Part shown: one piece after another, positions 1-64,000 of the stretch
Layout: each line of letters begins with the position of its first letter
Position numbering within the stretch: the first letter of the stretch is position 1
NCBI GenBank assembly: GCA_013297885.1
Contig: JAAFIR010000002.1
Location: 1 to 64,000 of the forward strand
Reading direction: 5' to 3'
Length of the DNA stretch: 64,000 nt
Source of the DNA: Leptospirales bacterium
GTDB lineage: Bacteria > Spirochaetota > Leptospiria > Leptospirales > Leptospiraceae
Program-made: the position numbers and the translations under genes
Notes under the pieces: model-generated
Seen by the model: the letters and a program-made list of their open reading frames with translations, nothing else
Database searches by the model: none
What the model was told of the DNA's origin: nothing

Positions 1-181
1 AGGTATCAAAAAACAAGGAACTCCTCATGACTTTCGACATTCATTTGCAACTCATCTTTTGGAATCAGGAACTGATATTCATTTTATACAAAAGTTACTA
101 GGACATAAAAATCTTTCAACAACTTCCATTTATACAAAGTTAGCAAATCCGAAATTAGCTGGAGTAAAAAGTCCTTTGTGA
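1..181 (+). CDS. Tyrosine recombinase (IntI/Xer-like), C-terminal end only
   Basis: The window opens inside this gene; only about 59 C-terminal residues are present. They carry the conserved end of the tyrosine recombinase catalytic domain: [17 protein letters not shown] (box II His-x-x-Arg), [16 protein letters not shown] with the Gly-His pair and the nucleophilic Tyr. The tail GVKSPL before the stop resembles the GVRSPLD-type end of integron and phage-like integrases more than the end of a housekeeping XerC/D, which is an inference from the tail alone. The upstream part, needed to look for the IntI-specific patch, lies outside the window. A structured repeat (copy A) follows about 170 bp downstream. 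Confidence 0.85.
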
Positions 182-527
182 GATTTGAAAAATTCCAATT
201 TAAATTTCTCTATTTAGTACAGAGGACTGGGACCCACTGTTGAATTTGGTATTGGTTAACAACTTCAGAATAATTGCCTTCTTGGTTTTTAAGAGATGGA
301 GAGGGCATTTAATAAAACAAATTTTTCTAATTCGGTAAAGTTGGGTGAGGTGCGAAAGTGATTGAAACGGCGTCAAAAAATTTCATTTGAAATTTTTTGA
401 CGGGAGTTGAAAGCACGGTTTTTTTGTTGTAGAGACGTTGCATGCAACATCTCTACAACAAAAAAATTCGCCCAAAAACATTTTAAAAATCACTTGAATC
501 AAATTGTAAACGTGGAAAGTTTGCTTT
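182..527. other. Intergenic region with repeat copy A
   Basis: No gene is supported between the recombinase stop and the adenosyltransferase. The first 150 bp hold no recognisable element. The second half holds three-way-junction repeat copy A (352-475). A reading frame through the repeat (407-631) is an artefact of the hairpin sequence and overlaps the real gene in another frame. Confidence 0.6.
352..475 (+). repeat. Three-way-junction intergenic repeat, copy A
   Basis: This is the best copy of the family. P1 closes the element: GCGAA (352-356) with TTCGC (467-471). Pa pairs GTG (358-360) with CAC (414-416). P2 is a perfect 15-bp stem (371-385/388-402). P3 is a perfect 17-bp stem beginning with a T-run and ending in an A-run (419-435/450-466), and its loop contains the palindrome GTTGCATGCAAC. 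The unpaired linkers are AGTGATTGAAACG and GAGTTGAAAGC, and the element ends TTCGCCCAA. An additional TTGGGTGAG at 341-349 could extend pairing with the 3' end, but other copies do not have it. Confidence 0.85.
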
Positions 528-1091
528 ATGAAAATCTATACCAAAACAGGCGACAAAGGTTTAACTTCTCTCGCAAATGGAAAACGTGTTTCCAAATCAA
601 ACGAATTTGTAAATCTATATGGAATCTCTGATGAATTAAATTCTTTAATCGGTGTTGCAATTTCATTTTTAAAATCGGATTCTAGTTTAAAAAATTCTCT
701 GACAGTGAATCAAAATTTATTATTTGAGCTTGGCTCTGAGCTTGCCATGTTTAGACCAAAAGATGATTCTATCTCAATCATATTAAATGAAGACATTGAA
801 TTTTTAGAAAACGAAATTGATCTTTGCCAAGAAAAATTAGTCCAACTAAAACAATTTGTTTTGCCTGGTGGCTCAAAATCTGCTTCGACTTTACATGTTG
901 CAAGAACAAAATGTAGGGAGCTAGAAAGGCTCATGGTAAAAGCAAAAGAGAGTGGACTCGAAATTTTTGAAAACTCTCTAGTCTATATTAACAGACTTTC
1001 CGATTATTTATTTGTAGCTGCAAGGTTTTGTAATTTTGAAGAAGGAATAGCAGACATCACTTGGACATCTCGAGCAAAAGGATCTAAATGA
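528..1091 (+). CDS. pduO: PduO-type ATP:cob(I)alamin adenosyltransferase
   Basis: It transfers the adenosyl group of ATP to cob(I)alamin to make coenzyme B12 (adenosylcobalamin). The 187-residue length fits the family. The N-terminal ATP-binding signature is YTKTGDKGLTSL (about residues 4-15), followed by the YGISDELNSLIG region. The C-terminal helices carry FVLPGGS, HVARTKCRELER and INRLSDYLFVAAR, all typical of PduO. The start ATG is followed directly by the family's KIYTKTGDKG. The next gene overlaps it by 4 bp, so it heads a short operon with a peptide transporter and a MORN lipoprotein. No cobalamin riboswitch was recognised upstream; the leader holds repeat copy A instead. Confidence 0.93.
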   Translation: MKIYTKTGDKGLTSLANGKRVSKSNEFVNLYGISDELNSLIGVAISFLKSDSSLKNSLTVNQNLLFELGSELAMFRPKDDSISIILNEDIEFLENEIDLCQEKLVQLKQFVLPGGSKSASTLHVARTKCRELERLMVKAKESGLEIFENSLVYINRLSDYLFVAARFCNFEEGIADITWTSRAKGSK

Positions 1092-2353
1092 AAGACAAAC
1101 ATCCAAAAGGAATTGCAATTTTATTTTTCACAGAAATGTGGGAAAGATTTTCCTATTACGGGATGAGAGCTTTACTCATTTTTTATTTAATCAAACATTT
1201 AAAATTTTCTGAAAGTCTTGCAGGAAATATTTATGGAGCATATACAGGGCTAGTTTATTTTACTCCTTTAATTGGTGGCTACCTCGCAGATAATTATCTC
1301 GGTTATAAAAAATCCATTTTGCTTGGTGGAATTTTAATGTGTCTTGGGCATTTGAGTTTAGCACTTGATTCAGAGACTAGTTTTTTTTTGGGTCTTGCAC
1401 TTCTTATTTTGGGAAATGGTTTTTTTAAACCAAATATCTCTACTCTACTTGGATTTTTATATGAAGATAAAAAAGAACTAAAAGATTCTGGCTACACTCT
1501 TTTTTATATGGGAATAAATATTGGTGGAACATTTGGTCCACTTCTTTGCGGTTACATCGGTGAAACTTATTCTTGGCATCTTGGTTTTGGACTTGCTGGA
1601 ATTGGAATGTCACTTGGTTTAATAGTATTTTGGTTTGGGCAAAGTCATTTGGCATACAAAGAAAAAATCAATATCCAAGTTGAAAAAAGTTTTTTAAATC
1701 CTGAAGAAAAAAATAAAATTTCTGCAATTGCAATTCTTTCTATTTTCACTATGTTTTTTTGGTTTGCATTTGAACAAGCTGGTTCATCGATGAATTTGTT
1801 CACAGAAAAATATATAGACAGGAATATATATATTTTTGGATTTCAAAAAGAAATTCCTGCTTCTATTTTTCAATCTTTAAACGGAATTATGATTTTACTA
1901 TTTGCACCTGTTTTTGCTTTTGTTTGGAATTATCTAAACCAAAAAAAAATAAATATTTATACAGCGATTCAATTCTTTTTTGCATTTTTCTTTTTAGGAA
2001 TTGGTTTTTTAATTTTAGTTCTTGGCTCAAATCAAATTGGCTCTGGTAAATTAAATATTTTTTATATTGTTTTACCTTTTTTATTTCACACATTTGGTGA
2101 GCTTTGTATTTCACCTGTTGGTCTTTCTACTGTTTCCAAACTTGCTCCAATTCGATTTGCTGGACTTTTGATGGGATTTTGGTTTTTGTCAAATGCAATT
2201 TCACATTATATTTCTGGGTATGTTTCTGGGCAGATGAGCCAGTTTCAAAACCTTGCAGATTTTTTTATGATATTTGTATACACTTCTTTGGTTGCAGGAA
2301 TTATTTTATTATTGCTTTCCAAAAAAATTTATAATTTGATGAGAGAGAGATGA
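1088..2353 (+). CDS. POT/PTR-family proton-dependent oligopeptide transporter
   Basis: Inner-membrane MFS transporter of the POT family, which imports di- and tripeptides with protons. Visible family motifs are EMWERFSYYGMRALL in the first membrane segment, GGYLADNYLGYKKSILLGG after TM2, and FYMGINIGGTFGPLLCG around TM5. The 421-residue length is on the short side for bacterial POT proteins, which often have 14 helices, so this one may have about 12. The start overlaps the adenosyltransferase stop (ATGA). The 3' end overlaps the next gene by 4 bp. The substrate is inferred from the family only. Confidence 0.9.
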   Translation: MKDKHPKGIAILFFTEMWERFSYYGMRALLIFYLIKHLKFSESLAGNIYGAYTGLVYFTPLIGGYLADNYLGYKKSILLGGILMCLGHLSLALDSETSFFLGLALLILGNGFFKPNISTLLGFLYEDKKELKDSGYTLFYMGINIGGTFGPLLCGYIGETYSWHLGFGLAGIGMSLGLIVFWFGQSHLAYKEKINIQVEKSFLNPEEKNKISAIAILSIFTMFFWFAFEQAGSSMNLFTEKYIDRNIYIFGFQKEIPASIFQSLNGIMILLFAPVFAFVWNYLNQKKINIYTAIQFFFAFFFLGIGFLILVLGSNQIGSGKLNIFYIVLPFLFHTFGELCISPVGLSTVSKLAPIRFAGLLMGFWFLSNAISHYISGYVSGQMSQFQNLADFFMIFVYTSLVAGIILLLLSKKIYNLMRER

Positions 2354-3156
2354 AATTTTTAGTTTTAATTTTTATACTTCATTGTGCTGGTTTTGAAAAA
2401 AAAGATTCAGATAAATGCAAAGGTGATTGTGAAAATGGTTTTGGTGTAAAAGAAGACAAAGAAGTCGGTAAGTACACAGGCTACTTCAAAGATGGACTTT
2501 ACCACGGTAAAGGAAAATTAAAAACCACTGAGGGTGATTTGTATGATGGAATTTTTCATGAAGGTGAATTTGAAGGTCAAGGCGAACTAGTAACAAATGA
2601 TGGCTGGAAATACAAAGGTAATTTTGTAAATTGGAATTTGGAAGGTGAAGGGGAAATTGTTTATCCAACAGGTGAAAAGTACCAAGGAAATTTTAAAGAA
2701 AACAAACCAGATGGTTCAGGCAGACTTGTTTCCAAAGAAGGAAAAGATTTGTACGAGGGAAATTTTAAAGAAGGCAAAGAAGCACCTGAGTCAAAACTAT
2801 ATCTCAAAAATGGGAAACAATATTACGGAAGTTTTTTAAACGGTGAATTTGAAGGTTATGGAATTTTAACTTATAAAAATGGAAAAAAATACGCCGGGAA
2901 TTTTTTAAACAACCAATTTCACGGCAAAGGCACACTGACATTTTCAAACGGAACTGTTTATATTGGGGATTTTAAAAACGGAAAATTTCACGGTGATGGT
3001 TATATCAAATACGCAAATGGAAATTCCTACAAAGGAGAATTTAAAAATGGCGTGTATGAGGGAAAAGGCAAATTGACATTAAACGATGGTTCAATAATTG
3101 ACGGGGATTTTGAAAACGGTCAACCAAAAAATGGGGAAATGATACTGAATAATTGA
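2350..3156 (+). CDS. MORN-repeat lipoprotein
   Basis: A 268-residue exported protein. The N-terminus is a short signal with a lipobox-like end (FILHC, Cys12). The rest is a run of about nine MORN repeats of roughly 23 residues, each built on the pattern Y-x-G-x-F-x-x-G-x-x-x-G-x-G (for example GYFKDGLYHGKGKL, GNFLNNQFHGKGTL). MORN repeats form extended beta-hairpin arrays, which in bacteria often sit in the envelope; the specific role here is unknown. It is the last gene of the three-gene overlapping operon and is followed by a degenerate copy of the intergenic repeat. Confidence 0.85.
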   Translation: MKFLVLIFILHCAGFEKKDSDKCKGDCENGFGVKEDKEVGKYTGYFKDGLYHGKGKLKTTEGDLYDGIFHEGEFEGQGELVTNDGWKYKGNFVNWNLEGEGEIVYPTGEKYQGNFKENKPDGSGRLVSKEGKDLYEGNFKEGKEAPESKLYLKNGKQYYGSFLNGEFEGYGILTYKNGKKYAGNFLNNQFHGKGTLTFSNGTVYIGDFKNGKFHGDGYIKYANGNSYKGEFKNGVYEGKGKLTLNDGSIIDGDFENGQPKNGEMILNN

Positions 3157-3159
3157 GGG

Positions 3160-3290
3160 CGATAGCGAAGAATGGGGCGTTTCGGCAACTCAATACTACT
3201 GTATTGCGATACTATCATTATACGAGAGTATGCCAGGATTTATCCGTCAGGCTTTCAGCTTCTATCCTTAACGCTTGCTTCTCTGTGATG
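3160..3290 (-). repeat. Degenerate three-way-junction repeat, copy B
   Basis: Read on the minus strand, the segment keeps the linker B core AAGCTGAAAGC, the GCGTTA motif just before the P2 position, and an ACGCCCCA end close to the family's TTCGCCCAA. The P3 region contains two smaller hairpins, CAATAC/GTATTG and ATACT/AGTAT. P2 is only a few base pairs and the P1 pairing is lost. It lies between convergent genes and may act as a terminator. Confidence 0.45.
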
Positions 3291-3297
3291 AGAAATT

Positions 3298-3561
3298 TTA
3301 TATTTTATCCCTAGAAAGGTTTTTTAATTTCGTTAAAGATAGTTTATTCCAAATTTTTAAAAAATCAGATTCAATTTCGTCTTTAGTATTTTTCTTTAAT
3401 CTTTTTTTGAAAAATTGATCAGTTTCAATATCACTGATTCCTTTGGTAAATGCATAAAGTGCAAATTGATCAATTGAAACTCCTTGTAAATTTGCAGTCT
3501 TTTCAATCTTAATTTTTAATTCAACATTTTTAATTCTGAAGTGAAAAACAGGGCTTAACAC
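3298..3561 (-). CDS. Small ribbon-helix-helix-like protein (HicB/antitoxin-like), possibly a remnant
   Basis: An 87-residue frame starting at a GTG. After a few residues it reads FRIKNVELKIKIEKTANLQG followed by VSIDQFALYAFTKGIS. The pattern of a short beta strand, helix, G-V-S, then Q-F-x-x-x-A resembles ribbon-helix-helix antitoxins of the HicB-associated kind. No toxin gene is adjacent. The GTG start lies 3 nt after an in-frame stop, so the N-terminus may be shortened. The nearby region contains other decayed-looking frames, so this may be a leftover of an older locus. Function is inferred from pattern only. Confidence 0.4.
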   Translation of the reverse strand: MLSPVFHFRIKNVELKIKIEKTANLQGVSIDQFALYAFTKGISDIETDQFFKKRLKKNTKDEIESDFLKIWNKLSLTKLKNLSRDKI

Positions 3562-4033
3562 TAATTAAATTCTTGCTATTCAATTTGGAAAAACTAATTA
3601 AAACTAAAGATTATATAGTATTTTTTTATTTTAAATCAATAACAAAAGAGGTAATAATTCCAGAAATTTCTAAGCTCTATTGAATTATTGTATATATCAA
3701 TTTTTATAATAATAAAAAACAAAATTACTAGATATATAGGTCTAATAATTGGAAGTAGAAATTATTCTATTTATTCTTTAAGGGAATATTTTAAAAAGTA
3801 ATCTAAAAATCAAATTTATAAAAATTAGTTTATGCGTAGCTAGAAATTCATTAAGAGAAATTGATGGCAAATTTGTAAATGGCAATAAAGTGAGAAAAGG
3901 TTTTTATTATAGAACATACTATTTAGAATCAAAAAAAATAACTTAGTCTCACTTGAATTTGAAAATAGATTAAATCGGAATTTTTGTTTTCAATTTTAAA
4001 AATTGAAAACAAAAAAAATCAAAGGAATAAAAA
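3562..4033. other. Gene-poor region with possible decayed coding remnants
   Basis: Very AT-rich. Two open stretches without start codons look protein-like: 3615-3683, ending SITKEVIIPEISKLY, and 3782-3946, ending VRKGFYYRTYYLESKKIT. They lie in different frames and could be remains of one disrupted gene; I cannot name it. The right end holds a perfect 16-bp inverted repeat (3981-4015) and the ribosome binding site of the next gene. Confidence 0.35.
3981..4015. terminator. Perfect 16-bp inverted repeat, likely terminator or leader hairpin
   Basis: The left arm 3981-3996 (TTTTTGTTTTCAATTT) and right arm 4000-4015 are perfectly complementary around a 3-nt loop. The T-run and A-run flanks would give a U-tract on either strand, as in a bidirectional intrinsic terminator, but the stem has few G-C pairs. 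It ends 6 nt before the AAGGA ribosome binding site of the small membrane protein at 4034. Confidence 0.45.
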
Positions 4034-4246
4034 ATGGACTATTTAAATTTAATATTTGGAATTGGTTTTATTTTATTTGGAATTTATACTTTAATCATGA
4101 GAAAAAAATCTCCTGAAAAATTTTACAAACTAGAAGCTATGAAAAAACAATTCGGTGAAAAAAAAGGTGATTTAATTCATTTAGTATCTTACGCTATTTT
4201 ACCTATCACATTAGGAATTGTTTTTTTATTTAAAGAATTAATTTAA
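4034..4246 (+). CDS. Small two-helix membrane protein
   Basis: A 70-residue protein of unknown function. Two hydrophobic segments (about residues 4-20 and 47-67) are separated by a basic loop with MRKKSPEKFYKLEAMKKQFG, which suggests a hairpin in the inner membrane. The ATG is preceded by AAGGA at 4022-4026 with 7-nt spacing. The 7TMR-DISM kinase gene begins 26 bp downstream, so the two may be cotranscribed. No family was recognised. Confidence 0.65.
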   Translation: MDYLNLIFGIGFILFGIYTLIMRKKSPEKFYKLEAMKKQFGEKKGDLIHLVSYAILPITLGIVFLFKELI

Positions 4247-4272
4247 AACTTGTAATACAATTTAAAAAATTA

Positions 4273-6318
4273 ATGTTTAATAAATTACCAATTCAATCAA
4301 AATTATTAGACATAAAACGAAAATTTATATCTTGTCTTTTTATATTAAGAATTCTATCACTTTTTTTTATCTGCTTAAGTTTATTCTATTGCAAAAAAAA
4401 TAATTCATTAGAAAGCCAGTTCTATTTTTCCAATAAAAATGAGATTCTTTCACTTCATGGTAATTGGAAAATTACTACAAATCCTGATTATAATCCAATT
4501 ATAAATGAACCCCAAAATGATTTTTTAATTGGGTATGTTCCTAGGATGTGGTTCAATTCAGGAATAAAAGATAAATACTTAGTCTCCTATAATACGGAAA
4601 TCAATTTTTCAAATGAAATTTTAAATAATAAATTTGGAGTCTTAGTTTTTAACGCCATAAACTCAAATGAAACTTATATAAACGGAAAGTTGATTGGTAA
4701 AAAAGGAATTGTTTCAAAAGATAAATTTAATATACAAAATAATGCAATTCCATCTCTTTATCCAATTCCTGAAGGCTTTCTTCATAAAGGAAAAAATCAA
4801 ATTACAATTCGTCTTGCAGATAATGCAGCTAGTGGAGGTTTTTTAGAAGCACCAAGAATATGCGAAATCACTGTTTGTGAAAAATCATTTAATCGTTTTC
4901 TATTAATCACTGGTGGAACTGGTTTTTTTATGTTATTTATCGGATTCTATCATTTATTTTTATTTTTGGGAAATCGAAAAGATAACGCTTTTCTTTATTT
5001 TGGATCAGGAACAATTTTTCATGCTCTAGTTTTTTTTGGTTATGAAAGAATTATTTATTTTTTTTCAGAAATATTTCTTATCCATTTTTATGTGATGAAC
5101 TTAAGTTATTGTTTTGGATGTATTTTTGTAGTATTATTTATTCATTCTTTTGTAGAAGTAAAAATCAATTTGATTTCAAAATTTCTACTTTTTTGTTTTG
5201 CTCTAAGTATAATCTCAACAATATTTGGTGGAATTTCAGTAGATTATAGAAGTATCCATTCTAGGCAGGTTCAAGTTATAAACATTATGATTCTTGTGCC
5301 AATACTTTCTTTACAAGTTATTTACCTATCTATTAAAGCTTATAAAGAAAAAAAAGTGGGATCTAACTTGATTCTTTTCGGATTTGTACTTTTTATTTTT
5401 ACAAATCTTTTAACCCCTTTACACATTCTTCATATTATTCCCACTAAAGCTTTTACTTTAGAAAGTAGTTTAATACTTATTATCTGCTTCACATTTGCAT
5501 TATCACGTAGAACAAAACAAACTAGTAATAAATTATTAAATCTTGAAAAAAAATATAGATCAGAATTAGAAAAAGAAGTTTTTGATAAAACAAAAACTTT
5601 AGAGTTATACAACAAAGAGTTAAAGAATATAAATAATATGAGAGATAAACTTTTTTCTATTATCGCTCATGATCTACGTAATCCTCTTTTTGCTTTAGAA
5701 GAAGTGATTTCTCTTTTTCAAGACAAACATTTAAAACCAGAAGATTTACAAAAAAATATCATTTCTCTTAGTCAAAATTTAGAGAATAATAGATTTCTTC
5801 TAGAAAATCTTCTAAAATGGTCCTATGTTCAACTTGGATATTCTACAATGAAACTAGAAAAAGTGGAAATTCGAAAATTAGTTATTGAATCCATTCAACT
5901 TCATAAATCTTCGTTTGAAAAAAAAAAGATTATTATAAAAGTTCTACCAAAAAATACTTTTTATTATTATGCAGATGAAGAAATTGTACGTTTAATCCTA
6001 AGAAATTTAATTTCTAATGCAATTAAATTCACGAATAAAAAAGGGAACATAAAAATTTCTTATGGAGTTAAAAACTATTTTGCTTATATTTCTATAAAAG
6101 ATAATGGAATAGGTATTCCTACAAAAAAGTTAAAAGTTTTTTTTGAAAACTTAAGAATGGAAAAAAATAGGAAAGGTACAGAAAACGAAACAGGAAGTGG
6201 TATTGGGCTTACTTTGTGTAAGGAATTTGCAGAAAGAATGAATGGAAAAATTTTAATCAAAAGTAGAGAAAAAAAAGGTAGCGAATTTACTCTTTTATGG
6301 AAAGAAAATGAATCTTAG
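4273..6318 (+). CDS. 7TMR-DISM sensor histidine kinase
   Basis: A membrane sensor kinase of 681 residues. The N-terminal hydrophobic stretch ends in a possible lipobox (LSLFYC). Residues about 60-210 form an extracytoplasmic beta-rich domain (LHGNWKITTNP, VPRMWFNSG) of the 7TMR-DISM extracellular type. About seven membrane segments follow (residues 210-410), then a short coiled coil, the HisKA dimerisation domain with phospho-accepting His466 in IIAHDLRNP, and an HATPase domain with LISNAIKF (N box), DNGIGIP and GSGIGLTL (G boxes). The response regulator gene overlaps the 3' end by 11 bp, so the two form a two-component pair. The signal sensed is unknown; such kinases are numerous in Leptospira. 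Confidence 0.92.
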   Translation: MFNKLPIQSKLLDIKRKFISCLFILRILSLFFICLSLFYCKKNNSLESQFYFSNKNEILSLHGNWKITTNPDYNPIINEPQNDFLIGYVPRMWFNSGIKDKYLVSYNTEINFSNEILNNKFGVLVFNAINSNETYINGKLIGKKGIVSKDKFNIQNNAIPSLYPIPEGFLHKGKNQITIRLADNAASGGFLEAPRICEITVCEKSFNRFLLITGGTGFFMLFIGFYHLFLFLGNRKDNAFLYFGSGTIFHALVFFGYERIIYFFSEIFLIHFYVMNLSYCFGCIFVVLFIHSFVEVKINLISKFLLFCFALSIISTIFGGISVDYRSIHSRQVQVINIMILVPILSLQVIYLSIKAYKEKKVGSNLILFGFVLFIFTNLLTPLHILHIIPTKAFTLESSLILIICFTFALSRRTKQTSNKLLNLEKKYRSELEKEVFDKTKTLELYNKELKNINNMRDKLFSIIAHDLRNPLFALEEVISLFQDKHLKPEDLQKNIISLSQNLENNRFLLENLLKWSYVQLGYSTMKLEKVEIRKLVIESIQLHKSSFEKKKIIIKVLPKNTFYYYADEEIVRLILRNLISNAIKFTNKKGNIKISYGVKNYFAYISIKDNGIGIPTKKLKVFFENLRMEKNRKGTENETGSGIGLTLCKEFAERMNGKILIKSREKKGSEFTLLWKENES

Positions 6319-6910
6319 AAAAGTAGTTGTTGCAGATGACCATGATATTTTTAATATTGGTCTTAAAATTAGTATTGAAAAAGATAAATCATATCAAGTT
6401 ATTAAAGAAGCTCAAAACGGTGAAGAAGTATTAGAATTTGTTAAATTAAATGATACTGATTTGTTAATTTGTGACTATTTATTACCTGGGATTGATGGTG
6501 TGCAAACACTCAGAAAAGCAAAAAAAATAAAACCCAAAATTAGAACTATTTTGATTAGTTCACTTGAAAAGTTTGAATTACAGACTTTATGTGAAATGAA
6601 TAAAATTGATGCATACATTTTTAAATCTAAAGCAAGAAATAAAATTATAGAAGTTGCGAATATTATTTTTCAAAATTTAACTTTTAGACCAATCCAAACT
6701 GCCAAAAATAATCCTTTAATTCAACTCACAACAAGAGAGTTGGAGATTCTTCGCTTTTGGATTCTTGGAAAAAGTTTAAACGACACTGGCCAACATTTTA
6801 AAATGAGTGCAAAAACAGTTGAAACCCATAGAACAAATATTAAAAAAAAATTTCCTTCTTTATCAAAAGAAAAAATTTTTGAGCTAATGAAAGAACATAG
6901 TATATATTAA
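6308..6910 (+). CDS. NarL/FixJ-type response regulator
   Basis: A 200-residue cytoplasmic transcription regulator partnering the overlapping upstream kinase. The receiver domain (about 1-120) has the acidic pair Asp10-Asp11 (VVVADDHD), phospho-acceptor Asp56 in LICDYLLPG, and a conserved Lys near FKSKA. The C-terminal LuxR-type helix-turn-helix (about 138-198) shows LTTRELEILRFWILGKS and MSAKTVETHRTNIKKKF. The start ATG lies within the kinase's 3' end, consistent with translational coupling. Targets are unknown. Confidence 0.93.
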   Translation: MNLRKVVVADDHDIFNIGLKISIEKDKSYQVIKEAQNGEEVLEFVKLNDTDLLICDYLLPGIDGVQTLRKAKKIKPKIRTILISSLEKFELQTLCEMNKIDAYIFKSKARNKIIEVANIIFQNLTFRPIQTAKNNPLIQLTTRELEILRFWILGKSLNDTGQHFKMSAKTVETHRTNIKKKFPSLSKEKIFELMKEHSIY

Positions 6911-7011
6911 ATTTTAAAATTAGCTTCATTTGAATTCTATTTTGCTAAAATTTAGTACTTAATTTTTTTTCAATTTATTGAGTAATAGTAAATTTACCCG
7001 ATAATATTATT

Positions 7012-7701
7012 ATGAAAGCTGCAATTCTTTATTTATTTTTTTTAAATTCAATTTTTTCTGAAGTTGATTTAAACTATAATTATAATTATGAAAAAAATGG
7101 AGTGAAAACTAAATTTTCTGATTGGGTTCCTTACAAACTTCATAAATGGAATCCAAAATTTTTAGAAGATTATTATGAGCTTTATGGTTTAAAACTTCAT
7201 TATGGAGAAAATGAATTACGCAGAGATATTGGATTTTTAAAAACTGGAATTAATGCAAACTTTAGGCATCCAAATAATGCACTTTGTAAAGTTGAAAATG
7301 AAAAAGAATATCATAAGTATAGGCTTCTTGTAACAATGCATTTGAATTTACAAATCATGAGAGGTTATATGAGGATTGCTTCATTGTATGATAAGCGACA
7401 TTTGTATTTTCAAAATTTAACTTTTGCACATGATCTAAAAAAATCTTTTACAACAGCTGAATCAATTTATAAAGAAGCAATTCCTTATTGGGAAAAAGCT
7501 TTGGATCTCGCAAAAAAAGCAGATGAAATAAAAAGTGAAATTGATCTTGGCACAATGGAATCTGAAAGATATGAAATTATTAGTGGTAAACTTCATTTTG
7601 GAAACATCATAAATGATCATATCAAAGCAGTTAGAAAAAAAATTGAAAGTATAGATGAATATTTAAAAAATAATCCAGAGCAAGATCATCCACCACTTTA
7701 A
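7012..7701 (+). CDS. Secreted alpha-helical protein, possibly related to leptospiral flagellar sheath proteins (FcpA-like)
   Basis: A 229-residue protein with a signal peptide (MKAAILYLFFLNSIFSEV). The mature part has an N-terminal region rich in Tyr and Trp (DWVPYKLHKWNPKFLEDYY) and then long helices (EKEYHKYRLLVTMHLNLQIM, ESIYKEAIPYWEKALDLAKK) up to the C-terminus. The helical layout and the phrase AIPYWEKA recall the periplasmic FcpA flagellar-coiling protein of Leptospira, but this rests on memory of the family's character and is not secure. It stands alone, followed by repeat copy C. If not FcpA-like, it is an uncharacterised periplasmic helical protein. Confidence 0.6.
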   Translation: MKAAILYLFFLNSIFSEVDLNYNYNYEKNGVKTKFSDWVPYKLHKWNPKFLEDYYELYGLKLHYGENELRRDIGFLKTGINANFRHPNNALCKVENEKEYHKYRLLVTMHLNLQIMRGYMRIASLYDKRHLYFQNLTFAHDLKKSFTTAESIYKEAIPYWEKALDLAKKADEIKSEIDLGTMESERYEIISGKLHFGNIINDHIKAVRKKIESIDEYLKNNPEQDHPPL

Positions 7702-7710
7702 AATTTTTGT

Positions 7711-7829
7711 GGCGAGTTTTTCTTTGAGCATCACTCAAAGAAAAATCGTGCTTTTCGTGACTTCGCTATCGCTTCGGTCGTTTAATACTGATTAAACGAC
7801 TGCTAACGCATCACTACAATCACTCTCGC
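7711..7829 (-). repeat. Three-way-junction intergenic repeat, copy C
   Basis: It lies on the minus strand between convergent genes. P1 pairs GCGAG with CTCGC (7825-7829/7712-7716), a compensated variant of the usual GCGAA/TTCGC. Pa is GTG/CAC (7821-7823/7748-7750). P2 is a 10-bp stem with an unrelated sequence (7777-7786/7791-7800), preceded by GCGTTAGCA. P3 is a perfect 12-bp stem (7717-7728/7734-7745). It may serve as a bidirectional terminator here. Confidence 0.75.
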
Positions 7830-7842
7830 AGAAATTTTTTGT

Positions 7843-8430
7843 TTAGTGGAAACTAATTTCTGAAATACAAGTTTTTTCTTTTTCAGGAAATGTTTTTATA
7901 AAAGCTGTGTAAATATAAATTCCATTTGGAAAATTTTTTTCTTCTTTTAGTTTTGTTTTTAATTCAAATTTTTTTATTACATCTTCTTTTTCAAAAAGAA
8001 TAGAGCTTTGAAAAAAACTATTTGGCAATCTAAGTTCTTTGTCTACATTAATTGCTTCTCTTAAATACAAATCTATAATTATTTTTTCTGGTTTTGGATC
8101 ACAAGTTACAATTTGTATTTCAGAAAAATTTTTCGGGTAAAAAATAGAATCTTTTTTAAAATGAGTTAAACTAAATTCAATTTCAGCATCATGTTTTTGG
8201 TAACGTGATTCTCTATGTTTTATCCAAGAAGATTTTTCATTTTTATCCTTTAAATAAATTAATTTAGAATTTTTATCTATTTGATTTGAAAAAGTAAAAT
8301 CTTCTGTTCTAAACGGAGGAATTATTTCATATTCAGAAATTTTTTTTTCTGTATGAAAATATAAATAAATATTAAAAAAAACCAGACTAATAACTATAAG
8401 TATTGAGAAAGAATATCTCATATTAGTCAT
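7843..8430 (-). CDS. Membrane-anchored protein of unknown function
   Basis: A 195-residue protein with one N-terminal hydrophobic segment (SFSILIVISLVFFNIYLYF) that probably serves as an uncleaved anchor, and a beta-rich remainder with many charged residues. Two cysteines lie far apart (VTCDPKPE and KTCISEISFH) and could form a disulphide in the periplasm. Two possible starts, ATG at 8430 and at 8421, differ by three codons. It is transcribed divergently from the YfcH-type epimerase 25 bp away. No family recognised. Confidence 0.65.
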   Translation of the reverse strand: MTNMRYSFSILIVISLVFFNIYLYFHTEKKISEYEIIPPFRTEDFTFSNQIDKNSKLIYLKDKNEKSSWIKHRESRYQKHDAEIEFSLTHFKKDSIFYPKNFSEIQIVTCDPKPEKIIIDLYLREAINVDKELRLPNSFFQSSILFEKEDVIKKFELKTKLKEEKNFPNGIYIYTAFIKTFPEKEKTCISEISFH

Positions 8431-8455
8431 GATAAATTTATTTTAGGAAGAATCA

Positions 8456-9346
8456 ATGAAAATTGGAATAATAGGTGGAAATGGTTTTATTGGAAAAAAT
8501 TTGACAAAATTACTTGCTCTAAATAACGAAGAAGTTTTTGTATTTTCTAGAAAAGAATTACAGAATCAAGGAAAAATCAAATTTATTCAAATGTCAGAAC
8601 CAAATTCAGAAAAACTAGAAGGTTTTGATACAATTATTAATTTAGCAGGTGAATCAGTAATTGGTGGAAGATGGACTGATGAAAGAAAAAAAATTTTGTC
8701 AAACTCAAGGGTTGAATATACAAATAAATTAGTATCTGAAATTTCAAAGTTAAAGAATAAACCTAAAACATTTCTCCAAGGAACTGCAATTGGTTTTTAT
8801 GGAATGATAGATGATGACTCAAAAACTTTTGATGAAAGTTCAAATGCAGGAGATGATTTTTTAGCCAAGCTTTGTGTAAACTGGGAAGAAGAAGCAAAAA
8901 AAATTGAATCTCAAAAAATTAGGCTTTTGATTTTAAGGACAGGTGTTGTGCTTTCCCCAGAAGAAGGTGCATTACAACAAATGCTTACTCCATTTAAATT
9001 ATTTGCAGGTGGGCATCTTGGATCTGGAAAACAAGTGATGAGTTGGATTCATCTTCAGGACATGATAGAAGGAATTTATTATTTAATCAAAAAAGAATCA
9101 GCTAGTGGAATATTTAATTTTTCCGCTCCAAATCCAGAAACCAATTATAATTTTTCTAAAACACTTGGAAAAGTTTTATCTAGACCATCTATTTTTCCAG
9201 TCCCAGAATTTATTTTAAAAACTATGTTTGGTGAATCTTCTGAGGTAATACTCAAAGGTCAAAAAGTATTACCAAAAAGACTTCTTGAAAATGGTTACAA
9301 TTTTAAATTTCCCAATTTAGAAGAAGCACTAAAAAATTTACTTTAA
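8456..9346 (+). CDS. TIGR01777-family epimerase/SDR (YfcH-like)
   Basis: An atypical short-chain dehydrogenase/epimerase of 296 residues. The N-terminal NAD(P)-binding motif is GIIGGNGFIGKNL (residues 3-15). The family hallmark INLAGESVIGGRWTDERK follows, then QGTAIGFYG in the catalytic region and VMSWIHLQDMIEGIYYL. The last 60 residues match the DUF1731-type tail (FPVPEFILKTMFGESSEVIL). The ribosome binding site AGGAAG lies about 5 nt before the ATG. The true substrate of YfcH-like proteins is not established. Confidence 0.92.
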   Translation: MKIGIIGGNGFIGKNLTKLLALNNEEVFVFSRKELQNQGKIKFIQMSEPNSEKLEGFDTIINLAGESVIGGRWTDERKKILSNSRVEYTNKLVSEISKLKNKPKTFLQGTAIGFYGMIDDDSKTFDESSNAGDDFLAKLCVNWEEEAKKIESQKIRLLILRTGVVLSPEEGALQQMLTPFKLFAGGHLGSGKQVMSWIHLQDMIEGIYYLIKKESASGIFNFSAPNPETNYNFSKTLGKVLSRPSIFPVPEFILKTMFGESSEVILKGQKVLPKRLLENGYNFKFPNLEEALKNLL

Positions 9347-9658
9347 AAAAAATACTTTATTTGTGAAATTTTAAAATAATAAAATTAAATTTTTCAACTC
9401 AAGCAAAAGGGATTAAAACGGCGTAAAAAAATTTTGTATGAAATTTTTTTACGAGAGTTGAAAGCCCGTTTTTTTTATGCAGTTACATAGTCTTAGTTTT
9501 CAATTTAAAATAGGAGTTTGCAAAAAAAAATTTGCCAATAAAATAGATTTCAGATTACAAAAAAACTTTAAATTTATTAGATTTAATTATTAATTTTTTT
9601 CTATTAATTTCGATTAGTAATAATAGATTAGTTTTAAAACTAATTTGGGAGATTTTTT
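9347..9658. other. Intergenic region upstream of fliD with repeat copy D
   Basis: Contains repeat copy D (9403-9538), followed by about 100 bp of very AT-rich DNA that probably carries the fliD promoter; no sigma factor consensus could be fixed with confidence. A GGGAG ribosome binding site lies at 9647-9651, 7 nt before the fliD ATG. Confidence 0.5.
9403..9538 (+). repeat. Three-way-junction intergenic repeat, copy D
   Basis: P1 is GCAAA/TTTGC (9403-9407/9531-9535), a compensated change from GCGAA/TTCGC. Pa is GGG/CCC (9409-9411/9465-9467), also compensated. P2 is a 13-bp stem with a 6-nt loop (9422-9434/9441-9453). P3 is reduced to a T8/A9 pairing (9469-9476/9522-9530) around a 45-nt interior. 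Confidence 0.8.
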
Positions 9659-11587
9659 ATGCCAGCATATACAATTTCTGGTCTGAGTTCAGGTCAAAAT
9701 ACAAATGATATTATACGTAAACTAGTTGAGCTTGAAGCAAAACCACTTAAAAGATGGGAAAAAGAGAATGAATACCAAAAAATCCAGATTAAAGCTTGGG
9801 CAGAATTAAGAAATTTATCTATAAATTTACAAATCAAAACAAAAAATTTAACATCATTCACAGCACCTTTTTCGACAAAAAAAGTTTCTGCAAATGAAGA
9901 AGGTTATATCACAGGTGAAGCGAATAGAAATGCAAAATCTGCAAAACAACAAATTGAAATTGTTAAACTTGCTACCAAACATAAAATTGCTGGAAATAAA
10001 ATTCCTTTAGATACAACTCTTCCTGCAGGAAGTTTTTCAATTCTTTCCAAAGACAAAAGAGCTGATATAAATTTTCAAGGTGGAAAATTAGAAGACCTTC
10101 AAGATAAACTCAGAAGCTTCGGTAGCCAAATTATTAAATCAAGTTTAATGAAAGTAGATAACGACAATATGGTATTTGCAATTAATGCTCTCCAATTTGG
10201 AAAAGATGCTGAATTAAAATTTTTAGACCCAAATGGAATTTTACAAACAGCTGGTCTTGTTGGTGGAAATGTTCCTGAACCTCCTGCAAAAATTTCTTCA
10301 GTTCAATTCAATTTTTCAGGTATAACTCCAAATCAAAACGAAAAGTATACTAACAATCAAAAACCAGAATTTGCAGCAACTCCAATTGGAACTTCTGGAG
10401 TTACTCTCAAAGGCAATACAAGTTTTTTAATTCCTACAGAAAAAATACGTGTTGAAAAACAATCTTCATTAGAAGTTGTTGCAGCACCAAATTCTAACAC
10501 AGTTCCAGATTATTTAGGTGTGGGTGTTTATTATGAAACCAAAGAAGGTGAAAAATCTAAGTTCGAAAATGTCCAATCCAAAAATGGAAAATATGTCGTA
10601 AACGTTTCAACTTTTGCAAGAGATTTGCTAATTACAAAAATTGTGTTGGCAAATTCAGGTGATGGTGAAGTTGCCTTAAACGATATTCATTTGCACATTC
10701 CTGGAGAAATTCAAGGTGCTACAATTAATTCTTCAATTACTCCACCAGAAGATGCAAAATTTAAAATTGATGGAATTGAAGTAACTAGAGACACAAACGA
10801 AAATATTAAAGATGCAATTGATGGAGTTTCATTAACTTTGTTAAAAGAATCTACAACACCACTTACACTGGATATTGCTACAGAAACTTCAAAAGGAATT
10901 GTTCTTGTAAAAGAATTTGTAGATGCTTATAATGAATTAATGAAATATTCTAAAGAAATTAGTTCAGTCAACAAAGATGGTAAAGTTGATTTAAGTACTG
11001 CAGACGAAAGTCCTGCAGATATTTCGGCTGATTATTGGAATAAAAAAACTAAATCTGGAATTTTATCTGGAGATAATGCTGTAATTAGATTAATGGTTGG
11101 TTTGAAAAATGCTTCAAGTGCTTCCTACCCCTCCTCTACTGATCCTAGATATAAAGTTCTAAGTGATATTGGTGTTTCAACTGGTGAACTAGGAAGTAAT
11201 TGGAAACAAATTCAAGATGGACATTTAAAAATTGAAGAAGCTATTTTATCTGTTGCACTAAACGATCATCCTGAATCCATTCGTGAATTATTTGCATCAG
11301 ATAATAATAATGATAGTAGAGTTGATGATGGTGTGGGTGTTGCAATATTAGAACATATCAAACCATACACTCAGTTGAGTTCTGGTCTAGTTTCAAGTAA
11401 GATTAAATTAGCTGAAAATACAATTGGGGAGAATTCAAAAAAATCTAAAGATTATGAATCTCATTTAGTTTCTTATGAAAAAAAATTAAAACAAAAATAC
11501 TTAAATATGGAACAAGGTGTTGGAAAAAATAAAGCAGTTGGAAATTATCTAAAAAACACTTTTAATCAATCTAGAAAGGATGACTAA
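9659..11587 (+). CDS. fliD: Flagellar filament capping protein FliD
   Basis: FliD caps the flagellar filament and drives flagellin folding at the tip; in spirochaetes the filament lies in the periplasm. The 642-residue protein has the FliD N-terminal domain (GLSSGQNTNDIIRKLVELEA, about 6-25) and the FliD C-terminal domain (about 365-620; GIVLVKEFVDAYNEL, LSDIGVSTGELG, SKIKLAENTI). The last helix EKKLKQKYLNMEQ resembles the FliD end where the protein self-associates. As expected for an exported flagellar protein, no signal peptide is present. A GGGAG site precedes the ATG by 7 nt. The next gene begins right at the stop, so the two are an operon. Confidence 0.94.
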   Translation: MPAYTISGLSSGQNTNDIIRKLVELEAKPLKRWEKENEYQKIQIKAWAELRNLSINLQIKTKNLTSFTAPFSTKKVSANEEGYITGEANRNAKSAKQQIEIVKLATKHKIAGNKIPLDTTLPAGSFSILSKDKRADINFQGGKLEDLQDKLRSFGSQIIKSSLMKVDNDNMVFAINALQFGKDAELKFLDPNGILQTAGLVGGNVPEPPAKISSVQFNFSGITPNQNEKYTNNQKPEFAATPIGTSGVTLKGNTSFLIPTEKIRVEKQSSLEVVAAPNSNTVPDYLGVGVYYETKEGEKSKFENVQSKNGKYVVNVSTFARDLLITKIVLANSGDGEVALNDIHLHIPGEIQGATINSSITPPEDAKFKIDGIEVTRDTNENIKDAIDGVSLTLLKESTTPLTLDIATETSKGIVLVKEFVDAYNELMKYSKEISSVNKDGKVDLSTADESPADISADYWNKKTKSGILSGDNAVIRLMVGLKNASSASYPSSTDPRYKVLSDIGVSTGELGSNWKQIQDGHLKIEEAILSVALNDHPESIRELFASDNNNDSRVDDGVGVAILEHIKPYTQLSSGLVSSKIKLAENTIGENSKKSKDYESHLVSYEKKLKQKYLNMEQGVGKNKAVGNYLKNTFNQSRKDD

Positions 11588-11588
11588 G

Positions 11589-12542
11589 ATGCAGATTTTT
11601 ATAAATGAAGAAGCTGTTGAATCAAAAATTGAAAATGAAAAAAACATGGAAGATGTTTATTCTGGTATCAAAAACTGGGCTGAATCTAAAGGAAAATTTT
11701 TAGTTGCTTTTAAAATTGATGGGAATGAAAAAAAAGATGCAGAACTTAAAAATATTTCTATCAATTCAGTATCTCGTGCTGATTTTTATATTGGTGAAAG
11801 TTTAGATGTTGTAATTTCTTCTTTATCTGAGCTTGATTTATATGTTGATAAAATTGGAGATACTTTATTTGGAAGAGATTCATTAACTCCAAAAGAAGCA
11901 TCTGATTTGGAAGAAGGAAAAAAATGGATACTAACAGTTCTTGAATCAGCAGAATCTATTCTTAGACTTGATTATAAAAAAATGTCTCCTGTTGGAATAG
12001 AAAAAACAATATCAGGAATAATTGAAAATTTGACTTCAGAAAAAAAATTAGATACAATTTTATCAATAGAAGATTATTTAGAAAATCTAAGAGATTTAAA
12101 ATTATTCATCATGGATTTAATTAATCGTTTAAGTTTATTAAACTTAGATACTGAAACTATCAAAGAAATTCTAGACACTTATGCCAATAATATGGAAGTA
12201 TTAAAAAAAGAATTTATGTCAGTGAATGAAAATTTTCAATCTGGTAAAGAAGCACTAGCAAATCAACTTCTTCAACATTCTTCTGGACGTCTTCATATTA
12301 TGATATCTGGTTTAATTTCAGTGGCAAATAAAATTCATAATACAAATATTGAAGAATTAAAATTTAACGACCAGACTCTTTTAATTGTAAACAAAGAACT
12401 TTCTGAAAAATTAAATACAATTGCTAAAGCTTTTGAAGATCGAGACATTCTCACAGCTGGAGACACAATTGAATATGAACTACCAGAAATTTTAGATAAG
12501 TTTGTTCCATTTTTAAAAGCACTTAGAGAAAAATTAGTTTAA
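11589..12542 (+). CDS. Helical protein downstream of FliD, probable flagellar accessory
   Basis: About 317 residues, mostly alpha-helical, without signal peptide or membrane segment. The ATG at 11589 is chosen over the one at 11580 because the AGAAAGGA site just before 11580 has proper spacing (9 nt) only to 11589. Features include ISSLSELDLYVDKIGDTLFG, ENLRDLKLFIMDLINRLSLL and SSGRLHIMISGLISVANKI. The position directly behind fliD suggests a flagellar chaperone or assembly factor playing the part that FliS/FliT play elsewhere; that is inference from context only, since no FliS or FliT signature is visible. Confidence 0.72.
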   Translation: MQIFINEEAVESKIENEKNMEDVYSGIKNWAESKGKFLVAFKIDGNEKKDAELKNISINSVSRADFYIGESLDVVISSLSELDLYVDKIGDTLFGRDSLTPKEASDLEEGKKWILTVLESAESILRLDYKKMSPVGIEKTISGIIENLTSEKKLDTILSIEDYLENLRDLKLFIMDLINRLSLLNLDTETIKEILDTYANNMEVLKKEFMSVNENFQSGKEALANQLLQHSSGRLHIMISGLISVANKIHNTNIEELKFNDQTLLIVNKELSEKLNTIAKAFEDRDILTAGDTIEYELPEILDKFVPFLKALREKLV

Positions 12543-12572
12543 TTGTACTTTACAGAAAATTAATTAATATAG

Positions 12573-13745
12573 ATGATTAGTAATATGAACCAAATAATCA
12601 AGTTTTTTATAATTTTAATTCCTTCCTTATTTTTATTCCATTTTTCTTTTTTGGGATTTAATTTATTTCAATCAGATTTTGTAATTCATGAATGGGGAAC
12701 ATTTTCTTCAAGAGTTGACAAAAATGGAAAACAAATCTCAGGACAAAGATTTGAAGGCAGAACTTCTCTTCCTGAACAAGTTTATCGTTTGATTGATCAA
12801 ACAATAGCTACAGATAAGAATCAAGATGAAAAGTATTATTATTCAAAGAATAATACTGGAAGTGGTTATAGCGTTGGAGATGGAACAGAAGGAGATGCAT
12901 ATACTGGAATCAATATCCAAAATGATACAATTAGAATGGAAACTCCCGTTCTATATTTTTATTCAGAAAAAGAATTGGATATTTCTATTGATGTAAAATT
13001 TCCAAATGGCTCAATTGGAGAATGGTTTCCCAAAAGAGAGAATGGTGAATTGATTTCGAAAGATTACTTTGAATATCATTCTTTGATTGATCCCTTTGAA
13101 TCCAAAAAAATTTTAGACTTAAAAAACTACACAGGTAATATTTCTTGGAAAGCAAAAATTTTAGAGCCAAAAAATAAATCAAATTTTTCCATCAGCACAA
13201 AAGCAAACGAATGGATTTCACCAAGAGAAACAGAATCAAATTTAGTTCAAATTGGAAATGAAATTGAAAAATATATTTTTTATAGAGGAATTGCAAACTT
13301 TGATAATCCAATTTCAACTAAAATCAAAAGAGAAGGTAAAGAAAAAATTTTAAGTTTAAATAATTTACTAAATGAAAAAATTCCATTTGTATTTGTATTA
13401 CAAAATAATTATAGCACTAAAAAGAAATTTGTTTTTTGGTCTGGAAGTCTCAAAGAAAATCAAAATTTTCAAATTAGCTTAAATGAAAAAGAAGCAAAAG
13501 ATTTTTCAGAAAATCATATTTTAGAATTTAAACAAGCATTAGAAAAAGCAGGTCTTTATCCAAAAGAAGCAAATGCAATGATGAATACTTGGAAAGAATC
13601 TTATTTTGAAAAACAATCTGGTTTAACTATTTTTTATATTGTTCCTGAAAAAAAACTAAATCAATTATTGCCAATTAAATTTTCAGTTCAGCCAGACGAA
13701 TTCAAAAGAGCTTTTATTGGTAGAATAAAAATTGATCTAAATTAA
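12573..13745 (+). CDS. Exported protein with HEWGTF motif, function unknown
   Basis: A 390-residue protein with a hydrophobic N-terminus (FFIILIPSLFLFHFSFLGFN) that is either a signal peptide or an anchor. Just behind it is FVIHEWGTFSSRVDKNGK, a motif I recognise from uncharacterised exported proteins of several phyla that start VHEWGTFTS. The body is beta-rich (METPVLYFYSEKELDISIDV) with a helical C-terminal segment. Two ATGs (12573, 12585) are both possible starts. It follows the fliD pair by 30 bp but nothing in the sequence ties it to flagella. Confidence 0.7.
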   Translation: MISNMNQIIKFFIILIPSLFLFHFSFLGFNLFQSDFVIHEWGTFSSRVDKNGKQISGQRFEGRTSLPEQVYRLIDQTIATDKNQDEKYYYSKNNTGSGYSVGDGTEGDAYTGINIQNDTIRMETPVLYFYSEKELDISIDVKFPNGSIGEWFPKRENGELISKDYFEYHSLIDPFESKKILDLKNYTGNISWKAKILEPKNKSNFSISTKANEWISPRETESNLVQIGNEIEKYIFYRGIANFDNPISTKIKREGKEKILSLNNLLNEKIPFVFVLQNNYSTKKKFVFWSGSLKENQNFQISLNEKEAKDFSENHILEFKQALEKAGLYPKEANAMMNTWKESYFEKQSGLTIFYIVPEKKLNQLLPIKFSVQPDEFKRAFIGRIKIDLN

Positions 13746-13753
13746 TATTCTTA

Positions 13754-14914
13754 ATGGATATAATTTGTCCTTTATGTAATTTTCAATTTCATATAAAAGA
13801 AAATGAAACTATTTCTTTTGGAGACTCGCCACCACCAACAGGAGGTGATTATGAATTTTCTGAATCAGAAGAAAATTTTAGGTGTCCTGATTGTAATGAA
13901 TATTTGGGTGTTCTTGTAAAAAGAACTTTATCAGGGGAATATTTACAACATGAAAAAGTTTTTGTTGCATCAGATCCAGAATGGGCGTTTTTAAAAATTA
14001 ATTTTCATAAATCGAAAAATGAATTTATTTTAGAAAAAAATAATACAATTTTGATCTATGAATTTGATAAGACTTGGAAACAAAAATTTGAATTAAACAA
14101 TTATGAACTAGCAAATTCTGATTTGTATTTTATAAAAAACCAAAATGAATATCTGGCTCTTGATGAAAATGGGAAAACAGTTCGGAAGTTTCCGAATGAA
14201 TTTGATTATTTTTCACCTCTAAATTTAGAAACTTATCATGAAGATAAATTAATTTTATCAGGACTCCAAGATGGTTTTCAAAAAATTAAATTTAATTCCA
14301 AAGATAAAATTATTAGTTTTGATTTGGAAAACTTGCCTTTAGGAAAAACAAATCATGAATATTTTTTTTCAGAAGAAAAAATTTTGATTAGCACAATTGA
14401 CAGAGCATTTGAAAAAAATAATTCAATATCCTTTTATAAATTTATCGAAAACTTTAAAAAAATAAATTTAATACAAAAAAATATTGAAGCAGGTATTTGT
14501 TATGAAAAAGTTTTACTTGGAAAAGATTTTATTATTTCAATTGAAACTAAAAATGAAAAAGGATTAGTTTATTATTCTCATCATCCATTTCGAATTTCAT
14601 TTTATGATACAAAAAATTTCAATTTAATCAATAGAATTGAAACTCTTGACTCAAAAATTTGTATTATTCAAAATCATAATTTATTTGTAAAAATTTTAAA
14701 AAATGGAAATTTATTTTGGTGTTCAAATCAAATCTATATTTTAGATATAAATTTTCAAATTATTAAAAAACTAGATTTTAAATTAAAAGGATATTTTAAA
14801 ATTTGGTTTTCAGAAAACGAAAAATTTATTTTAATAAACCAAGAAAATGATTTGTTTTCAATTGAGCTTGAAACAAATAAAATTTATTCTTTTAAAAAAA
14901 ATTTTTATTTATAA
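13754..14914 (+). CDS. Zinc-ribbon protein with beta-propeller-like repeats
   Basis: A 386-residue cytoplasmic protein. The first 55 residues form a zinc ribbon with two CxxC knuckles (CPLCNFQF and CPDCNEYLG). The rest is a series of beta-strand repeats (NEYLALDENGKTVRKFPNEF, EDKLILSGLQDGFQKIKF), as in WD-like or PQQ-like propellers, without a clear repeat consensus. It starts 8 bp after the preceding stop and ends 2 bp from the convergent neighbour's stop. No specific family could be named. Confidence 0.6.
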   Translation: MDIICPLCNFQFHIKENETISFGDSPPPTGGDYEFSESEENFRCPDCNEYLGVLVKRTLSGEYLQHEKVFVASDPEWAFLKINFHKSKNEFILEKNNTILIYEFDKTWKQKFELNNYELANSDLYFIKNQNEYLALDENGKTVRKFPNEFDYFSPLNLETYHEDKLILSGLQDGFQKIKFNSKDKIISFDLENLPLGKTNHEYFFSEEKILISTIDRAFEKNNSISFYKFIENFKKINLIQKNIEAGICYEKVLLGKDFIISIETKNEKGLVYYSHHPFRISFYDTKNFNLINRIETLDSKICIIQNHNLFVKILKNGNLFWCSNQIYILDINFQIIKKLDFKLKGYFKIWFSENEKFILINQENDLFSIELETNKIYSFKKNFYL

Positions 14915-14916
14915 AT

Positions 14917-15720
14917 TTAAAAATTTTTAATATCTATAATCAAATTTTTTTCTAGTTCTTTTCCTTTTTCGCCAAGAAGGTTTTTGAACTTTTTTTTAGA
15001 AAAATTAGAAATAATTTCAGCAGATTTTTTATAAAATTCAATTTCTTTATTAAAATATTTTCCCCAAATTTTAGAATAAAATTTTTCATTCAAATAAAAA
15101 GAAAATTTTTCTTTGGGATTTTTTTTAAACTCATTTAAAAAATAAATTTGTTCTGAAATATCTATTGCAGTAAAACCAGATTTAGTTAAAGCTTCTTCCA
15201 TAAAAATCATTTCGATATAAGAAATATAATCCTGTAACTCACCCCAAAAATCAAAACCTTTTTTTCCATAAGAACTCAAACAATGAAAACTAGTACAAAC
15301 GGAGCTTCTAGATTTCCAAATTCCACAATTATTTTCTTTTTTATTGTAATATGGACAAAGCCAGTCTTCTTTTTTCCCAAAAAATTTTTCTTTAAATTTG
15401 TTAAATTCAATTTGTTTTGGAATACTTGCTAATATTCCAATTGGTAAAGTATATTCTCTAGACTCAATTTTAGTTTTAATTTTATTTATGATTTCAGCAT
15501 CTGTATTTGTATCCAAAAAAATTTGACCAATAGAAAAATTTGTTTGAAATGGTTGGAATGTACAACATTTTAAATTTGGAAGGTATTCTCTCTTGTCTGG
15601 ACTTTTTCCTTTTTGTAAAGCACAAGTATCACATGTAGCCTTTTTTTCTTCAATATTAAAATTTAAAATTTCTTCTTCAAATAAATTTAAATACATTTCA
15701 GGAAGAACTGATTTTAACAT
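14917..15720 (-). CDS. YkgJ-like cysteine-cluster protein
   Basis: A 267-residue protein with two cysteine clusters: CDTCALQKG with LKCCTFQPFQ (residues about 30-55), and CPYYNKKENNCGIWKSRSSV with CTSFHC (about 120-147). The second resembles the YkgJ-type metal-binding family, which may bind zinc or an Fe-S cluster. The start codon overlaps the stop of the upstream omega-amidase gene (TAATG), so they are translationally coupled. Function is unknown; the family assignment is moderate. Confidence 0.62.
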   Translation of the reverse strand: MLKSVLPEMYLNLFEEEILNFNIEEKKATCDTCALQKGKSPDKREYLPNLKCCTFQPFQTNFSIGQIFLDTNTDAEIINKIKTKIESREYTLPIGILASIPKQIEFNKFKEKFFGKKEDWLCPYYNKKENNCGIWKSRSSVCTSFHCLSSYGKKGFDFWGELQDYISYIEMIFMEEALTKSGFTAIDISEQIYFLNEFKKNPKEKFSFYLNEKFYSKIWGKYFNKEIEFYKKSAEIISNFSKKKFKNLLGEKGKELEKNLIIDIKNF

Positions 15721-16508
15721 TAAAATAAATCTCTACGTTTGTCTTTTAAAAATGGCAAAAATTCTCTATATTCTTTTAAAGTTCTTAGGCTTAGTCTTTC
15801 AAATAAAATATCTTCTTTATCTCTTTCTAAAATTTTTTCATTTCCATTCATATCATACAACACACTAAAACCAGAATGATAAAGTGGATTTTTTTTTCCA
15901 GCATTACCAATTCGATTTATTCCAAGAACATAAGCTTGATTTTCAATTGCACGAGCTTTAAGCAAACTAAGCCAATGAGTAATTCTAATATCAGGCCAAT
16001 TTGCAATTACCAAATACAAATCTGTTTGTCCTGAGGTGCGTCTAAAAATTTCAGGAAAACGAAGATCATAACAAATTAACATAGAAATTTTAAATCCATT
16101 CCATTCAAAAATTTGATTTTCATTTCCTGCAGTAAATTCTTTGTCTTCACCTACCAAACTAAATGGATGAATTTTTCTGTAACGATTAGAAATAAAACCG
16201 GAAGGTCTCGCAATTGAAAATGTATTAAATGGTTTTCCTGAATTATTTTTTTCAATCCAAGATCCGCCCACTAAATTCCCAGTTTTTTTTGCCATTTCAA
16301 TTAAAAAACTTTCTGATTCAGAATTTTGTTCTTCCCCGAATTTTTCAGACTTCATTGTAAATCCAGTTGAAAAAGTTTCTGGTAAAACAACAAGCCCATC
16401 TTGAAATTTGATTTGGTTAAATAAATTCCTAAGTTTAGAAAAATTTTTTTCTTTATCTTCCCATTCAATATCAAATTGAATTCCAGCTAGATTTAAAAAA
16501 CTATTCAT
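15720..16508 (-). CDS. Carbon-nitrogen hydrolase, omega-amidase (YafV/Nit2-type)
   Basis: A nitrilase-superfamily enzyme of 262 residues. The catalytic triad is visible: Glu in VVLPETFSTGF, Lys in NRYRKIHPF and Cys in MLICYDLRFPEIF. The sequence style (MKSEKFGE, NWPDIRITHWLSLLKARAIE) is that of YafV/Nit2 omega-amidases, which deaminate alpha-ketoglutaramate and alpha-ketosuccinamate as metabolite repair. It overlaps the upstream gene by 4 bp (ATGA) and the downstream one by 1 bp, in a three-gene minus-strand operon. Confidence 0.9.
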   Translation of the reverse strand: MNSFLNLAGIQFDIEWEDKEKNFSKLRNLFNQIKFQDGLVVLPETFSTGFTMKSEKFGEEQNSESESFLIEMAKKTGNLVGGSWIEKNNSGKPFNTFSIARPSGFISNRYRKIHPFSLVGEDKEFTAGNENQIFEWNGFKISMLICYDLRFPEIFRRTSGQTDLYLVIANWPDIRITHWLSLLKARAIENQAYVLGINRIGNAGKKNPLYHSGFSVLYDMNGNEKILERDKEDILFERLSLRTLKEYREFLPFLKDKRRDLF

Positions 16509-17515
16509 TTTTTCTTGTACACAAATAAAAATGATAAACTAAATAAAATTCCCATCACTGCAATTACACCTAACAGCGATTTATCCCAAGTAGTAAAATA
16601 TTTTCCATTTACCAATTTTCTTGAGTTTGGCTCTTCAGAAATTTTTACTTCTGGTTTACCACCAGAAACTTTTACAGAAACTCCATTTGCAGAATATTTT
16701 ACTTTATAAGCTCCCATACCTTCTGGAATATCAGTTTCAATTGGAATAGATTCTTTTGAATTTAAAATTTCCACATTCATTTTTTTTGGTTTATAAAAAA
16801 TTATTTTTGGTGCTGTTTCCACTTGAACAAATTCTTTATCAGAAAAATTTACATCTCCTAAATCTTTTGCATCTAAATTATAAGAAATTTGTAACTCAGA
16901 AATTCCCGGTAAAATTCCACGTTTCAAAATTTTTTCTTCTTTATTAGTTCCCTCAACAAATTGTAAAGGAATTGGCATTTTAGAACTTCCTTGAATCAAA
17001 TTTGCAGAAAGATTTTTTGCATTTTCAGGAATATAAAACTTCAAAGGATTTTCTTCAGAATAAAAACTTAAAGCAGGACTAGTTTTATTTTCTATTAAAT
17101 AAATTTTATAAAACAAAACAGAATCTTGTTCCCGAATAATTTGTAACAAACTTCTAATATCAAAATTTTTTAAACTAGCAGTAGTTTCATACACCAAAAT
17201 CTCTTGGAGTTTTTTTCTAAATTCTGGAGTGGGTGGAATCATTTTGTTATAAGTATTATTTTTATAAGTTGCTTGAAGTAAAATCGGTGAGCTAGCTTCT
17301 ACATTAATTCCGCTTAACTTCAAATTGCCGCTGACATTTTCCACTTCTTTAACAGGAATCATCCCACCTTGAAGAGCGATCACTTTTAGCTTCTCAACTT
17401 TCGCGAAACTCCCATTTGTCCCGTTTTTAATCAAAATCTCCAAACTGATTTCCTCAGAAAAAGCTGAAAAAAAACACAAAAAAAATAAAATTATTTTAAA
17501 AAAAATATCTTGCAT
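16505..17515 (-). CDS. Exported protein with C-terminal membrane anchor, unknown function
   Basis: A 336-residue protein with a signal peptide (IILFFLCFFSAFSEE) and a C-terminal membrane helix followed by lysines (LGVIAVMGILFSLSFLFVYK, then KK), so it is a type I anchored periplasmic protein. The mature part is beta-rich (ASSPILLQATYKNNTYNKMI, FKLYIP-like strands near FYIPENAKNLSA), compatible with Ig-like or carboxypeptidase-regulatory-like folds. It is the first gene of the operon with the omega-amidase and the YkgJ-like gene. No family was recognised. Confidence 0.68.
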   Translation of the reverse strand: MQDIFFKIILFFLCFFSAFSEEISLEILIKNGTNGSFAKVEKLKVIALQGGMIPVKEVENVSGNLKLSGINVEASSPILLQATYKNNTYNKMIPPTPEFRKKLQEILVYETTASLKNFDIRSLLQIIREQDSVLFYKIYLIENKTSPALSFYSEENPLKFYIPENAKNLSANLIQGSSKMPIPLQFVEGTNKEEKILKRGILPGISELQISYNLDAKDLGDVNFSDKEFVQVETAPKIIFYKPKKMNVEILNSKESIPIETDIPEGMGAYKVKYSANGVSVKVSGGKPEVKISEEPNSRKLVNGKYFTTWDKSLLGVIAVMGILFSLSFLFVYKKK

Positions 17516-17564
17516 ACCTACTAACCAAATCTAATATATAGATAATAATTTATAGGAGAATATT

Positions 17565-17678
17565 ATGAAAACATTAATTTTATCAATTTTAGTATCTATT
17601 TCAGCTCTTTCTTTCAGCCTATCAGCTTGTGGAAAAGGAAAAGTTGTAGAGACTCTAAACCCAACCACTCAAGAGTAG
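17565..17678 (+). CDS. Very small lipoprotein (37 aa)
   Basis: An overlooked short gene. The frame encodes a lysine start, a hydrophobic run and a clear lipobox (FSLSACGKGK, lipidated Cys22), then only about 15 mature residues ending TQE. An AGGAG ribosome binding site at 17554-17558 sits 6 nt before the ATG. A strong GC-rich hairpin follows at 17694-17713. Size and composition recall entericidin-like lipopeptides, but there is no specific match. It is divergent from the operon at 17515. Confidence 0.72.
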   Translation: MKTLILSILVSISALSFSLSACGKGKVVETLNPTTQE

Positions 17679-17693
17679 TTTGTAAATTTTTTA

Positions 17694-17713
17694 GAGGGGA
17701 AAGCTTTCCCCTC
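17694..17713. terminator. GC-rich palindromic hairpin after the 37-aa lipoprotein
   Basis: A perfect 20-nt palindrome, GAGGGGAAAGC followed by its complement TTTCCCCTC. It is one of the most GC-rich stretches of the region and lies 16 bp after the stop codon. A second small hairpin (GCTTCAAAGC) and a T6 run follow within 25 nt. The T-run segment AAAGCTCCGTTTTTTCG resembles the linker B end of the intergenic repeat, so it may be built from a repeat fragment. Confidence 0.6.
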
Positions 17714-17799
17714 GCTTCAAAGCTCCGTTTTTTCGCTACCCCTTCACCGAGCAACATTTTAGTTTTGAAAAATTTGTTCTTTTTCACTCGGACTCAACT

Positions 17800-18360
17800 T
17801 TACAGTTTCTTATTTATTCTTTTTGAATACTTCTCAAACCAATCTACAAGTTTTTCTTTTCCCCCAATAATATTTATATATGCAGTACATTCACAATCTT
17901 TCCAACCTAAATTGGGAAAATTGATTTCATCTTCATAAAGTGGAATACAATTTAAAATTTTTATTTCATTTAATTCTTTATTGAATATTTTTACAAAGCT
18001 ATTTATCAATTTATCATTTTCATAACCACCTCCAGAGGCAGTACCTGAAAAACCAGAATTGCTCCATAAAATTATTTTAGCCATTAAATTTTTAAAATTT
18101 GGAAAAGCATTTGAAGCTTTAACACAACTAGATTTTATCAATTCAGAATTTCTTTTTTTTAAAGAAATATCAGAAGCCCTTCCAGTTGTTTTTATATAAA
18201 AATAATCAAAAGGTTTTTTGTTAGGAGCTTCTGGTGATCCTGCCCAACCTTCCATTTTTCCATTAGAATTATTTTCTTCTAGTTCGGTTTGGTTCGTTTT
18301 ACAACTTAACAAAATTGATAAAAAGAAAATTATCTGAATTAGTTTTTTATTTTGTAACAT
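17800..18360 (-). CDS. LPP20-like lipoprotein
   Basis: A 186-residue lipoprotein. The signal ends at lipobox SILLSC (Cys20), followed by a polar Asn/Glu-rich linker. The segment TGRASDISLKKRNSELIKSS matches the style of the LPP20 family (G-R-A followed by a basic helix with regularly spaced alanines). Mature cysteines occur at SSC, LNC and CEC. It is the last gene of a minus-strand run of lipoprotein genes. Cell-envelope location is secure from the lipobox; the family assignment is tentative. Confidence 0.66.
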   Translation of the reverse strand: MLQNKKLIQIIFFLSILLSCKTNQTELEENNSNGKMEGWAGSPEAPNKKPFDYFYIKTTGRASDISLKKRNSELIKSSCVKASNAFPNFKNLMAKIILWSNSGFSGTASGGGYENDKLINSFVKIFNKELNEIKILNCIPLYEDEINFPNLGWKDCECTAYINIIGGKEKLVDWFEKYSKRINKKL

Positions 18361-18386
18361 GTTTATCTCTTTGTTTTTATTTCATC

Positions 18387-18503
18387 CTAAATTAAAAAAG
18401 CTTTAATTAATTTCATCATTAAAGAATTATTTTTATGAATTGAATTATTTTTTCTACGAATTGCTTCAGACCAAACATAAGTATCAAGTAAAAGCTTTAT
18501 CAT
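18387..18503 (-). pseudogene. vapC: Truncated VapC-type toxin (PIN domain N-terminus only)
   Basis: Directly behind the VapB-like gene, with ATG overlapping its stop (ATGA), a 38-residue frame begins IKLLLDTYVWSEAIRRKN, the usual N-terminal strand of a VapC PIN-domain ribonuclease with the first catalytic Asp. It runs only to a TAG at 18387-18389, while VapC toxins have about 130 residues. The remaining acidic residues of the active site are absent and were not found in other frames nearby, so the toxin is inactivated. The first residues after RRKN already look unlike VapC. Confidence 0.75.
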
Positions 18504-18697
18504 ATATTTCTAGATTTTTTGTAATCATAGTCCTTATCATAATCCACTTTGTTTAGATATTTTAAAATATCTTTTTGCCTATGATTTTGAACATATTCTT
18601 TTAAAGCAATATTTACAGCTTCTCTTTTGGTTTTAAAATTACCAATTTTAAACACTTTGTTTAATAAAGGAATATCAATATTTAAGTTTGTAGCCAT
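18500..18697 (-). CDS. vapB: VapB-type antitoxin
   Basis: A 65-residue protein of the VapB (type II antitoxin) family: MATNLNIDIPLLNKVFKIG, then KTKREAVNIALKEYVQ and the C-terminal tail DYDKDYDYKKSR that binds the toxin. The N-terminal half is the DNA-binding domain. It is followed by a truncated vapC overlapping by 4 bp. A perfect palindrome 24-39 bp upstream of the start (18721-18736) is a likely autoregulatory operator. The antitoxin appears intact although its toxin partner is not. Confidence 0.85.
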   Translation of the reverse strand: MATNLNIDIPLLNKVFKIGNFKTKREAVNIALKEYVQNHRQKDILKYLNKVDYDKDYDYKKSRNI

Positions 18698-18720
18698 TTA
18701 GATCACCACTAAGTAATTTT

Positions 18721-18736
18721 ACACATGCTCATGTGT
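18721..18736. promoter_or_regulatory. Palindromic candidate operator of vapB
   Basis: ACACATGCTCATGTGT consists of two complementary 6-nt arms around GCTC, 24 bp upstream of the vapB start. Antitoxins of this kind bind such palindromes over their own promoter. The role is inferred from position and symmetry; no other copy was noticed in the window. Confidence 0.5.
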
Positions 18737-18817
18737 GAAGTTAAGAAAATTAAGATATTAGATTTTAGAAAATTATTCAAATTAACTAAAATCTATTTTA
18801 CTGATTTTAAAAAAAAA

Positions 18818-19279
18818 TTATAAATTATAAGCTTTGTTCTTAATTTTTATTTTTAAATTTTGTGAACCAACATTATTCTTTATGTCAGTATCGTTTATTC
18901 TACACCAAATTGGACCATTACCAATAATTGATGATTGACCGAGAGTAAAAATTTGTTTGTTAGAACCTGAATTAACAGTACAAATTAGAGCTCCATGATT
19001 AAAATTCCTATCAAATCTGTAATCTCCCCATGCTGAAGGATTTGTAACTAAACCAGTAGCATCAAAATTTGTTCCATTATCTGTCATAGACCAATTTCCT
19101 TCTGCTTCCATAGTAATTTCTGCTTTTTCATCAATGATTGCTGGAGTTTCTTGCCAATCTTGATTTGCATAAATTACTACATTATATTTTTTTACTTTTA
19201 CATTATTTTGTTTTAAAAAATCTAAAAGTTCAGCACAATTAAATAGAAATATAACTAAAATTATAGATATTATTTTCAT
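18818..19279 (-). CDS. LecA (PA-IL)-like lectin lipoprotein
   Basis: A 153-residue lipoprotein: signal ending at lipobox IFLFNC (Cys15). The mature part begins VVIYANQDWQETPAIIDEKA and continues ITMEAEGNWSMTDNGTNFDA, GALICTVNSGSNKQIFTLGQ and IWCRINDTDIKNN. This order (N-x-W, then a strand with A-E-G-x-W, a G-A-L-I strand, I-N-D-x-D near the end) matches the galactose-binding PA-IL/LecA beta-sandwich. The terminal I-N-D-x-x motif corresponds to the calcium-binding end of LecA. Sugar binding is inferred and the calcium ligands are not all verifiable. Confidence 0.72.
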   Translation of the reverse strand: MKIISIILVIFLFNCAELLDFLKQNNVKVKKYNVVIYANQDWQETPAIIDEKAEITMEAEGNWSMTDNGTNFDATGLVTNPSAWGDYRFDRNFNHGALICTVNSGSNKQIFTLGQSSIIGNGPIWCRINDTDIKNNVGSQNLKIKIKNKAYNL

Positions 19280-19347
19280 AAGCCTTCCTTGGGTTTTATA
19301 AGGCTATTTTTTTTTATAAATTAATTAGTCAATTTTAATAAGTTCAA

Positions 19348-20115
19348 TCATAATTTCGAAAAATCTTCTTTTAATTTTTTTTCTCCACCTTCGTAGTAAA
19401 ATATAATTTGAAAACTACATTGTAAAAAGAATTTATTATTTCTCTCAAAAATTTGAAACTTATCAAAAGAAAAAATTTCTGGTTTTAATAATTTCTTTTT
19501 TAATTCAGAAATTAAATTTTTACTTGGTTTTTCAAAATTATTTTCAGCCAAACTAAAATATGCTTTTTCTATTAATGATTTTTTTTCTAGGGTGCAAATT
19601 TTACTTCTATCTTCTTCTTGAATTTCTTTATCTAAAAAAATTTCGTTCATTTGAATTGTTCGGAAGTAATTTTCACTATTATTACAATTTTTCCATTTTT
19701 TGGAATACCAATCATTATTTGGATATTCAATATGAATCAAAGGGGGAGAATCCATGTTTAGTGCTGGAACTAAACCTAAAGAAAATAAACCATAAATAAA
19801 ACCACCAAAGATTTTTAACCCAGTTACTGGTTCATTTGTTGCTATAACAACAGCAATTGGAATATCTACAATTAAACCTAAAAAAGAACCTATAGCTTTA
19901 TATTTTAAAGAATTTAAATGAACTGTTTCATATCTTCCACTACTAACAAAATCTTTAATGGCACATTCTTTTTCTATTTTTTGATTTTTCTTAGAATTAT
20001 ATTCATCTTCAAACTCACCAATTTTAAAACCAATTCCTGAGAATACCATTGTAGCACATTCTAGATGAAATAAAATTAAGAGTATGGAAAAAAATTTTGG
20101 TTTAATATTAAACAT
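19348..20115 (-). CDS. Lipoprotein of unknown function with internal hydrophobic segments
   Basis: A 255-residue protein with a signal ending at a lipobox-like LFHLEC (Cys20). Residues about 75-118 contain two hydrophobic stretches (IGSFLGLIVDIPIAVVIA and IFGGFIYGLFSLGLVPAL) like the glycine-rich membrane hairpins of small outer-surface lipoproteins. The C-terminal half is charged and helical. It lies between two other lipoprotein genes on the same strand. No family recognised. Confidence 0.66.
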   Translation of the reverse strand: MFNIKPKFFSILLILFHLECATMVFSGIGFKIGEFEDEYNSKKNQKIEKECAIKDFVSSGRYETVHLNSLKYKAIGSFLGLIVDIPIAVVIATNEPVTGLKIFGGFIYGLFSLGLVPALNMDSPPLIHIEYPNNDWYSKKWKNCNNSENYFRTIQMNEIFLDKEIQEEDRSKICTLEKKSLIEKAYFSLAENNFEKPSKNLISELKKKLLKPEIFSFDKFQIFERNNKFFLQCSFQIIFYYEGGEKKLKEDFSKL

Positions 20116-20157
20116 ATAAATTAAAACGTATTGATAGGATTTTTATGACAAATAAAA

Positions 20158-20731
20158 TTAGGAATCTCTTTCTAGAAAGTATTCAATTTTTTTATCTTTA
20201 TTTTGATGCCAAATAATTTTGGTTTCATTTTCTTCCAAAAAAAATCCGCCGACCCATCCATCCTTCTGGTTCAAAAGCTGAAACATTTAGTAATAAATTT
20301 CCTTTTTCAGAAATTCCATATTCCCATTTACAATTTGATTTATCTCCAAATCTACAAAGTATTTGCACATTTATATCATTTAGTTCTTTTGGATTTTTTA
20401 TTTCAGCTATTCCATCTGTTCTAAAAAGAATACTTCTTCCATCTGGACTTTTGTAAAGCATTGGTTTTGAAACCCATCTTGTATCTTCTCTAAAAAAAAT
20501 AAAATACCCATACAAAACTACTGCATAAAATCCACCAGTATACCCCAAATAAATTGCAGTTGTTTTTCCTGAACTAATAAGTGAATATGAAATTACTGAA
20601 TCAAAAATAAAAGCAGCAGAAGTCTTAGTGGTATTTTTTGGACCAAGATCTTTTTTTATATAATTAGTTGCACAAGAATAGATAAAAAAAATAAAAATTA
20701 GTTTTGTTTTAGAATAAAAATTCATTTTCAT
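20158..20731 (-). CDS. Lipoprotein, probably frameshifted near its C-terminus
   Basis: The uninterrupted frame (20225-20731, 168 aa) has a lipobox FFIYSC, a glycine-rich hydrophobic stretch (YLGYTGGFYAVVLYGYF) and a domain with SPDGRSILFRTDG and CKWEYGISEKGNLLLN. It ends FFGRK right after a run of eight T (minus strand; 20237-20244). Removing one T continues it into a protein-like tail, IFLEENETKIIWHQNKDKK and on to a stop at 20158. The given end at 20158 assumes this; as the sequence stands, the stop is at 20225. Either a natural frameshift or a homopolymer error is possible. Confidence 0.65.
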
Positions 20732-21034
20732 AAGAAAATTTATTTAATAATTATTTGTGAATAAAAAATTTCATTAACAAAATAAATAATTCATAAAAAA
20801 GATTTTTGAATACTAGAAGCGAAGCGAAAGAGATTGAAACGTTATCAAAAAATTTCATATGAAATTTTTTGATAGGAGTTGAAAGCTCGATTTTTTTCCA
20901 ACTGAATAAATCTACTCTTCAGATTAAGAAGTGTTAGTTGGAAAAAAATTCGCCCAAACTATTTCTTTGTATTGAATTTAACAATACAAAAAGATAAAAA
21001 TATTTGAAATATTACATTCACTTTAAATTAAAAT
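20732..21034. other. Intergenic region holding repeat copy F
   Basis: Besides repeat copy F (20824-20957), this region contains about 90 bp of AT-rich DNA upstream of the lipoprotein gene (its promoter side) and about 75 bp of AT-rich DNA behind the SFPD-repeat gene. No further feature seen. Confidence 0.5.
20824..20957 (+). repeat. Three-way-junction intergenic repeat, copy F
   Basis: P1 is GCGAA/TTCGC (20824-20828/20949-20953). Pa is GAG/CTC (20830-20832/20886-20888), a compensated change relative to GTG/CAC. P2 is a perfect 32-nt palindrome without a spare loop (20843-20874). P3 is a perfect 13-bp stem from T7 to A7 (20891-20903/20936-20948). The end is TTCGCCCAA. It lies between two minus-strand genes in tandem. 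Confidence 0.85.
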
Positions 21035-21346
21035 CTAATTCGCTCCTGGAAAAGAACTTACGTATTGAATTTTAATATCAGGAAATGAATTTACAATTTG
21101 AACTTTGGTATCTGGAAACGAACTGACTTCTTGCCATTTGCCACATGAATCAGGAAAAGAATTTACTTTCTGAACTTTTAAATCAGGGAAAGAAGTAACT
21201 ACTTGAATTTTCAAATCTGGAAATGAATTTACAAATTGGATTTTTCCAAAAAGTTTTTTCCCATTAAAGCTACAACTTGAATCAACTTTACCAGAATACA
21301 ATGAACTTACAGAAACCAATACCAACAAAACTATTAATTTTTTCAT
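21035..21346 (-). CDS. Exported SFPD-repeat protein (septoil-knot-like)
   Basis: A 103-residue protein with a signal peptide (LIVLLVLVSVSSLYSG). The mature part is almost entirely seven short repeats of about 11 residues with the core V-x-S-F-P-D (VNSFPDLKIQ, VVTSFPDLKVQ, VSSFPDTKVQ), each probably one beta strand and turn. Two cysteines lie at its start (SSC) and middle (DSCGKW). The arrangement resembles the small 7(1) septoil knot family, an assignment from memory. A GAGGT ribosome binding site precedes the ATG. Function is unknown. Confidence 0.75.
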   Translation of the reverse strand: MKKLIVLLVLVSVSSLYSGKVDSSCSFNGKKLFGKIQFVNSFPDLKIQVVTSFPDLKVQKVNSFPDSCGKWQEVSSFPDTKVQIVNSFPDIKIQYVSSFPGAN

Positions 21347-21437
21347 ACTTACCTCGTGTGCGGAGATTTAAAATTGATTTTTAGTTTTGTAAATAAAAAT
21401 TTGTAACTTTATTAAAAAATTTTGGAATCTAAATTGT

Positions 21438-22004
21438 ATGAAACAAATTTTAATTTTATTCTTTTTTATTTTTCCCTTATTTTCTGATGGAAAGTTTGAT
21501 GTTGCTGTTTTTGCTGGTGGCTGTTTTTGGTGTATGGAACCTCCTTTTGATAAATTGGATGGAGTGATTTCAACAACTTCAGGTTATACTGGTGGAAATG
21601 TCAAAGATCCAAGTTATAAAGATGTCTCTTCTGGTGGTACAGGACACACTGAAGCAATAAGAGTTATTTTTGATCCCAAAAAAATTTCTTATGAAAAACT
21701 ATTAGAAGTCTTTTGGAAAAATATAGATCCCACAACAAAAGATAAACAATTTTGTGATACTGGTAATCAATACCGTTCTGGCATTTTTTACTTGAATGAA
21801 GCTCAAAAAAAACTGGCTTTTGAGTCCAAAAAAAAACTAGAAAAAAAATTTAAAATAATTTATACTGAAATCACTGAAGCAAAAGAATTTTATGAAGCAG
21901 AAGAGTATCATCAAGATTTTTATATAAAAAGTCAGATTCGTTACAAATATTACCGCAACGCTTGTGGACGAGATGCAAGATTAAAAGAAATTTGGGGAAA
22001 TTAA
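21438..22004 (+). CDS. msrA: Peptide methionine sulfoxide reductase MsrA (exported)
   Basis: MsrA reduces the S-epimer of methionine sulfoxide in proteins. The catalytic signature GGCFWCMEPPF (nucleophile Cys29) is intact, followed by TSGYTGGNVKDPSYKDVSSG and the conserved YHQDF-type end (EEYHQDFYIKSQIRY). Unlike cytoplasmic MsrA, it starts with a signal peptide (MKQILILFFFIFPLFSDG), so it should act in the periplasm, where flagella and envelope proteins would be protected. The resolving cysteine is probably the one in RNACGRD. Confidence 0.94.
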   Translation: MKQILILFFFIFPLFSDGKFDVAVFAGGCFWCMEPPFDKLDGVISTTSGYTGGNVKDPSYKDVSSGGTGHTEAIRVIFDPKKISYEKLLEVFWKNIDPTTKDKQFCDTGNQYRSGIFYLNEAQKKLAFESKKKLEKKFKIIYTEITEAKEFYEAEEYHQDFYIKSQIRYKYYRNACGRDARLKEIWGN

Positions 22005-22046
22005 AATCTTCTTGAAAATTAAAGAATTCTTTTTTAGAAGTATCTC

Positions 22047-22439
22047 ATGAAATATATTTTTTTTCTAACTCTATTGTTAAATCTTCATAGTATCAAAAAA
22101 GATCATAAAAAAAAATCTTGTGAAAAATTTGATAATTTCCTTACGACATCTAAGCTCACGAAAAAGCCAAGTATTAAAGTTGATTTTAAATTAGCAGATT
22201 TTTATCCCAAAAGTGCTAAAGAAAAAAATATTCGCGTTGGTGAAACCAAACTCAAAGTGTTTATTAGCAAAAAAGGTAAACTAGTTTGTCATTCAATTTT
22301 GAAAAAAAGCCAAGGTTATGGTTTTGATGAAGCTGCAGTTTCAATCATCAAACAAGCCAAGTTTCGTGCAGGTGAAATCAGTGGTAAACCAGTAAATTCT
22401 TATGTTGTACTTCCAATCAAATTTTCTTTGGACGAATAG
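22047..22439 (+). CDS. TonB C-terminal-domain protein
   Basis: A 130-residue protein with a short N-terminal hydrophobic segment (IFFLTLLLNLHS) and a TonB_C-type domain: ADFYPKSAKEKNIRVGETKL, KVFISKKGKLVCHSILKKS, GFDEAAVSIIKQAKFRAG and VVLPIKFSL. It lacks the proline-rich spacer and membrane anchor of true TonB, so it may be a periplasmic or stand-alone TonB-like domain. The next gene's ATG follows its stop directly. Confidence 0.8.
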   Translation: MKYIFFLTLLLNLHSIKKDHKKKSCEKFDNFLTTSKLTKKPSIKVDFKLADFYPKSAKEKNIRVGETKLKVFISKKGKLVCHSILKKSQGYGFDEAAVSIIKQAKFRAGEISGKPVNSYVVLPIKFSLDE

Positions 22440-23471
22440 ATGAATGAAGTAAAAACCAAACTAGAAATTTATTTAACAAATAGACTAAAAGGTAATGTTA
22501 AAATTTCAGATATGAAAGTTCTTTCTGGTGGAGCCTGTCAGGAAAACTATTTACTAGATTTAGAAGTTAATTCAGGTGAACAAAAAGGAATTTATAAATT
22601 AGTTTTTAGAACTGATAAAGGTGCTTCCCTTTTTTCTAGCCTCAGTCGAACAGAAGAATATAAAGTGGCAGAAATTGCAAATTTGAATGGTGTAAAAACT
22701 CCAAAACCTTACTGGCTTGAAATTGATAAATCAATAATTGGAAATCCATTTTACTTTATGGAAAGAATTTTAGGAAAAGCAACTGGTCGTTTTATTGTAA
22801 AAGATCCAAGTCTCAAAAACGTAAGAGAAAAATTTACAGAAGAAATAGCACAGAGTTTGGCAATTATTCATTCAATTTCTGAATCAAAAATAACAGATTT
22901 AGAATTAAAAAAAGTTTTAACCAGAAAAACAAATTCAATTTATGGAATTGCTGAATTTGCCGTACAGGATCTTAAAAATCAAATTGATAAATTACCAGAT
23001 CCTCATCCAGCAATGAATTTAATTCTTAATTGGTTAGAAAAAAATCTAATTGAAACTGACAATGAAGTTTTGGTTCATGGTGATTTTAGAACTGGAAATT
23101 TTATGGTAAATGAAACTGGACTGCAAGGAATTGTGGATTGGGAATTTGCTCATCTTGGAGACAGACATGAAGATGTTGCTTGGCTTTGTATGAGAGATTG
23201 GAGATTTGGAAAACTTACCAAAGAAGCTGGTGGATTTAGTACAAGAGAAGAATTTTATTCTTTTTATAAAAAACATTCTGGAATAGAACTAAATTCAAAA
23301 AAAGTATTATTTTGGGAAGTAGTGGGAAATTTAAGATGGGCAATTGGTTCAATTGGACAAGCTGAAAGACATTTGACTGGAAAAGATAAAGGCATAGAAC
23401 TTGCAAGTATTGGAAGAAGGACTTCAGAAATGGAATTGGAAGCAATGAGGTTGATTGAAAATGCAAGATAG
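22440..23471 (+). CDS. APH-family phosphotransferase (ACAD10/11-like kinase)
   Basis: A 343-residue kinase-fold protein of the aminoglycoside phosphotransferase family. Catalytic loop VLVHGDFRTGNFMV (with HxDxxxxN) and metal motif GIVDWEFAHLGD are complete. In this group such kinases sit with a DUF6285 protein and acyl-CoA dehydrogenases and resemble ACAD10/11 kinase domains that phosphorylate hydroxyacyl-CoAs, so antibiotic resistance is unlikely. It begins directly after the TonB-like stop and overlaps the next gene by 11 bp. The substrate is inferred from the family. Confidence 0.85.
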   Translation: MNEVKTKLEIYLTNRLKGNVKISDMKVLSGGACQENYLLDLEVNSGEQKGIYKLVFRTDKGASLFSSLSRTEEYKVAEIANLNGVKTPKPYWLEIDKSIIGNPFYFMERILGKATGRFIVKDPSLKNVREKFTEEIAQSLAIIHSISESKITDLELKKVLTRKTNSIYGIAEFAVQDLKNQIDKLPDPHPAMNLILNWLEKNLIETDNEVLVHGDFRTGNFMVNETGLQGIVDWEFAHLGDRHEDVAWLCMRDWRFGKLTKEAGGFSTREEFYSFYKKHSGIELNSKKVLFWEVVGNLRWAIGSIGQAERHLTGKDKGIELASIGRRTSEMELEAMRLIENAR

Positions 23472-23856
23472 ACCGAGTGCAGAAATTTTAATTGAAGCAA
23501 TACAAGATTTAATTATAAAAGAAATTTTACCAGAAATTAGAAACAATGAAGCTCTTTCCTACAAAACACTTGTTTGTTGGAATATGCTAGGAGTAATAAA
23601 TAGAGAAATCAAATTTGGAGAAGAATTAATTAATTCAGAAATTAAAGAGATCTCAGAATTTTTAAAAACCAAAACTGATTTTCAAAATATAACTTATTTA
23701 AAAAAATTAGAAATCGCTAAAAATTTAAATCAAGAACTTGCAAAATTTATTAATCAAAATAAATCTTCTGTAGAAGACAAAGAAGTTTGGAATTTAGTTA
23801 AAAAAAATCTGAAAGAAAAAATAGATATTTCTAATCCTAGATTCAATTCAGATTAG
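23461..23856 (+). CDS. DUF6285-like protein
   Basis: About 131 residues, mostly helical: DRPSAEILIEAIQDLIIKEI, then SYKTLVCWNMLGVINREI, and a charged C-terminus. The opening RPSAxELLxAVxxFL-like pattern and the position behind an APH-family kinase fit DUF6285. The ATG at 23461 is chosen because the upstream TTG at 23455 has no clear binding site; it overlaps the kinase gene by 11 bp, consistent with coupling. Function is unknown; it probably works with the kinase. Confidence 0.75.
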   Translation: MQDRPSAEILIEAIQDLIIKEILPEIRNNEALSYKTLVCWNMLGVINREIKFGEELINSEIKEISEFLKTKTDFQNITYLKKLEIAKNLNQELAKFINQNKSSVEDKEVWNLVKKNLKEKIDISNPRFNSD

Positions 23857-24038
23857 AAAATAATTGTTAGATTTGATTTTTTTTCCTAGTATATAATTTA
23901 TAACTAAAGAAATTTCTTGACTAAAATGAATAATTCTGTTTATTCTATTTACTGATTTAGAAGTTTTTTGATTTGATAAAAATATGTTTTTTATTACTAA
24001 TTAGAAATATATTTATAAAAATTGATAGAAGAGATAAA

Positions 24039-25301
24039 ATGATAGATAAAATAAAACAGATAAATGGCAACATCATAAAACTTTTTATATACTCTATTTT
24101 GTATTTCTTTTCACTATTTTTTTTACCAGATTTATTTTCTAAAACAACTTGTGAAGGAGCGACTTGTAATGTTTTACCAACAAAATATCGAACTGATTTA
24201 AACAATTTAGATTTAGCAATTCGATTTCAATATTTAGAACCAGTTCTTAATTCAATGGTTGAATCAGCTATTATTTCGAATCATACAAATTCATTAATAG
24301 GGGCAGGTTATGTAAATCGATTTCAAATCGGTGCTGGTGTTGGATTAGCAGGAGTAAAAAAAAACGATATTAATTTTTCTTATGGAGATATTTATATTCC
24401 CAAACTTCCTAATTTTGGAGTATCTGCTTCTCCATCAATTATGGCTGCTGTAAATTTGGGTTGGTTATTTGGACATGGAGCTTCATTAGAAATAAAAAAA
24501 AAATCTAAGAATAATGAAGATGATGAAAATAATAATTCTGCTTCAGAAGAAAAAAAAGAAAACGAAGAGGATAGTGACTCACATCATTTTTTACATCGTT
24601 TTAATTTATATATTCATGGAATGAGAGCTGGATATAATCTCTCTGAAATGAAAGCTGGTTTTGGCGACAAACCAGAGTTAAGTGGTGGAGTAAAAGCTGA
24701 AAATGCAGGGCTTACGATTCGATTTTCATTAATTGAACCAAAGTTTGTATTATTAAGTTTTTTTGGATTCACTGGAATTTCTGTTGGACTAGGATATCAT
24801 TACCAAGCTTTAGCATTTGATTTATCTCACCAACCAAGACAAAACCCTACTTTGAGTTTTGGAGATTTTAAAGGCACATGGGTTGCAAGAACTGAAGCTG
24901 AATTTTCAACATTTGCAAGATCTACTTCAATAGATATAAGAAGTGGAGTAAGGTTATTTTATTTTTTTGATATCTATGCTGGATTTGGTTTTAGTAGAAA
25001 TACTGCAGGTGCGAACTTATTTTTACAAAGAAATGGTCCACTTCAAGTTTCAGGAAATCCTTTACAAGCTTTAAACAATACCTTTCAAACAACTGATTTT
25101 TTTCAACATTATAATGGTGTTAATACAAACCCAAATGGAAATTTAAATGTTGAATTTAGGGAAAAAAAAAGACTTACAAATAGTTTAGGATTTTTAATAA
25201 TTGGAACTGAAATCAATTTATTTTTTTTAAAACTAATTGCAGAAGGGGTTATACTTGAAAACTCTTTTGGGGCAAGTCTTGGTACTAAAATTTATTTTTA
25301 A
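24039..25301 (+). CDS. Outer-membrane-like beta-barrel protein
   Basis: About 420 residues from ATG 24039, which follows the purine-rich GAAGAG site; a TTG 66 bp upstream would give a longer but less convincing N-terminus. The signal region is hydrophobic (LFIYSILYFFSLFFLPDLFS). The body has alternating beta strands with aromatic residues (GAGYVNRFQIGAGVGLAGVK, FGVSASPSIMAAVNLGWLFG, GISVGLGYHYQALAFDL) and ends in a short strand ending IYF, typical of barrel proteins with a C-terminal aromatic. An acidic low-complexity loop (about residues 155-185) is rich in Glu, Asp and Asn. No specific family recognised. Confidence 0.7.
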   Translation: MIDKIKQINGNIIKLFIYSILYFFSLFFLPDLFSKTTCEGATCNVLPTKYRTDLNNLDLAIRFQYLEPVLNSMVESAIISNHTNSLIGAGYVNRFQIGAGVGLAGVKKNDINFSYGDIYIPKLPNFGVSASPSIMAAVNLGWLFGHGASLEIKKKSKNNEDDENNNSASEEKKENEEDSDSHHFLHRFNLYIHGMRAGYNLSEMKAGFGDKPELSGGVKAENAGLTIRFSLIEPKFVLLSFFGFTGISVGLGYHYQALAFDLSHQPRQNPTLSFGDFKGTWVARTEAEFSTFARSTSIDIRSGVRLFYFFDIYAGFGFSRNTAGANLFLQRNGPLQVSGNPLQALNNTFQTTDFFQHYNGVNTNPNGNLNVEFREKKRLTNSLGFLIIGTEINLFFLKLIAEGVILENSFGASLGTKIYF

Positions 25302-25341
25302 ACTATTAGTTTCTAGCATAAAAATTGCATATTGAATATAT

Positions 25342-25965
25342 ATGCAAAACTTAGACTTGTGTTTCTTAGAAAAAACGAATGATACATATATATTAAAAAT
25401 TACTTTATCAGAAAACCAAAAAGGGATTATTTATCGAGTAACCTCTGTTTTATTTGCTCATGGTATGGATATAATTGAAGCAGTTGCTGAAATAATAGGT
25501 GATGGTTTAGTAAAAGATGTATTTTTAATACGTAGTCTTGAAGGTAGCAAAATCAATTCTGATGTTTGTAATTTGATAAAAAAAGAATTACACCAATTAT
25601 TTTTTTCAGAACTGAAAGTATCAGATTATTTAAGAAAATATAAAAAAAATGTAAATGATTTTAAAAAAAATAAACAATCATTTATTCAAGTATTTAACCC
25701 AAGTTCAATTGATTCAACAGTTTTAGATTTTAGGACTTATGATAGACCAGGACTATTATTTGAAACTTCTGAATATTTATTTCTTAAAGAAATTGATATT
25801 ATATCATTTACAGCAAAAACTGATGATTTTGAAATTAGAGACTCTTTCTTAATAAGAAATAAAAATGGTGAAAAACTGACTGAAGAGGATTGTATAATGA
25901 TTAAAAAAGGTTTAAATGAATTATTCTCTTTAAATCAAAAAGAAACACCTAAAGTTTTATTGTAA
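25342..25965 (+). CDS. Double ACT-domain protein
   Basis: A 207-residue cytoplasmic protein with two ACT domains: residues about 14-90 ([39 protein letters not shown]) and about 125-200 ([20 protein letters not shown]). The pattern resembles the C-terminal ACT pair of GlnD or GcvR-like regulators, which bind amino acids. There is no enzyme domain attached. The 3' end overlaps the convergent purT gene by 17 bp. Confidence 0.82.
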
Positions 25966-27130
25966 TCACATCAGCAACATTCACTGCTTTAGATCTAGCG
26001 TCTTCTTCAGTATCACCAAGAGCTAAAGCAACACCCATTCTTCTTCTTCCTTTTACATTAGGTTTACCAAAAAGTCTTAGTGATGTATCAGGCATGGATA
26101 ATGCTTCATTTACATTTTCAAAAACAATTTCGTTTGATTCACCATCAGCTAAAATTGCACATGAAGCTGCATAACCATAATATCGAATATTTGGCATTGG
26201 TAAACCAAGAATAGCTCTAACATGAAGTGCAAACTCAGAGTGATTTTGTGAAACCAAAGTCACAAGTCCTGTGTCATGTGGTCTAGGTGAAACTTCACTA
26301 AAATAAACTTCATCACCTTTAATGAAAAATTCTACTCCAAAAATTCCATAACCACCAAGTCCATCAGTTACCAGTTTGGCAATTCTTTCTGCTTCTTTTA
26401 AAGCAATTTCTGACATGAGTTGTGGTTGCCAAGATTCAACATAATCTCCATTAATTTGTAAATGTCCAATTGGATCTAAAAAACTAGTTCCTTCTACATG
26501 TCTAATCGTTAATAAAGTAATTTCAAAATCAAATTCTATAAAATTTTCAACAATAACTTTTCCCGAACCAGCTCTACCACCCTTCTGTGAATATTCCCAA
26601 GCAGGTTCAATGTCTGAAAATGATTGAACAATACTTTGCCCTTTTCCAGATGAACTCATTACAGGTTTAATTACACATGGCAAACCAATTTCTTTTACTG
26701 CTTCTCGGTATTCAGATTCAGAATTTGCAAAAATATATTTTGAAGTTTTTATACCTAATGTTTCTGAGGCAAATTTTCTAATCCCTTCCCTATTCATTGT
26801 TAAACGAACAGCTTTAGCAGTTGGAACTACATTATAACCTTCTTGTTCTAGTTCTTCTAACATTTCTGTGGCTATTGCTTCAATTTCAGGAACTATATAA
26901 TCTGGTTTAAATTCATGTACAACTTTTTTTAATTCTTCACCATCAAGCATATTTATTACTTTTGATTCATGTGCAACTTGCATTGCTGGGGCATCAGGGT
27001 AACGATCTATTGCCATAATGTGAAGTCCATATCTTTGGGCTTCTATTGCAACTTCTTTACCTAACTCACCTGAGCCTAATAATAATAATTTTGTAGCAGA
27101 ATTTGAATTTGGGGTACCAATTTTAACCAT
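25949..27130 (-). CDS. purT: Phosphoribosylglycinamide formyltransferase 2 (PurT)
   Basis: PurT makes N-formyl-GAR from GAR, formate and ATP in purine synthesis. At 393 residues it has the full ATP-grasp layout: [20 protein letters not shown] near the N-terminus, [34 protein letters not shown] in the nucleotide-binding subdomain, [20 protein letters not shown] near the metal site and [15 protein letters not shown] at the C-terminus. It is transcribed alone. It uses free formate, so formate must be available in the cell. Confidence 0.96.
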
Positions 27131-27528
27131 AAAACCAGTTTCCTGATTTGAAAAATGAAGTCAAAATTTATTCGAGAATATTTTTAGTTTATATTTAGAA
27201 TGTTTCAATATATATTTAAGCGAATTTTTGCAAGTCTTTCCATTCTATTGAAAAAAGATCATTTATAAAAAAAAAATTAACTTTTAAAAATTTTTTTTTT
27301 GTGAAAAAACCTGACTATTTAAAATACTTTTTTTGAAACATTTAGTAAAGCAATGATTCAATCTTTTATAAACTACTTTGACTAAATAAAAAAATTATTT
27401 ATACTTAAATCCATTTTCACTCTAGAAGTTAAAATTAATTCTTATTCAGAAATATTCAGATTGAAATCTAATTCATATTGAATAATTTAAGAGAAATTTC
27501 TTTGTTAAATAAGAAAATTTTAAATAAT
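27131..27528. other. AT-rich divergent promoter region
   Basis: About 400 bp between purT and the divergent LytS-type kinase gene. It contains poly-A and poly-T tracts but no repeat copy, RNA gene or clear palindrome. Promoters for both genes must lie here; I could not fix them. An in-frame TTG at 27478 would lengthen the kinase by 17 polar residues and is less likely than the ATG at 27529. Confidence 0.4.
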
Positions 27529-29334
27529 ATGACAAAATTTTTCATAACACTTTTACTTTTTAATCTATCAATTTTTTCAGAATCAATAAATCCTAGATCA
27601 ATCACATTTATTAATGAAAAAACAGAAGAATACCAGCTTGGTTTAGCTGTAGAAATATTGAGAGAATCAAAATCTTCAACTTTTGAACAAGTTAAATTAA
27701 GTGACAAGTTTGAAGAGAGTAAACAATTAATTCCAAATTATGGATTTACAAAAGATGTTTTTTGGGTTCGATTTATTTTAGAAAATCACTCTAACAAAAA
27801 TGAATGGTATTTATTTTTAAGTTATCCATTACTCGACAAAGTTGAATTTTATGAAAAAGACAAATTTACAAAAAATTGGAAAGTTCAAAAAGTTGGAGAT
27901 AGTTACCCTTTTGACAAAAGAGAATTTGATGATAGAGGTTTTGTATTTCCTGTTAATTTAGAAAAGAATAAAAAATATATTTACTATTTTAAAATTGAAT
28001 CTGAAGGCACAATGCAATTTCCAATTTTTGTTTATTCACCAAAAAAATTTTTAGTCCATCGAGAAAAAGAAGAATTTGCTTTTGGGAGTTATTATGGAAT
28101 TTTATTTGTCTTGGTTGTTTACAATTTAATTTTATTATTTATGTTAAAAGATATTGGTTATTTGTATTATTTATTATATGTTATTAATTATGGAGCAAGC
28201 CAATCTATTTTAAATGGTTTGGCTTTTCAATATCTTTGGCCAAATTTACCTTATTGGGCAAATATCAGTTTACCTTGCCTTGGAGGTTTTGCTTTATTTT
28301 GGGGAATTCAGTTTACTAGAAATTTTTTGAACACTAAAAAAAATACACCACTCCTTGATAAATTTTTAATTGTATTAATGGTTTTGATGATACTATTAAT
28401 GATTTCATCATTTGTATTTTCTTATTATCTAAATATTTATTTTTTAGCAAGCCTTGTAATTTCTTTTGCTATTGCAATTTTTTCTGTGAGCATAGTTTGT
28501 TGGGATAGAGGATATAAACCTGCTAGGTATTTTATAATCGCTTGGGTATCCTTACTTTTTGGTGTTGGGATTTTTTCTTTTAAAGGACTTGGAATTCTTC
28601 CCACAAATTTATTTACTGAATATGGATTACAAGTTGGATCTGCAGTAGAGATGTGTTTGTTATCACTTGGTCTTGCTTATAAAATAAATTTAATCAATTT
28701 AGAAAAATCAAAAGCAGAAAGAAGAGCATCCAAATATTTAGAAGAATCTCAAGAGGCAAAATTAGTTTCTGCAAGAATGGAAGTTGAGTTATTAAAAAGC
28801 AATATTCATCCTCATTTTTTACTCAATTCAATTAATGCAACAATTGTTTGGCTAGATGAAGACCCTGCAAATGCAAAAAAACTTTTAACAGCTTTGTCTG
28901 AAGAGCTTCATTATATTTTAAAACTATCCAACAAAAAAACAATTTTTATATCAGAAGAAATTTCAATTTGTAAACGTTATCTTGAAATTATGAGTTTAAG
29001 AAAAGATGTTAAATTTAGTTTTAAAACAGAAGGAATTTCTGGAAAAGAATTAATTCCTCCAATCGCTTTACATACTTTAGTTGAAAATGGAGTTACTCAT
29101 GGTTATCCGGGCAGAAAATCAGGTGAATTTATTTTAAGAAAAAAAACAGAAGGCAAAAAAACTCGTTATATTTTATTTAATGATGGTTTACCTGTTGAAT
29201 CTTCTCGTGAAAGTTCTGGAACAGGAATTAAATACATAAAATCCAGACTTGAAGAAGCATTTTCTGGAAGATGGGAATTCTATTCTAAATCAGCAAAAAA
29301 TGGCTGGGAAAGTTGTATTACAATTCAAACTTAG
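27529..29334 (+). CDS. 7TMR-DISM sensor kinase with LytS-type kinase domain
   Basis: About 601 residues. Start 27529 puts a clean signal peptide first (MTKFFITLLLFNLSIFSES). A 7TMR-DISMED2-like extracellular domain follows (TKDVFWVRFILENHSNKNEW, about 60-170), then seven membrane segments (about 185-385), a short coiled coil and a LytS/YehU-type kinase domain: NIHPHFLLNSINATI with phospho-accepting His429, and the ATPase part PPIALHTLVENGVTHGYPG and GTGIKYIKSRLEE. Such kinases usually pair with LytTR regulators, but none is adjacent, so it is an orphan here. Confidence 0.9.
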   Translation: MTKFFITLLLFNLSIFSESINPRSITFINEKTEEYQLGLAVEILRESKSSTFEQVKLSDKFEESKQLIPNYGFTKDVFWVRFILENHSNKNEWYLFLSYPLLDKVEFYEKDKFTKNWKVQKVGDSYPFDKREFDDRGFVFPVNLEKNKKYIYYFKIESEGTMQFPIFVYSPKKFLVHREKEEFAFGSYYGILFVLVVYNLILLFMLKDIGYLYYLLYVINYGASQSILNGLAFQYLWPNLPYWANISLPCLGGFALFWGIQFTRNFLNTKKNTPLLDKFLIVLMVLMILLMISSFVFSYYLNIYFLASLVISFAIAIFSVSIVCWDRGYKPARYFIIAWVSLLFGVGIFSFKGLGILPTNLFTEYGLQVGSAVEMCLLSLGLAYKINLINLEKSKAERRASKYLEESQEAKLVSARMEVELLKSNIHPHFLLNSINATIVWLDEDPANAKKLLTALSEELHYILKLSNKKTIFISEEISICKRYLEIMSLRKDVKFSFKTEGISGKELIPPIALHTLVENGVTHGYPGRKSGEFILRKKTEGKKTRYILFNDGLPVESSRESSGTGIKYIKSRLEEAFSGRWEFYSKSAKNGWESCITIQT

Positions 29335-29349
29335 AATATGTAAGTTTAA

Positions 29350-29474
29350 TTGGGAGTTCCTTTTGATTTGAAACAGTTTGCATAAGCAAACTGTTTCAAA
29401 TCAAAAGTCGTGCTTTCAGCTACTATCAAAAAATTTCTAATAAAATTTTTTGATAACGCTTCAATCACTAACTT
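29350..29474 (-). repeat. Three-way-junction intergenic repeat, copy G
   Basis: P1 has changed to AAGTT/AACTC (29470-29474/29354-29358) with four Watson-Crick pairs retained, a strong compensatory change. Pa is GTG/CAC (29466-29468/29410-29412). P2 is 13 bp (29424-29436/29443-29455). P3 is a perfect 22-bp stem with a 4-nt loop (29360-29381/29386-29407), unrelated in sequence to other copies. Linker B reads TAGCTGAAAGC. Confidence 0.82.
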
Positions 29475-29512
29475 AGGGTTTTAGTGAAATGAAAAAATAT
29501 TTTTCAAAACAA

Positions 29513-29648
29513 GCAAAAAAGATCGACTTGGGGTCAATATTTTGTGAATACAAAATATTGACCAAAAAGGAGAGCTTGGTTTTTTTTGAAATTTATAACA
29601 GCAAAATATTAAATGACTTTAGAATTTTTTCACAAAAAAATTTGCCAA
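29513..29648 (+). repeat. Three-way-junction intergenic repeat, copy H
   Basis: P1 is GCAAA/TTTGC (29513-29517/29641-29645). Pa is AAG/CTT (29519-29521/29575-29577), changed at two positions on both sides compared with GTG/CAC. P2 is a perfect 14-bp stem of a distinct sequence (29532-29545/29550-29563). P3 pairs TTTTTTTG with CAAAAAAA (29581-29588/29633-29640). Confidence 0.78.
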
Positions 29649-29735
29649 GCTAGATTTCAATTAATGAATTAATATTTCAACTTTTAATTTAAAAAATGAT
29701 TGCTATAAAATTGATTTGTTTTTGAACTTACATCT

Positions 29736-30998
29736 ATGGAACCTAAGAATTTTTTTATATCACATGATATCAACTATCCTTTACTTTGGGGTTTTGATTT
29801 ATCATTACCTGTAATTTTAAAAACTGCACTTAATATTGAAGGAGTGGATATTTCAGATGAAGACAAAAAAATACTTAGAAGTTTAAATAAAGAAAGACTT
29901 TTATATTTTTCAAATCATCCAACAACAATTGAACCACCTGTGGCATATTATGTTTCAAATATAATTGGTTCTAGATTTTATTATATGGCTTCAAGAAATG
30001 TATTTAATTGGGGATTTGGTTTAGTAGGTGAATTGATTAAACGAGTTGGTGCATTTTCAGTTTTATCAGGTGGTGCAGATAGAGAATCAGTTAAGATGGC
30101 AAAATCTGTTTTAGCATCTGAAAAAGGTAAATTAGTAATTTATCCTGAAGGAATGTGTTCAGGTGAAAATGACAATTTAGTTCCTTTTATGCCTGGAATT
30201 GCTCAAATCGGTTTTTGGGGTTTAGAAGATGCAAAGAAAAAAGATCCAAAAGCTGATGTAAAAGTTTTACCTACATTTGTAAAATATACTTTATCAGGAT
30301 CAGCTTATACTTTGTACAGAGAAATTGAAAACTCGATAGAAAAAATTGAAAAAGAGTTAAATCTTAATTCAGAAAATAAAAATTTACTAAGAAGATTTTT
30401 AACAGTTGGAAGAGTAATTTTAGAAAACACTGAAAGAGAATATGGAATTTCTTATGTGGAAGACAAAGACTATAACTATCGTGTTGGTCGTGTGAGACAT
30501 GAAGCATTAAATCGTTCAGGAAAAATTTTACATATTGAATACAAAGAAAATGAAGATGCTATTCATAAAATTAGAGAAGTCTTCACTGTCTTAGATGGAA
30601 TTAATTCTGGTCTTTCCAATAAAGGTCTTAAACTTACAAATCACGAATTAGCAGCCGTGCAAAAAGATGTTGATAGAGCTTATTTATTTCTAGTAATTAA
30701 ACCTGAATATTTACTCGCTTATCCAAGTGCAGAAAGATTTATGGAATGGCTTCATCGCTTTGAAAATTTGATTTTTGGGAAAACGAATCCTCGAGCAAGA
30801 AGAGCAAAAGTTGTTATTGCAAAACCTTTTGGTCTCGGCGATTATTATGATGAATACAAAAAAGATAAGAAAAAAACTGTGGAAGAAGTTACTAATCGTC
30901 TTCGTAAAGATATTGAAACTTTACTTACGAATTCAATTCCACTTACAAAACCAATTGTAACTCCATTTGAAGTTGGTGATGATCTTAAACAATTATGA
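29736..30998 (+). CDS. Glycerophosphate acyltransferase-family protein (PlsC-like)
   Basis: A 420-residue lysophospholipid acyltransferase-family protein. Motif I is SNHPTTIEPPVAYYV, with Glu in place of the usual Asp of HxxxxD. The acceptor-binding motif III is YPEGMCSGENDNLVPFMPG. It lacks a clear N-terminal membrane segment. The long C-terminal extension (about 200 residues) is charged and helical, unlike short PlsC enzymes. The reaction is presumed acyl transfer to a glycerophospholipid precursor; the exact substrate is unknown. Confidence 0.82.
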   Translation: MEPKNFFISHDINYPLLWGFDLSLPVILKTALNIEGVDISDEDKKILRSLNKERLLYFSNHPTTIEPPVAYYVSNIIGSRFYYMASRNVFNWGFGLVGELIKRVGAFSVLSGGADRESVKMAKSVLASEKGKLVIYPEGMCSGENDNLVPFMPGIAQIGFWGLEDAKKKDPKADVKVLPTFVKYTLSGSAYTLYREIENSIEKIEKELNLNSENKNLLRRFLTVGRVILENTEREYGISYVEDKDYNYRVGRVRHEALNRSGKILHIEYKENEDAIHKIREVFTVLDGINSGLSNKGLKLTNHELAAVQKDVDRAYLFLVIKPEYLLAYPSAERFMEWLHRFENLIFGKTNPRARRAKVVIAKPFGLGDYYDEYKKDKKKTVEEVTNRLRKDIETLLTNSIPLTKPIVTPFEVGDDLKQL

Positions 30999-31016
30999 AT
31001 TAAATTTTTTGGTAAT

Positions 31017-32330
31017 TTATAAATTATGTTTTTTGCGAATTTTTAAGATTTCAGTTTCAAATTTTTTCCAGACTGCATCTTTGTCTTGGTGAAAAGTTGC
31101 ATAGATTCCTTTTTTGATTAATTGAATTAATTCCTCTATGCTGAAATTTAAAAAACGATACATTTTAAAATATTCATAAGATAAACTTACGTCAAAAATT
31201 TCAGGATCATCAGTATTGATACAAGTATAAACTCCCTGATCAAAATATTGTCTCACTGGATGATTTTCTTCTTTTTTAACATACTTCCCAGTAAATACAT
31301 TTGAAGTTAAACAAATTTCTATTGGAATTTGGCTTTCTCTTAAATATTCAACTAAGTCGGGATCTTGAATAGCTGATGTTCCGTGACCAATCCTTTCAAC
31401 TTTTAAATAATTAATAGAATCCCAAATAGAAATTGGTCCTTCATCTTCTCCAGCATGAACAACTGTTCTAAGTCCTTCTTCTTTAGCTTTTTTAAAAACA
31501 GTTTCAAAATCTTTTGCAGGTCCCATTTGTTCCGCTCCACCAAGACCAATTCCAATTACTTCTGGATGTTTTAATTTTAGCACACGATTTAAATTGTTCA
31601 TCGCATTTTCTTGTCCAAAAGTTCTAGAAACATCAACAAGAATATTTATTTCAGTTCCGTCTTCTTGTTTTATTTCACGAATTCTTTTTACAATCACATC
31701 CATCATTTTTTCAAAATCAATTCCATTTTGAATAAATTTTGTTGGAGCAACAAATACTTCAGAATACTTTATATTATCGTTTCGCATATATTCTGCTAGA
31801 CTATCGATCATATAAGAAAAATCTTTATGTGATTTTACTGCAGATTGAATAAATAGAAATAATTGGATAAATCCATTTAGATCATGAAATGTATAATGTT
31901 TTTCAAACTCTTCTTCTGAAATTTTTATTCCATTATTTTTGAACATTTGTTTTAAGGTTTGCTTATTTACACAAGCTTCCAAATGAAGATGAACTTCAGT
32001 TTTCGGTAATGCTTTGATAAATGACATTATATCTTGGTCGGTTGGTTCAGTGTTTGTAAATTCTGTTTCAGCTGGGATTGTTTGAATTACTTCATATTTA
32101 GCTTGTCCATTTTTTGTTGTGTGTAACCAAGCTGGAGGATTAGGAATTTTTTGATCTAAAATTATATTTCTTTCATTTAAAAGATTTGTAATTTGTTTAT
32201 CAAAAATTAATTGTAAACCAGAAGAGTAAGGTCTATCATCTGGTAACTGACTTTTTATTTTATTCAGTTCGTTAATGTCTCTGTCTATTACTGCAATTCT
32301 GTTTAGGATTTGTTCGAACTTTACTTTCAC
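31017..32330 (-). CDS. add: Adenosine deaminase-family protein
   Basis: It deaminates adenosine (or a related purine) to inosine. Metal-binding and catalytic motifs are complete: KTEVHLHLEACVNKQTL (HxH), VVHAGEDEGP, ERIGHGTSAI, and NTDDPEIF. About 135 residues precede the HxH motif, forming a helical extension (IDRDINELNKIKSQL) longer than in classical ADA. The GTG at 32330 (MKVKFEQILNRI) is chosen; longer frames up to 32480 would run into the divergent aminotransferase gene and are low-complexity. Purine salvage fits a Leptospira-like lifestyle. Confidence 0.88.
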   Translation of the reverse strand: MKVKFEQILNRIAVIDRDINELNKIKSQLPDDRPYSSGLQLIFDKQITNLLNERNIILDQKIPNPPAWLHTTKNGQAKYEVIQTIPAETEFTNTEPTDQDIMSFIKALPKTEVHLHLEACVNKQTLKQMFKNNGIKISEEEFEKHYTFHDLNGFIQLFLFIQSAVKSHKDFSYMIDSLAEYMRNDNIKYSEVFVAPTKFIQNGIDFEKMMDVIVKRIREIKQEDGTEINILVDVSRTFGQENAMNNLNRVLKLKHPEVIGIGLGGAEQMGPAKDFETVFKKAKEEGLRTVVHAGEDEGPISIWDSINYLKVERIGHGTSAIQDPDLVEYLRESQIPIEICLTSNVFTGKYVKKEENHPVRQYFDQGVYTCINTDDPEIFDVSLSYEYFKMYRFLNFSIEELIQLIKKGIYATFHQDKDAVWKKFETEILKIRKKHNL

Positions 32331-32459
32331 GACCAACTTTCTCAAAAGATAAACTTTTTTTAATCCTTTTTTATAGTCAATTATTTGCAATAAGCTTTCA
32401 AATTTCTTTCTAGATTTTTTTTTTTGAGACGAAAATATAATAGAGGTATAAGACATAGT

Positions 32460-33665
32460 ATGAAGACAATGAGAAAACAATTTTTGCCATTTGCTCTACC
32501 GAAAATTTCAGAAAAAACTATTGAAGATGTAGCAAATGTATTGCGTTCAGGTTGGATTACCCAAGGACCAAAAGTCAAAGAATTTGAATCATCATTTAAA
32601 GAATTTGTGAATGAAAAAGAAGCAATTGCACTAAATTCTGCAACAGCAGGACTACATCTTTGTCTTGAAACAATTGGTTTAACTTCAAATGATGCTGTTA
32701 TCACTAGTTCAGTAACTTTTACTGCTTCTGTTGAAGTAATTTGTTATTTTGGTGCAGAACCAATTTTAACTGATGTCGATCCAGTTAAAAATCTAATGAC
32801 TATTGAAACATTACTTCAATGTATAGAAACAAATTGTAAATTCGTAAATCAAAAACTAATTCATATTCCTTCAAACAAAACTGTTAAAGCTATAATACCA
32901 GTTCATCTTGCAGGGCATACGTGTGATATGGAAAAAATAATTGAATTTGCAAAAAAATATAATTTATTTATTATTGAGGATGCAGCACATGCTTTTCCTG
33001 CTAAACATAAAAATAAAATGATTGGTGCATGGGGAGATTTTACTGTATTTAGTTTTTATGCGACAAAAGGAATCACAACTGGTGAGGGTGGAATGGTCAC
33101 AACTAAACACAAAGATCATGCAGATAGAATTAGGCTAATGCGGTTACATGGTGTTAATCGAGATTCTTACAATCGTCCTTCTTGGTATTATGAAGTTGTT
33201 GAAGCAGGATTCAAATACAATTTAACTGATATTGCTGCTGCAATTGGTATTAATCAACTTAATGAAGCTTGTGCTTTTTGGGAAAGAAGAACTGAAATTG
33301 CTTTAAAATATAATCAAGAATTTAAAAATTTAAATGGAATTAAGTTACCTATTTTAGATGAACAAGGAATCCACTCTTGGCATTTATACAGAATTGAAAT
33401 AGATCCTGAAATTGCTGGATTTGGAAGAGATACTTTAGCTGATGAATTAAAAGAGTTCAATATTGGTTGTTCATTACATTTTATTCCAATTTTCGAACAT
33501 CCATTTTATAAAAAAAATTATAATTTTAATCGTAACGATTTTCCAAATGCAAATAAAATGTATGAAAAATGTTTATCACTTCCGCTATTTGCAGGAATGA
33601 ATGATGATGATGTACTTGATGTTGTGAATGCAGTAAAATCTATTTTTCAAAAATATATTAAATAA
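32460..33665 (+). CDS. DegT/DnrJ/EryC1-family sugar aminotransferase
   Basis: A PLP-dependent aminotransferase of about 400 residues that puts an amino group on a keto-sugar nucleotide, as in perosamine or 4-amino-4-deoxyarabinose pathways. Motifs: VLRSGWITQGPKVKEFE, ALNSATAGLHLCLETIG, EDAAHAFPAKHKNKMIGAWG (PLP-binding Asp), and FYATKGITTGEGGM with the Schiff-base Lys. Start ATG 32460 (or 32469, giving MRKQFLPFALP) is preferred to the TTG at 32424. Together with the nearby RmlD and other sugar genes it suggests surface glycan synthesis. Confidence 0.92.
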   Translation: MKTMRKQFLPFALPKISEKTIEDVANVLRSGWITQGPKVKEFESSFKEFVNEKEAIALNSATAGLHLCLETIGLTSNDAVITSSVTFTASVEVICYFGAEPILTDVDPVKNLMTIETLLQCIETNCKFVNQKLIHIPSNKTVKAIIPVHLAGHTCDMEKIIEFAKKYNLFIIEDAAHAFPAKHKNKMIGAWGDFTVFSFYATKGITTGEGGMVTTKHKDHADRIRLMRLHGVNRDSYNRPSWYYEVVEAGFKYNLTDIAAAIGINQLNEACAFWERRTEIALKYNQEFKNLNGIKLPILDEQGIHSWHLYRIEIDPEIAGFGRDTLADELKEFNIGCSLHFIPIFEHPFYKKNYNFNRNDFPNANKMYEKCLSLPLFAGMNDDDVLDVVNAVKSIFQKYIK

Positions 33666-33676
33666 AGTTTTTTTTT

Positions 33677-33848
33677 GCAAATTTTTTTCCAAGTGACAGA
33701 AACAATTTGTCAGCTGGTAGATACCAGCTGGACATTGGGTTTCAACCCACTGTTTAAATTAAAGTATAGCTTGGAAAAAAACCGCGCTTTCAGCTTCTAT
33801 CTAAAAATTGCATTCTCAATTTTTAGATAACGCTTCAATCACTTTCGC
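33677..33848 (-). repeat. Three-way-junction intergenic repeat, copy I
   Basis: The longest copy, on the minus strand between two plus-strand genes. P1 is GCGAA/TTTGC (33844-33848/33677-33681) with one G-U wobble. Pa is GTG/CGC (33840-33842/33784-33786) with one U-G wobble. P2 is 13 bp (33798-33810/33817-33829). P3 is a 12-bp stem (33682-33693/33770-33781) that encloses further hairpins, including CAGCTGG/CCAGCTG and TGGGTT/AACCCA. Confidence 0.78.
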
Positions 33849-33905
33849 TTCATTTCACGAATATAAAAAAATATTTTTTAAAAAATTAATCATGTCTAAT
33901 AATTG

Positions 33906-34655
33906 ATGAAAGATAGATTTAAAGATAAAATAATTTTAGTGCTTGGTGCAACAGGTGGAATTGGTTCAGAAGTAACAAAAGAAATTATAGCAGAAAATGG
34001 AATTGTAATTGGTGCTTCTAAAAATAAAGAAAAGCTTGAAAATTTACAAAACCAATTTAAAGATAAATTTATTCCTTTTGAAGTTGATGTGAAAAACTTG
34101 ACTGAACTTCAAAAATTATTTGAATTTATTGAGGAAAAATTTTCTAGGTTAGATTCTGTAATTCATTCAGTAGGTTCTATCATTTTACGTTCGATTCCAG
34201 CATTATCTGAAGAGCAATTCAAAGAATGTTTAGAATTAAATTTGGTTTCATCATTTCTAACAATTAAAACATTTATTCCATTTTTTTTAAGAGAAAAAAA
34301 AGGAAGTTTTGTGTTCACTTCATCAGTAGCAGCTTCAACAGGTCTATTAAATCATGAAGCTGTTTCAGCTGCAAAAGGTGGACTTGAATCTATGATTCGT
34401 TCCTCAGCAATGACTTATGCAAAAAAAGGAATTCGATTTAATTCAGTTGCAATGGGTTTAATAGATACGCCACTAGCGAGTTTTATCACTAAGTCTGAAG
34501 CCTCTTTAAACGCCTCCAAATCCATGCATCCAATGGATAGAATTGGAAATCCTAAAGATGTAGTATCTGGAATTTTATATTTAGCTTCAGATGATTCATC
34601 ATGGGTTACTGGTACAGTTTTACCAATTGATGGAGGAATGAGTGCTGGGAAATAA
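33906..34655 (+). CDS. Short-chain dehydrogenase/reductase lacking the catalytic tyrosine
   Basis: A 249-residue classical-type SDR: cofactor motif LVLGATGGIGSEV, FTSSVAAST with the catalytic Ser, and C-terminal GLIDTPLASF and WVTGTVLPIDGGM. At the YxxxK site it reads NHEAVSAAKGGLES, so the Lys is present but the Tyr is Val. Related sequences with NHEA-x-AAK exist as a subgroup of SDRs, so this is probably not damage. The ATG at 33906 is used rather than the TTG one codon upstream. It precedes bioF by 40 bp; the substrate is unknown. Confidence 0.85.
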   Translation: MKDRFKDKIILVLGATGGIGSEVTKEIIAENGIVIGASKNKEKLENLQNQFKDKFIPFEVDVKNLTELQKLFEFIEEKFSRLDSVIHSVGSIILRSIPALSEEQFKECLELNLVSSFLTIKTFIPFFLREKKGSFVFTSSVAASTGLLNHEAVSAAKGGLESMIRSSAMTYAKKGIRFNSVAMGLIDTPLASFITKSEASLNASKSMHPMDRIGNPKDVVSGILYLASDDSSWVTGTVLPIDGGMSAGK

Positions 34656-34695
34656 ATTCAATTGAGAAATTCATTTTCAATTTAAAAATGGCTAA

Positions 34696-35838
34696 ATGAA
34701 TGATTTAGATTTTTTTTATAATGAGGAATTAAATTCTTTAAAAGAAAAAAATTTATATAGAAGTTTAAAACTCCCCCACTCTATTGATTTATCTTCCAAT
34801 GATTATCTTGGTCTATCTGAAAACAAATTTTTAAAAGAAAAATTTAAAGAAGGTGTTGAAATTTTTGGACTTGGTTCAAGTGCTTCTAGACTCATTCGAG
34901 GTCATAGAAAAATATTTTCTAACTTGGAAGAAAAATTTTCTGAATATGTAAACGCAAGTGATTCTTTATTTTTAGCAAATGGTTTTGTAGCTAACTTAGG
35001 TTTAATTGATTGTTTGACCGATAAAGATACAGTTATAATTTCTGATAAATTAAATCATGCATCTATTCATGATGGGATTAGAATTTCAAATTCAAAGACA
35101 AAAAGATATTATAATCATAATGATTTAAACCAACTCGAAAAAGTTTTAAAACAATTTCCAAACGAGAAAAAATTTTTAGTCACAGATTCTCTATTTAGTA
35201 TGGATGGAGATTTTTCTAAATTAGAAGAAATTCTTTATTTAAAACATAAATATAATTTTTTTCTTTTAGTAGATGATGCTCATTCTCTTGGAATATTTGG
35301 GGAAAATGGGTCTGGTTTTAGTTCAAAATTTTCTTCTAAAATAGAATTTAGAACTTTTACTTGTGGAAAATCTTTTGGGCTTGAAGGAGCATTTATTTCT
35401 TGTTCTAAATTAGCCAAAGAATATTTGATAAATAAATTAAGAACATTTATTTTTTCCACCTCTCCAATTCCTGCTATTGCTTATACTTTATTTTTTGCTG
35501 TTGACATTGTAAAAGAAATGAACCCTGAAAGAAAAAAAGTTTTAGATTATTCAAATGAATTAATTAACTTTTTAAAAGAAAATAAATTTCAAACAGGTGA
35601 AACAGTTTCACATATCATTCCAGTATTTTTAAAAAATGAGAATTTTGCATTATTATCCTCAGAATTTTTATCTAAAAATGGATTTGATATTAGAGCGATT
35701 AGACCACCAACTGTGAAAGAGCCAAGACTTCGAATTTCTATGAATGCTAAATTAAAAAAAGAAGAATTTGATAAATTAAAACTAGTATTTTTGGAATTAA
35801 AAAAATATTTAATTTCTGAGGGTTATTGTTTTGAATAA
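34696..35838 (+). CDS. bioF: 8-amino-7-oxononanoate synthase (BioF)
   Basis: PLP enzyme condensing pimeloyl-thioester and alanine in biotin synthesis. The 380-residue protein has SNDYLGLSENKFLKE, GLGSSASRLIRGHRKIFSNLE, FLANGFVANLGLID, DKLNHASIHDGIR, VDDAHSLGIFGENGSG (PLP Asp and His) and FTCGKSFGLEGAFI with the Schiff-base Lys. These fit the alpha-oxoamine synthase family; BioF rather than KBL is preferred from the AxSxG-like short N-terminus, but other biotin genes are not adjacent. The next gene starts within its last codons. Confidence 0.88.
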   Translation: MNDLDFFYNEELNSLKEKNLYRSLKLPHSIDLSSNDYLGLSENKFLKEKFKEGVEIFGLGSSASRLIRGHRKIFSNLEEKFSEYVNASDSLFLANGFVANLGLIDCLTDKDTVIISDKLNHASIHDGIRISNSKTKRYYNHNDLNQLEKVLKQFPNEKKFLVTDSLFSMDGDFSKLEEILYLKHKYNFFLLVDDAHSLGIFGENGSGFSSKFSSKIEFRTFTCGKSFGLEGAFISCSKLAKEYLINKLRTFIFSTSPIPAIAYTLFFAVDIVKEMNPERKKVLDYSNELINFLKENKFQTGETVSHIIPVFLKNENFALLSSEFLSKNGFDIRAIRPPTVKEPRLRISMNAKLKKEEFDKLKLVFLELKKYLISEGYCFE

Positions 35839-36673
35839 AGTTTTAGTTACTGGTGGTAAAGGTATGCTTGCTACTGATTTAATTTATTTTTTAAAAAAAG
35901 AAAACTATGAAGTGATTTCTGTTGATATTGAAGAGCTTGATATAATAAAAGAAAAGGATGTACATGAATTTATTCTAAAAACTAAACCAAATATTTTAAT
36001 TAATTCAGCTGCTTACACTGCTGTTGATAAATGTGAATCAGAACCAATTTCTGAAAAAATAAATGGAGAAGCTTTAAAATTTTTAAGTCAAGCTTGTGCA
36101 AACTCTTCAGTTAAATTAATTCATTTTTCAACTGACTATATTTTTTCAGACAACTTCACAAAACCAATTTCTGAAAATGAAAAAACAAATCCTATTAATG
36201 CTTATGGAAAAGGAAAATTAATTGGAGAAGAAAATATTTTAAAAGAAGATAATTTAGATTATTCAATCTTTAGAGTTCAATGGCTTTATGGAAAAAATGG
36301 AAAAAATTTTGTGGATACCATGCTAAAACTTTCTGAAACTAAAAATGAAATTTCAGTTGTATCAGATCAAATTGGAAGACCCACATCTACAAAATTTCTT
36401 GCAGAATTAGTTGTTAAAACTCTTTCACTAAATCTAAAAGGAATTTATCATCTTGGACCAAAAGATGAATGTTCTTGGTTTGACTTTGCATCTTATATTT
36501 TAAAAGATAAAAATACAAAAGTTCTACCCATTCCATCTTCCGCTTATCCAACTCCAGCAAAAAGACCATTCTATTCAGTTCTTGGATTAGAAAAAATCAA
36601 TTCAGAATTAAAGGATAAAATTTTAGAAAAAACTTGGAAAGAACTTGTGGATGAATATTTAAAAAGGTCTTAA
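35831..36673 (+). CDS. rmlD: dTDP-4-dehydrorhamnose reductase (RmlD-like)
   Basis: It reduces dTDP-4-keto-rhamnose in the last step of dTDP-rhamnose synthesis. The 280-residue protein has VLVTGGKGMLATDLIYFL (NAD(P)-binding), INSAAYTAVDKCESEP, HFSTDYIFSD, then PINAYGKGKLIGEENI (YxxxK) and FRVQWLYGKNGKNFVDTML. A TTG start at 35831, with GAGGG 8 nt upstream, is needed because no ATG precedes the nucleotide-binding motif; it overlaps bioF by 8 bp. RmlA-C are not in the window. Confidence 0.88.
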   Translation: MNKVLVTGGKGMLATDLIYFLKKENYEVISVDIEELDIIKEKDVHEFILKTKPNILINSAAYTAVDKCESEPISEKINGEALKFLSQACANSSVKLIHFSTDYIFSDNFTKPISENEKTNPINAYGKGKLIGEENILKEDNLDYSIFRVQWLYGKNGKNFVDTMLKLSETKNEISVVSDQIGRPTSTKFLAELVVKTLSLNLKGIYHLGPKDECSWFDFASYILKDKNTKVLPIPSSAYPTPAKRPFYSVLGLEKINSELKDKILEKTWKELVDEYLKRS

Positions 36674-37513
36674 TGAAGATTTTAAAAATTCTTTTTTGTC
36701 TTTTAAAATTTCATTTATAAAATCAATATTGCCTGAAATGATTCCTTCATCAATTGGAGTTTTTTTATTAAAACGAAATTCTGCAAAGTTTTTTAGGTCT
36801 AAAGAAATTCCACCAGCTGATTTAATTAATGCAATTCCTGCACAAATATCCCATTCAGATTTTGGTTTTAAAGAAACAGTAAAATGAACTTTACCGATAG
36901 AAGTTAAAGCTAGTTTGTATGCAATTGAACCAATTGGAAAAATTTCAAAATTTTCCTTCCAGTATTTATCATCAAATAATTTATATTTATAAAATTCTGA
37001 ACGTGAAACCAAAATACTTGGTTTTCTAAATTCTTTAGAAATAAAATAAGGTTTGTCTAATTCAATTTTCTCTAACTCAAATGTAAAATCTTCGTCTAAC
37101 AGCTTATAGCCAATTCCTATCCCAACTACTCCAAAAAAAATTTCTCTAGAAATGGGATTAAACACAACTCCTAAAACTGCTTCATTATTAATGCTTAAAC
37201 CTAGACTGATGGAAAATTCTGGATTTTTTTCAACAAATTCTCTGGTTCCATCAATTGGATCTAGTATCCATACTCGATTTTTTTCAAGTCTGAACTCAGA
37301 ATCTTTAACTTCTTCAGAAAGAATACCATCATTAGGAAAATCTTTTTCTATATATGATAAAATGATTTTGTTTGCTTGAAGATCAGCTTCTGTTAATGGA
37401 TCGTCTTTTGCTTTCCAATTTACTTCAAAACTTGTGTTGTAAATTTGACTTACTACTTTTCCTGCTTCTAAACATGAAAAAATAGCAAGTTTTAATTCTT
37501 TTAAGAGATACAA
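36659..37513 (-). CDS. cysQ: CysQ/inositol monophosphatase-family phosphatase
   Basis: A Mg-dependent phosphatase of 284 residues, most likely 3'(2'),5'-bisphosphate nucleotidase (CysQ), which removes PAP. Motifs: DPLTEADLQANKIIL, GILSEEVKDS, VWILDPIDGTREFV (metal-binding DPxDGTxxF) and WDICAGIALIKSAGG. The start is a TTG at 37513, 3 nt after the preceding gene's stop; no ATG is available upstream of the conserved region. The 3' end overlaps rmlD by 15 bp on the opposite strand. Confidence 0.86.
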   Translation of the reverse strand: MYLLKELKLAIFSCLEAGKVVSQIYNTSFEVNWKAKDDPLTEADLQANKIILSYIEKDFPNDGILSEEVKDSEFRLEKNRVWILDPIDGTREFVEKNPEFSISLGLSINNEAVLGVVFNPISREIFFGVVGIGIGYKLLDEDFTFELEKIELDKPYFISKEFRKPSILVSRSEFYKYKLFDDKYWKENFEIFPIGSIAYKLALTSIGKVHFTVSLKPKSEWDICAGIALIKSAGGISLDLKNFAEFRFNKKTPIDEGIISGNIDFINEILKDKKEFLKSSLRPF

Positions 37514-37516
37514 AAA

Positions 37517-38017
37517 TTAATTTGGTTTTGCCTTTGAAGAATCTGAAGTATTTGAAGAACTGCCTGTTGGCTGAGATGGTTGGTTAGAACTAGAAGTATT
37601 TGTACCAGAATTTACAGATTTAATTTCTGCATCTTGATCTGGATGTTTTGAATACATTTTTTCATCTTGAGGTAATTGGACATACATTTCGGGATCAACA
37701 GCAAAATTATAAAATAAAAAATAATCTTTATAATTCACATAATAGTTAAATGTTCCTTTTTCTTGTTCAAAACTAATAGAATCTGATTTTAACTCTTTAA
37801 TTTTTTCTTTGTAATCAGGAAATTTTCTGTGCATGGTATATTTAATTGCATTAGTTAAATTTTTTTCTAAAGTTTTTTTTCTATAATCTTTTGAGATTTT
37901 TTTATTCTTATTAAACTCTTCAGTTTTGACAAAATCATCAATCACTCCGAGTTTGCCGGGAATTCTATCTGCAAATATGCTAAATGTTAAAATTAATAAA
38001 AAGGAAATTAGTTTCAT
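37517..38017 (-). CDS. Exported protein with Ser/Asn-rich tail, unknown function
   Basis: A 166-residue protein with a signal peptide (MKLISFLLILTFSIFAD). The central part is basic and helical (KKISKDYRKKTLEKNLTNAI) and then beta-rich with aromatics (YYVNYKDYFLFYNFAVDPEM). The last 35 residues are low-complexity Ser, Asn, Thr and Pro, probably unstructured. It lies between cysQ (3 nt) and pcrA (60 nt). No family recognised. Confidence 0.65.
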   Translation of the reverse strand: MKLISFLLILTFSIFADRIPGKLGVIDDFVKTEEFNKNKKISKDYRKKTLEKNLTNAIKYTMHRKFPDYKEKIKELKSDSISFEQEKGTFNYYVNYKDYFLFYNFAVDPEMYVQLPQDEKMYSKHPDQDAEIKSVNSGTNTSSSNQPSQPTGSSSNTSDSSKAKPN

Positions 38018-38076
38018 TTCAAAACTCTCTTTCAGGGATTTATGTCATTTTTATCTTATGCAAAAAAAAAGAAATC

Positions 38077-40266
38077 CTAATTTATTTTTTCAAATTTTGT
38101 ATAAGCAAGTAAAAATTTTTTTTGGTTAAAACCAAAAGATACTCTTGCCATTCGATTATCGCCTGAACCAGTAATATCAATAATTTTTCCAAAACCAAAG
38201 TCTTTATGTTTTACTTTATCTCCAATTTTTAATTCATCTGAGTTTATTTCAACTGATCTTTTTTTTGAATCTAATGTATTATTTTGTAAACGATTTCCAG
38301 CAAAAGGTGTTCTAGTTGGTTTTCTATAATCAGTTTCATTATCTTCTTTTTCTAAAAGATGTTCAGGAATTTCGTCAAAAAAACGGGAGGGAATTCTAGA
38401 TTCACCTAAACCAAATTTTCTAGTAATTTTTGAAAAACTCATATAAAGTTTTTTCTTGGCACGAGTGATAGCAACATAACAAAGTCTTCTTTCTTCTTCA
38501 ATTTGTTTTTCAGAATCTAAAGACATTGAATGCGGAAAAGTTCCATCTTCTAAACCAGTTAAAAAAACATAATCAAATTCTAAACCTTTAGAATTGTGTA
38601 CAGTCATTAAAGTAATAAAATCATTTGATTCATTTGGATTTTCTTCAGATGTTAAAAGTGAAATATTTCCAAGATATTCACCTAAGTCTGGATTTTCAGT
38701 TTCTTCTTCATACTCTTCTAAAGCATTTAAGAATTGCTCAATGTTTTCCAGTCGATCGTTTCCTTCTAAAGAATCATCTTCTTTAAAATGTTTTATAATT
38801 CCCATCATCTCTAATAGATCTCTTAGAATCAAAGAAGGGCTTGTTTTATTTAAATACTTATTCCTTAAATCTTTTAGTTTAGAATAAAAATCTTTAAGTT
38901 TGATAATCATATTTGGTTTAATGCCAGATGGATTTTCATTTAAAACTTCAAATAAAGTCAGCCCGTTATCAATTGCATAATTTCTAATTTTATCTAAACT
39001 TGCATCTCCTATTCCTCGTGGAGGGAAGTTAATAATTCTTTCTAAAGACAAATTATCATTTGGATTTACTAAAACAGTTAAATATGAAACTAAATCTTTT
39101 ATTTCAGCTCTATCAAAAAATCGGAACCCACCAAAAATTTTATAAGCTAAATTTTTACTTCTTAAACTTTCTTCAAAATATCTAGATTGTGCATTAGTTC
39201 TATAAAAAATTGCAAAAGATTTTAAATTTTTAATTTCTTTATTTAATTTTATTATTTCATTAATAATAAAATTAGATTCTTCATTTTCTGAATAAAATTC
39301 ATTTAATCTAATTTTTTCACCAGATTCTTTATTAGAAAAAATTTTTTTATCTTTACGTTCAGAATTATTTTGAATTAAATTACTAGCTGCTTCAATGATT
39401 GTTTTAGTTGATCTATAATTTTCTTCTAGTTTAACTGTAAAAGTTTTTTTATAATCTTTTTCAAAATCCAAAATATTTCTTATATCAGCACCTCGCCAAG
39501 AATAAATACTTTGGTCATCATCCCCCACAACACATAAATTTTCAGTTTTACCAGCGAGCATCTTAGATAATAAATATTGAATTTTATTTGTATCTTGGTA
39601 TTCATCTACTAAAATATATTTCCAATAGGAATTGTATTTTTGTAGGACTTCAGGATGTTTTGTAAATAGTCCAACTACTTTATAAATCAAATCACCAAAA
39701 TCAAGAGCATGATTCTCTTTTTTTCTCTTTTCATATTCAAAAAAAATATCTTTTAGATTTTTTGTAAATTGGTCTTGTCGATTATCCAATCCAAACTCAT
39801 CTAAAGGTAAAAATTGGTCTTTGTATTTATTAAATTTATTTGCTAGATTACTAGCAGAATATGATTTTGAATCTAGATCTTTTTTTTTCACAATATCTTT
39901 AATTAAAGATTCTTGCAAGCTAGTATCATAAACTGTAAAATTAGAGCTAAGTTCTAAAATTTCAGAATTTGATCTTAAGATTTGTAAACATAAAGAATGA
40001 AAAGTTTTAACTGTGATACCATAATGAGAGTTAGGTAAAATCATTGTAATTCTTTCTTTCATTTCAGCAGCTGCTTTGTTTGTAAATGTTACAGCACAAA
40101 TATTATATGGTGAGATATTCTTCTTTAAAATTAGGTATGCAATTCTAAAAGTGATTACACGAGTTTTTCCAGAACCTGCACCTGCTAAAATTAAAACTGG
40201 ACCTTCTGTTTGAAGAACTGCTTTTTTTTGTTCTGAATTTAAATTTTCTAATTCTTCTTCAAACAT
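38077..40266 (-). CDS. pcrA: UvrD/PcrA-family DNA helicase
   Basis: A 3'-5' SF1A helicase for repair and for clearing recombinase filaments. The 729 residues hold all motifs: Walker A ILAGAGSGKTRVIT, AVTFTNKAAAEMKERI, DEYQDTNKIQYLL (Walker B), CVVGDDDQSIYSWRGAD, LEENYRSTK, TVHNSKGLEFDYVFLTG and CYVAITRAKKKLY. The tail VKHKDFGFGKIIDITGSG is the PcrA-type Tudor-like RNA polymerase-interacting domain. The ATG overlaps the stop of bamA (TAATG), so this helicase is coupled to an outer-membrane gene, an unusual partnership. Confidence 0.94.
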   Translation of the reverse strand: MFEEELENLNSEQKKAVLQTEGPVLILAGAGSGKTRVITFRIAYLILKKNISPYNICAVTFTNKAAAEMKERITMILPNSHYGITVKTFHSLCLQILRSNSEILELSSNFTVYDTSLQESLIKDIVKKKDLDSKSYSASNLANKFNKYKDQFLPLDEFGLDNRQDQFTKNLKDIFFEYEKRKKENHALDFGDLIYKVVGLFTKHPEVLQKYNSYWKYILVDEYQDTNKIQYLLSKMLAGKTENLCVVGDDDQSIYSWRGADIRNILDFEKDYKKTFTVKLEENYRSTKTIIEAASNLIQNNSERKDKKIFSNKESGEKIRLNEFYSENEESNFIINEIIKLNKEIKNLKSFAIFYRTNAQSRYFEESLRSKNLAYKIFGGFRFFDRAEIKDLVSYLTVLVNPNDNLSLERIINFPPRGIGDASLDKIRNYAIDNGLTLFEVLNENPSGIKPNMIIKLKDFYSKLKDLRNKYLNKTSPSLILRDLLEMMGIIKHFKEDDSLEGNDRLENIEQFLNALEEYEEETENPDLGEYLGNISLLTSEENPNESNDFITLMTVHNSKGLEFDYVFLTGLEDGTFPHSMSLDSEKQIEEERRLCYVAITRAKKKLYMSFSKITRKFGLGESRIPSRFFDEIPEHLLEKEDNETDYRKPTRTPFAGNRLQNNTLDSKKRSVEINSDELKIGDKVKHKDFGFGKIIDITGSGDNRMARVSFGFNQKKFLLAYTKFEKIN

Positions 40267-43193
40267 TAAAAACGAATATCACCAATTCCAAAAACAAATT
40301 GAAAATTTTTATCTTCATTATAGTATGTAAAAGGATGTTCTGAGTCTCCAGTGTATCTAAGTTTTTGTGCCATATACAACCTAAGTGGTAAAACTGGAAT
40401 TTGAATTCTTAAACCAAATCCCCATGAAAAACGAAAATTTTCTAAAGATAAATTTCTACTACTTAGAATAAGTCGCCCAGGATCATTTAATTCATAAGGT
40501 GAATGTGCAGCTGGTCTTTGGTTGTTGGGATTATAGTTTTCTAATAACCATGTTGATAAGGCTCTATCAGAATTTGGATTCCATCTTTGGTTTTGTACTG
40601 CTTGATCAAACAATTTAGCATTTTCTTTTCTTTGCCCAGTCCAACGATTTACTTCTTCATACATTGCACCCGAATCAAAAAAAGTTACTAACCATAATAA
40701 AGAAGGTTCAATTGGAAAACGTAATTCAGAACTAAAAAGAACTCGATGTGGAGCACCGTCTCTCCATTCACCAGGATAATTTCTATCTTGAAAAAACCAT
40801 CCACGTAGAGATTCATACCCTCCTAAGAAATTCAAATCTTGAATTTGTATATAAGGATTTTTTTGTCTTTCTGTATCTCTGAATAATGGATCTGGCCTAT
40901 CATATTTTGGAACTTTTTCAAAAGTGAACACAGATGAAGTTCTAAATTCTTGAACAACTTTCCATCGTCTTAAAGTATTGGAACGAATTAAACCAAATAA
41001 GGTATAATCAAACCAAGTATGATAAAATTCCACAACAGGATTAAACTGATCAAAATGAGATTGCCCACCAAGAAACTGACCAGTATTTGAAAAAGAATAA
41101 TAAGTATTTATACCTGCAGTGGGATTAAAAATATTATCTCTTGAGTCGTAGCCAATACCATTTGTAATTTGAGAACGAAATAACCAACCTCTATTTACTT
41201 GAGCTAAAACCACATCTGAAGAAAGAGAAGTTGGATTGGAACTTTGAAAAAAACTTGGAGAGTATCTATGAAAATGTGTCCAATTGGAAAGTTTACCACC
41301 AATCACTAAACGATGACCAACACCAACAGAAAAACCAAGTGCTGAATATTCATATTGTGCTCTTTCGTTTACACGAGGAGAAACTTGAGGATTATCAGAT
41401 AAAATCACACCTGAAGAAGTGAGAATTGTTCTTGAAGAATAAAACATAGATAATGTGAGAGACCATGGCTTATCGAAAATCCAAGGTTCTGTCCAGGACA
41501 ATTGAAAAAATCTTCTAAGCGGACCATATTCTATTCTACCGGAAACTTTTTGTCCAGTTCCATTTAAATTGTTTTCACCAAGTTCAGTAAAAATAGAAAA
41601 TCCAGAAATTGTACCATAACCTCCACCCATAGAAATAGTTCCAGTTGGTTGTTCTACAACATCAATTATCAAATTCATTTTGTTTTCACCAGAACCTGGT
41701 CTTGTGTTAAAATTTACTTCTTTAAAATATCCTAAGTTAAAAATTCTTTCTCTAGATCTATTTACATCAGCAGAATTAAATAAATCTCCTGGTTTAACTA
41801 ATAGCTCTCTTCGAATTACTTTGTCTAAAGTTTTTTTATTTCCTTTAATAACAATGTTTTCAATATAAGCCAAAAAATTTTCTCTAATAGTAAAATCAAC
41901 ATGTTCAAATTTTCTTCCAAGGTATTCAGGATTTTTAGTGAAAATTTTTCTTAGTTTAGCAATATTAAACTTTTTTTTATTTTTTTCACATTCATCTGTA
42001 GAAACTCCAACACAGTTTTCATACTCTTTTAAGTTTTCATCATTTAGTTCAATACTTTTTCTTTTTGGTACCACTTGAACAAATAAATAACCTTTAGAAC
42101 TATACATTTCATTTACTGTTTGTTTATCTCTTTGAAATTTTCCTTCATCAAAAACTTCACCAACATCACCATCTGAAAATTCATAAGAATCCTCTAAATC
42201 TTTAACTTTATAAATTGGTTTTAATTTTTCTTTTGGTGTACCAGGTGGATTGTTTTCTCTATTCAAAAAAACTGCTGTCCCAGTTGCATCATCATAAGTC
42301 AAATCATGAGTAGTTTGATAACCATTAAAATAATAAATGTCCCCTTCTTTAACTTTAAAATTTACAATGATAACTCTTTTATCTTTTTTTTCTGAATTTT
42401 CCCAACGAATTTCCCAGTTAGTATTTTCAGGAACTATATCAGCATCTAAATAACCTTTTGATTTCATGTAAGCTACAATTTTTTGTTTATCAGATTCAAA
42501 AGCAGTTTCTTTAAAATGACCACTTTCAATAATTCCTGCTTCTTTTAAATCTAAAAACCCAATAATTTCACCAGCATCAATACTTTTAGTTCCAATGATG
42601 TTAATTTTGGAAATAGGAATTTCATCACCTTCATCAATGATGAATTTTACTTTTACTAAATTTGTTTTAGGATTAATTTTTCCCATTTCAAATTTTACAT
42701 AAGCATGAAAAAAACCTTCATCTCTGTATTTTTTTAAAATTACTTCTTTAGTAGAATTTACTTTTTCCGGTGTGATAACTTCGTTTTCTTTAATAGGCAT
42801 TTTATCACGTAAATCAGAAGGGAAAACTTCATCAGCACCAACAAATTCAATTTCTTCAACTTTTGGTCTTTCTTTCAATTCAAAGATGATAATTACACCA
42901 CCAGAAGTAAGTTCAGCTTTGATATCGATATTATAAAAATATCCAGTTGCAAATAAAGCCTTTAAGTCTGAGTTCATCATTTTCTCAGTTAAGACTTTAT
43001 CTTTACGAATATCTATAAATCCAAGAATATCATCATTTGAGGTATTTTTATTTCCTTCAAATTTAACATCTACAATTTTTTTTCCAATATAATCTTTTGG
43101 ATCTGAATAAATTTTATTACAAGACCCTTTAGTTAAAATAAAACCAGAAAGGCTGGCTAAAATAAATAGTTTAAAAAATGTAAGTAATTTCAA
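40266..43193 (-). CDS. bamA: Outer membrane assembly factor BamA (Omp85)
   Basis: Inserts beta-barrel proteins into the outer membrane. The 975-residue protein begins with a hydrophobic signal and a Cys at position 24. POTRA domains fill about residues 35-500 (IVDVKFEGNKNTSNDDILGF, VEEIEFVGADEVFPSDLRDK, KINIIGTKSIDAGEIIGFLD, ENIVIKGNKKTLDKVIRREL). The barrel, about 520-975, has GGGYGTISGFSIFTELGENN, WTEPWIFDKPWSLTLSMF and the loop motif SLRGW in place of VRGF, ending in IGDIRF with a terminal Phe. It is longer than E. coli BamA, with an insertion in the last POTRA linker. ExbD and ExbB precede it on the strand. Confidence 0.94.
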   Translation of the reverse strand: MKLLTFFKLFILASLSGFILTKGSCNKIYSDPKDYIGKKIVDVKFEGNKNTSNDDILGFIDIRKDKVLTEKMMNSDLKALFATGYFYNIDIKAELTSGGVIIIFELKERPKVEEIEFVGADEVFPSDLRDKMPIKENEVITPEKVNSTKEVILKKYRDEGFFHAYVKFEMGKINPKTNLVKVKFIIDEGDEIPISKINIIGTKSIDAGEIIGFLDLKEAGIIESGHFKETAFESDKQKIVAYMKSKGYLDADIVPENTNWEIRWENSEKKDKRVIIVNFKVKEGDIYYFNGYQTTHDLTYDDATGTAVFLNRENNPPGTPKEKLKPIYKVKDLEDSYEFSDGDVGEVFDEGKFQRDKQTVNEMYSSKGYLFVQVVPKRKSIELNDENLKEYENCVGVSTDECEKNKKKFNIAKLRKIFTKNPEYLGRKFEHVDFTIRENFLAYIENIVIKGNKKTLDKVIRRELLVKPGDLFNSADVNRSRERIFNLGYFKEVNFNTRPGSGENKMNLIIDVVEQPTGTISMGGGYGTISGFSIFTELGENNLNGTGQKVSGRIEYGPLRRFFQLSWTEPWIFDKPWSLTLSMFYSSRTILTSSGVILSDNPQVSPRVNERAQYEYSALGFSVGVGHRLVIGGKLSNWTHFHRYSPSFFQSSNPTSLSSDVVLAQVNRGWLFRSQITNGIGYDSRDNIFNPTAGINTYYSFSNTGQFLGGQSHFDQFNPVVEFYHTWFDYTLFGLIRSNTLRRWKVVQEFRTSSVFTFEKVPKYDRPDPLFRDTERQKNPYIQIQDLNFLGGYESLRGWFFQDRNYPGEWRDGAPHRVLFSSELRFPIEPSLLWLVTFFDSGAMYEEVNRWTGQRKENAKLFDQAVQNQRWNPNSDRALSTWLLENYNPNNQRPAAHSPYELNDPGRLILSSRNLSLENFRFSWGFGLRIQIPVLPLRLYMAQKLRYTGDSEHPFTYYNEDKNFQFVFGIGDIRF

Positions 43194-43205
43194 AATATAA
43201 AATAA

Positions 43206-43673
43206 TTATCTTTCAGTTTCTTCTTCTCTATTGGAATTAGTTTGGCCTGGACCTTTAACCATTGCCAGATTAAACCTAGTAACACCAGCAGCGTTTACTT
43301 CATCAATTACTTTAACTACTGTTTGGTAATTTGCCCCACTATCACCTCTGATAATTACTTTATTTTTTTTAGGATCCCTTTTATCTTTTGGTCCTAAAAA
43401 AGAATTGATTTTATCTCTTAAGCCTTCTAATGCAATTGGAGTTTGGTCTTTATCTAGAAAGATTTTCCCTTCTTTATTTACTGTTATGATTAATTCTTCT
43501 TGGTTTTTTTCTTTGGTTACACTACTTGATGAACGAGGAAGTTCAATTTTTATTGAAGCTCCTTTTTCTAATGTAGCATTAATTAAAAAATAAATTACGA
43601 TAAATGAAACTACATCGATGAGTGAAGTTATATCAATTCTATCGAAAGTTTTCATTGTTCTTCTAAATTTCAT
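43206..43673 (-). CDS. exbD: ExbD/TolR-family protein
   Basis: A 155-residue component of a proton-driven ExbB-ExbD or TolQ-TolR motor. The single N-terminal membrane helix carries the key acidic residue in [19 protein letters not shown] (Asp near residue 19). The periplasmic part has [27 protein letters not shown] and [20 protein letters not shown], typical of ExbD/TolR. It starts 3 nt after the ExbB stop and ends 12 nt before bamA. TolR and ExbD cannot be separated by sequence alone. Confidence 0.9.
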
Positions 43674-43676
43674 GAA

Positions 43677-44294
43677 CTATTTATCTCCACGAAATAATTG
43701 AAGAAACTGATCTGAAAAATTTTCCATCTCAGTAATTTTTTCTTCTTTTTTTCGTACTAAATAATTATAAAAAATATACGCTGGAATGGAGACAGCAAGA
43801 CCCATTGCAGTTGTAATCAATGCTTCTGAAATGCCTACCTCAGCACCTTTAGTTCCTGCACCTTCTGCGAATGATCGAATCATTCCAACAACTGTTCCAA
43901 AAACACCAAGTAAAGGTCCAATTGTAGCTATGGTTCCAAGTCCAGTTAAAAATTTTTCCATATTTAAAATTTGTCTATAACCCTCAGATTTCATTTCATC
44001 TTCATAAAACTTAGAGTCCCGACGTTTGTATTCGATTCCTGTTTGTAAAATTGCAGTTGTTGGACCAAAACTACATGAAACTAGATAATCTTTTGCTTCA
44101 TCCCATTTTTTTTCTAAAATAAATTCTTTGACTTTTCTAAAATCTTCTATTGTAACTGATTTTAATTTCCAAAAAAATATGGTTCTTTCTATAATAATAG
44201 TAAAAGCGATAATGGAAACAATCACAATAATAATTGGTATACTTTCAGGAGGGATTGATGCAATTATTGAATTTGATTTAGCGAATATAAACAT
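43677..44294 (-). CDS. exbB: ExbB/TolQ/MotA-family proton channel protein
   Basis: A 205-residue inner-membrane protein with three membrane segments (about 13-32, 118-140, 155-180). The conserved region [20 protein letters not shown] and the next helix [20 protein letters not shown] are diagnostic. It forms the motor with the ExbD protein downstream. A GGA sequence lies near the ATG. Together with BamA it suggests an envelope-energising operon; whether it feeds a TonB or a Tol-Pal system is not shown here. Confidence 0.9.
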
Positions 44295-44847
44295 TTTTTT
44301 TTCCTATAAATTATGAAATTTTGGGTAGGCTTACATGCCAAATCTTTTTTTGTTCCAAGTTCGATTTTAAATTAAAAAAATTAGAGTTTAACAATTTTAT
44401 TTTGAAATGATTAGGAATAAAAAAATTAGAATAAAAAAAGTTGGGTGAATTTTTCATTTTAAATCATTAAGATTTTTAAATAATAAATACAATCAAAAAT
44501 GAAAAACCGAGCTTTCACCTCTTGTCAAAATTTTTTATAAAAAAAATTTTGACACCGTTTCAATCTCTTTCACATTGCAATCTATTTTATTTCTTAAAAT
44601 GCTTTAATAATATTTTATAAATTGTCTTATATTACCAAGTAATAAAATCTATGACTAGTTTTTAAAATCAATTTGAATATTTTAAAAAGTTTTAGAATTA
44701 ATTCAATACTTGAAGTAGCAAGAATTTTTACTCGAAGAAGTAAATTTTTTTTAGAAAAAAAATAAAAATGCTTTTTTGATATCTTGAAAGGATCTAAGTA
44801 AATTAAAAAAAGATTGATTTACAGTGTTTGTAAGGAAATTTAAACAT
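44295..44847. other. Long divergent intergenic region with repeat copy J
   Basis: About 550 bp between the divergent exbB and SurA-like genes. Repeat copy J occupies 44441-44573. The rest is AT-rich with poly-A runs. Promoters for both operons must lie here, so copy J sits in a divergent promoter region, which argues against a purely terminator role for the family. Confidence 0.5.
44441..44573 (-). repeat. Three-way-junction intergenic repeat, copy J
   Basis: P1 has become GTGAA/TTCAC (44569-44573/44445-44449), with both sides changed. Pa is GAG/CTC (44565-44567/44509-44511). P2 is a 13-bp stem (44524-44536/44541-44553). P3 is an 11-bp stem (44450-44460/44496-44506) enclosing a long AT-rich interior. 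The 3' end reads TTCACCCAA on the minus strand. Confidence 0.82.
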
Positions 44848-45861
44848 ATGATAAAAATTTTTCTGCTATTTTTTTTTCTAATCCAAACAATTTCTCCAGC
44901 TGAGTCTTTAAATAAAATTATTGCAATTATTGGTAAAATTTCAATTTCTCAATTAGATTATTCAAAAGGTGAAGAAACATATAAAGCTTTGTTAAAAGCT
45001 AGAAAACCATCAATTCGAATTAGTAAAGGTTCTCAAAAAACAAAAGTTTTAGACTTTTTGATCGATAGAGCTATTATGGATTTAACTGCAGAAGAAGAGT
45101 CCATTCAAGCTGGTGAAAAAAATATTGAATCTGAAATTGAAAGATTAATGAAACTAGGCAATACTCCTGATCGATCTAGTTTTGAAAAAATAATAGCTGA
45201 AAAAACAGGAATGCCTTTTGATGTTTGGCTAGATGATCTCCCTTATCAAATTAAAAAAAATCAATTAATGCAGCTTAGAGTAAATTTTAAACCTCCAACA
45301 GAAGCAGAAATTCATAAATGGTATTTGAATAATAAAAATAAAGTTGGGATGGAAGTTAAATTTAGAGAAATTTGTTTAAGTCCCAAAAATTCTTCTTTTG
45401 ATGAAGAAAATAGAATTTCTGCGGAAATTAACCAAATTAAAAAAGATTCAAAAAAAGATCCAAGTAGTTTTAATTTAGTAGCAAATAGTCCCAGAAACTC
45501 AACTCCTGGTGCTATTGATTGGATTCAAACATTTGATATTTATTCCAAAAGCCCAGTTTTAATGGCAGCACTTTCAAGAACATCAGAGGGTTCTGTTTCA
45601 GAACCTTTTAGAGATGATAGAGGGAAATATTGTATTGTAAAACTTGAAGGAAAAAGAAACACACCTGAAGAAAATATCAAAAGAAATATTGGTGAAATTA
45701 TTGCTCGTGAAAAAGCAGAAGGTAGTTTTGACGAATGGGTTGTCAGCAGAAGAAAAGAAGTTATTATATCTATTTATGATAAAGAGTACATAGCTGAAAA
45801 TAAATTAGAAGCACCAGATGAAACTTTTAATTATAATAAAATTAATATTCAAGCTCCATGA
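44848..45861 (+). CDS. SurA-like periplasmic chaperone/peptidyl-prolyl isomerase
   Basis: About 337 residues from ATG 44848 (a GTG 24 bp upstream is possible). A signal peptide (MIKIFLLFFFLIQTISPAES) is followed by a SurA N-terminal-type helical domain (KIIAIIGKISISQLDYSKGE, VLDFLIDRAIMDLTAEEESI) and one parvulin-like domain (EVKFREICLSPKNSS, GAIDWIQTFDIYSKS, SVSEPFRDDRGKYCIVKLEG). It would escort outer-membrane proteins to BamA, encoded divergently nearby. It overlaps the next gene by 4 bp (ATGA). Confidence 0.85.
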   Translation: MIKIFLLFFFLIQTISPAESLNKIIAIIGKISISQLDYSKGEETYKALLKARKPSIRISKGSQKTKVLDFLIDRAIMDLTAEEESIQAGEKNIESEIERLMKLGNTPDRSSFEKIIAEKTGMPFDVWLDDLPYQIKKNQLMQLRVNFKPPTEAEIHKWYLNNKNKVGMEVKFREICLSPKNSSFDEENRISAEINQIKKDSKKDPSSFNLVANSPRNSTPGAIDWIQTFDIYSKSPVLMAALSRTSEGSVSEPFRDDRGKYCIVKLEGKRNTPEENIKRNIGEIIAREKAEGSFDEWVVSRRKEVIISIYDKEYIAENKLEAPDETFNYNKINIQAP

Positions 45862-46994
45862 AGAAATTTAATCACAAAAATTCTTTAATAGGAATTTTTT
45901 TAAATCAAACCCAGAAAGAAATTCTTTTAAACAATAATTCATTAAGTAAATTTTTTTTTGATAAAATACAATTTATTTATCCTATTCTAAAAATTTATTC
46001 TAATTTTAAATTTAAAGATATTGAGTTAACTTTAATTGATGAAAAAAATGAAATTGTTTTTTTAAAAAAGATTTCTGAATTATTACCAAATTCAATTTCA
46101 AATGATAAAGATATTGATGAGGTATATTTTTCATATTTTAATGGAGTATATCCCTTGTTATCAATTCCACTGACCAAGGAGCTTGATGAAAGACATCAAA
46201 ATTTTTTATCACAATATTCTTATTCTGAAAACTTACCTTCAGGTATTATCCCAAAATTTATAAGTAGAGAATTTATTCAAAGTTTGCCAAATGATGAAAA
46301 TTTAAATTTTCATGATTATCTAATAAAAAATATTAATCATTTTGATGTTGAAATTTTCTTTAAAGAACCAGATTTAAGACAATATCGTTTAGATTTTTCT
46401 TTAGCATCACACGAATCCTTTATTCTAACAGAATCTTTAATACAAAAAAAATACAATTTAGAATATGAAGATATTTTAAATTTATTAAAAAAGGATCCAA
46501 ATTTATTTAGAATTAGCCCATTTTATCTTGAAATTGAATTATATAGAGGTTGTGAAAACACTTGTACTTTTTGTCCAAGACAATTTCAAAAATTAGAAAA
46601 TGATTTTAGTGGAATAGAAATTTCAACAATTGATAAATTAGTTTCTTCAATGAATACCGATTTTCCATTTAAATATACAGTTTGTTTTGGTGGATTAGGA
46701 GAACCTTTTTTACATAAAAATTTTAACAAGATTTCAGAAATTTTTTTAAAAGAAGAAAATTTAAAAGAGTTAATTGTTGAAACTTCTTTATATCCTGAAT
46801 TAGAATTTATTAAAGAAAAAATTTCTAATTTAGAAACATTTAAAAATAAACTTTGTTTCATTATTAATTTGAGTACAATTACAGAATCTAGTTACAAAAA
46901 AATTTATTCAAAATCAATCCTTAGTGAACAATTAAAGAAAATAGATTTTTTAGCTGAAATTTTTGGAAAAAGCCAAATTCATGTTCAAATGTAG
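45858..46994 (+). CDS. Spiro-SPASM radical SAM protein, 5' part up to an in-frame TAG
   Basis: Encodes an N-terminal region of about 215 residues without clear motifs, then a radical SAM domain: LEIELYRGCENTCTFCPRQF, with cluster ligands Cys232, Cys236 and Cys239 (CxxxCxxC), and KYTVCFGGLGEPFLHKNF. The frame stops at TAG (46992-46994, codon 379) in the middle of a conserved strand (IHVQM). The same frame then continues without a break into the SPASM domain (next entry); the full protein would be 499 residues. This layout matches the spirochaete-specific spiro-SPASM family, whose substrate is unknown. It is coupled to the SurA-like gene and to an SpsF-SpsG fusion. Confidence 0.82.
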   Translation: MKKFNHKNSLIGIFLNQTQKEILLNNNSLSKFFFDKIQFIYPILKIYSNFKFKDIELTLIDEKNEIVFLKKISELLPNSISNDKDIDEVYFSYFNGVYPLLSIPLTKELDERHQNFLSQYSYSENLPSGIIPKFISREFIQSLPNDENLNFHDYLIKNINHFDVEIFFKEPDLRQYRLDFSLASHESFILTESLIQKKYNLEYEDILNLLKKDPNLFRISPFYLEIELYRGCENTCTFCPRQFQKLENDFSGIEISTIDKLVSSMNTDFPFKYTVCFGGLGEPFLHKNFNKISEIFLKEENLKELIVETSLYPELEFIKEKISNLETFKNKLCFIINLSTITESSYKKIYSKSILSEQLKKIDFLAEIFGKSQIHVQM

Positions 46995-47357
46995 AAATTC
47001 ATTGAAATTGAAGAAGAAATTGAAAATTACTTTAATCATTTTGAAAAAAAAGGGATTAATGTAATTTTACAAAAATACAACCGTTTTGGAATTATGCCAG
47101 AAAAAAGAGTAAGTGATTTAACTCCAATTCAAAGAAACTTTTGTTGGCATTTAACTAGAGATTTATATATTCATTCCGATTCTACAGTTAGCTTATGTAA
47201 ACAAAAAGAAAAAAGAATTGGAAATTTGAAGAATAATTCTTTAATAGAAATTTGGGAATCAGGAATGGAAGATTTTAAAAAATCATTTTTAAATAAACAC
47301 GAACTTATAAATGCTCCATGTCTTGGCTGTGATGAATGGTATACTTTTAATGCATAA
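46995..47357 (+). pseudogene. Spiro-SPASM radical SAM protein, 3' part (SPASM domain) after the in-frame TAG
   Basis: Continues in the same frame as the radical SAM part, with no stop from 46995 to the TAA at 47355. It begins [19 protein letters not shown] and holds the SPASM cysteines in [29 protein letters not shown] and CLGCDEWY, which bind auxiliary Fe-S clusters. An internal ATG at 47094 has no convincing binding site. One base change at the TAG codon would restore the gene. Codon use and conserved motifs show no decay beyond that single codon. Confidence 0.75.
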
Positions 47358-48894
47358 TTATTTTGCCTTTATCCAAGCAAGAACAAACTCAACTAGATTT
47401 CAAGGAAAAGTTTTAGAAAAAATTGGAGATAAAAACCTAATTGAACATATTTATTTTCGTTTAGAAAAAATTTTATTTAAAGAAAATATTATTTTATTAA
47501 TACCTGAAAATGATTCCAAATTAATTGATTTTGCTAACTCAAAAAATTATAAATTTTTCAAAGGTTCCGAAAATGATGTAAGATCCCGTTTTATTGCTGC
47601 TGCAGAAAAATTTAATGCGGAAAATATAATTCGCTTAACAGCTGATAACCCCTTCATTGATTATAATTATATAGAATATTTATTAAGCTTTTTTAAATAT
47701 AAAGATTTTGATATTTCTTCATTTTCAGGACTTCCTTTAGGAATGGGAGTTGAAATTTTTAAAATAAGTTCCATAATAAAATCTCCAAAAAATGGTTTAA
47801 ATGATTCTCATTTTGAACATGTTAGTCTTCATTTAAAAGAAACAGATGAGTTTAAGTTTTTAAAATTATTTCCATTTATATCAAAAACTGAAGTTGATAT
47901 AACTTCAAATATTAGACTAAGCATAGATAAACCAGTAGATTTAGAAGTTTGTAGAGATGTTCACAAACAATTAGGTGATGACTTTAATCTTGAAGAAGTA
48001 ATCAAGCTATATAAACAATCCCCAGAAATTTTTAAAAAAAATAATACTGTAGAACAAATTAAGTTTACTACAAAATCAATTAAAACAAAAAAAAATATTT
48101 TTATAAATTTTGCTGATCCATTACCAAATGGAAGAGGTCATTATGAAAGATGTAAATATCTTTCAACTATTTTACAGTTAAATAATTATCACGTTCAAAT
48201 GGATAGTGTTTTAGATGAAGAAAATGAATATGATTTATATATTATTGATTCAAGAGACAAACTTGTTCCAGATTCCATTCGAAATAAAAAAATAATTTTA
48301 ATAGATAATTTTGGAAGTGATAGATATTCCAATATTCATTTTGATACTCTTCCAAATATGTTAAATGATTTTGAGGAATCAATTCAAAATACCCTGATTC
48401 CACAACATTTTTTTGAAAAAAAAGATCCAATCATAACAAATAAAGTTTTTTGTTACGCTGGTAATTTAAGTTTTAGAGAATCATATAAATTAGATTTATT
48501 TTTATGCAAACAATTTCAAAGTTCAAACTATGAAATCATAAGGGTTGGCGGTAGCCATAGAAAAAAAAAGAATTTATCTATAAAAATTTATTCAAAATTA
48601 AATAAAACTGAATATCTAAGATTTTTAAATGAATCTGAATTTTTTATTTCTTATTTTGGTCAATCCATAATGGAAGCTACTTATTTAGAAAAGAAAATTA
48701 TTTTATTTTCTATTTCTGATTATCATGATGAACTAGCATTTCATTTTGTTCAGAATTCAAATGCAATGTATGCTGGAGATATCCGCAAACAAAGTTTAAT
48801 TTACAATGCAAATTTTTTAAAATTCACAAGACCAAATGTTCTCGGAATGAAAGGTCATGGTTATGAAAAATTAATAAAACTAATTGAGGAATAA
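47350..48894 (+). CDS. Fusion of SpsF-like nucleotidyltransferase and SpsG-like glycosyltransferase-fold domains
   Basis: About 514 residues from ATG 47350, which overlaps the previous stop by 8 bp. The N-terminal half (about 1-235) is an SpsF-type NTP transferase: [40 protein letters not shown] and [14 protein letters not shown]. The C-terminal half (about 250-510) is like SpsG/Pse[36 protein letters not shown] and [20 protein letters not shown]. SpsF and SpsG are separate in Bacillus spore-coat glycan operons. With the spiro-SPASM enzyme upstream it may activate or attach an unusual sugar; that role is inferred. Confidence 0.82.
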
Positions 48895-48898
48895 TTTG

Positions 48899-49915
48899 AT
48901 GAGGATATTAATTTTATTATTATTAGTTGGAACAAATTTACATCCAGTTGAAACAGAAGAAGATGAAGAATTTAAGCCAAATAAAGAAAAACTAATACAA
49001 GATACAAAAACTAAAATTGAAATATCCAGACTTTCTCAAATTGCAAGTAATCAAATAAGAGAAAAAAAATATAAAGAAGCTGATAAAACTGTAAAAGAAA
49101 TTTTTGAATTATCTGAGTTTTCAGTTGATTATTATTATTTAAAAGCTTGTATTCATTATTCTAATTCTGAATTTCAATCAGCATTACAATTTCTTGGTCA
49201 GGCTTTAAAATTTAATAATGCTCATGATCCAAGCTATTTTTTAGTTGGAATGATATATGCAAAAAAAAATGACTGGGAAAAAGCCCTTCCTTATTTAGAA
49301 AAAGCAAATAAAGAAGGGGCTTATAATCCTTATTATAGAATTAATTTAAGTATAGCCCATTTCCAATTAGAACAATTTGATATGGCAGCAAAAGTAGCAA
49401 AAGCAACTTTGGAATTAAAAGAAAATTATTTAAATGCTAAAATTATATATTTAAAATCATTAGTTAAGTTAAGTAAAAAAGATGCCTGGTTTCAAATTCA
49501 AGACATAATTGAAAAAAAACAAGACTTAACACCTTTTTATTCTATCTATATTCAATTATTATTTGAACACAAAAAAAATTATTCTGAAATAATCAAAGAA
49601 TTTTCAAAAAAAACAAATCTCAGTCTTGATGAAAAAAAATATTTAGCCTATTCTTATTTTAAAGATGGAGAAGCAAACAAATCTTATAATATATATAAAT
49701 CAATTATAAATCTTGAAAAAGATTCTGAAGAGGATTTACAAAATTATTTTAGATTATTAATATTTTTAAATAAAGACTCTGAAGCTGAAAAAGTACATTC
49801 CGCATTAGTCAAAGATGATTTTGATAGAAGAAAGTTTTACCAAGATTTTTTGAATAACCAAATTCACAAAAGAGAAATATTAAAATTTTTATATACTCCG
49901 ATTATTATGCGTTAA
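48899..49915 (+). CDS. Exported TPR-repeat protein
   Basis: About 338 residues from ATG 48899, preceded by GAGGA at proper spacing; a TTG at 48884 would be less likely. A short hydrophobic N-terminus (MRILILLLLVGTNLHPV) is a probable signal. Several tetratricopeptide repeats follow (residues about 60-320), such as YYLKACIHYSNSEFQSALQF, YFLVGMIYAKKNDWEKALPY and YRINLSIAHFQLEQFDMAAK. It is the last gene of the SurA-like/spiro-SPASM operon and probably serves as a periplasmic scaffold. The 3' end overlaps the convergent epimerase by 11 bp. Confidence 0.82.
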   Translation: MRILILLLLVGTNLHPVETEEDEEFKPNKEKLIQDTKTKIEISRLSQIASNQIREKKYKEADKTVKEIFELSEFSVDYYYLKACIHYSNSEFQSALQFLGQALKFNNAHDPSYFLVGMIYAKKNDWEKALPYLEKANKEGAYNPYYRINLSIAHFQLEQFDMAAKVAKATLELKENYLNAKIIYLKSLVKLSKKDAWFQIQDIIEKKQDLTPFYSIYIQLLFEHKKNYSEIIKEFSKKTNLSLDEKKYLAYSYFKDGEANKSYNIYKSIINLEKDSEEDLQNYFRLLIFLNKDSEAEKVHSALVKDDFDRRKFYQDFLNNQIHKREILKFLYTPIIMR

Positions 49916-50780
49916 TATCATAAACTTCAATTTTAAAACTTGCAGAAATCTTTTCTTTAGGTTGTAATAAAACCGATTTTGAGTTTGGTTCAAAAAAAAC
50001 ATTTCCTGTAGAACTAATTGGTTCGACAGCTATTGAAAGTCTATCTTCTGGAGTATAAATTTGAACAAATTGATAATACTTTTTTTCAAATGAAATTTTT
50101 AATCCTACCTCAGAATTTTCTAAACAAAAATAAATTATTTTTTCAGTAGATGTGAACAAATTATCCAAGTTAATATTATTTAAACTTGTTTTATCTTGAA
50201 TTGGATTTTCTATTTTTAAATTAAAATCTGGTAATAAATTGGAGTTCAAACCAATAATCTGATTCAAATTTGTTTTAAAGTTTAATAAGTCAATTTTTTG
50301 ATTCAAACTTAAGTATGGATGATAACCAAATGCAAAAATTTGTTCAATATCTGAAGAATTAAAAAACTCAATTTCAAACTCACAAAAGTTTTTTTCTAAA
50401 AAATAATTTTCTCTAAAAATTGGAAAATTCTCTTGATACAAAATTGGTTTTATGCTTAAAAATTTATTTTTAAGATTGATAATTTCTCTTTTTTTATCAA
50501 AAAAGTTTCCATGAATCAAAAATCCATTTTGATCTTTTTTTTTAGGATTAAGAAAAATATTCTGATTATTAAATTTTATGATATCTTTTTCTAGTCTGTT
50601 AACCCAGGGAAACATTAAAAAATTCCCTGTTAAAAAAAAATCTTTAGTTTTGTCAAATTTAGATACAACTGAAATCAGTTTTCCTGACTCAGTTTCTAAT
50701 TCTAGTTTTTCAATTTGTGCACCATTTTTTAAATCTAATTCAAGTTTTGATTTATGATTTAGAATACTTGCTTTTTCCAT
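49905..50780 (-). CDS. Aldose 1-epimerase-family protein
   Basis: A 291-residue beta-sandwich protein of the aldose 1-epimerase (GalM) superfamily. Recognisable parts are FLMFPWVNRLEKD, QNGFLIHGNFFDK (substrate His), FAFGYHPYLSLNQ (second His) and VQIYTPEDRLSIAVEPISS with the catalytic Glu region. The family interconverts anomers of sugars or hexose-6-phosphates. It begins at the TAATG overlap with the GGDEF-EAL gene. The sugar substrate is not determined. Confidence 0.85.
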   Translation of the reverse strand: MEKASILNHKSKLELDLKNGAQIEKLELETESGKLISVVSKFDKTKDFFLTGNFLMFPWVNRLEKDIIKFNNQNIFLNPKKKDQNGFLIHGNFFDKKREIINLKNKFLSIKPILYQENFPIFRENYFLEKNFCEFEIEFFNSSDIEQIFAFGYHPYLSLNQKIDLLNFKTNLNQIIGLNSNLLPDFNLKIENPIQDKTSLNNINLDNLFTSTEKIIYFCLENSEVGLKISFEKKYYQFVQIYTPEDRLSIAVEPISSTGNVFFEPNSKSVLLQPKEKISASFKIEVYDINA

Positions 50781-52480
50781 TATTCTTTATCAATAGGGTT
50801 TGGATAAGAAATTGCATAACCTTGTGCATAATCAATTCCGATTTTTTTTAATAAATCTAATGTAGTTAAATTTTCTACAAACTCTGCTATAGTAGTTAGT
50901 CCAACTGCTTTTGCAACTTTTTGAATTGATTCAACAATTGCATAATCAAGTGAATCAATTGTCATGTCACGAATAAAAGCACCATCAATTTTTAAAAAAT
51001 CAACAGGTAAACTTTTTAGGTATGCAAATGAGGACATGCCAGCACCAAAATCATCTAAAGCGAAATTAGAGCCTTTTTTTCTAATTTCCTCAATAAAAGT
51101 AACTGTCCTGTTTATATTTGAGATTGCAACAGTTTCTGTAATTTCAAAACAAATCAAACTTGGGTCTATTTTAAATATAGTCATTTTGTCTTCAATAAAA
51201 TCAAAAAAAGTTGGGTCAGATAGACTAGCTCCAGATAAATTTATAAAAAAAATTGGTTTTTTTGGAAAACTAGAAATTAATTCTCTTTTTTTATCTATAT
51301 ATTGAAAAGCATGATTAATAACCCATCTGTCAAGTGAAGGCATCATATTATATCTTTCTGCAGCTCTCATAAAAACATCAGGCATTACTAAACCTTTTGT
51401 ATCAGATTTTAATCTTAACAAAAATTCGTAAAATACTCTTGAATCACCTGAATAAGGAAGAGATACAATTGGTTGTTTAAATAAAGTAAACTGATTTAAC
51501 TCAATGCTAGTTTTTAGTTTTGTTGACCAATTCATTTCCTCCATTCTAAAAATACTTTGTTTATCATTTTTAAAAGATACATAGACTTGATTTCTTCCGG
51601 AATCTTTTGCAGAATAACAAGCAACATCTGCTAGACTCATAATTTCAGAAATAGATGAATGAGTTTCTTTTATTTGAAGTAAACCAATACTCGCACCGAT
51701 AGTAAAAATTTTATCTTCAAAATGAAATCGTATAGCTGAAATTTTTTTGATTAACTCATTTGCAATCTCAGTAGACTCTTCAATTTTTTTTTCATTTAAC
51801 ACTACAACAAATTCATCACCGCCAATTCTAGCAGAAAATCCTTCTTTCTTTACTACTTGTGTTATAGCAACGGAAACCAACCTTAATAAATCATCTCCTG
51901 CTTGATGACCACAAGTATCATTTACAATTTTAAATTGATCCAAATCCATATACAAAAGTGAATATTCTAATTCGGAATTTTCTTTTACTTTATTTAAAAT
52001 TTCATTTAACTTTCCTTCAAACTCATAACGATTAGAAAGTCCAGTTAATGGATCGTGATAGGCCATATAATAAACAGCTTCTTCTGCCATTTTTTTTGCA
52101 ATTCGAGCGTCAGCTTCACGTAATTCACGATTAATGATTGCAACTATTCTATCAGGAATTGTTTTTTTTATATAATCATTAATTCCATTTTTTGTTGAAT
52201 AAATAGCTATTTCTAAATTAATTTCATCTGAAAATAATACTACAGGTGTTTCTAATTTTTTTTCTGTTACAAAATTAAATACATCAAAATAATTTTTATC
52301 TTCAATTTTTATATCAGTTAAAATAATATTAAATGGAAACTTAGTTAAAATTTCTTTAAATTCAGAAAATGTTTTTGCAGTTTTTAAAATTCCTTTATAT
52401 TCACTTGCTTCTAATAATTTTTCTATTTTATAAAAATTATTTTCATTTTGGTCAACGAATAATATATAAATTTCTTTCAT
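50780..52480 (-). CDS. REC-GGDEF-EAL cyclic-di-GMP signalling protein
   Basis: About 566 residues. Start ATG 52480 (KEIYILFVDQNENN) is chosen, since the longer frame adds 24 residues without domain logic. Receiver domain about 1-120 with FNIILTDIKI; GGDEF domain about 145-305 with YHDPLTGLSNRYEFEGKL and ARIGGDEFVVVL intact; EAL domain about 320-560 with YEFLLRLKSD (EFL in place of EAL), FINLSGASLSDP, FALDDFGAGMSSFAYLKSL and FLKIDGAFIRDM. Both enzyme activities look possible. It regulates c-di-GMP, probably through the receiver, whose cognate kinase is not adjacent. Confidence 0.93.
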   Translation of the reverse strand: MKEIYILFVDQNENNFYKIEKLLEASEYKGILKTAKTFSEFKEILTKFPFNIILTDIKIEDKNYFDVFNFVTEKKLETPVVLFSDEINLEIAIYSTKNGINDYIKKTIPDRIVAIINRELREADARIAKKMAEEAVYYMAYHDPLTGLSNRYEFEGKLNEILNKVKENSELEYSLLYMDLDQFKIVNDTCGHQAGDDLLRLVSVAITQVVKKEGFSARIGGDEFVVVLNEKKIEESTEIANELIKKISAIRFHFEDKIFTIGASIGLLQIKETHSSISEIMSLADVACYSAKDSGRNQVYVSFKNDKQSIFRMEEMNWSTKLKTSIELNQFTLFKQPIVSLPYSGDSRVFYEFLLRLKSDTKGLVMPDVFMRAAERYNMMPSLDRWVINHAFQYIDKKRELISSFPKKPIFFINLSGASLSDPTFFDFIEDKMTIFKIDPSLICFEITETVAISNINRTVTFIEEIRKKGSNFALDDFGAGMSSFAYLKSLPVDFLKIDGAFIRDMTIDSLDYAIVESIQKVAKAVGLTTIAEFVENLTTLDLLKKIGIDYAQGYAISYPNPIDKE

Positions 52481-52949
52481 TAAAATTACCTTTTCTAAAG
52501 TACAGAATGCTTTGTATGGGACAAGTACAATTAGGAATTTTTTAGTAAACAAAATACTATGTCCCTTTGGTGCTAGAAATTAATAAGAATTAATTACTCA
52601 AGTAAATAGTATAATCAAAAATAAAACTAATTACTCGAAAATATCCATATCAAAAAAAACTTACCTATTTTTTTTTGGGGAATGGTCTAAAATCTTTCTA
52701 AATAAAATATGTTATGAACTCTCTGAATCTGCAGGAAACCTTGTTGAACTATAGTCGAAAAATTTCACACAAATCTTTTTTGTTTTTAGCTTTGATTCCT
52801 TTTGTTAACATTTAAATTTTTTTTATTACCAAAAAAACGAATTAAAAAAGAACTCCTTTTTTTTCAAGATGCAAAAAGATTTCTTAAAACAAAAAAAATA
52901 TTTAAACATTTTATAAATTCTAATTTAGAGGATAAACTTTTAATAAAAA
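52481..52949. other. AT-rich intergenic region without recognised features
   Basis: About 470 bp between the start of the GGDEF-EAL gene and the stop of the SRPBCC gene, which is on the same strand. A plus-strand frame at 52802-53086 is hydrophobic-basic, overlaps the SRPBCC gene and has no family signature, so it is not called. No repeat copy or RNA gene was seen. The promoter of the signalling gene should be in the left part. Confidence 0.4.
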
Positions 52950-53468
52950 CTATTCAGTTAATTTTTTTAAATTATTCAAACCTAATTCAAAATCTTTTCC
53001 AACCATTTTATCCAAATCAACAAAAATACCAATTAGTTTTCCAAAATAATTTTCTGGACCTGTCATATTCCAAATTACTTCAATAGAATCATTTCTATTT
53101 AGAAAAGTAAAAGTAGTGATATTATTTCCTTCAAATGGTTCCATAAAATCTAATTTAATTTTGATTTGATCTGGAGCAGATTCAAGGATTTCCATTTTGC
53201 CTTTACCAACATCCGAATTTCCCTCCCATTCATATTTTGCACCTTTGCCAATTCGATTAGAGGATAAAGTTTTTTTGATATTTGGATCTAATTTATCCCA
53301 TGGTGACCATTTTGGCCATTCATCAAAATTATTAATTAAATAATAAATTTTTTCTTTAGGTGCTTTGATTAACAATTTTCTTTCGACAGTAAAAATATCT
53401 GAACGAGTGTTGGCATAACCTAGTATACTTAAAATAATTATCCCAATTCCAATAAAAATTTTTTTCAT
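52950..53468 (-). CDS. SRPBCC (polyketide cyclase/START-like) protein
   Basis: A 172-residue protein with an N-terminal hydrophobic segment (IFIGIGIIILSILGYANT) and a START-like lipid-binding domain: IKAPKEKIYYLINNFDEWPK, WSPWDKLDPNIKKTLSS, GKGAKYEWEGNSDVGKGKME and IEVIWNMTGP. The order follows the SRPBCC family 'polyketide cyclase' group. The ligand is unknown; the leader suggests membrane attachment or export. Confidence 0.85.
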   Translation of the reverse strand: MKKIFIGIGIIILSILGYANTRSDIFTVERKLLIKAPKEKIYYLINNFDEWPKWSPWDKLDPNIKKTLSSNRIGKGAKYEWEGNSDVGKGKMEILESAPDQIKIKLDFMEPFEGNNITTFTFLNRNDSIEVIWNMTGPENYFGKLIGIFVDLDKMVGKDFELGLNNLKKLTE

Positions 53469-53533
53469 ATATTCCTTTAAAACAAAATTTGTTTTGTAAA
53501 TGTTATTTAATTTTTTTTTAAATTATTCAAATA

Positions 53534-54412
53534 TTATTTTTTTAATTTAAGATAAACTTGATTCACTAAATCAGCTCTATCTGAAATGATTCCATCTACA
53601 CCAGCTTCAATTAGTCTTTCTATATCTTTTTCATCATTTACAGTCCAAGGATAAATTTTATAACCAAGCTCATGGTATTTTTCAACATAATCTTTATCTA
53701 CCAATTTAAAATTTGGAGCTAGTATATCTGGTCTTGCTTTAAAATTTAATTTTAAATTTCGTAAAATATATTTAGTTAAAAAACTAAGTTGTGGCACATC
53801 AGAAAAATCAGAATACAATTGACCTCTGATTACATTTGGATTAACTTCTTTAATTTTTTCTAAAACAAATGGGTTAAATGAAGTTACAAATACATCTTTT
53901 TCTGCTTTTTTTTCTTTAATCAATTTTGCAACAGCTTCCCCAATTTTTTTTGCTTCTTCACCTGAGGCTTGGGATTTGATTTCAATATCAATAATTGTTT
54001 TTCCTTTAAACTCATCAATTACTTCTTCAAGAGTTGGAATTTTTTCATTTTTAAATTTTGGAGAAAATTTGATTCCTGCATCCAGTGCTTTTAATTCATT
54101 AAGAGTGAGTGCGTCCACCATTCCTTTTCCAGTTGTAGTTCTATCCACATCAGAATCATGTATCACAACTAGTTCACCAGTTTTTGAAAACATGGTATCT
54201 AGTTCAAATGCAGCATTATTTTTTAATGCAAATTTAAAAGCAGACATTGTATTCTCTGGAGCAATTGTATTGTCCCCTGTTCCACGATGACCAATGACTA
54301 AAAAATCTTTTTTTACAAGTGATTTAGTAACTTCTGTTCTTGGGGTATGAGTTGCACAATTAGTGTAAATTAAAAATAAAAAAGGAATTAAAATATGTTT
54401 AAGATTTTTCAT
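53534..54412 (-). CDS. Glycerophosphodiester phosphodiesterase lipoprotein
   Basis: A 292-residue GDPD-family enzyme that splits glycerophosphodiesters into an alcohol and glycerol-3-phosphate. The signal ends in lipobox LIYTNC (Cys19). The TIM-barrel motifs are VIGHRGTGDNTIAPENTMSA (HRG, substrate and metal binding), AFELDTMFSKTGELVVIHDS (ELDxxxTxDG-like and catalytic His) and GYKIYPWTVNDEKDIERLIE. Being a lipoprotein, it probably acts at the envelope on phospholipid breakdown products. The gene stands alone. Confidence 0.92.
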   Translation of the reverse strand: MKNLKHILIPFLFLIYTNCATHTPRTEVTKSLVKKDFLVIGHRGTGDNTIAPENTMSAFKFALKNNAAFELDTMFSKTGELVVIHDSDVDRTTTGKGMVDALTLNELKALDAGIKFSPKFKNEKIPTLEEVIDEFKGKTIIDIEIKSQASGEEAKKIGEAVAKLIKEKKAEKDVFVTSFNPFVLEKIKEVNPNVIRGQLYSDFSDVPQLSFLTKYILRNLKLNFKARPDILAPNFKLVDKDYVEKYHELGYKIYPWTVNDEKDIERLIEAGVDGIISDRADLVNQVYLKLKK

Positions 54413-54497
54413 ATTAGAAGTTTTTTTTATTAATTAAATTCTAACAAGTAAATTTTTATTTTTATGACTAAAGTAAAATTAATTTTTTATAAAATTT

Positions 54498-54592
54498 TTG
54501 GGCGAATTTTTCCCAATGGGAAAAACCGTGCTCGCCTCTTTTGTCAAAAAATTTTATGCAAAATTTTTTGACACCGAGTTGATCACTTTCGA
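54498..54592 (-). repeat. Three-way-junction intergenic repeat, copy K
   Basis: The most compact copy. P1 is TCGAA/TTCGC (54588-54592/54502-54506) with four of five pairs. Pa is GTG/CAC (54584-54586/54528-54530). P2 is a 13-bp stem with a 4-nt loop (54543-54555/54560-54572), close to P2 of copies A and F. P3 is a minimal 8-bp hairpin with a 3-nt loop (54507-54514/54518-54525). Confidence 0.84.
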
Positions 54593-54650
54593 GAGAGTTT
54601 CGAAAAAAATTTTAAAAAAAATTCCATACAAAAATGTTTTTCTATCACTA

Positions 54651-54801
54651 GCGAAAAGAATCGAAGCGGTTCTTCAAGTAAAGTGAGACTTTAGCCTCAC
54701 TTTACTTGAAGAAGTAGCTGAGAGTCTGTTTTTTTTGTTGGTGATTTTTCAAGGTAATTATAGATTTATAATTAATTTCACCAAAAAAAAAATTCGCCCA
54801 A
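54651..54801 (+). repeat. Three-way-junction intergenic repeat, copy L
   Basis: P1 is GCGAA/TTCGC (54651-54655/54793-54797). Pa is AGA/TCT (54657-54659/54725-54727), changed at all three positions on both sides. P2 is a perfect 18-bp stem with an unrelated sequence (54670-54687/54696-54713). P3 pairs a T8 run plus TTGGTGA with TCACCAA plus an A-run (54729-54744/54778-54792), with one mismatch. Confidence 0.84.
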
Positions 54802-54868
54802 ATTTTACCTAAAAAAATTAAAACTTTTTAGTTCTTTTAAAATCCTGTTTTACCAAAAATTTGGAATT

Positions 54869-55507
54869 ATGAATAAAAAATTAGTTTTGTTTATAACAGG
54901 TATTATCCCTATTTTATTTTTGATTCCAGCCATTTATTATTTCACTAAAGACAATCGAAATGATTTAATGAAAAAAGCAAAATTAATTAATGCTTTAAGT
55001 TTAAATGAATTAAAATTAAATGAGTTAGTAAAATTTGATGCTAGAATTTCTGAAAAAAATAAACTACAAATAGATAATTTTAGTATATTAATTGATGAAA
55101 AATATATCAAAGGTGATGGCTCTAAAAAACCTTTTTGGAAATTTGAAAAGTCTTATCATGAAAAAATTATTTTAGATTTGGAATCATCTGAAATTTTAAT
55201 TCAACTTTCAAAAGATTATGTACCTTGTGGGGACAAAGTAGAAATAACAAACTTACAACCAAAACTTTCTAGAACACTTGGAATCAAAAATGGAGAATTT
55301 GTTTCCGCTCTTGGTGAAGTAATTTCTTTAAATCCAATTTTAATAGATACAAAACAAAGTTTATGTACTGGAACATTAAAAAGTTTTGATGAGTATTGGA
55401 ATAAAAGAATGTTGTCTTATTCACTAATCGGAATTTTTATTTTTTTACCCTCTCTTGGAATTTTATATGTTGCTTTAAGAAAAGGTCAAAATGGAAACGA
55501 AGGATAA
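54869..55507 (+). CDS. Membrane protein with two transmembrane segments, unknown function
   Basis: A 212-residue protein with one membrane helix at each end ([20 protein letters not shown] and [20 protein letters not shown]) and a central extracytoplasmic domain of about 145 residues with two cysteines (YVPCGDK and SLCTGT) that could pair. The topology resembles small GIDE/DUF3592-like envelope proteins but no signature is clear. The next gene, trhO, overlaps its end by 17 bp. Confidence 0.66.
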
Positions 55508-56528
55508 ATACCCAAGTAAAGAAAAATTAAAAAAAAAATTAGAAGAAGAAAATTTTAAACGAATTACACTATCATTTTACCGTTATGTCAAAATTTTATC
55601 TCTAGAATATTATAAAATTTCATTAGAACGAAGACTTGCTGAAATTTCTATATTTGGAAGAATTTATATTGCTTCAGAAGGAATTAATGCTCAAATTTCA
55701 GTACCAGAGCTTAATTTTGAGAAATTTAAAAATATTTTAAACGAAGATGATTATTTAAAGAACATCCCTTTAAAAATAGCAGTTGAAGATTCTGGAAAAT
55801 CATTTTATAAATTAAAATTAAAAATTAGACCAAAAATTGTCTCCGATGGTTTGGACGATAATGCATTTGATGTTACAAATGTGGGAAAACATTTAAACGC
55901 TGATGAATTTAACAAAGCAATGGAAAGTCCAGATACAATTGTTGTGGATGTGAGAAATCATTATGAATCAGAAGTTGGTCATTTTGAAAATGCAATCATT
56001 CCTGATGTTGATACATTTAGAGAAGAACTTCCATTAATTGTTGATTTATTAAAAGATAAAAAAGATAAAAAAGTTCTACTTTATTGTACTGGTGGAATTC
56101 GATGTGAAAAAGCCTCTGCTTATTTAAAACATAATGGTTTTTTAGATGTGAACCAATTATTAGGTGGAATTATTTCATATGCTCATGAAGTAAAAGAAAA
56201 AAATTTAGAATCTAAATTCATTGGAAAAAATTTTGTTTTTGATGATAGATTAGGTGAAAGAATCACAAATGAAATAATTAGCAAATGTCATATTTGTGGT
56301 AAATTATGTGACAGGCATGTGAATTGTAAGAATGATGCATGCCATTTATTATTTATAGAGTGTAAAGAATGTGAAAAAGAATATCAAGGTTGCTGCTCAA
56401 CGGAATGTAAAGAAATAAATTCATTGCCCTTAGAATCACAAAAAGTACTTCGCAAAACTAAAGGCAGCATGAATGAACTACCTGAGCATAAATCTAGGCT
56501 CAGGCCGAAATTAAATCAGATTATTTAA
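55491..56528 (+). CDS. trhO: tRNA uridine-34 hydroxylase TrhO (rhodanese-like)
   Basis: TrhO (YceA) introduces the 5-hydroxy group on wobble uridine of tRNA. The 345-residue protein has the N-terminal domain ([20 protein letters not shown]), the rhodanese domain ([20 protein letters not shown], then [20 protein letters not shown] with active-site Cys) and a cysteine-rich end ([36 protein letters not shown]) that probably binds zinc. Length and order match the family. It overlaps the upstream membrane-protein gene by 17 bp and the convergent downstream gene by 8 bp. Confidence 0.95.
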
Positions 56529-57429
56529 CTTCTCTTTTTTTTCCAATATCTTGAATGGTTCTATAAACTAATTTTTTATCTTTATCAAAAATTAAAATTG
56601 CAACTCTGTTAAAGAATACAAAATTTGGTCTGAATTCAGAATAATGATGAGTTGAAATTGTAGTCTTATATTTAGCATTAAAAATGGTAAATGTATGCAT
56701 ATTAACTGCAGTTAAATTCATATCTCTTTTTAATTCTGCATCAGAACTTTCATAATTTGAAACTGTTGGTTTGTCGATTGCCTCACCAGCTAATTGAAAT
56801 TTTTGTGATTTATCAGGATTTTTTGCCAAATAAATCATATACTCATTTAAGTTTGGTTCTCCGAGAAGTGCTTCATAACCTTTAGATCTGTTGAAATCAA
56901 CTTTATCAGTTTTTTGTTTTAGTGAAGCATCTCCCCAAACATCTTTTGGAGTGGGAGTAATAACTTTTTTTGCAGAATCTTGATTTGGAAGTGGATTTGG
57001 AACTAAAACAGAATATTTGATAATTGTGTTTTTCTTATTTGGATCATTTTCTCTCCACTCTGGAGGAGGAGCGAGTTTATTAAAAACAGGATTTTTTGCT
57101 TCATGGTAAGCTAAAACATAAAATGAATATTCTCTACTTGGTCCACCTTCTTGATTTTCAACATTAAATTGAACATCTAAAACATCACCTTTTCCATTGT
57201 GTGCAGCTCGCCTTAAAAAATTCACACCACGTACTGTAAATGAAGGGTCAAGAATTGGAAGCGGAGTATAATCTTTCATCAATGCTAAAGTCTCATCTTT
57301 TGCAGGAGCTGCTTTTTTGTCGTCAGCAGGAGGTCTAGTGTTTTTAGCTTCTTCTGCGATCACAGTAATCGCAAAAAGAAGAATCAGTAACTTTATTAAA
57401 TTTTTAAATAGTCTCATAATGTCTTTCAT
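56521..57429 (-). CDS. Exported protein of unknown function
   Basis: A 302-residue protein with a signal peptide ([18 protein letters not shown]) and a short Lys/Pro/Ala-rich linker. The body is beta-rich: [40 protein letters not shown] and [20 protein letters not shown]. It resembles leptospiral uncharacterised periplasmic proteins in style; no domain could be named. Start ATG 57429 or ATG 57417 are both possible. It follows panD on the minus strand by about 70 bp. Confidence 0.68.
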
Positions 57430-57497
57430 CCATTCTAAATATAAGTTTATTATCGTAAGATTTCCAAATTAGTTTAAGTTGTAAAGGGAATTATTTT

Positions 57498-57851
57498 TTA
57501 AGTTTGTAAATTATTCTTATCATCCACTAAAACTACTACTGGGTCATAGTGACTTGGTATTAGTGATTCTTCCATTTGGCAATATGCCATAATAATTACT
57601 TTGTCCCCTACTGCTCCAAGCCTAGCTGCTGCACCATTTAAACAAATATCACGATTTCCACGTTTACCTTTGATCAAATAAGTTTCAAACCTAGCGCCAT
57701 TGTTTATATTAACAACAGATACTTGTTCATATTCTCTAAGATTAGCTTTATCCATTAAATCTTCATCTACAGTTAAGCTACCATTATAATTCAAATTTGC
57801 ATCAGTAATTGTTGCACGATGAATTTTGCATTTTAATAAATTTAAAGTCAT
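57498..57851 (-). CDS. panD: Aspartate 1-decarboxylase (PanD)
   Basis: A pyruvoyl enzyme making beta-alanine for coenzyme A. The 117-residue proenzyme carries the self-cleavage site Gly-Ser in [16 protein letters not shown] (Gly24-Ser25), the N-terminal [34 protein letters not shown] and [20 protein letters not shown]. All are typical of bacterial PanD. Its start directly follows the stop of the Panacea-like gene upstream, so the two are cotranscribed. Confidence 0.96.
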
Positions 57852-58382
57852 TTAAGTCTCAAGTAATACCCTAAATATTTTTCCTGAATGATTTAAAAGG
57901 CTTTTTTGTTTTTGGATAATAATTTTTGTATTGATTCGTTCAATTTTAAAAGGGATTTCTTGAAAAATTGGGCTTAATATATAGTTTTCATAGAGATTTG
58001 GATATTTTTTATCTTCATCTTTTACACCATTTTTAAAAGCTTTTAAAACTTTATTGATAATTCTTTTTTCTTCACGAACTAAGTTTAACTGCATATCAAG
58101 ATTTGTTTTGAGAATAAATTTGTCAAATCTAGAAGTTTCAGGAGTAAAATCAACTTCTACAGTGACATATCCTCTTGTAACAAGGTTTAATAATGCTAAA
58201 TTCAAATTTAAAATTCCAGTAGTGTCTTCCAAATGAATATATTTTTCATTAGTAATCATTAATGAATGGTGTTGAAAATAAACCCCATCTGAAAAATAAA
58301 TTAACTTAGATAAATTTTTTCTATCTAAATTTAGAGGGAACATTTTTATAATATAATAAACTACTTCTTCAAGTTTTTCCAT
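57852..58382 (-). CDS. Panacea/SocA (DUF4065)-like protein
   Basis: A 176-residue protein beginning MEKLEEVVYYIIKMFPLNLD, then KLIYFSDGVYFQHHSLMITN, which resembles the opening of Panacea (SocA/DUF4065) domains (helix, K-L-x-Y-F-x-D). These domains act as antitoxins or proteolytic adaptors in other bacteria. No toxin gene is adjacent; panD follows in the same operon. Its start codon overlaps that of lipB on the other strand (CATG, 58380-58383). The family assignment is moderate. Confidence 0.6.
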   Translation of the reverse strand: MEKLEEVVYYIIKMFPLNLDRKNLSKLIYFSDGVYFQHHSLMITNEKYIHLEDTTGILNLNLALLNLVTRGYVTVEVDFTPETSRFDKFILKTNLDMQLNLVREEKRIINKVLKAFKNGVKDEDKKYPNLYENYILSPIFQEIPFKIERINTKIIIQKQKSLLNHSGKIFRVLLET

Positions 58383-59004
58383 GTATTATTCTAAGAAATT
58401 AAATTCCGTCCCTTACCAAAAATATCGACAAATCCAACTAAATCTTAGACAGAAAAGAATTGAATCTGTACTATTTTTAGAACATTTACCAGTTATAACT
58501 GCAGGAAAAAATTTTGATAAAAAAAATTTATTAGTAACAGAAGAGTTTTTAATTAAACAAAACATCCAATTTTTAGAAGTAGAAAGAGGAGGAGATTTAA
58601 CAGCTCATGAAAAAGGACAATTAGTAATTTATCCACATATTGATCTTGAAAAAAGGAAAATTACTATTTCAGATTATTTAAAAATTTTAAATGAAATTTT
58701 GATTGAATCAATTTTTGAAATTTGGAATTTACAAGTATTTTCTCATTCTGACAAACCTGGACTATATTTAAAAAATAATCCCGAGAAAAAAATTCTTTCA
58801 CAAGGAATTTATTTTAAATCCAATTTTACTAGTTTTGGAGTAGCAATAAATATATCTAATGATTTAAAAGTATTTAACTTAATAAACCCTTGTGGGGGAG
58901 ATTCAAAAAATATTGTTACGATAAAATCTCTGGGACTTGATTCAGGGTTAGAAATAAATTTTATCAAATTATTTAAAAACAAATTTATTAATTCAATCAA
59001 ATAA
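58381..59004 (+). CDS. lipB: Octanoyl-ACP:protein N-octanoyltransferase (LipB)
   Basis: LipB transfers octanoate from ACP to lipoyl-dependent proteins. The 207 residues show PYQKYRQIQLNLRQKRIESV, FLEHLPVITAGKN, EVERGGDLTAHEKGQLVIYP (catalytic-domain signature RGGDxTxHxPGQ with Glu-Lys in place of the usual residues before GQ), and SFGVAINISNDLKVFNLINP with CGG. The catalytic Lys site region SQGIYFKSNFTSFG is present. It begins at an ATG sharing two bases with the start codon of the divergent Panacea-like gene, and no ribosome binding site is visible for either. Confidence 0.93.
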   Translation: MYYSKKLNSVPYQKYRQIQLNLRQKRIESVLFLEHLPVITAGKNFDKKNLLVTEEFLIKQNIQFLEVERGGDLTAHEKGQLVIYPHIDLEKRKITISDYLKILNEILIESIFEIWNLQVFSHSDKPGLYLKNNPEKKILSQGIYFKSNFTSFGVAINISNDLKVFNLINPCGGDSKNIVTIKSLGLDSGLEINFIKLFKNKFINSIK

Positions 59005-59076
59005 ATTAACATTTCGAAAACTAGATTCAAAATATGGATTTTTAACTGTTTAAGTAGGTCTAATAACTATTACATA

Positions 59077-60837
59077 ATGAATTTAGTAAGCAACATTTTA
59101 AGACTTAAAGAATCAATTTCAATAGAAGAAAAATTATTCAATTTATCGATATTTTTAGCTACATTAATTCTAATTATTTTTGATATAACCTACTATTTTT
59201 TAATGCCAAATCATTACAATGTGCTTTTTTTACAAATTATTGCTACAACTGTGATTCTTTTTTTATTTTATAAAACATTAATACAAAAAAGATTTAATTC
59301 AATATATTCAACTATTTTTTTAATAACAGGTTATTTAACTGCTGATTTAATTTGTTTGTACACTGAAGGAATTTTAGGATCATCTGTTTTTATTTTAGCT
59401 TTATTATCAATTTTAGGATTATTACTTCAAAATGGTCTAAAACGAAAAATTATTTTTTTAACTTTAAATTCTTTAAATTTTTTAATTTTAATCTTAATTT
59501 ATTTTTATTATCCAGAATTTGTTCTTCCATATGATAATGAATTAGAAAAAAAAATAGATTTTATTGTTACTGGATCAGTTGTAATTTTTTCAGCTCCTTT
59601 AATTGTTAAATTTTTTAAAGATGCTTATGATCTAGATAGAGAGTTTATATTATATGAAAAAGAAAAAATTTCTGAATTAAATATTGAATTAAACAAAGAA
59701 AAACAAAAATCAGAAGAATTAGCAAAAATCAAATCAGATTTTTTAGCCAATATGAGTCATGAAATTAGAACACCTTTAAAAGGAATCATCGGGATGATAG
59801 AAAATTATTTTTTATCCACTACTTTTTCAGAGAAAAATCAATCTATTCAAACAGCACAAATGTCTTCCAAGCTTTTACTTTCAATTGTAAATGATATTTT
59901 AGATTTTACAAAAATTGATTCTGGTAAATTAATTTTAGAAAGAATTAATTTTAATTTAGAAATTTTGTTAAATGAAACAATTAGTAATTTTTTAATTAAT
60001 CCAAAAGTTCAATCACATTCAGTTTCTATTAAACTCCAATTAGATGATAATTTAGATAAAATTTATTCTGGAGATGAACTTAGAATTAAACAAATTTTAC
60101 TAAATTTAATTTCAAATGCAATTAAATTCACAGAAGAAGGAGAAGTTTTAATTTCAGTGAAAAAAATTTCTGAAACCAAACTTAAATTTTCAATAAAAGA
60201 TACTGGAATAGGAATTAAAAATATTTCAAAACTTTTTCAATTTTTTTCACAAGAAGATTCAAGTATAACAAGAAAATTTGGTGGAACTGGTCTTGGACTT
60301 GTAATTACAAAAAATTTAATTGGTTTAATGAATGGAGAAATTTGGGTTCAATCTGAATATAAAGAAGGATCAAATTTTATTTTTCAAATAGAATTGTTTA
60401 AAGCTTTAACTGAAAATGAAAACTCGATAAAAAGTTTTGAAGAAAATAATTCTGAATTAGTAAATTTAGAAATTCTTTATGTAGAAGATGAGAAAATTAA
60501 CCAGATGGTTTTTTCTCAGTTTGTTAAAAAATTAAACCAGAAAATTGATCTTGCTGAAAATGGTTTAATTGCACTTAATCAATGTAAAGAAAAAACTTAT
60601 GATATAATTTTTATGGATATAAATATGCCAATTATGGATGGAATTGAAGCTACAAAAAAAATTAGAGAATTAAAATTAGAAAAACAACCTTATATAATTA
60701 CTCTCACAGCAAATATAGTTGGTGAAAGTAAATCTAAATGTTTAGAAGCTGGAATGAATGCTTTTTTAGGGAAACCATTTAGTTTTGAACAAATAAAAAC
60801 AGCGATCAATACATATTTAAAATTAAGAAATGAATAA
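59077..60837 (+). CDS. Hybrid histidine kinase, tandem copy 1
   Basis: A 586-residue membrane kinase. The N-terminal part (about 15-190) has about six membrane segments and no recognised sensor domain. A coiled coil leads to the HisKA domain with His228 in LANMSHEIRTPLKG, an HATPase domain with QILLNLISNAIKF, DTGIGIK and FGGTGLGLVITKN, and a C-terminal receiver domain with phospho-acceptor Asp514 in FMDINMPIMDG. It is the first of three tandem paralogues with the same layout and His228 at the same residue number. No output regulator is seen between them. Confidence 0.94.
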   Translation: MNLVSNILRLKESISIEEKLFNLSIFLATLILIIFDITYYFLMPNHYNVLFLQIIATTVILFLFYKTLIQKRFNSIYSTIFLITGYLTADLICLYTEGILGSSVFILALLSILGLLLQNGLKRKIIFLTLNSLNFLILILIYFYYPEFVLPYDNELEKKIDFIVTGSVVIFSAPLIVKFFKDAYDLDREFILYEKEKISELNIELNKEKQKSEELAKIKSDFLANMSHEIRTPLKGIIGMIENYFLSTTFSEKNQSIQTAQMSSKLLLSIVNDILDFTKIDSGKLILERINFNLEILLNETISNFLINPKVQSHSVSIKLQLDDNLDKIYSGDELRIKQILLNLISNAIKFTEEGEVLISVKKISETKLKFSIKDTGIGIKNISKLFQFFSQEDSSITRKFGGTGLGLVITKNLIGLMNGEIWVQSEYKEGSNFIFQIELFKALTENENSIKSFEENNSELVNLEILYVEDEKINQMVFSQFVKKLNQKIDLAENGLIALNQCKEKTYDIIFMDINMPIMDGIEATKKIRELKLEKQPYIITLTANIVGESKSKCLEAGMNAFLGKPFSFEQIKTAINTYLKLRNE

Positions 60838-60925
60838 GAATAAATCTCAAAAATTAAAACTTAATTTTAAAATAAGTTAGAAGGATAAGTTAATTAAAAT
60901 TAAGTGCAAATTAGTCTAATATAAA

Positions 60926-62677
60926 ATGAATTTTTTAAAAAAAGTTTTAAGATTAAATGAGCCTTTAGCATTAGAAGAAAAATTATTTAACATAATTATT
61001 TTTTCAACTTTTATAATGCTAATTTTATTTGATGTTTTAGCTTTAATTATTTTACCAAATTTTATTGAACAATTAATATTACTTGGCATAGCTACTATAA
61101 TTATATTTTACCTTTATTACAAAACTTTGATTCAAAAAAAGTTTAATTCAATCTATACAAATATATATTTATTCACTGCCTTTTCTATAACAGATTTAAC
61201 GTATTTTACAACTGAAGGTATTTTAAGCTCATCTTCTTTTATTTTAATTTTAATATCTATTTTTGGATTAATGCTTCAAAACAACCAAAGAAATAAAATT
61301 GGATTTATCATTTTTAGTATCACAAATTTCTTTTTTATATTTTTTATAAGTAAATTATTTCCGAGCTTAGTAATTCTATACAAAAATTCTTTTGAAAGGG
61401 AATTAGATTTTTTAGTTACAAGTTCAATTGTAATTACTCTAACCCCATTTATAATCAAATTTTTTAAAGATGCATATGATTTGGACAGAGAAAAAATCTT
61501 ACAAGATCAAGAAAAATTAAAATCTTTAAATTTAGAACTTGAAATTGAAAAACAAAAATCAGATGAACTTACTAGAATTAAGTCAAATTTTCTAGCAAAT
61601 ATGAGTCACGAAATTAGAACTCCATTAAATGGAATTATTGGAATGCTTGAAACTTATTATTTTACAAATTCTAAAGAAGAAAAAGAACAAGCAATTAACA
61701 CTGCACAAAATTCCTCAAAACTTTTATTATCAATTGTAAATGATATATTAGATTTTTCTAAAATAGAAGCTGGGAAATTAGAACTTGAAAAAAAGAATTT
61801 TAATGTAGAAATTCTAATCAAAGAAACAATAAGTAATTTTTTAATGCACTCAAAAATTCATTCTGGTATAATTGAATTAAATTATGAAATAGAAAATGAA
61901 TTAGAAAAATTTTATTCTGGTGATGAGTTTAGAATTAAACAAATTCTACTCAATCTAATTTCAAATGCAATTAAATTTACTGAAAATGGAGAAGTCTTAA
62001 TTTCTTTAATAAAAATTACTGAATCTAAATTAGAATTTTCAATTAAAGACAGCGGAATTGGAATTAAAGATGTTTCAAAATTATTTCAAGTATTTAGCCA
62101 AGAAGATTCTTCTATTACTAGAAAATTTGGTGGAACTGGACTTGGTTTAGTCATAACAAAAAATTTAATTCAACTGATGAATGGTGAAATTAGAGTAGAA
62201 TCTGAAATTGGAAAAGGTTCAAACTTTATTTTTCAAATTGAACTAGAAAAACCAATTTTAACAAATGAAAAAATGGAAGTAGTAAATGATTTGAAATCTA
62301 ATAATATTGATTTTTCAAAAATAGAAATTTTACTTGCTGAAGATAATAAAATTAACCAAATGGTTTTTTCTAAATTTATAAAAAAATTAAATTCAAAATT
62401 AGATATTGCTGAAAACGGTTTAGAAGCGTTAAATAAAACTAAAGAAAAATCATATGATATAATTTTTATGGATATGAATATGCCCATAATGGATGGACTT
62501 GAAGCAACTAGAAAAATAAGAGAATTAAAACTATCAAAAGAACCTTATATAATTTCTCTCACTGCAAATGTTTTAGAAGAAGTTAAGGAAGATTGTATTA
62601 AAGCTGGGATGAATCAATTTTTAACCAAGCCATTTAGTTTTGAACAAATTAAAAATGCTATTGAAAATGCAATTTAA
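60926..62677 (+). CDS. Hybrid histidine kinase, tandem copy 2
   Basis: A 583-residue paralogue of the preceding kinase with the same order: membrane domain (about 15-190; ALEEKLFNIIIFSTFIMLIL), coiled coil, HisKA with His228 in LANMSHEIRTPLNG, HATPase (DSGIGIKDVSKLFQVFSQED, FGGTGLGLVITKN) and receiver with Asp516 in FMDMNMPIMDG. The segment 62054-62156 is identical to copy 3 except for one base, far above the general similarity of the pair. It starts about 90 bp after copy 1. Confidence 0.94.
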   Translation: MNFLKKVLRLNEPLALEEKLFNIIIFSTFIMLILFDVLALIILPNFIEQLILLGIATIIIFYLYYKTLIQKKFNSIYTNIYLFTAFSITDLTYFTTEGILSSSSFILILISIFGLMLQNNQRNKIGFIIFSITNFFFIFFISKLFPSLVILYKNSFERELDFLVTSSIVITLTPFIIKFFKDAYDLDREKILQDQEKLKSLNLELEIEKQKSDELTRIKSNFLANMSHEIRTPLNGIIGMLETYYFTNSKEEKEQAINTAQNSSKLLLSIVNDILDFSKIEAGKLELEKKNFNVEILIKETISNFLMHSKIHSGIIELNYEIENELEKFYSGDEFRIKQILLNLISNAIKFTENGEVLISLIKITESKLEFSIKDSGIGIKDVSKLFQVFSQEDSSITRKFGGTGLGLVITKNLIQLMNGEIRVESEIGKGSNFIFQIELEKPILTNEKMEVVNDLKSNNIDFSKIEILLAEDNKINQMVFSKFIKKLNSKLDIAENGLEALNKTKEKSYDIIFMDMNMPIMDGLEATRKIRELKLSKEPYIISLTANVLEEVKEDCIKAGMNQFLTKPFSFEQIKNAIENAI

Positions 62678-62769
62678 GTAACTAATTAAAATTAAAAAAA
62701 TAAAAAATTTTTATAATTTGTTTTATTGACCATATTATAATTATAATTAGTCTAGATTTAGTAACTAGT

Positions 62770-64000
62770 ATGATTTTTTTTAAAAAAATTTTAAGATTAA
62801 ATGAAGCGATTTCTATAGAAGAAAAATTATTCAATCTTGTTATTTTGTCATCATTAATTATGTTGGCAATTTTAGATTTATTAGTTTTAATCGCTACACC
62901 TGATTTTATTGAAGTAATAATTCTTCAAGGAGTTGCAAGTTTAGTATTTATATTTCTAGGCTATAAAGCTCTTTACAAAAAAAAATTCAACTCTTTTTAT
63001 ATCAAATTTTATATAGTTTCTACATTAATAATTACGGATTTAATTTATTTTTCTTCAAACGGAGTTCTTGGAAGTTCGATTTTTATTTTATTATTATTTT
63101 CTGTTGTTGGTTTATTATTACAAAAAAAGACTCGAGATAAAATTGTTTTTTCTACTCTAAGTTTTGTTAATTTTATAATTATTTATATAGTTACTAAAAT
63201 TTTTCCTAAAATTGTTACTCCATATAAAAACGAGTTTGAAAAAGAGCTAGATTTTTTTGGAACTGGTATTGTAGTAATGTTTTTTTTACCATTAATTATT
63301 AAATTTTTTAAAGACGCTTATGATCTTGATCGTGAAAAAATTTTGGATGATCAAGAAAAATTGGTAATATTAAATCTTGAACTTGAAAAAGAAAAACAAA
63401 AATCAGAAGAATTGGCTAAAATAAAATCTACTTTTTTAGCTAATATGAGTCACGAAATTAGAACACCACTAAATGGAATTTTGGGAATGACTGAATCCTA
63501 TTTTTTTTCTTTCACAAATGAAGACAAAGACCAAGCAATTAAAACAGTTCAGAATTCTTCAAAACTATTATTGTCTATTGTAAATGATATATTAGATTTT
63601 TCTAAAATTGAATCAGGAAAGTTAGAACTTGAAAAAAGAAATTTTAATTTAGAAATTTTACTTAAAGAAACTCTAAATAATTTTTTAATGAATTCAAAAA
63701 TATTTTCAAATACTCTTTCTTTAAAATATCAAATCGAAAAAAATGTTGAAAAGTTTTATTCAGGTGATGAATATCGAATTAAACAAATTTTATTAAATTT
63801 AATTTCTAATGCAATCAAATTTACAAACAAAGGAGAAGTTCTAATTTCATTAAAAAAAATTTCAGAATCAAAGCTTCAATTTTCTGTTTTAGATACTGGA
63901 ATTGGAATTAAAGATGTTTCAAAATTATTTCAAGTATTTAGCCAAGAAGATTCTTCAATTACTAGAAAATTTGGTGGAACTGGACTTGGTTTAGTCATAA
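62770..64000 (+). CDS. Hybrid histidine kinase, tandem copy 3 (cut by the window end)
   Basis: From ATG 62770 the third paralogue runs to the window end without a stop (410 codons). It has LRLNEAISIEEKLFNLVIL, about six membrane segments, coiled coil, HisKA with His228 in MSHEIRTPLNGIL, and the start of the HATPase domain up to FGGTGLGLVI. A receiver domain is expected outside the window. Length, gene spacing and residue numbering are the same as for copies 1 and 2. Confidence 0.9.
   Translation, partial: MIFFKKILRLNEAISIEEKLFNLVILSSLIMLAILDLLVLIATPDFIEVIILQGVASLVFIFLGYKALYKKKFNSFYIKFYIVSTLIITDLIYFSSNGVLGSSIFILLLFSVVGLLLQKKTRDKIVFSTLSFVNFIIIYIVTKIFPKIVTPYKNEFEKELDFFGTGIVVMFFLPLIIKFFKDAYDLDREKILDDQEKLVILNLELEKEKQKSEELAKIKSTFLANMSHEIRTPLNGILGMTESYFFSFTNEDKDQAIKTVQNSSKLLLSIVNDILDFSKIESGKLELEKRNFNLEILLKETLNNFLMNSKIFSNTLSLKYQIEKNVEKFYSGDEYRIKQILLNLISNAIKFTNKGEVLISLKKISESKLQFSVLDTGIGIKDVSKLFQVFSQEDSSITRKFGGTGLGLVI

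Follow-up and report, generated by a model that had tools for sequence, protein, structure and literature searches.

A spiro-SPASM gene divided by a single in-frame TAG

The window analysed here comprises 64,000 nucleotides at the start of a 249-kb contig (C51) from a Leptospirales bacterium, whose genome of 4.6 Mb is assembled into 72 contigs, is 99.99% complete, has a G+C content of 27% where sampled, and finds its nearest named relatives among environmental Leptospiraceae metagenome bins such as UBA2033. On the plus strand, positions 45858–47357 hold a frame of 500 codons that runs from an ATG to a TAA (47355–47357). An earlier sequence-only reading had described this frame as continuous except for one TAG at 46992, and both the sequence and its translation bear this out: The stop at 46992–46994 occupies codon 379 and is the only one inside the frame. 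Since around 40 stops would be expected in a random or non-coding frame of 500 codons at this G+C content, an open frame with a single TAG is not a product of chance. The TAG is a correct observation, yet an ordinary one.

Both sides of the stop belong to the same protein family. The 378 residues ahead of it (45858–46991) comprise the N-terminal region and a radical SAM domain (Pfam Radical_SAM, PF04055, residues 226–350), with the CxxxCxxC motif in the form CENTCTFC, and match positions 25–388 of the NCBIfam spiro-SPASM profile TIGR04321 (E = 6e-73). The C-terminal 120 codons past it (46995–47354, plus strand) include the SPASM iron-sulphur domain (Pfam SPASM, PF13186) with its cysteines and match positions 393–510 of the same profile (E = 2.6e-46), in register with the first half, so that conserved motifs are indeed kept on both sides as the earlier reading had stated. 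With the stop read through in the search, the frame scores 416.2 bits (profile 40–510) against a cut-off of 250, which neither half reaches alone, and it is the sole TIGR04321 member above cut-off in the genome. The gene thus resembles the rest of the family in the register of its halves, in its score and in its neighbours, but it lacks the single uninterrupted reading frame that no other member among the matches listed has lost. The literature searched held nothing useful on this family and does not establish the function of its proteins.

The flanking genes are intact, as previously noted, and both overlap the interrupted one. Upstream lies a SurA-like peptidyl-prolyl isomerase gene (44848–45861, plus strand; TIGR04142, 353 bits against a cut-off of 250) that shares 4 nucleotides (45858–45861) with the spiro-SPASM start, and downstream lies a gene for a fusion of an SpsF-type cytidylyltransferase with an SpsG-like part (47350–48894, plus strand; Pfam PF02348), which begins ahead of the spiro-SPASM TAA and overlaps it. 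This order of surA-like, spiro-SPASM and SpsF-type genes is common to most of the Spirochaetota loci examined, though those inspected from Brachyspira did not show it; its conservation suggests a functional link that is not described in the literature searched. In the closest loci, the downstream start likewise overlaps or almost touches the spiro-SPASM stop, and expression of the SpsF/SpsG-like gene is therefore likely to be coupled to that of the spiro-SPASM gene.

The stop is absent from the aligned relatives and shows no sign of age

Alignment of relatives found 77 loci, and an alignment of 66 relatives was used to read the column of the TAG. All 66 have a sense codon there and none a stop, the residues being Leu (20), Met (19), Ile (10), Gln (7), Thr (5), Phe (2), Val (2) and Tyr (1), with Ile or Leu in the close Leptospiraceae. 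The codon in relatives, a comparison that the earlier reading had suggested, fits a recent mutation or a base error. A phylum-wide search recovered the spiro-SPASM gene in 302 of 393 spirochaete genomes, and no internal stop was found among the approximately 150 matches listed from it. In the relative UBA2033 (L083:3960-4080), the spiro-SPASM N-terminus lies in a different frame across an NN stretch, which is probably an assembly fault related to the gap.

The 120 residues past the TAG show no sign of relaxed selection or decay, neither in conserved columns nor in branch lengths. Among the 17 columns of this part that are conserved at 90% or more, 16 are kept, compared with 16 or 17 in intact relatives. 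On a fixed tree, the terminal branch leading to the window measures 0.21 past the stop and 0.64 ahead of it; the downstream value is in line with those of Leptospiraceae relatives (0.15–0.63), whose downstream-to-upstream ratios are similar to that of the window or higher, so there is no excess divergence behind the stop. It follows that the stop either arose recently, or reflects an error in the sequence, or does little harm owing to readthrough; the decay test fits all three alike and separates none of them.

Isolated lesions of other kinds occur in the same genome

A comparison of 1.18 Mb of this genome with proteins from 1.6 Mb of a genome of the same family (G004) and from a handful of loci in relatives covered 251 conserved gene spans or around 84,000 codons. 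Three mid-gene lesions emerged, namely the spiro-SPASM TAG itself, a TGA at C28:75175 (L182:15175) that interrupts a type IIG restriction-modification gene, both parts of which match PADLOC PDLC03604 in register, and an apparent frameshift relative to G004 near C33:2160-2190 (L208:2158-2190, minus strand) in a gene for a subtilisin-like protease. The TGA and the frameshift indicate that scattered broken genes do occur in this genome; there is no TAG-specific excess among the 251 genes, and isolated lesions in about 1% of those tested fit ordinary pseudogenes or sparse assembly errors.

Several other candidates were set aside. Pairs of open reading frames in the same frame across a stop were considered as interrupted genes, and those checked by profile search share no family and were taken as separate neighbours. 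Stops near the ends or starts of alignments (C28:224649, C1:64464, C28:25976, C5:55755, C28:24333, C28:12903, C5:83165 and C28:34305) were interpreted as the normal ends of genes or as sequence ahead of a start codon.

Nonsense mutation and base error as the likeliest explanations

The best explanation, to which we give slightly better than even chances, is that a single-base change created a nonsense codon very recently in the only spiro-SPASM copy of this organism. If the change is real in cells, translation would be expected to end at codon 379 and to yield a radical SAM domain without the SPASM iron-sulphur domain, a product that is probably inactive. The downstream overlapping SpsF/SpsG-like gene might be affected as well, because ribosomes that no longer reach its start could leave it less expressed; the polar effect that the earlier reading had considered is plausible from the overlap of the two genes. 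What speaks against such a mutation is that the gene is so widely kept among spirochaetes and is single-copy here, so that its loss would be unusual for the family. Moreover, an assembly error or readthrough would lead one to expect the strong conservation past the stop just as much.

A close second, and quite a credible one if somewhat less probable, is that the TAG is a one-base error of consensus or assembly, or the base of a minor strain in a mixed assembly, and that the organism itself has an intact gene. Assembly errors have been shown to lie behind many supposed pseudogenes of bacteria (PMC11017572), and the nearest named relatives of this genome are metagenome bins. The complete absence of decay past the stop, the wide conservation of a gene present in one copy, and the isolated TGA and frameshift lesions in two more of the 251 genes would all be in keeping with an error. 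On the other side, the assembly looks good by its contig number and completeness, and its lesions, 3 across 251 genes with a frameshift among them, are few and do not point to a high rate of base errors. Compared with ordinary nonsense pseudogenes and with the spurious ones created by assembly errors, the locus has the same single internal stop in a conserved and otherwise intact gene, and we found no feature that distinguishes it from either. Placing the nonsense mutation first is consequently a matter of judgement, since the data fit both. Of the four options offered by the sequence-only reading, these two are the ones that agree with the data; programmed readthrough lacks support, and a suppressor tRNA is excluded as far as the assembly goes.

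Readthrough and recoding

Functional readthrough would mean that a near-cognate tRNA decodes the TAG some of the time, so that a fraction of the enzyme is full-length and the downstream part stays under selection. That part does look constrained, and in-frame stops with signs of purifying selection are not rare in bacteria, where reported cases with dN/dS below 1 have been interpreted as readthrough (PMC7918605). A young stop accounts for the constraint by itself, however, and the stop is shared neither by any of the 66 aligned relatives nor by the phylum-wide matches listed. RNA folding around the TAG gave nothing remarkable (z-scores of −1.3, 0.6 and −0.4), and no further mid-gene TAG turned up among the 251 conserved genes, where other genes interrupted only by TAG had been suggested as a sign to look for. 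We therefore regard readthrough as unlikely and the programmed kind as unsupported. A more specific version, in which a genuine TAG has become fixed in the species and useful low-level readthrough tunes the amounts of both the full-length spiro-SPASM enzyme and the coupled downstream gene, appears more improbable still.

Amber suppression or reassignment of TAG, be it by a suppressor tRNA or by pyrrolysine, resembles this locus in a single point, the in-frame TAG with conserved sequence before and after it, and is very improbable. The genome carries a full tRNA set of 33 good genes with ordinary anticodons throughout, and a CUA anticodon was found neither among these nor on the sampled stretches, which excludes the proposed amber-decoding suppressor tRNA as far as the assembly shows. 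Unlike in amber recoding systems, release factor RF1 is present and intact, matches to pyrrolysyl-tRNA synthetase are weak and partial (21–25 bits against a cut-off of 178), and TAG is an ordinary stop: It terminates 161 of 1030 open reading frames of at least 100 amino acids in 1.18 Mb sampled, and just one mid-gene TAG occurs in the 251 conserved genes, as opposed to the depleted terminator and the many in-frame TAGs of a reassigned code. Separately from these genes, a weak tRNA-like match at C1:77660-77723 (L064:261-324) scores 26 bits, below cut-off, and ARAGORN makes no tRNA call there.

Least probable of all is a gene split into two functional polypeptides, the second restarted internally, for which an in-frame ATG lies around 34 codons past the TAG; a restart there would leave out conserved residues behind the stop, and no intact split version was seen among the relatives examined.

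Whether it is the nonsense mutation that we favour or a base error, the TAG looks ordinary and not like a new reading of the genetic code. It matters chiefly for annotation, as automated gene calling will produce a shortened radical SAM protein and overlook the SPASM domain. Should the nonsense mutation be real, it would constitute a natural loss of a gene that most spirochaetes have kept and could show whether this gene is dispensable.

Elsewhere in the window, positions 38426–38523 on the minus strand match Rfam RF03531 (n00280, a C. difficile small RNA located within a helicase gene) above the gathering score, which probably reflects conserved helicase coding sequence.
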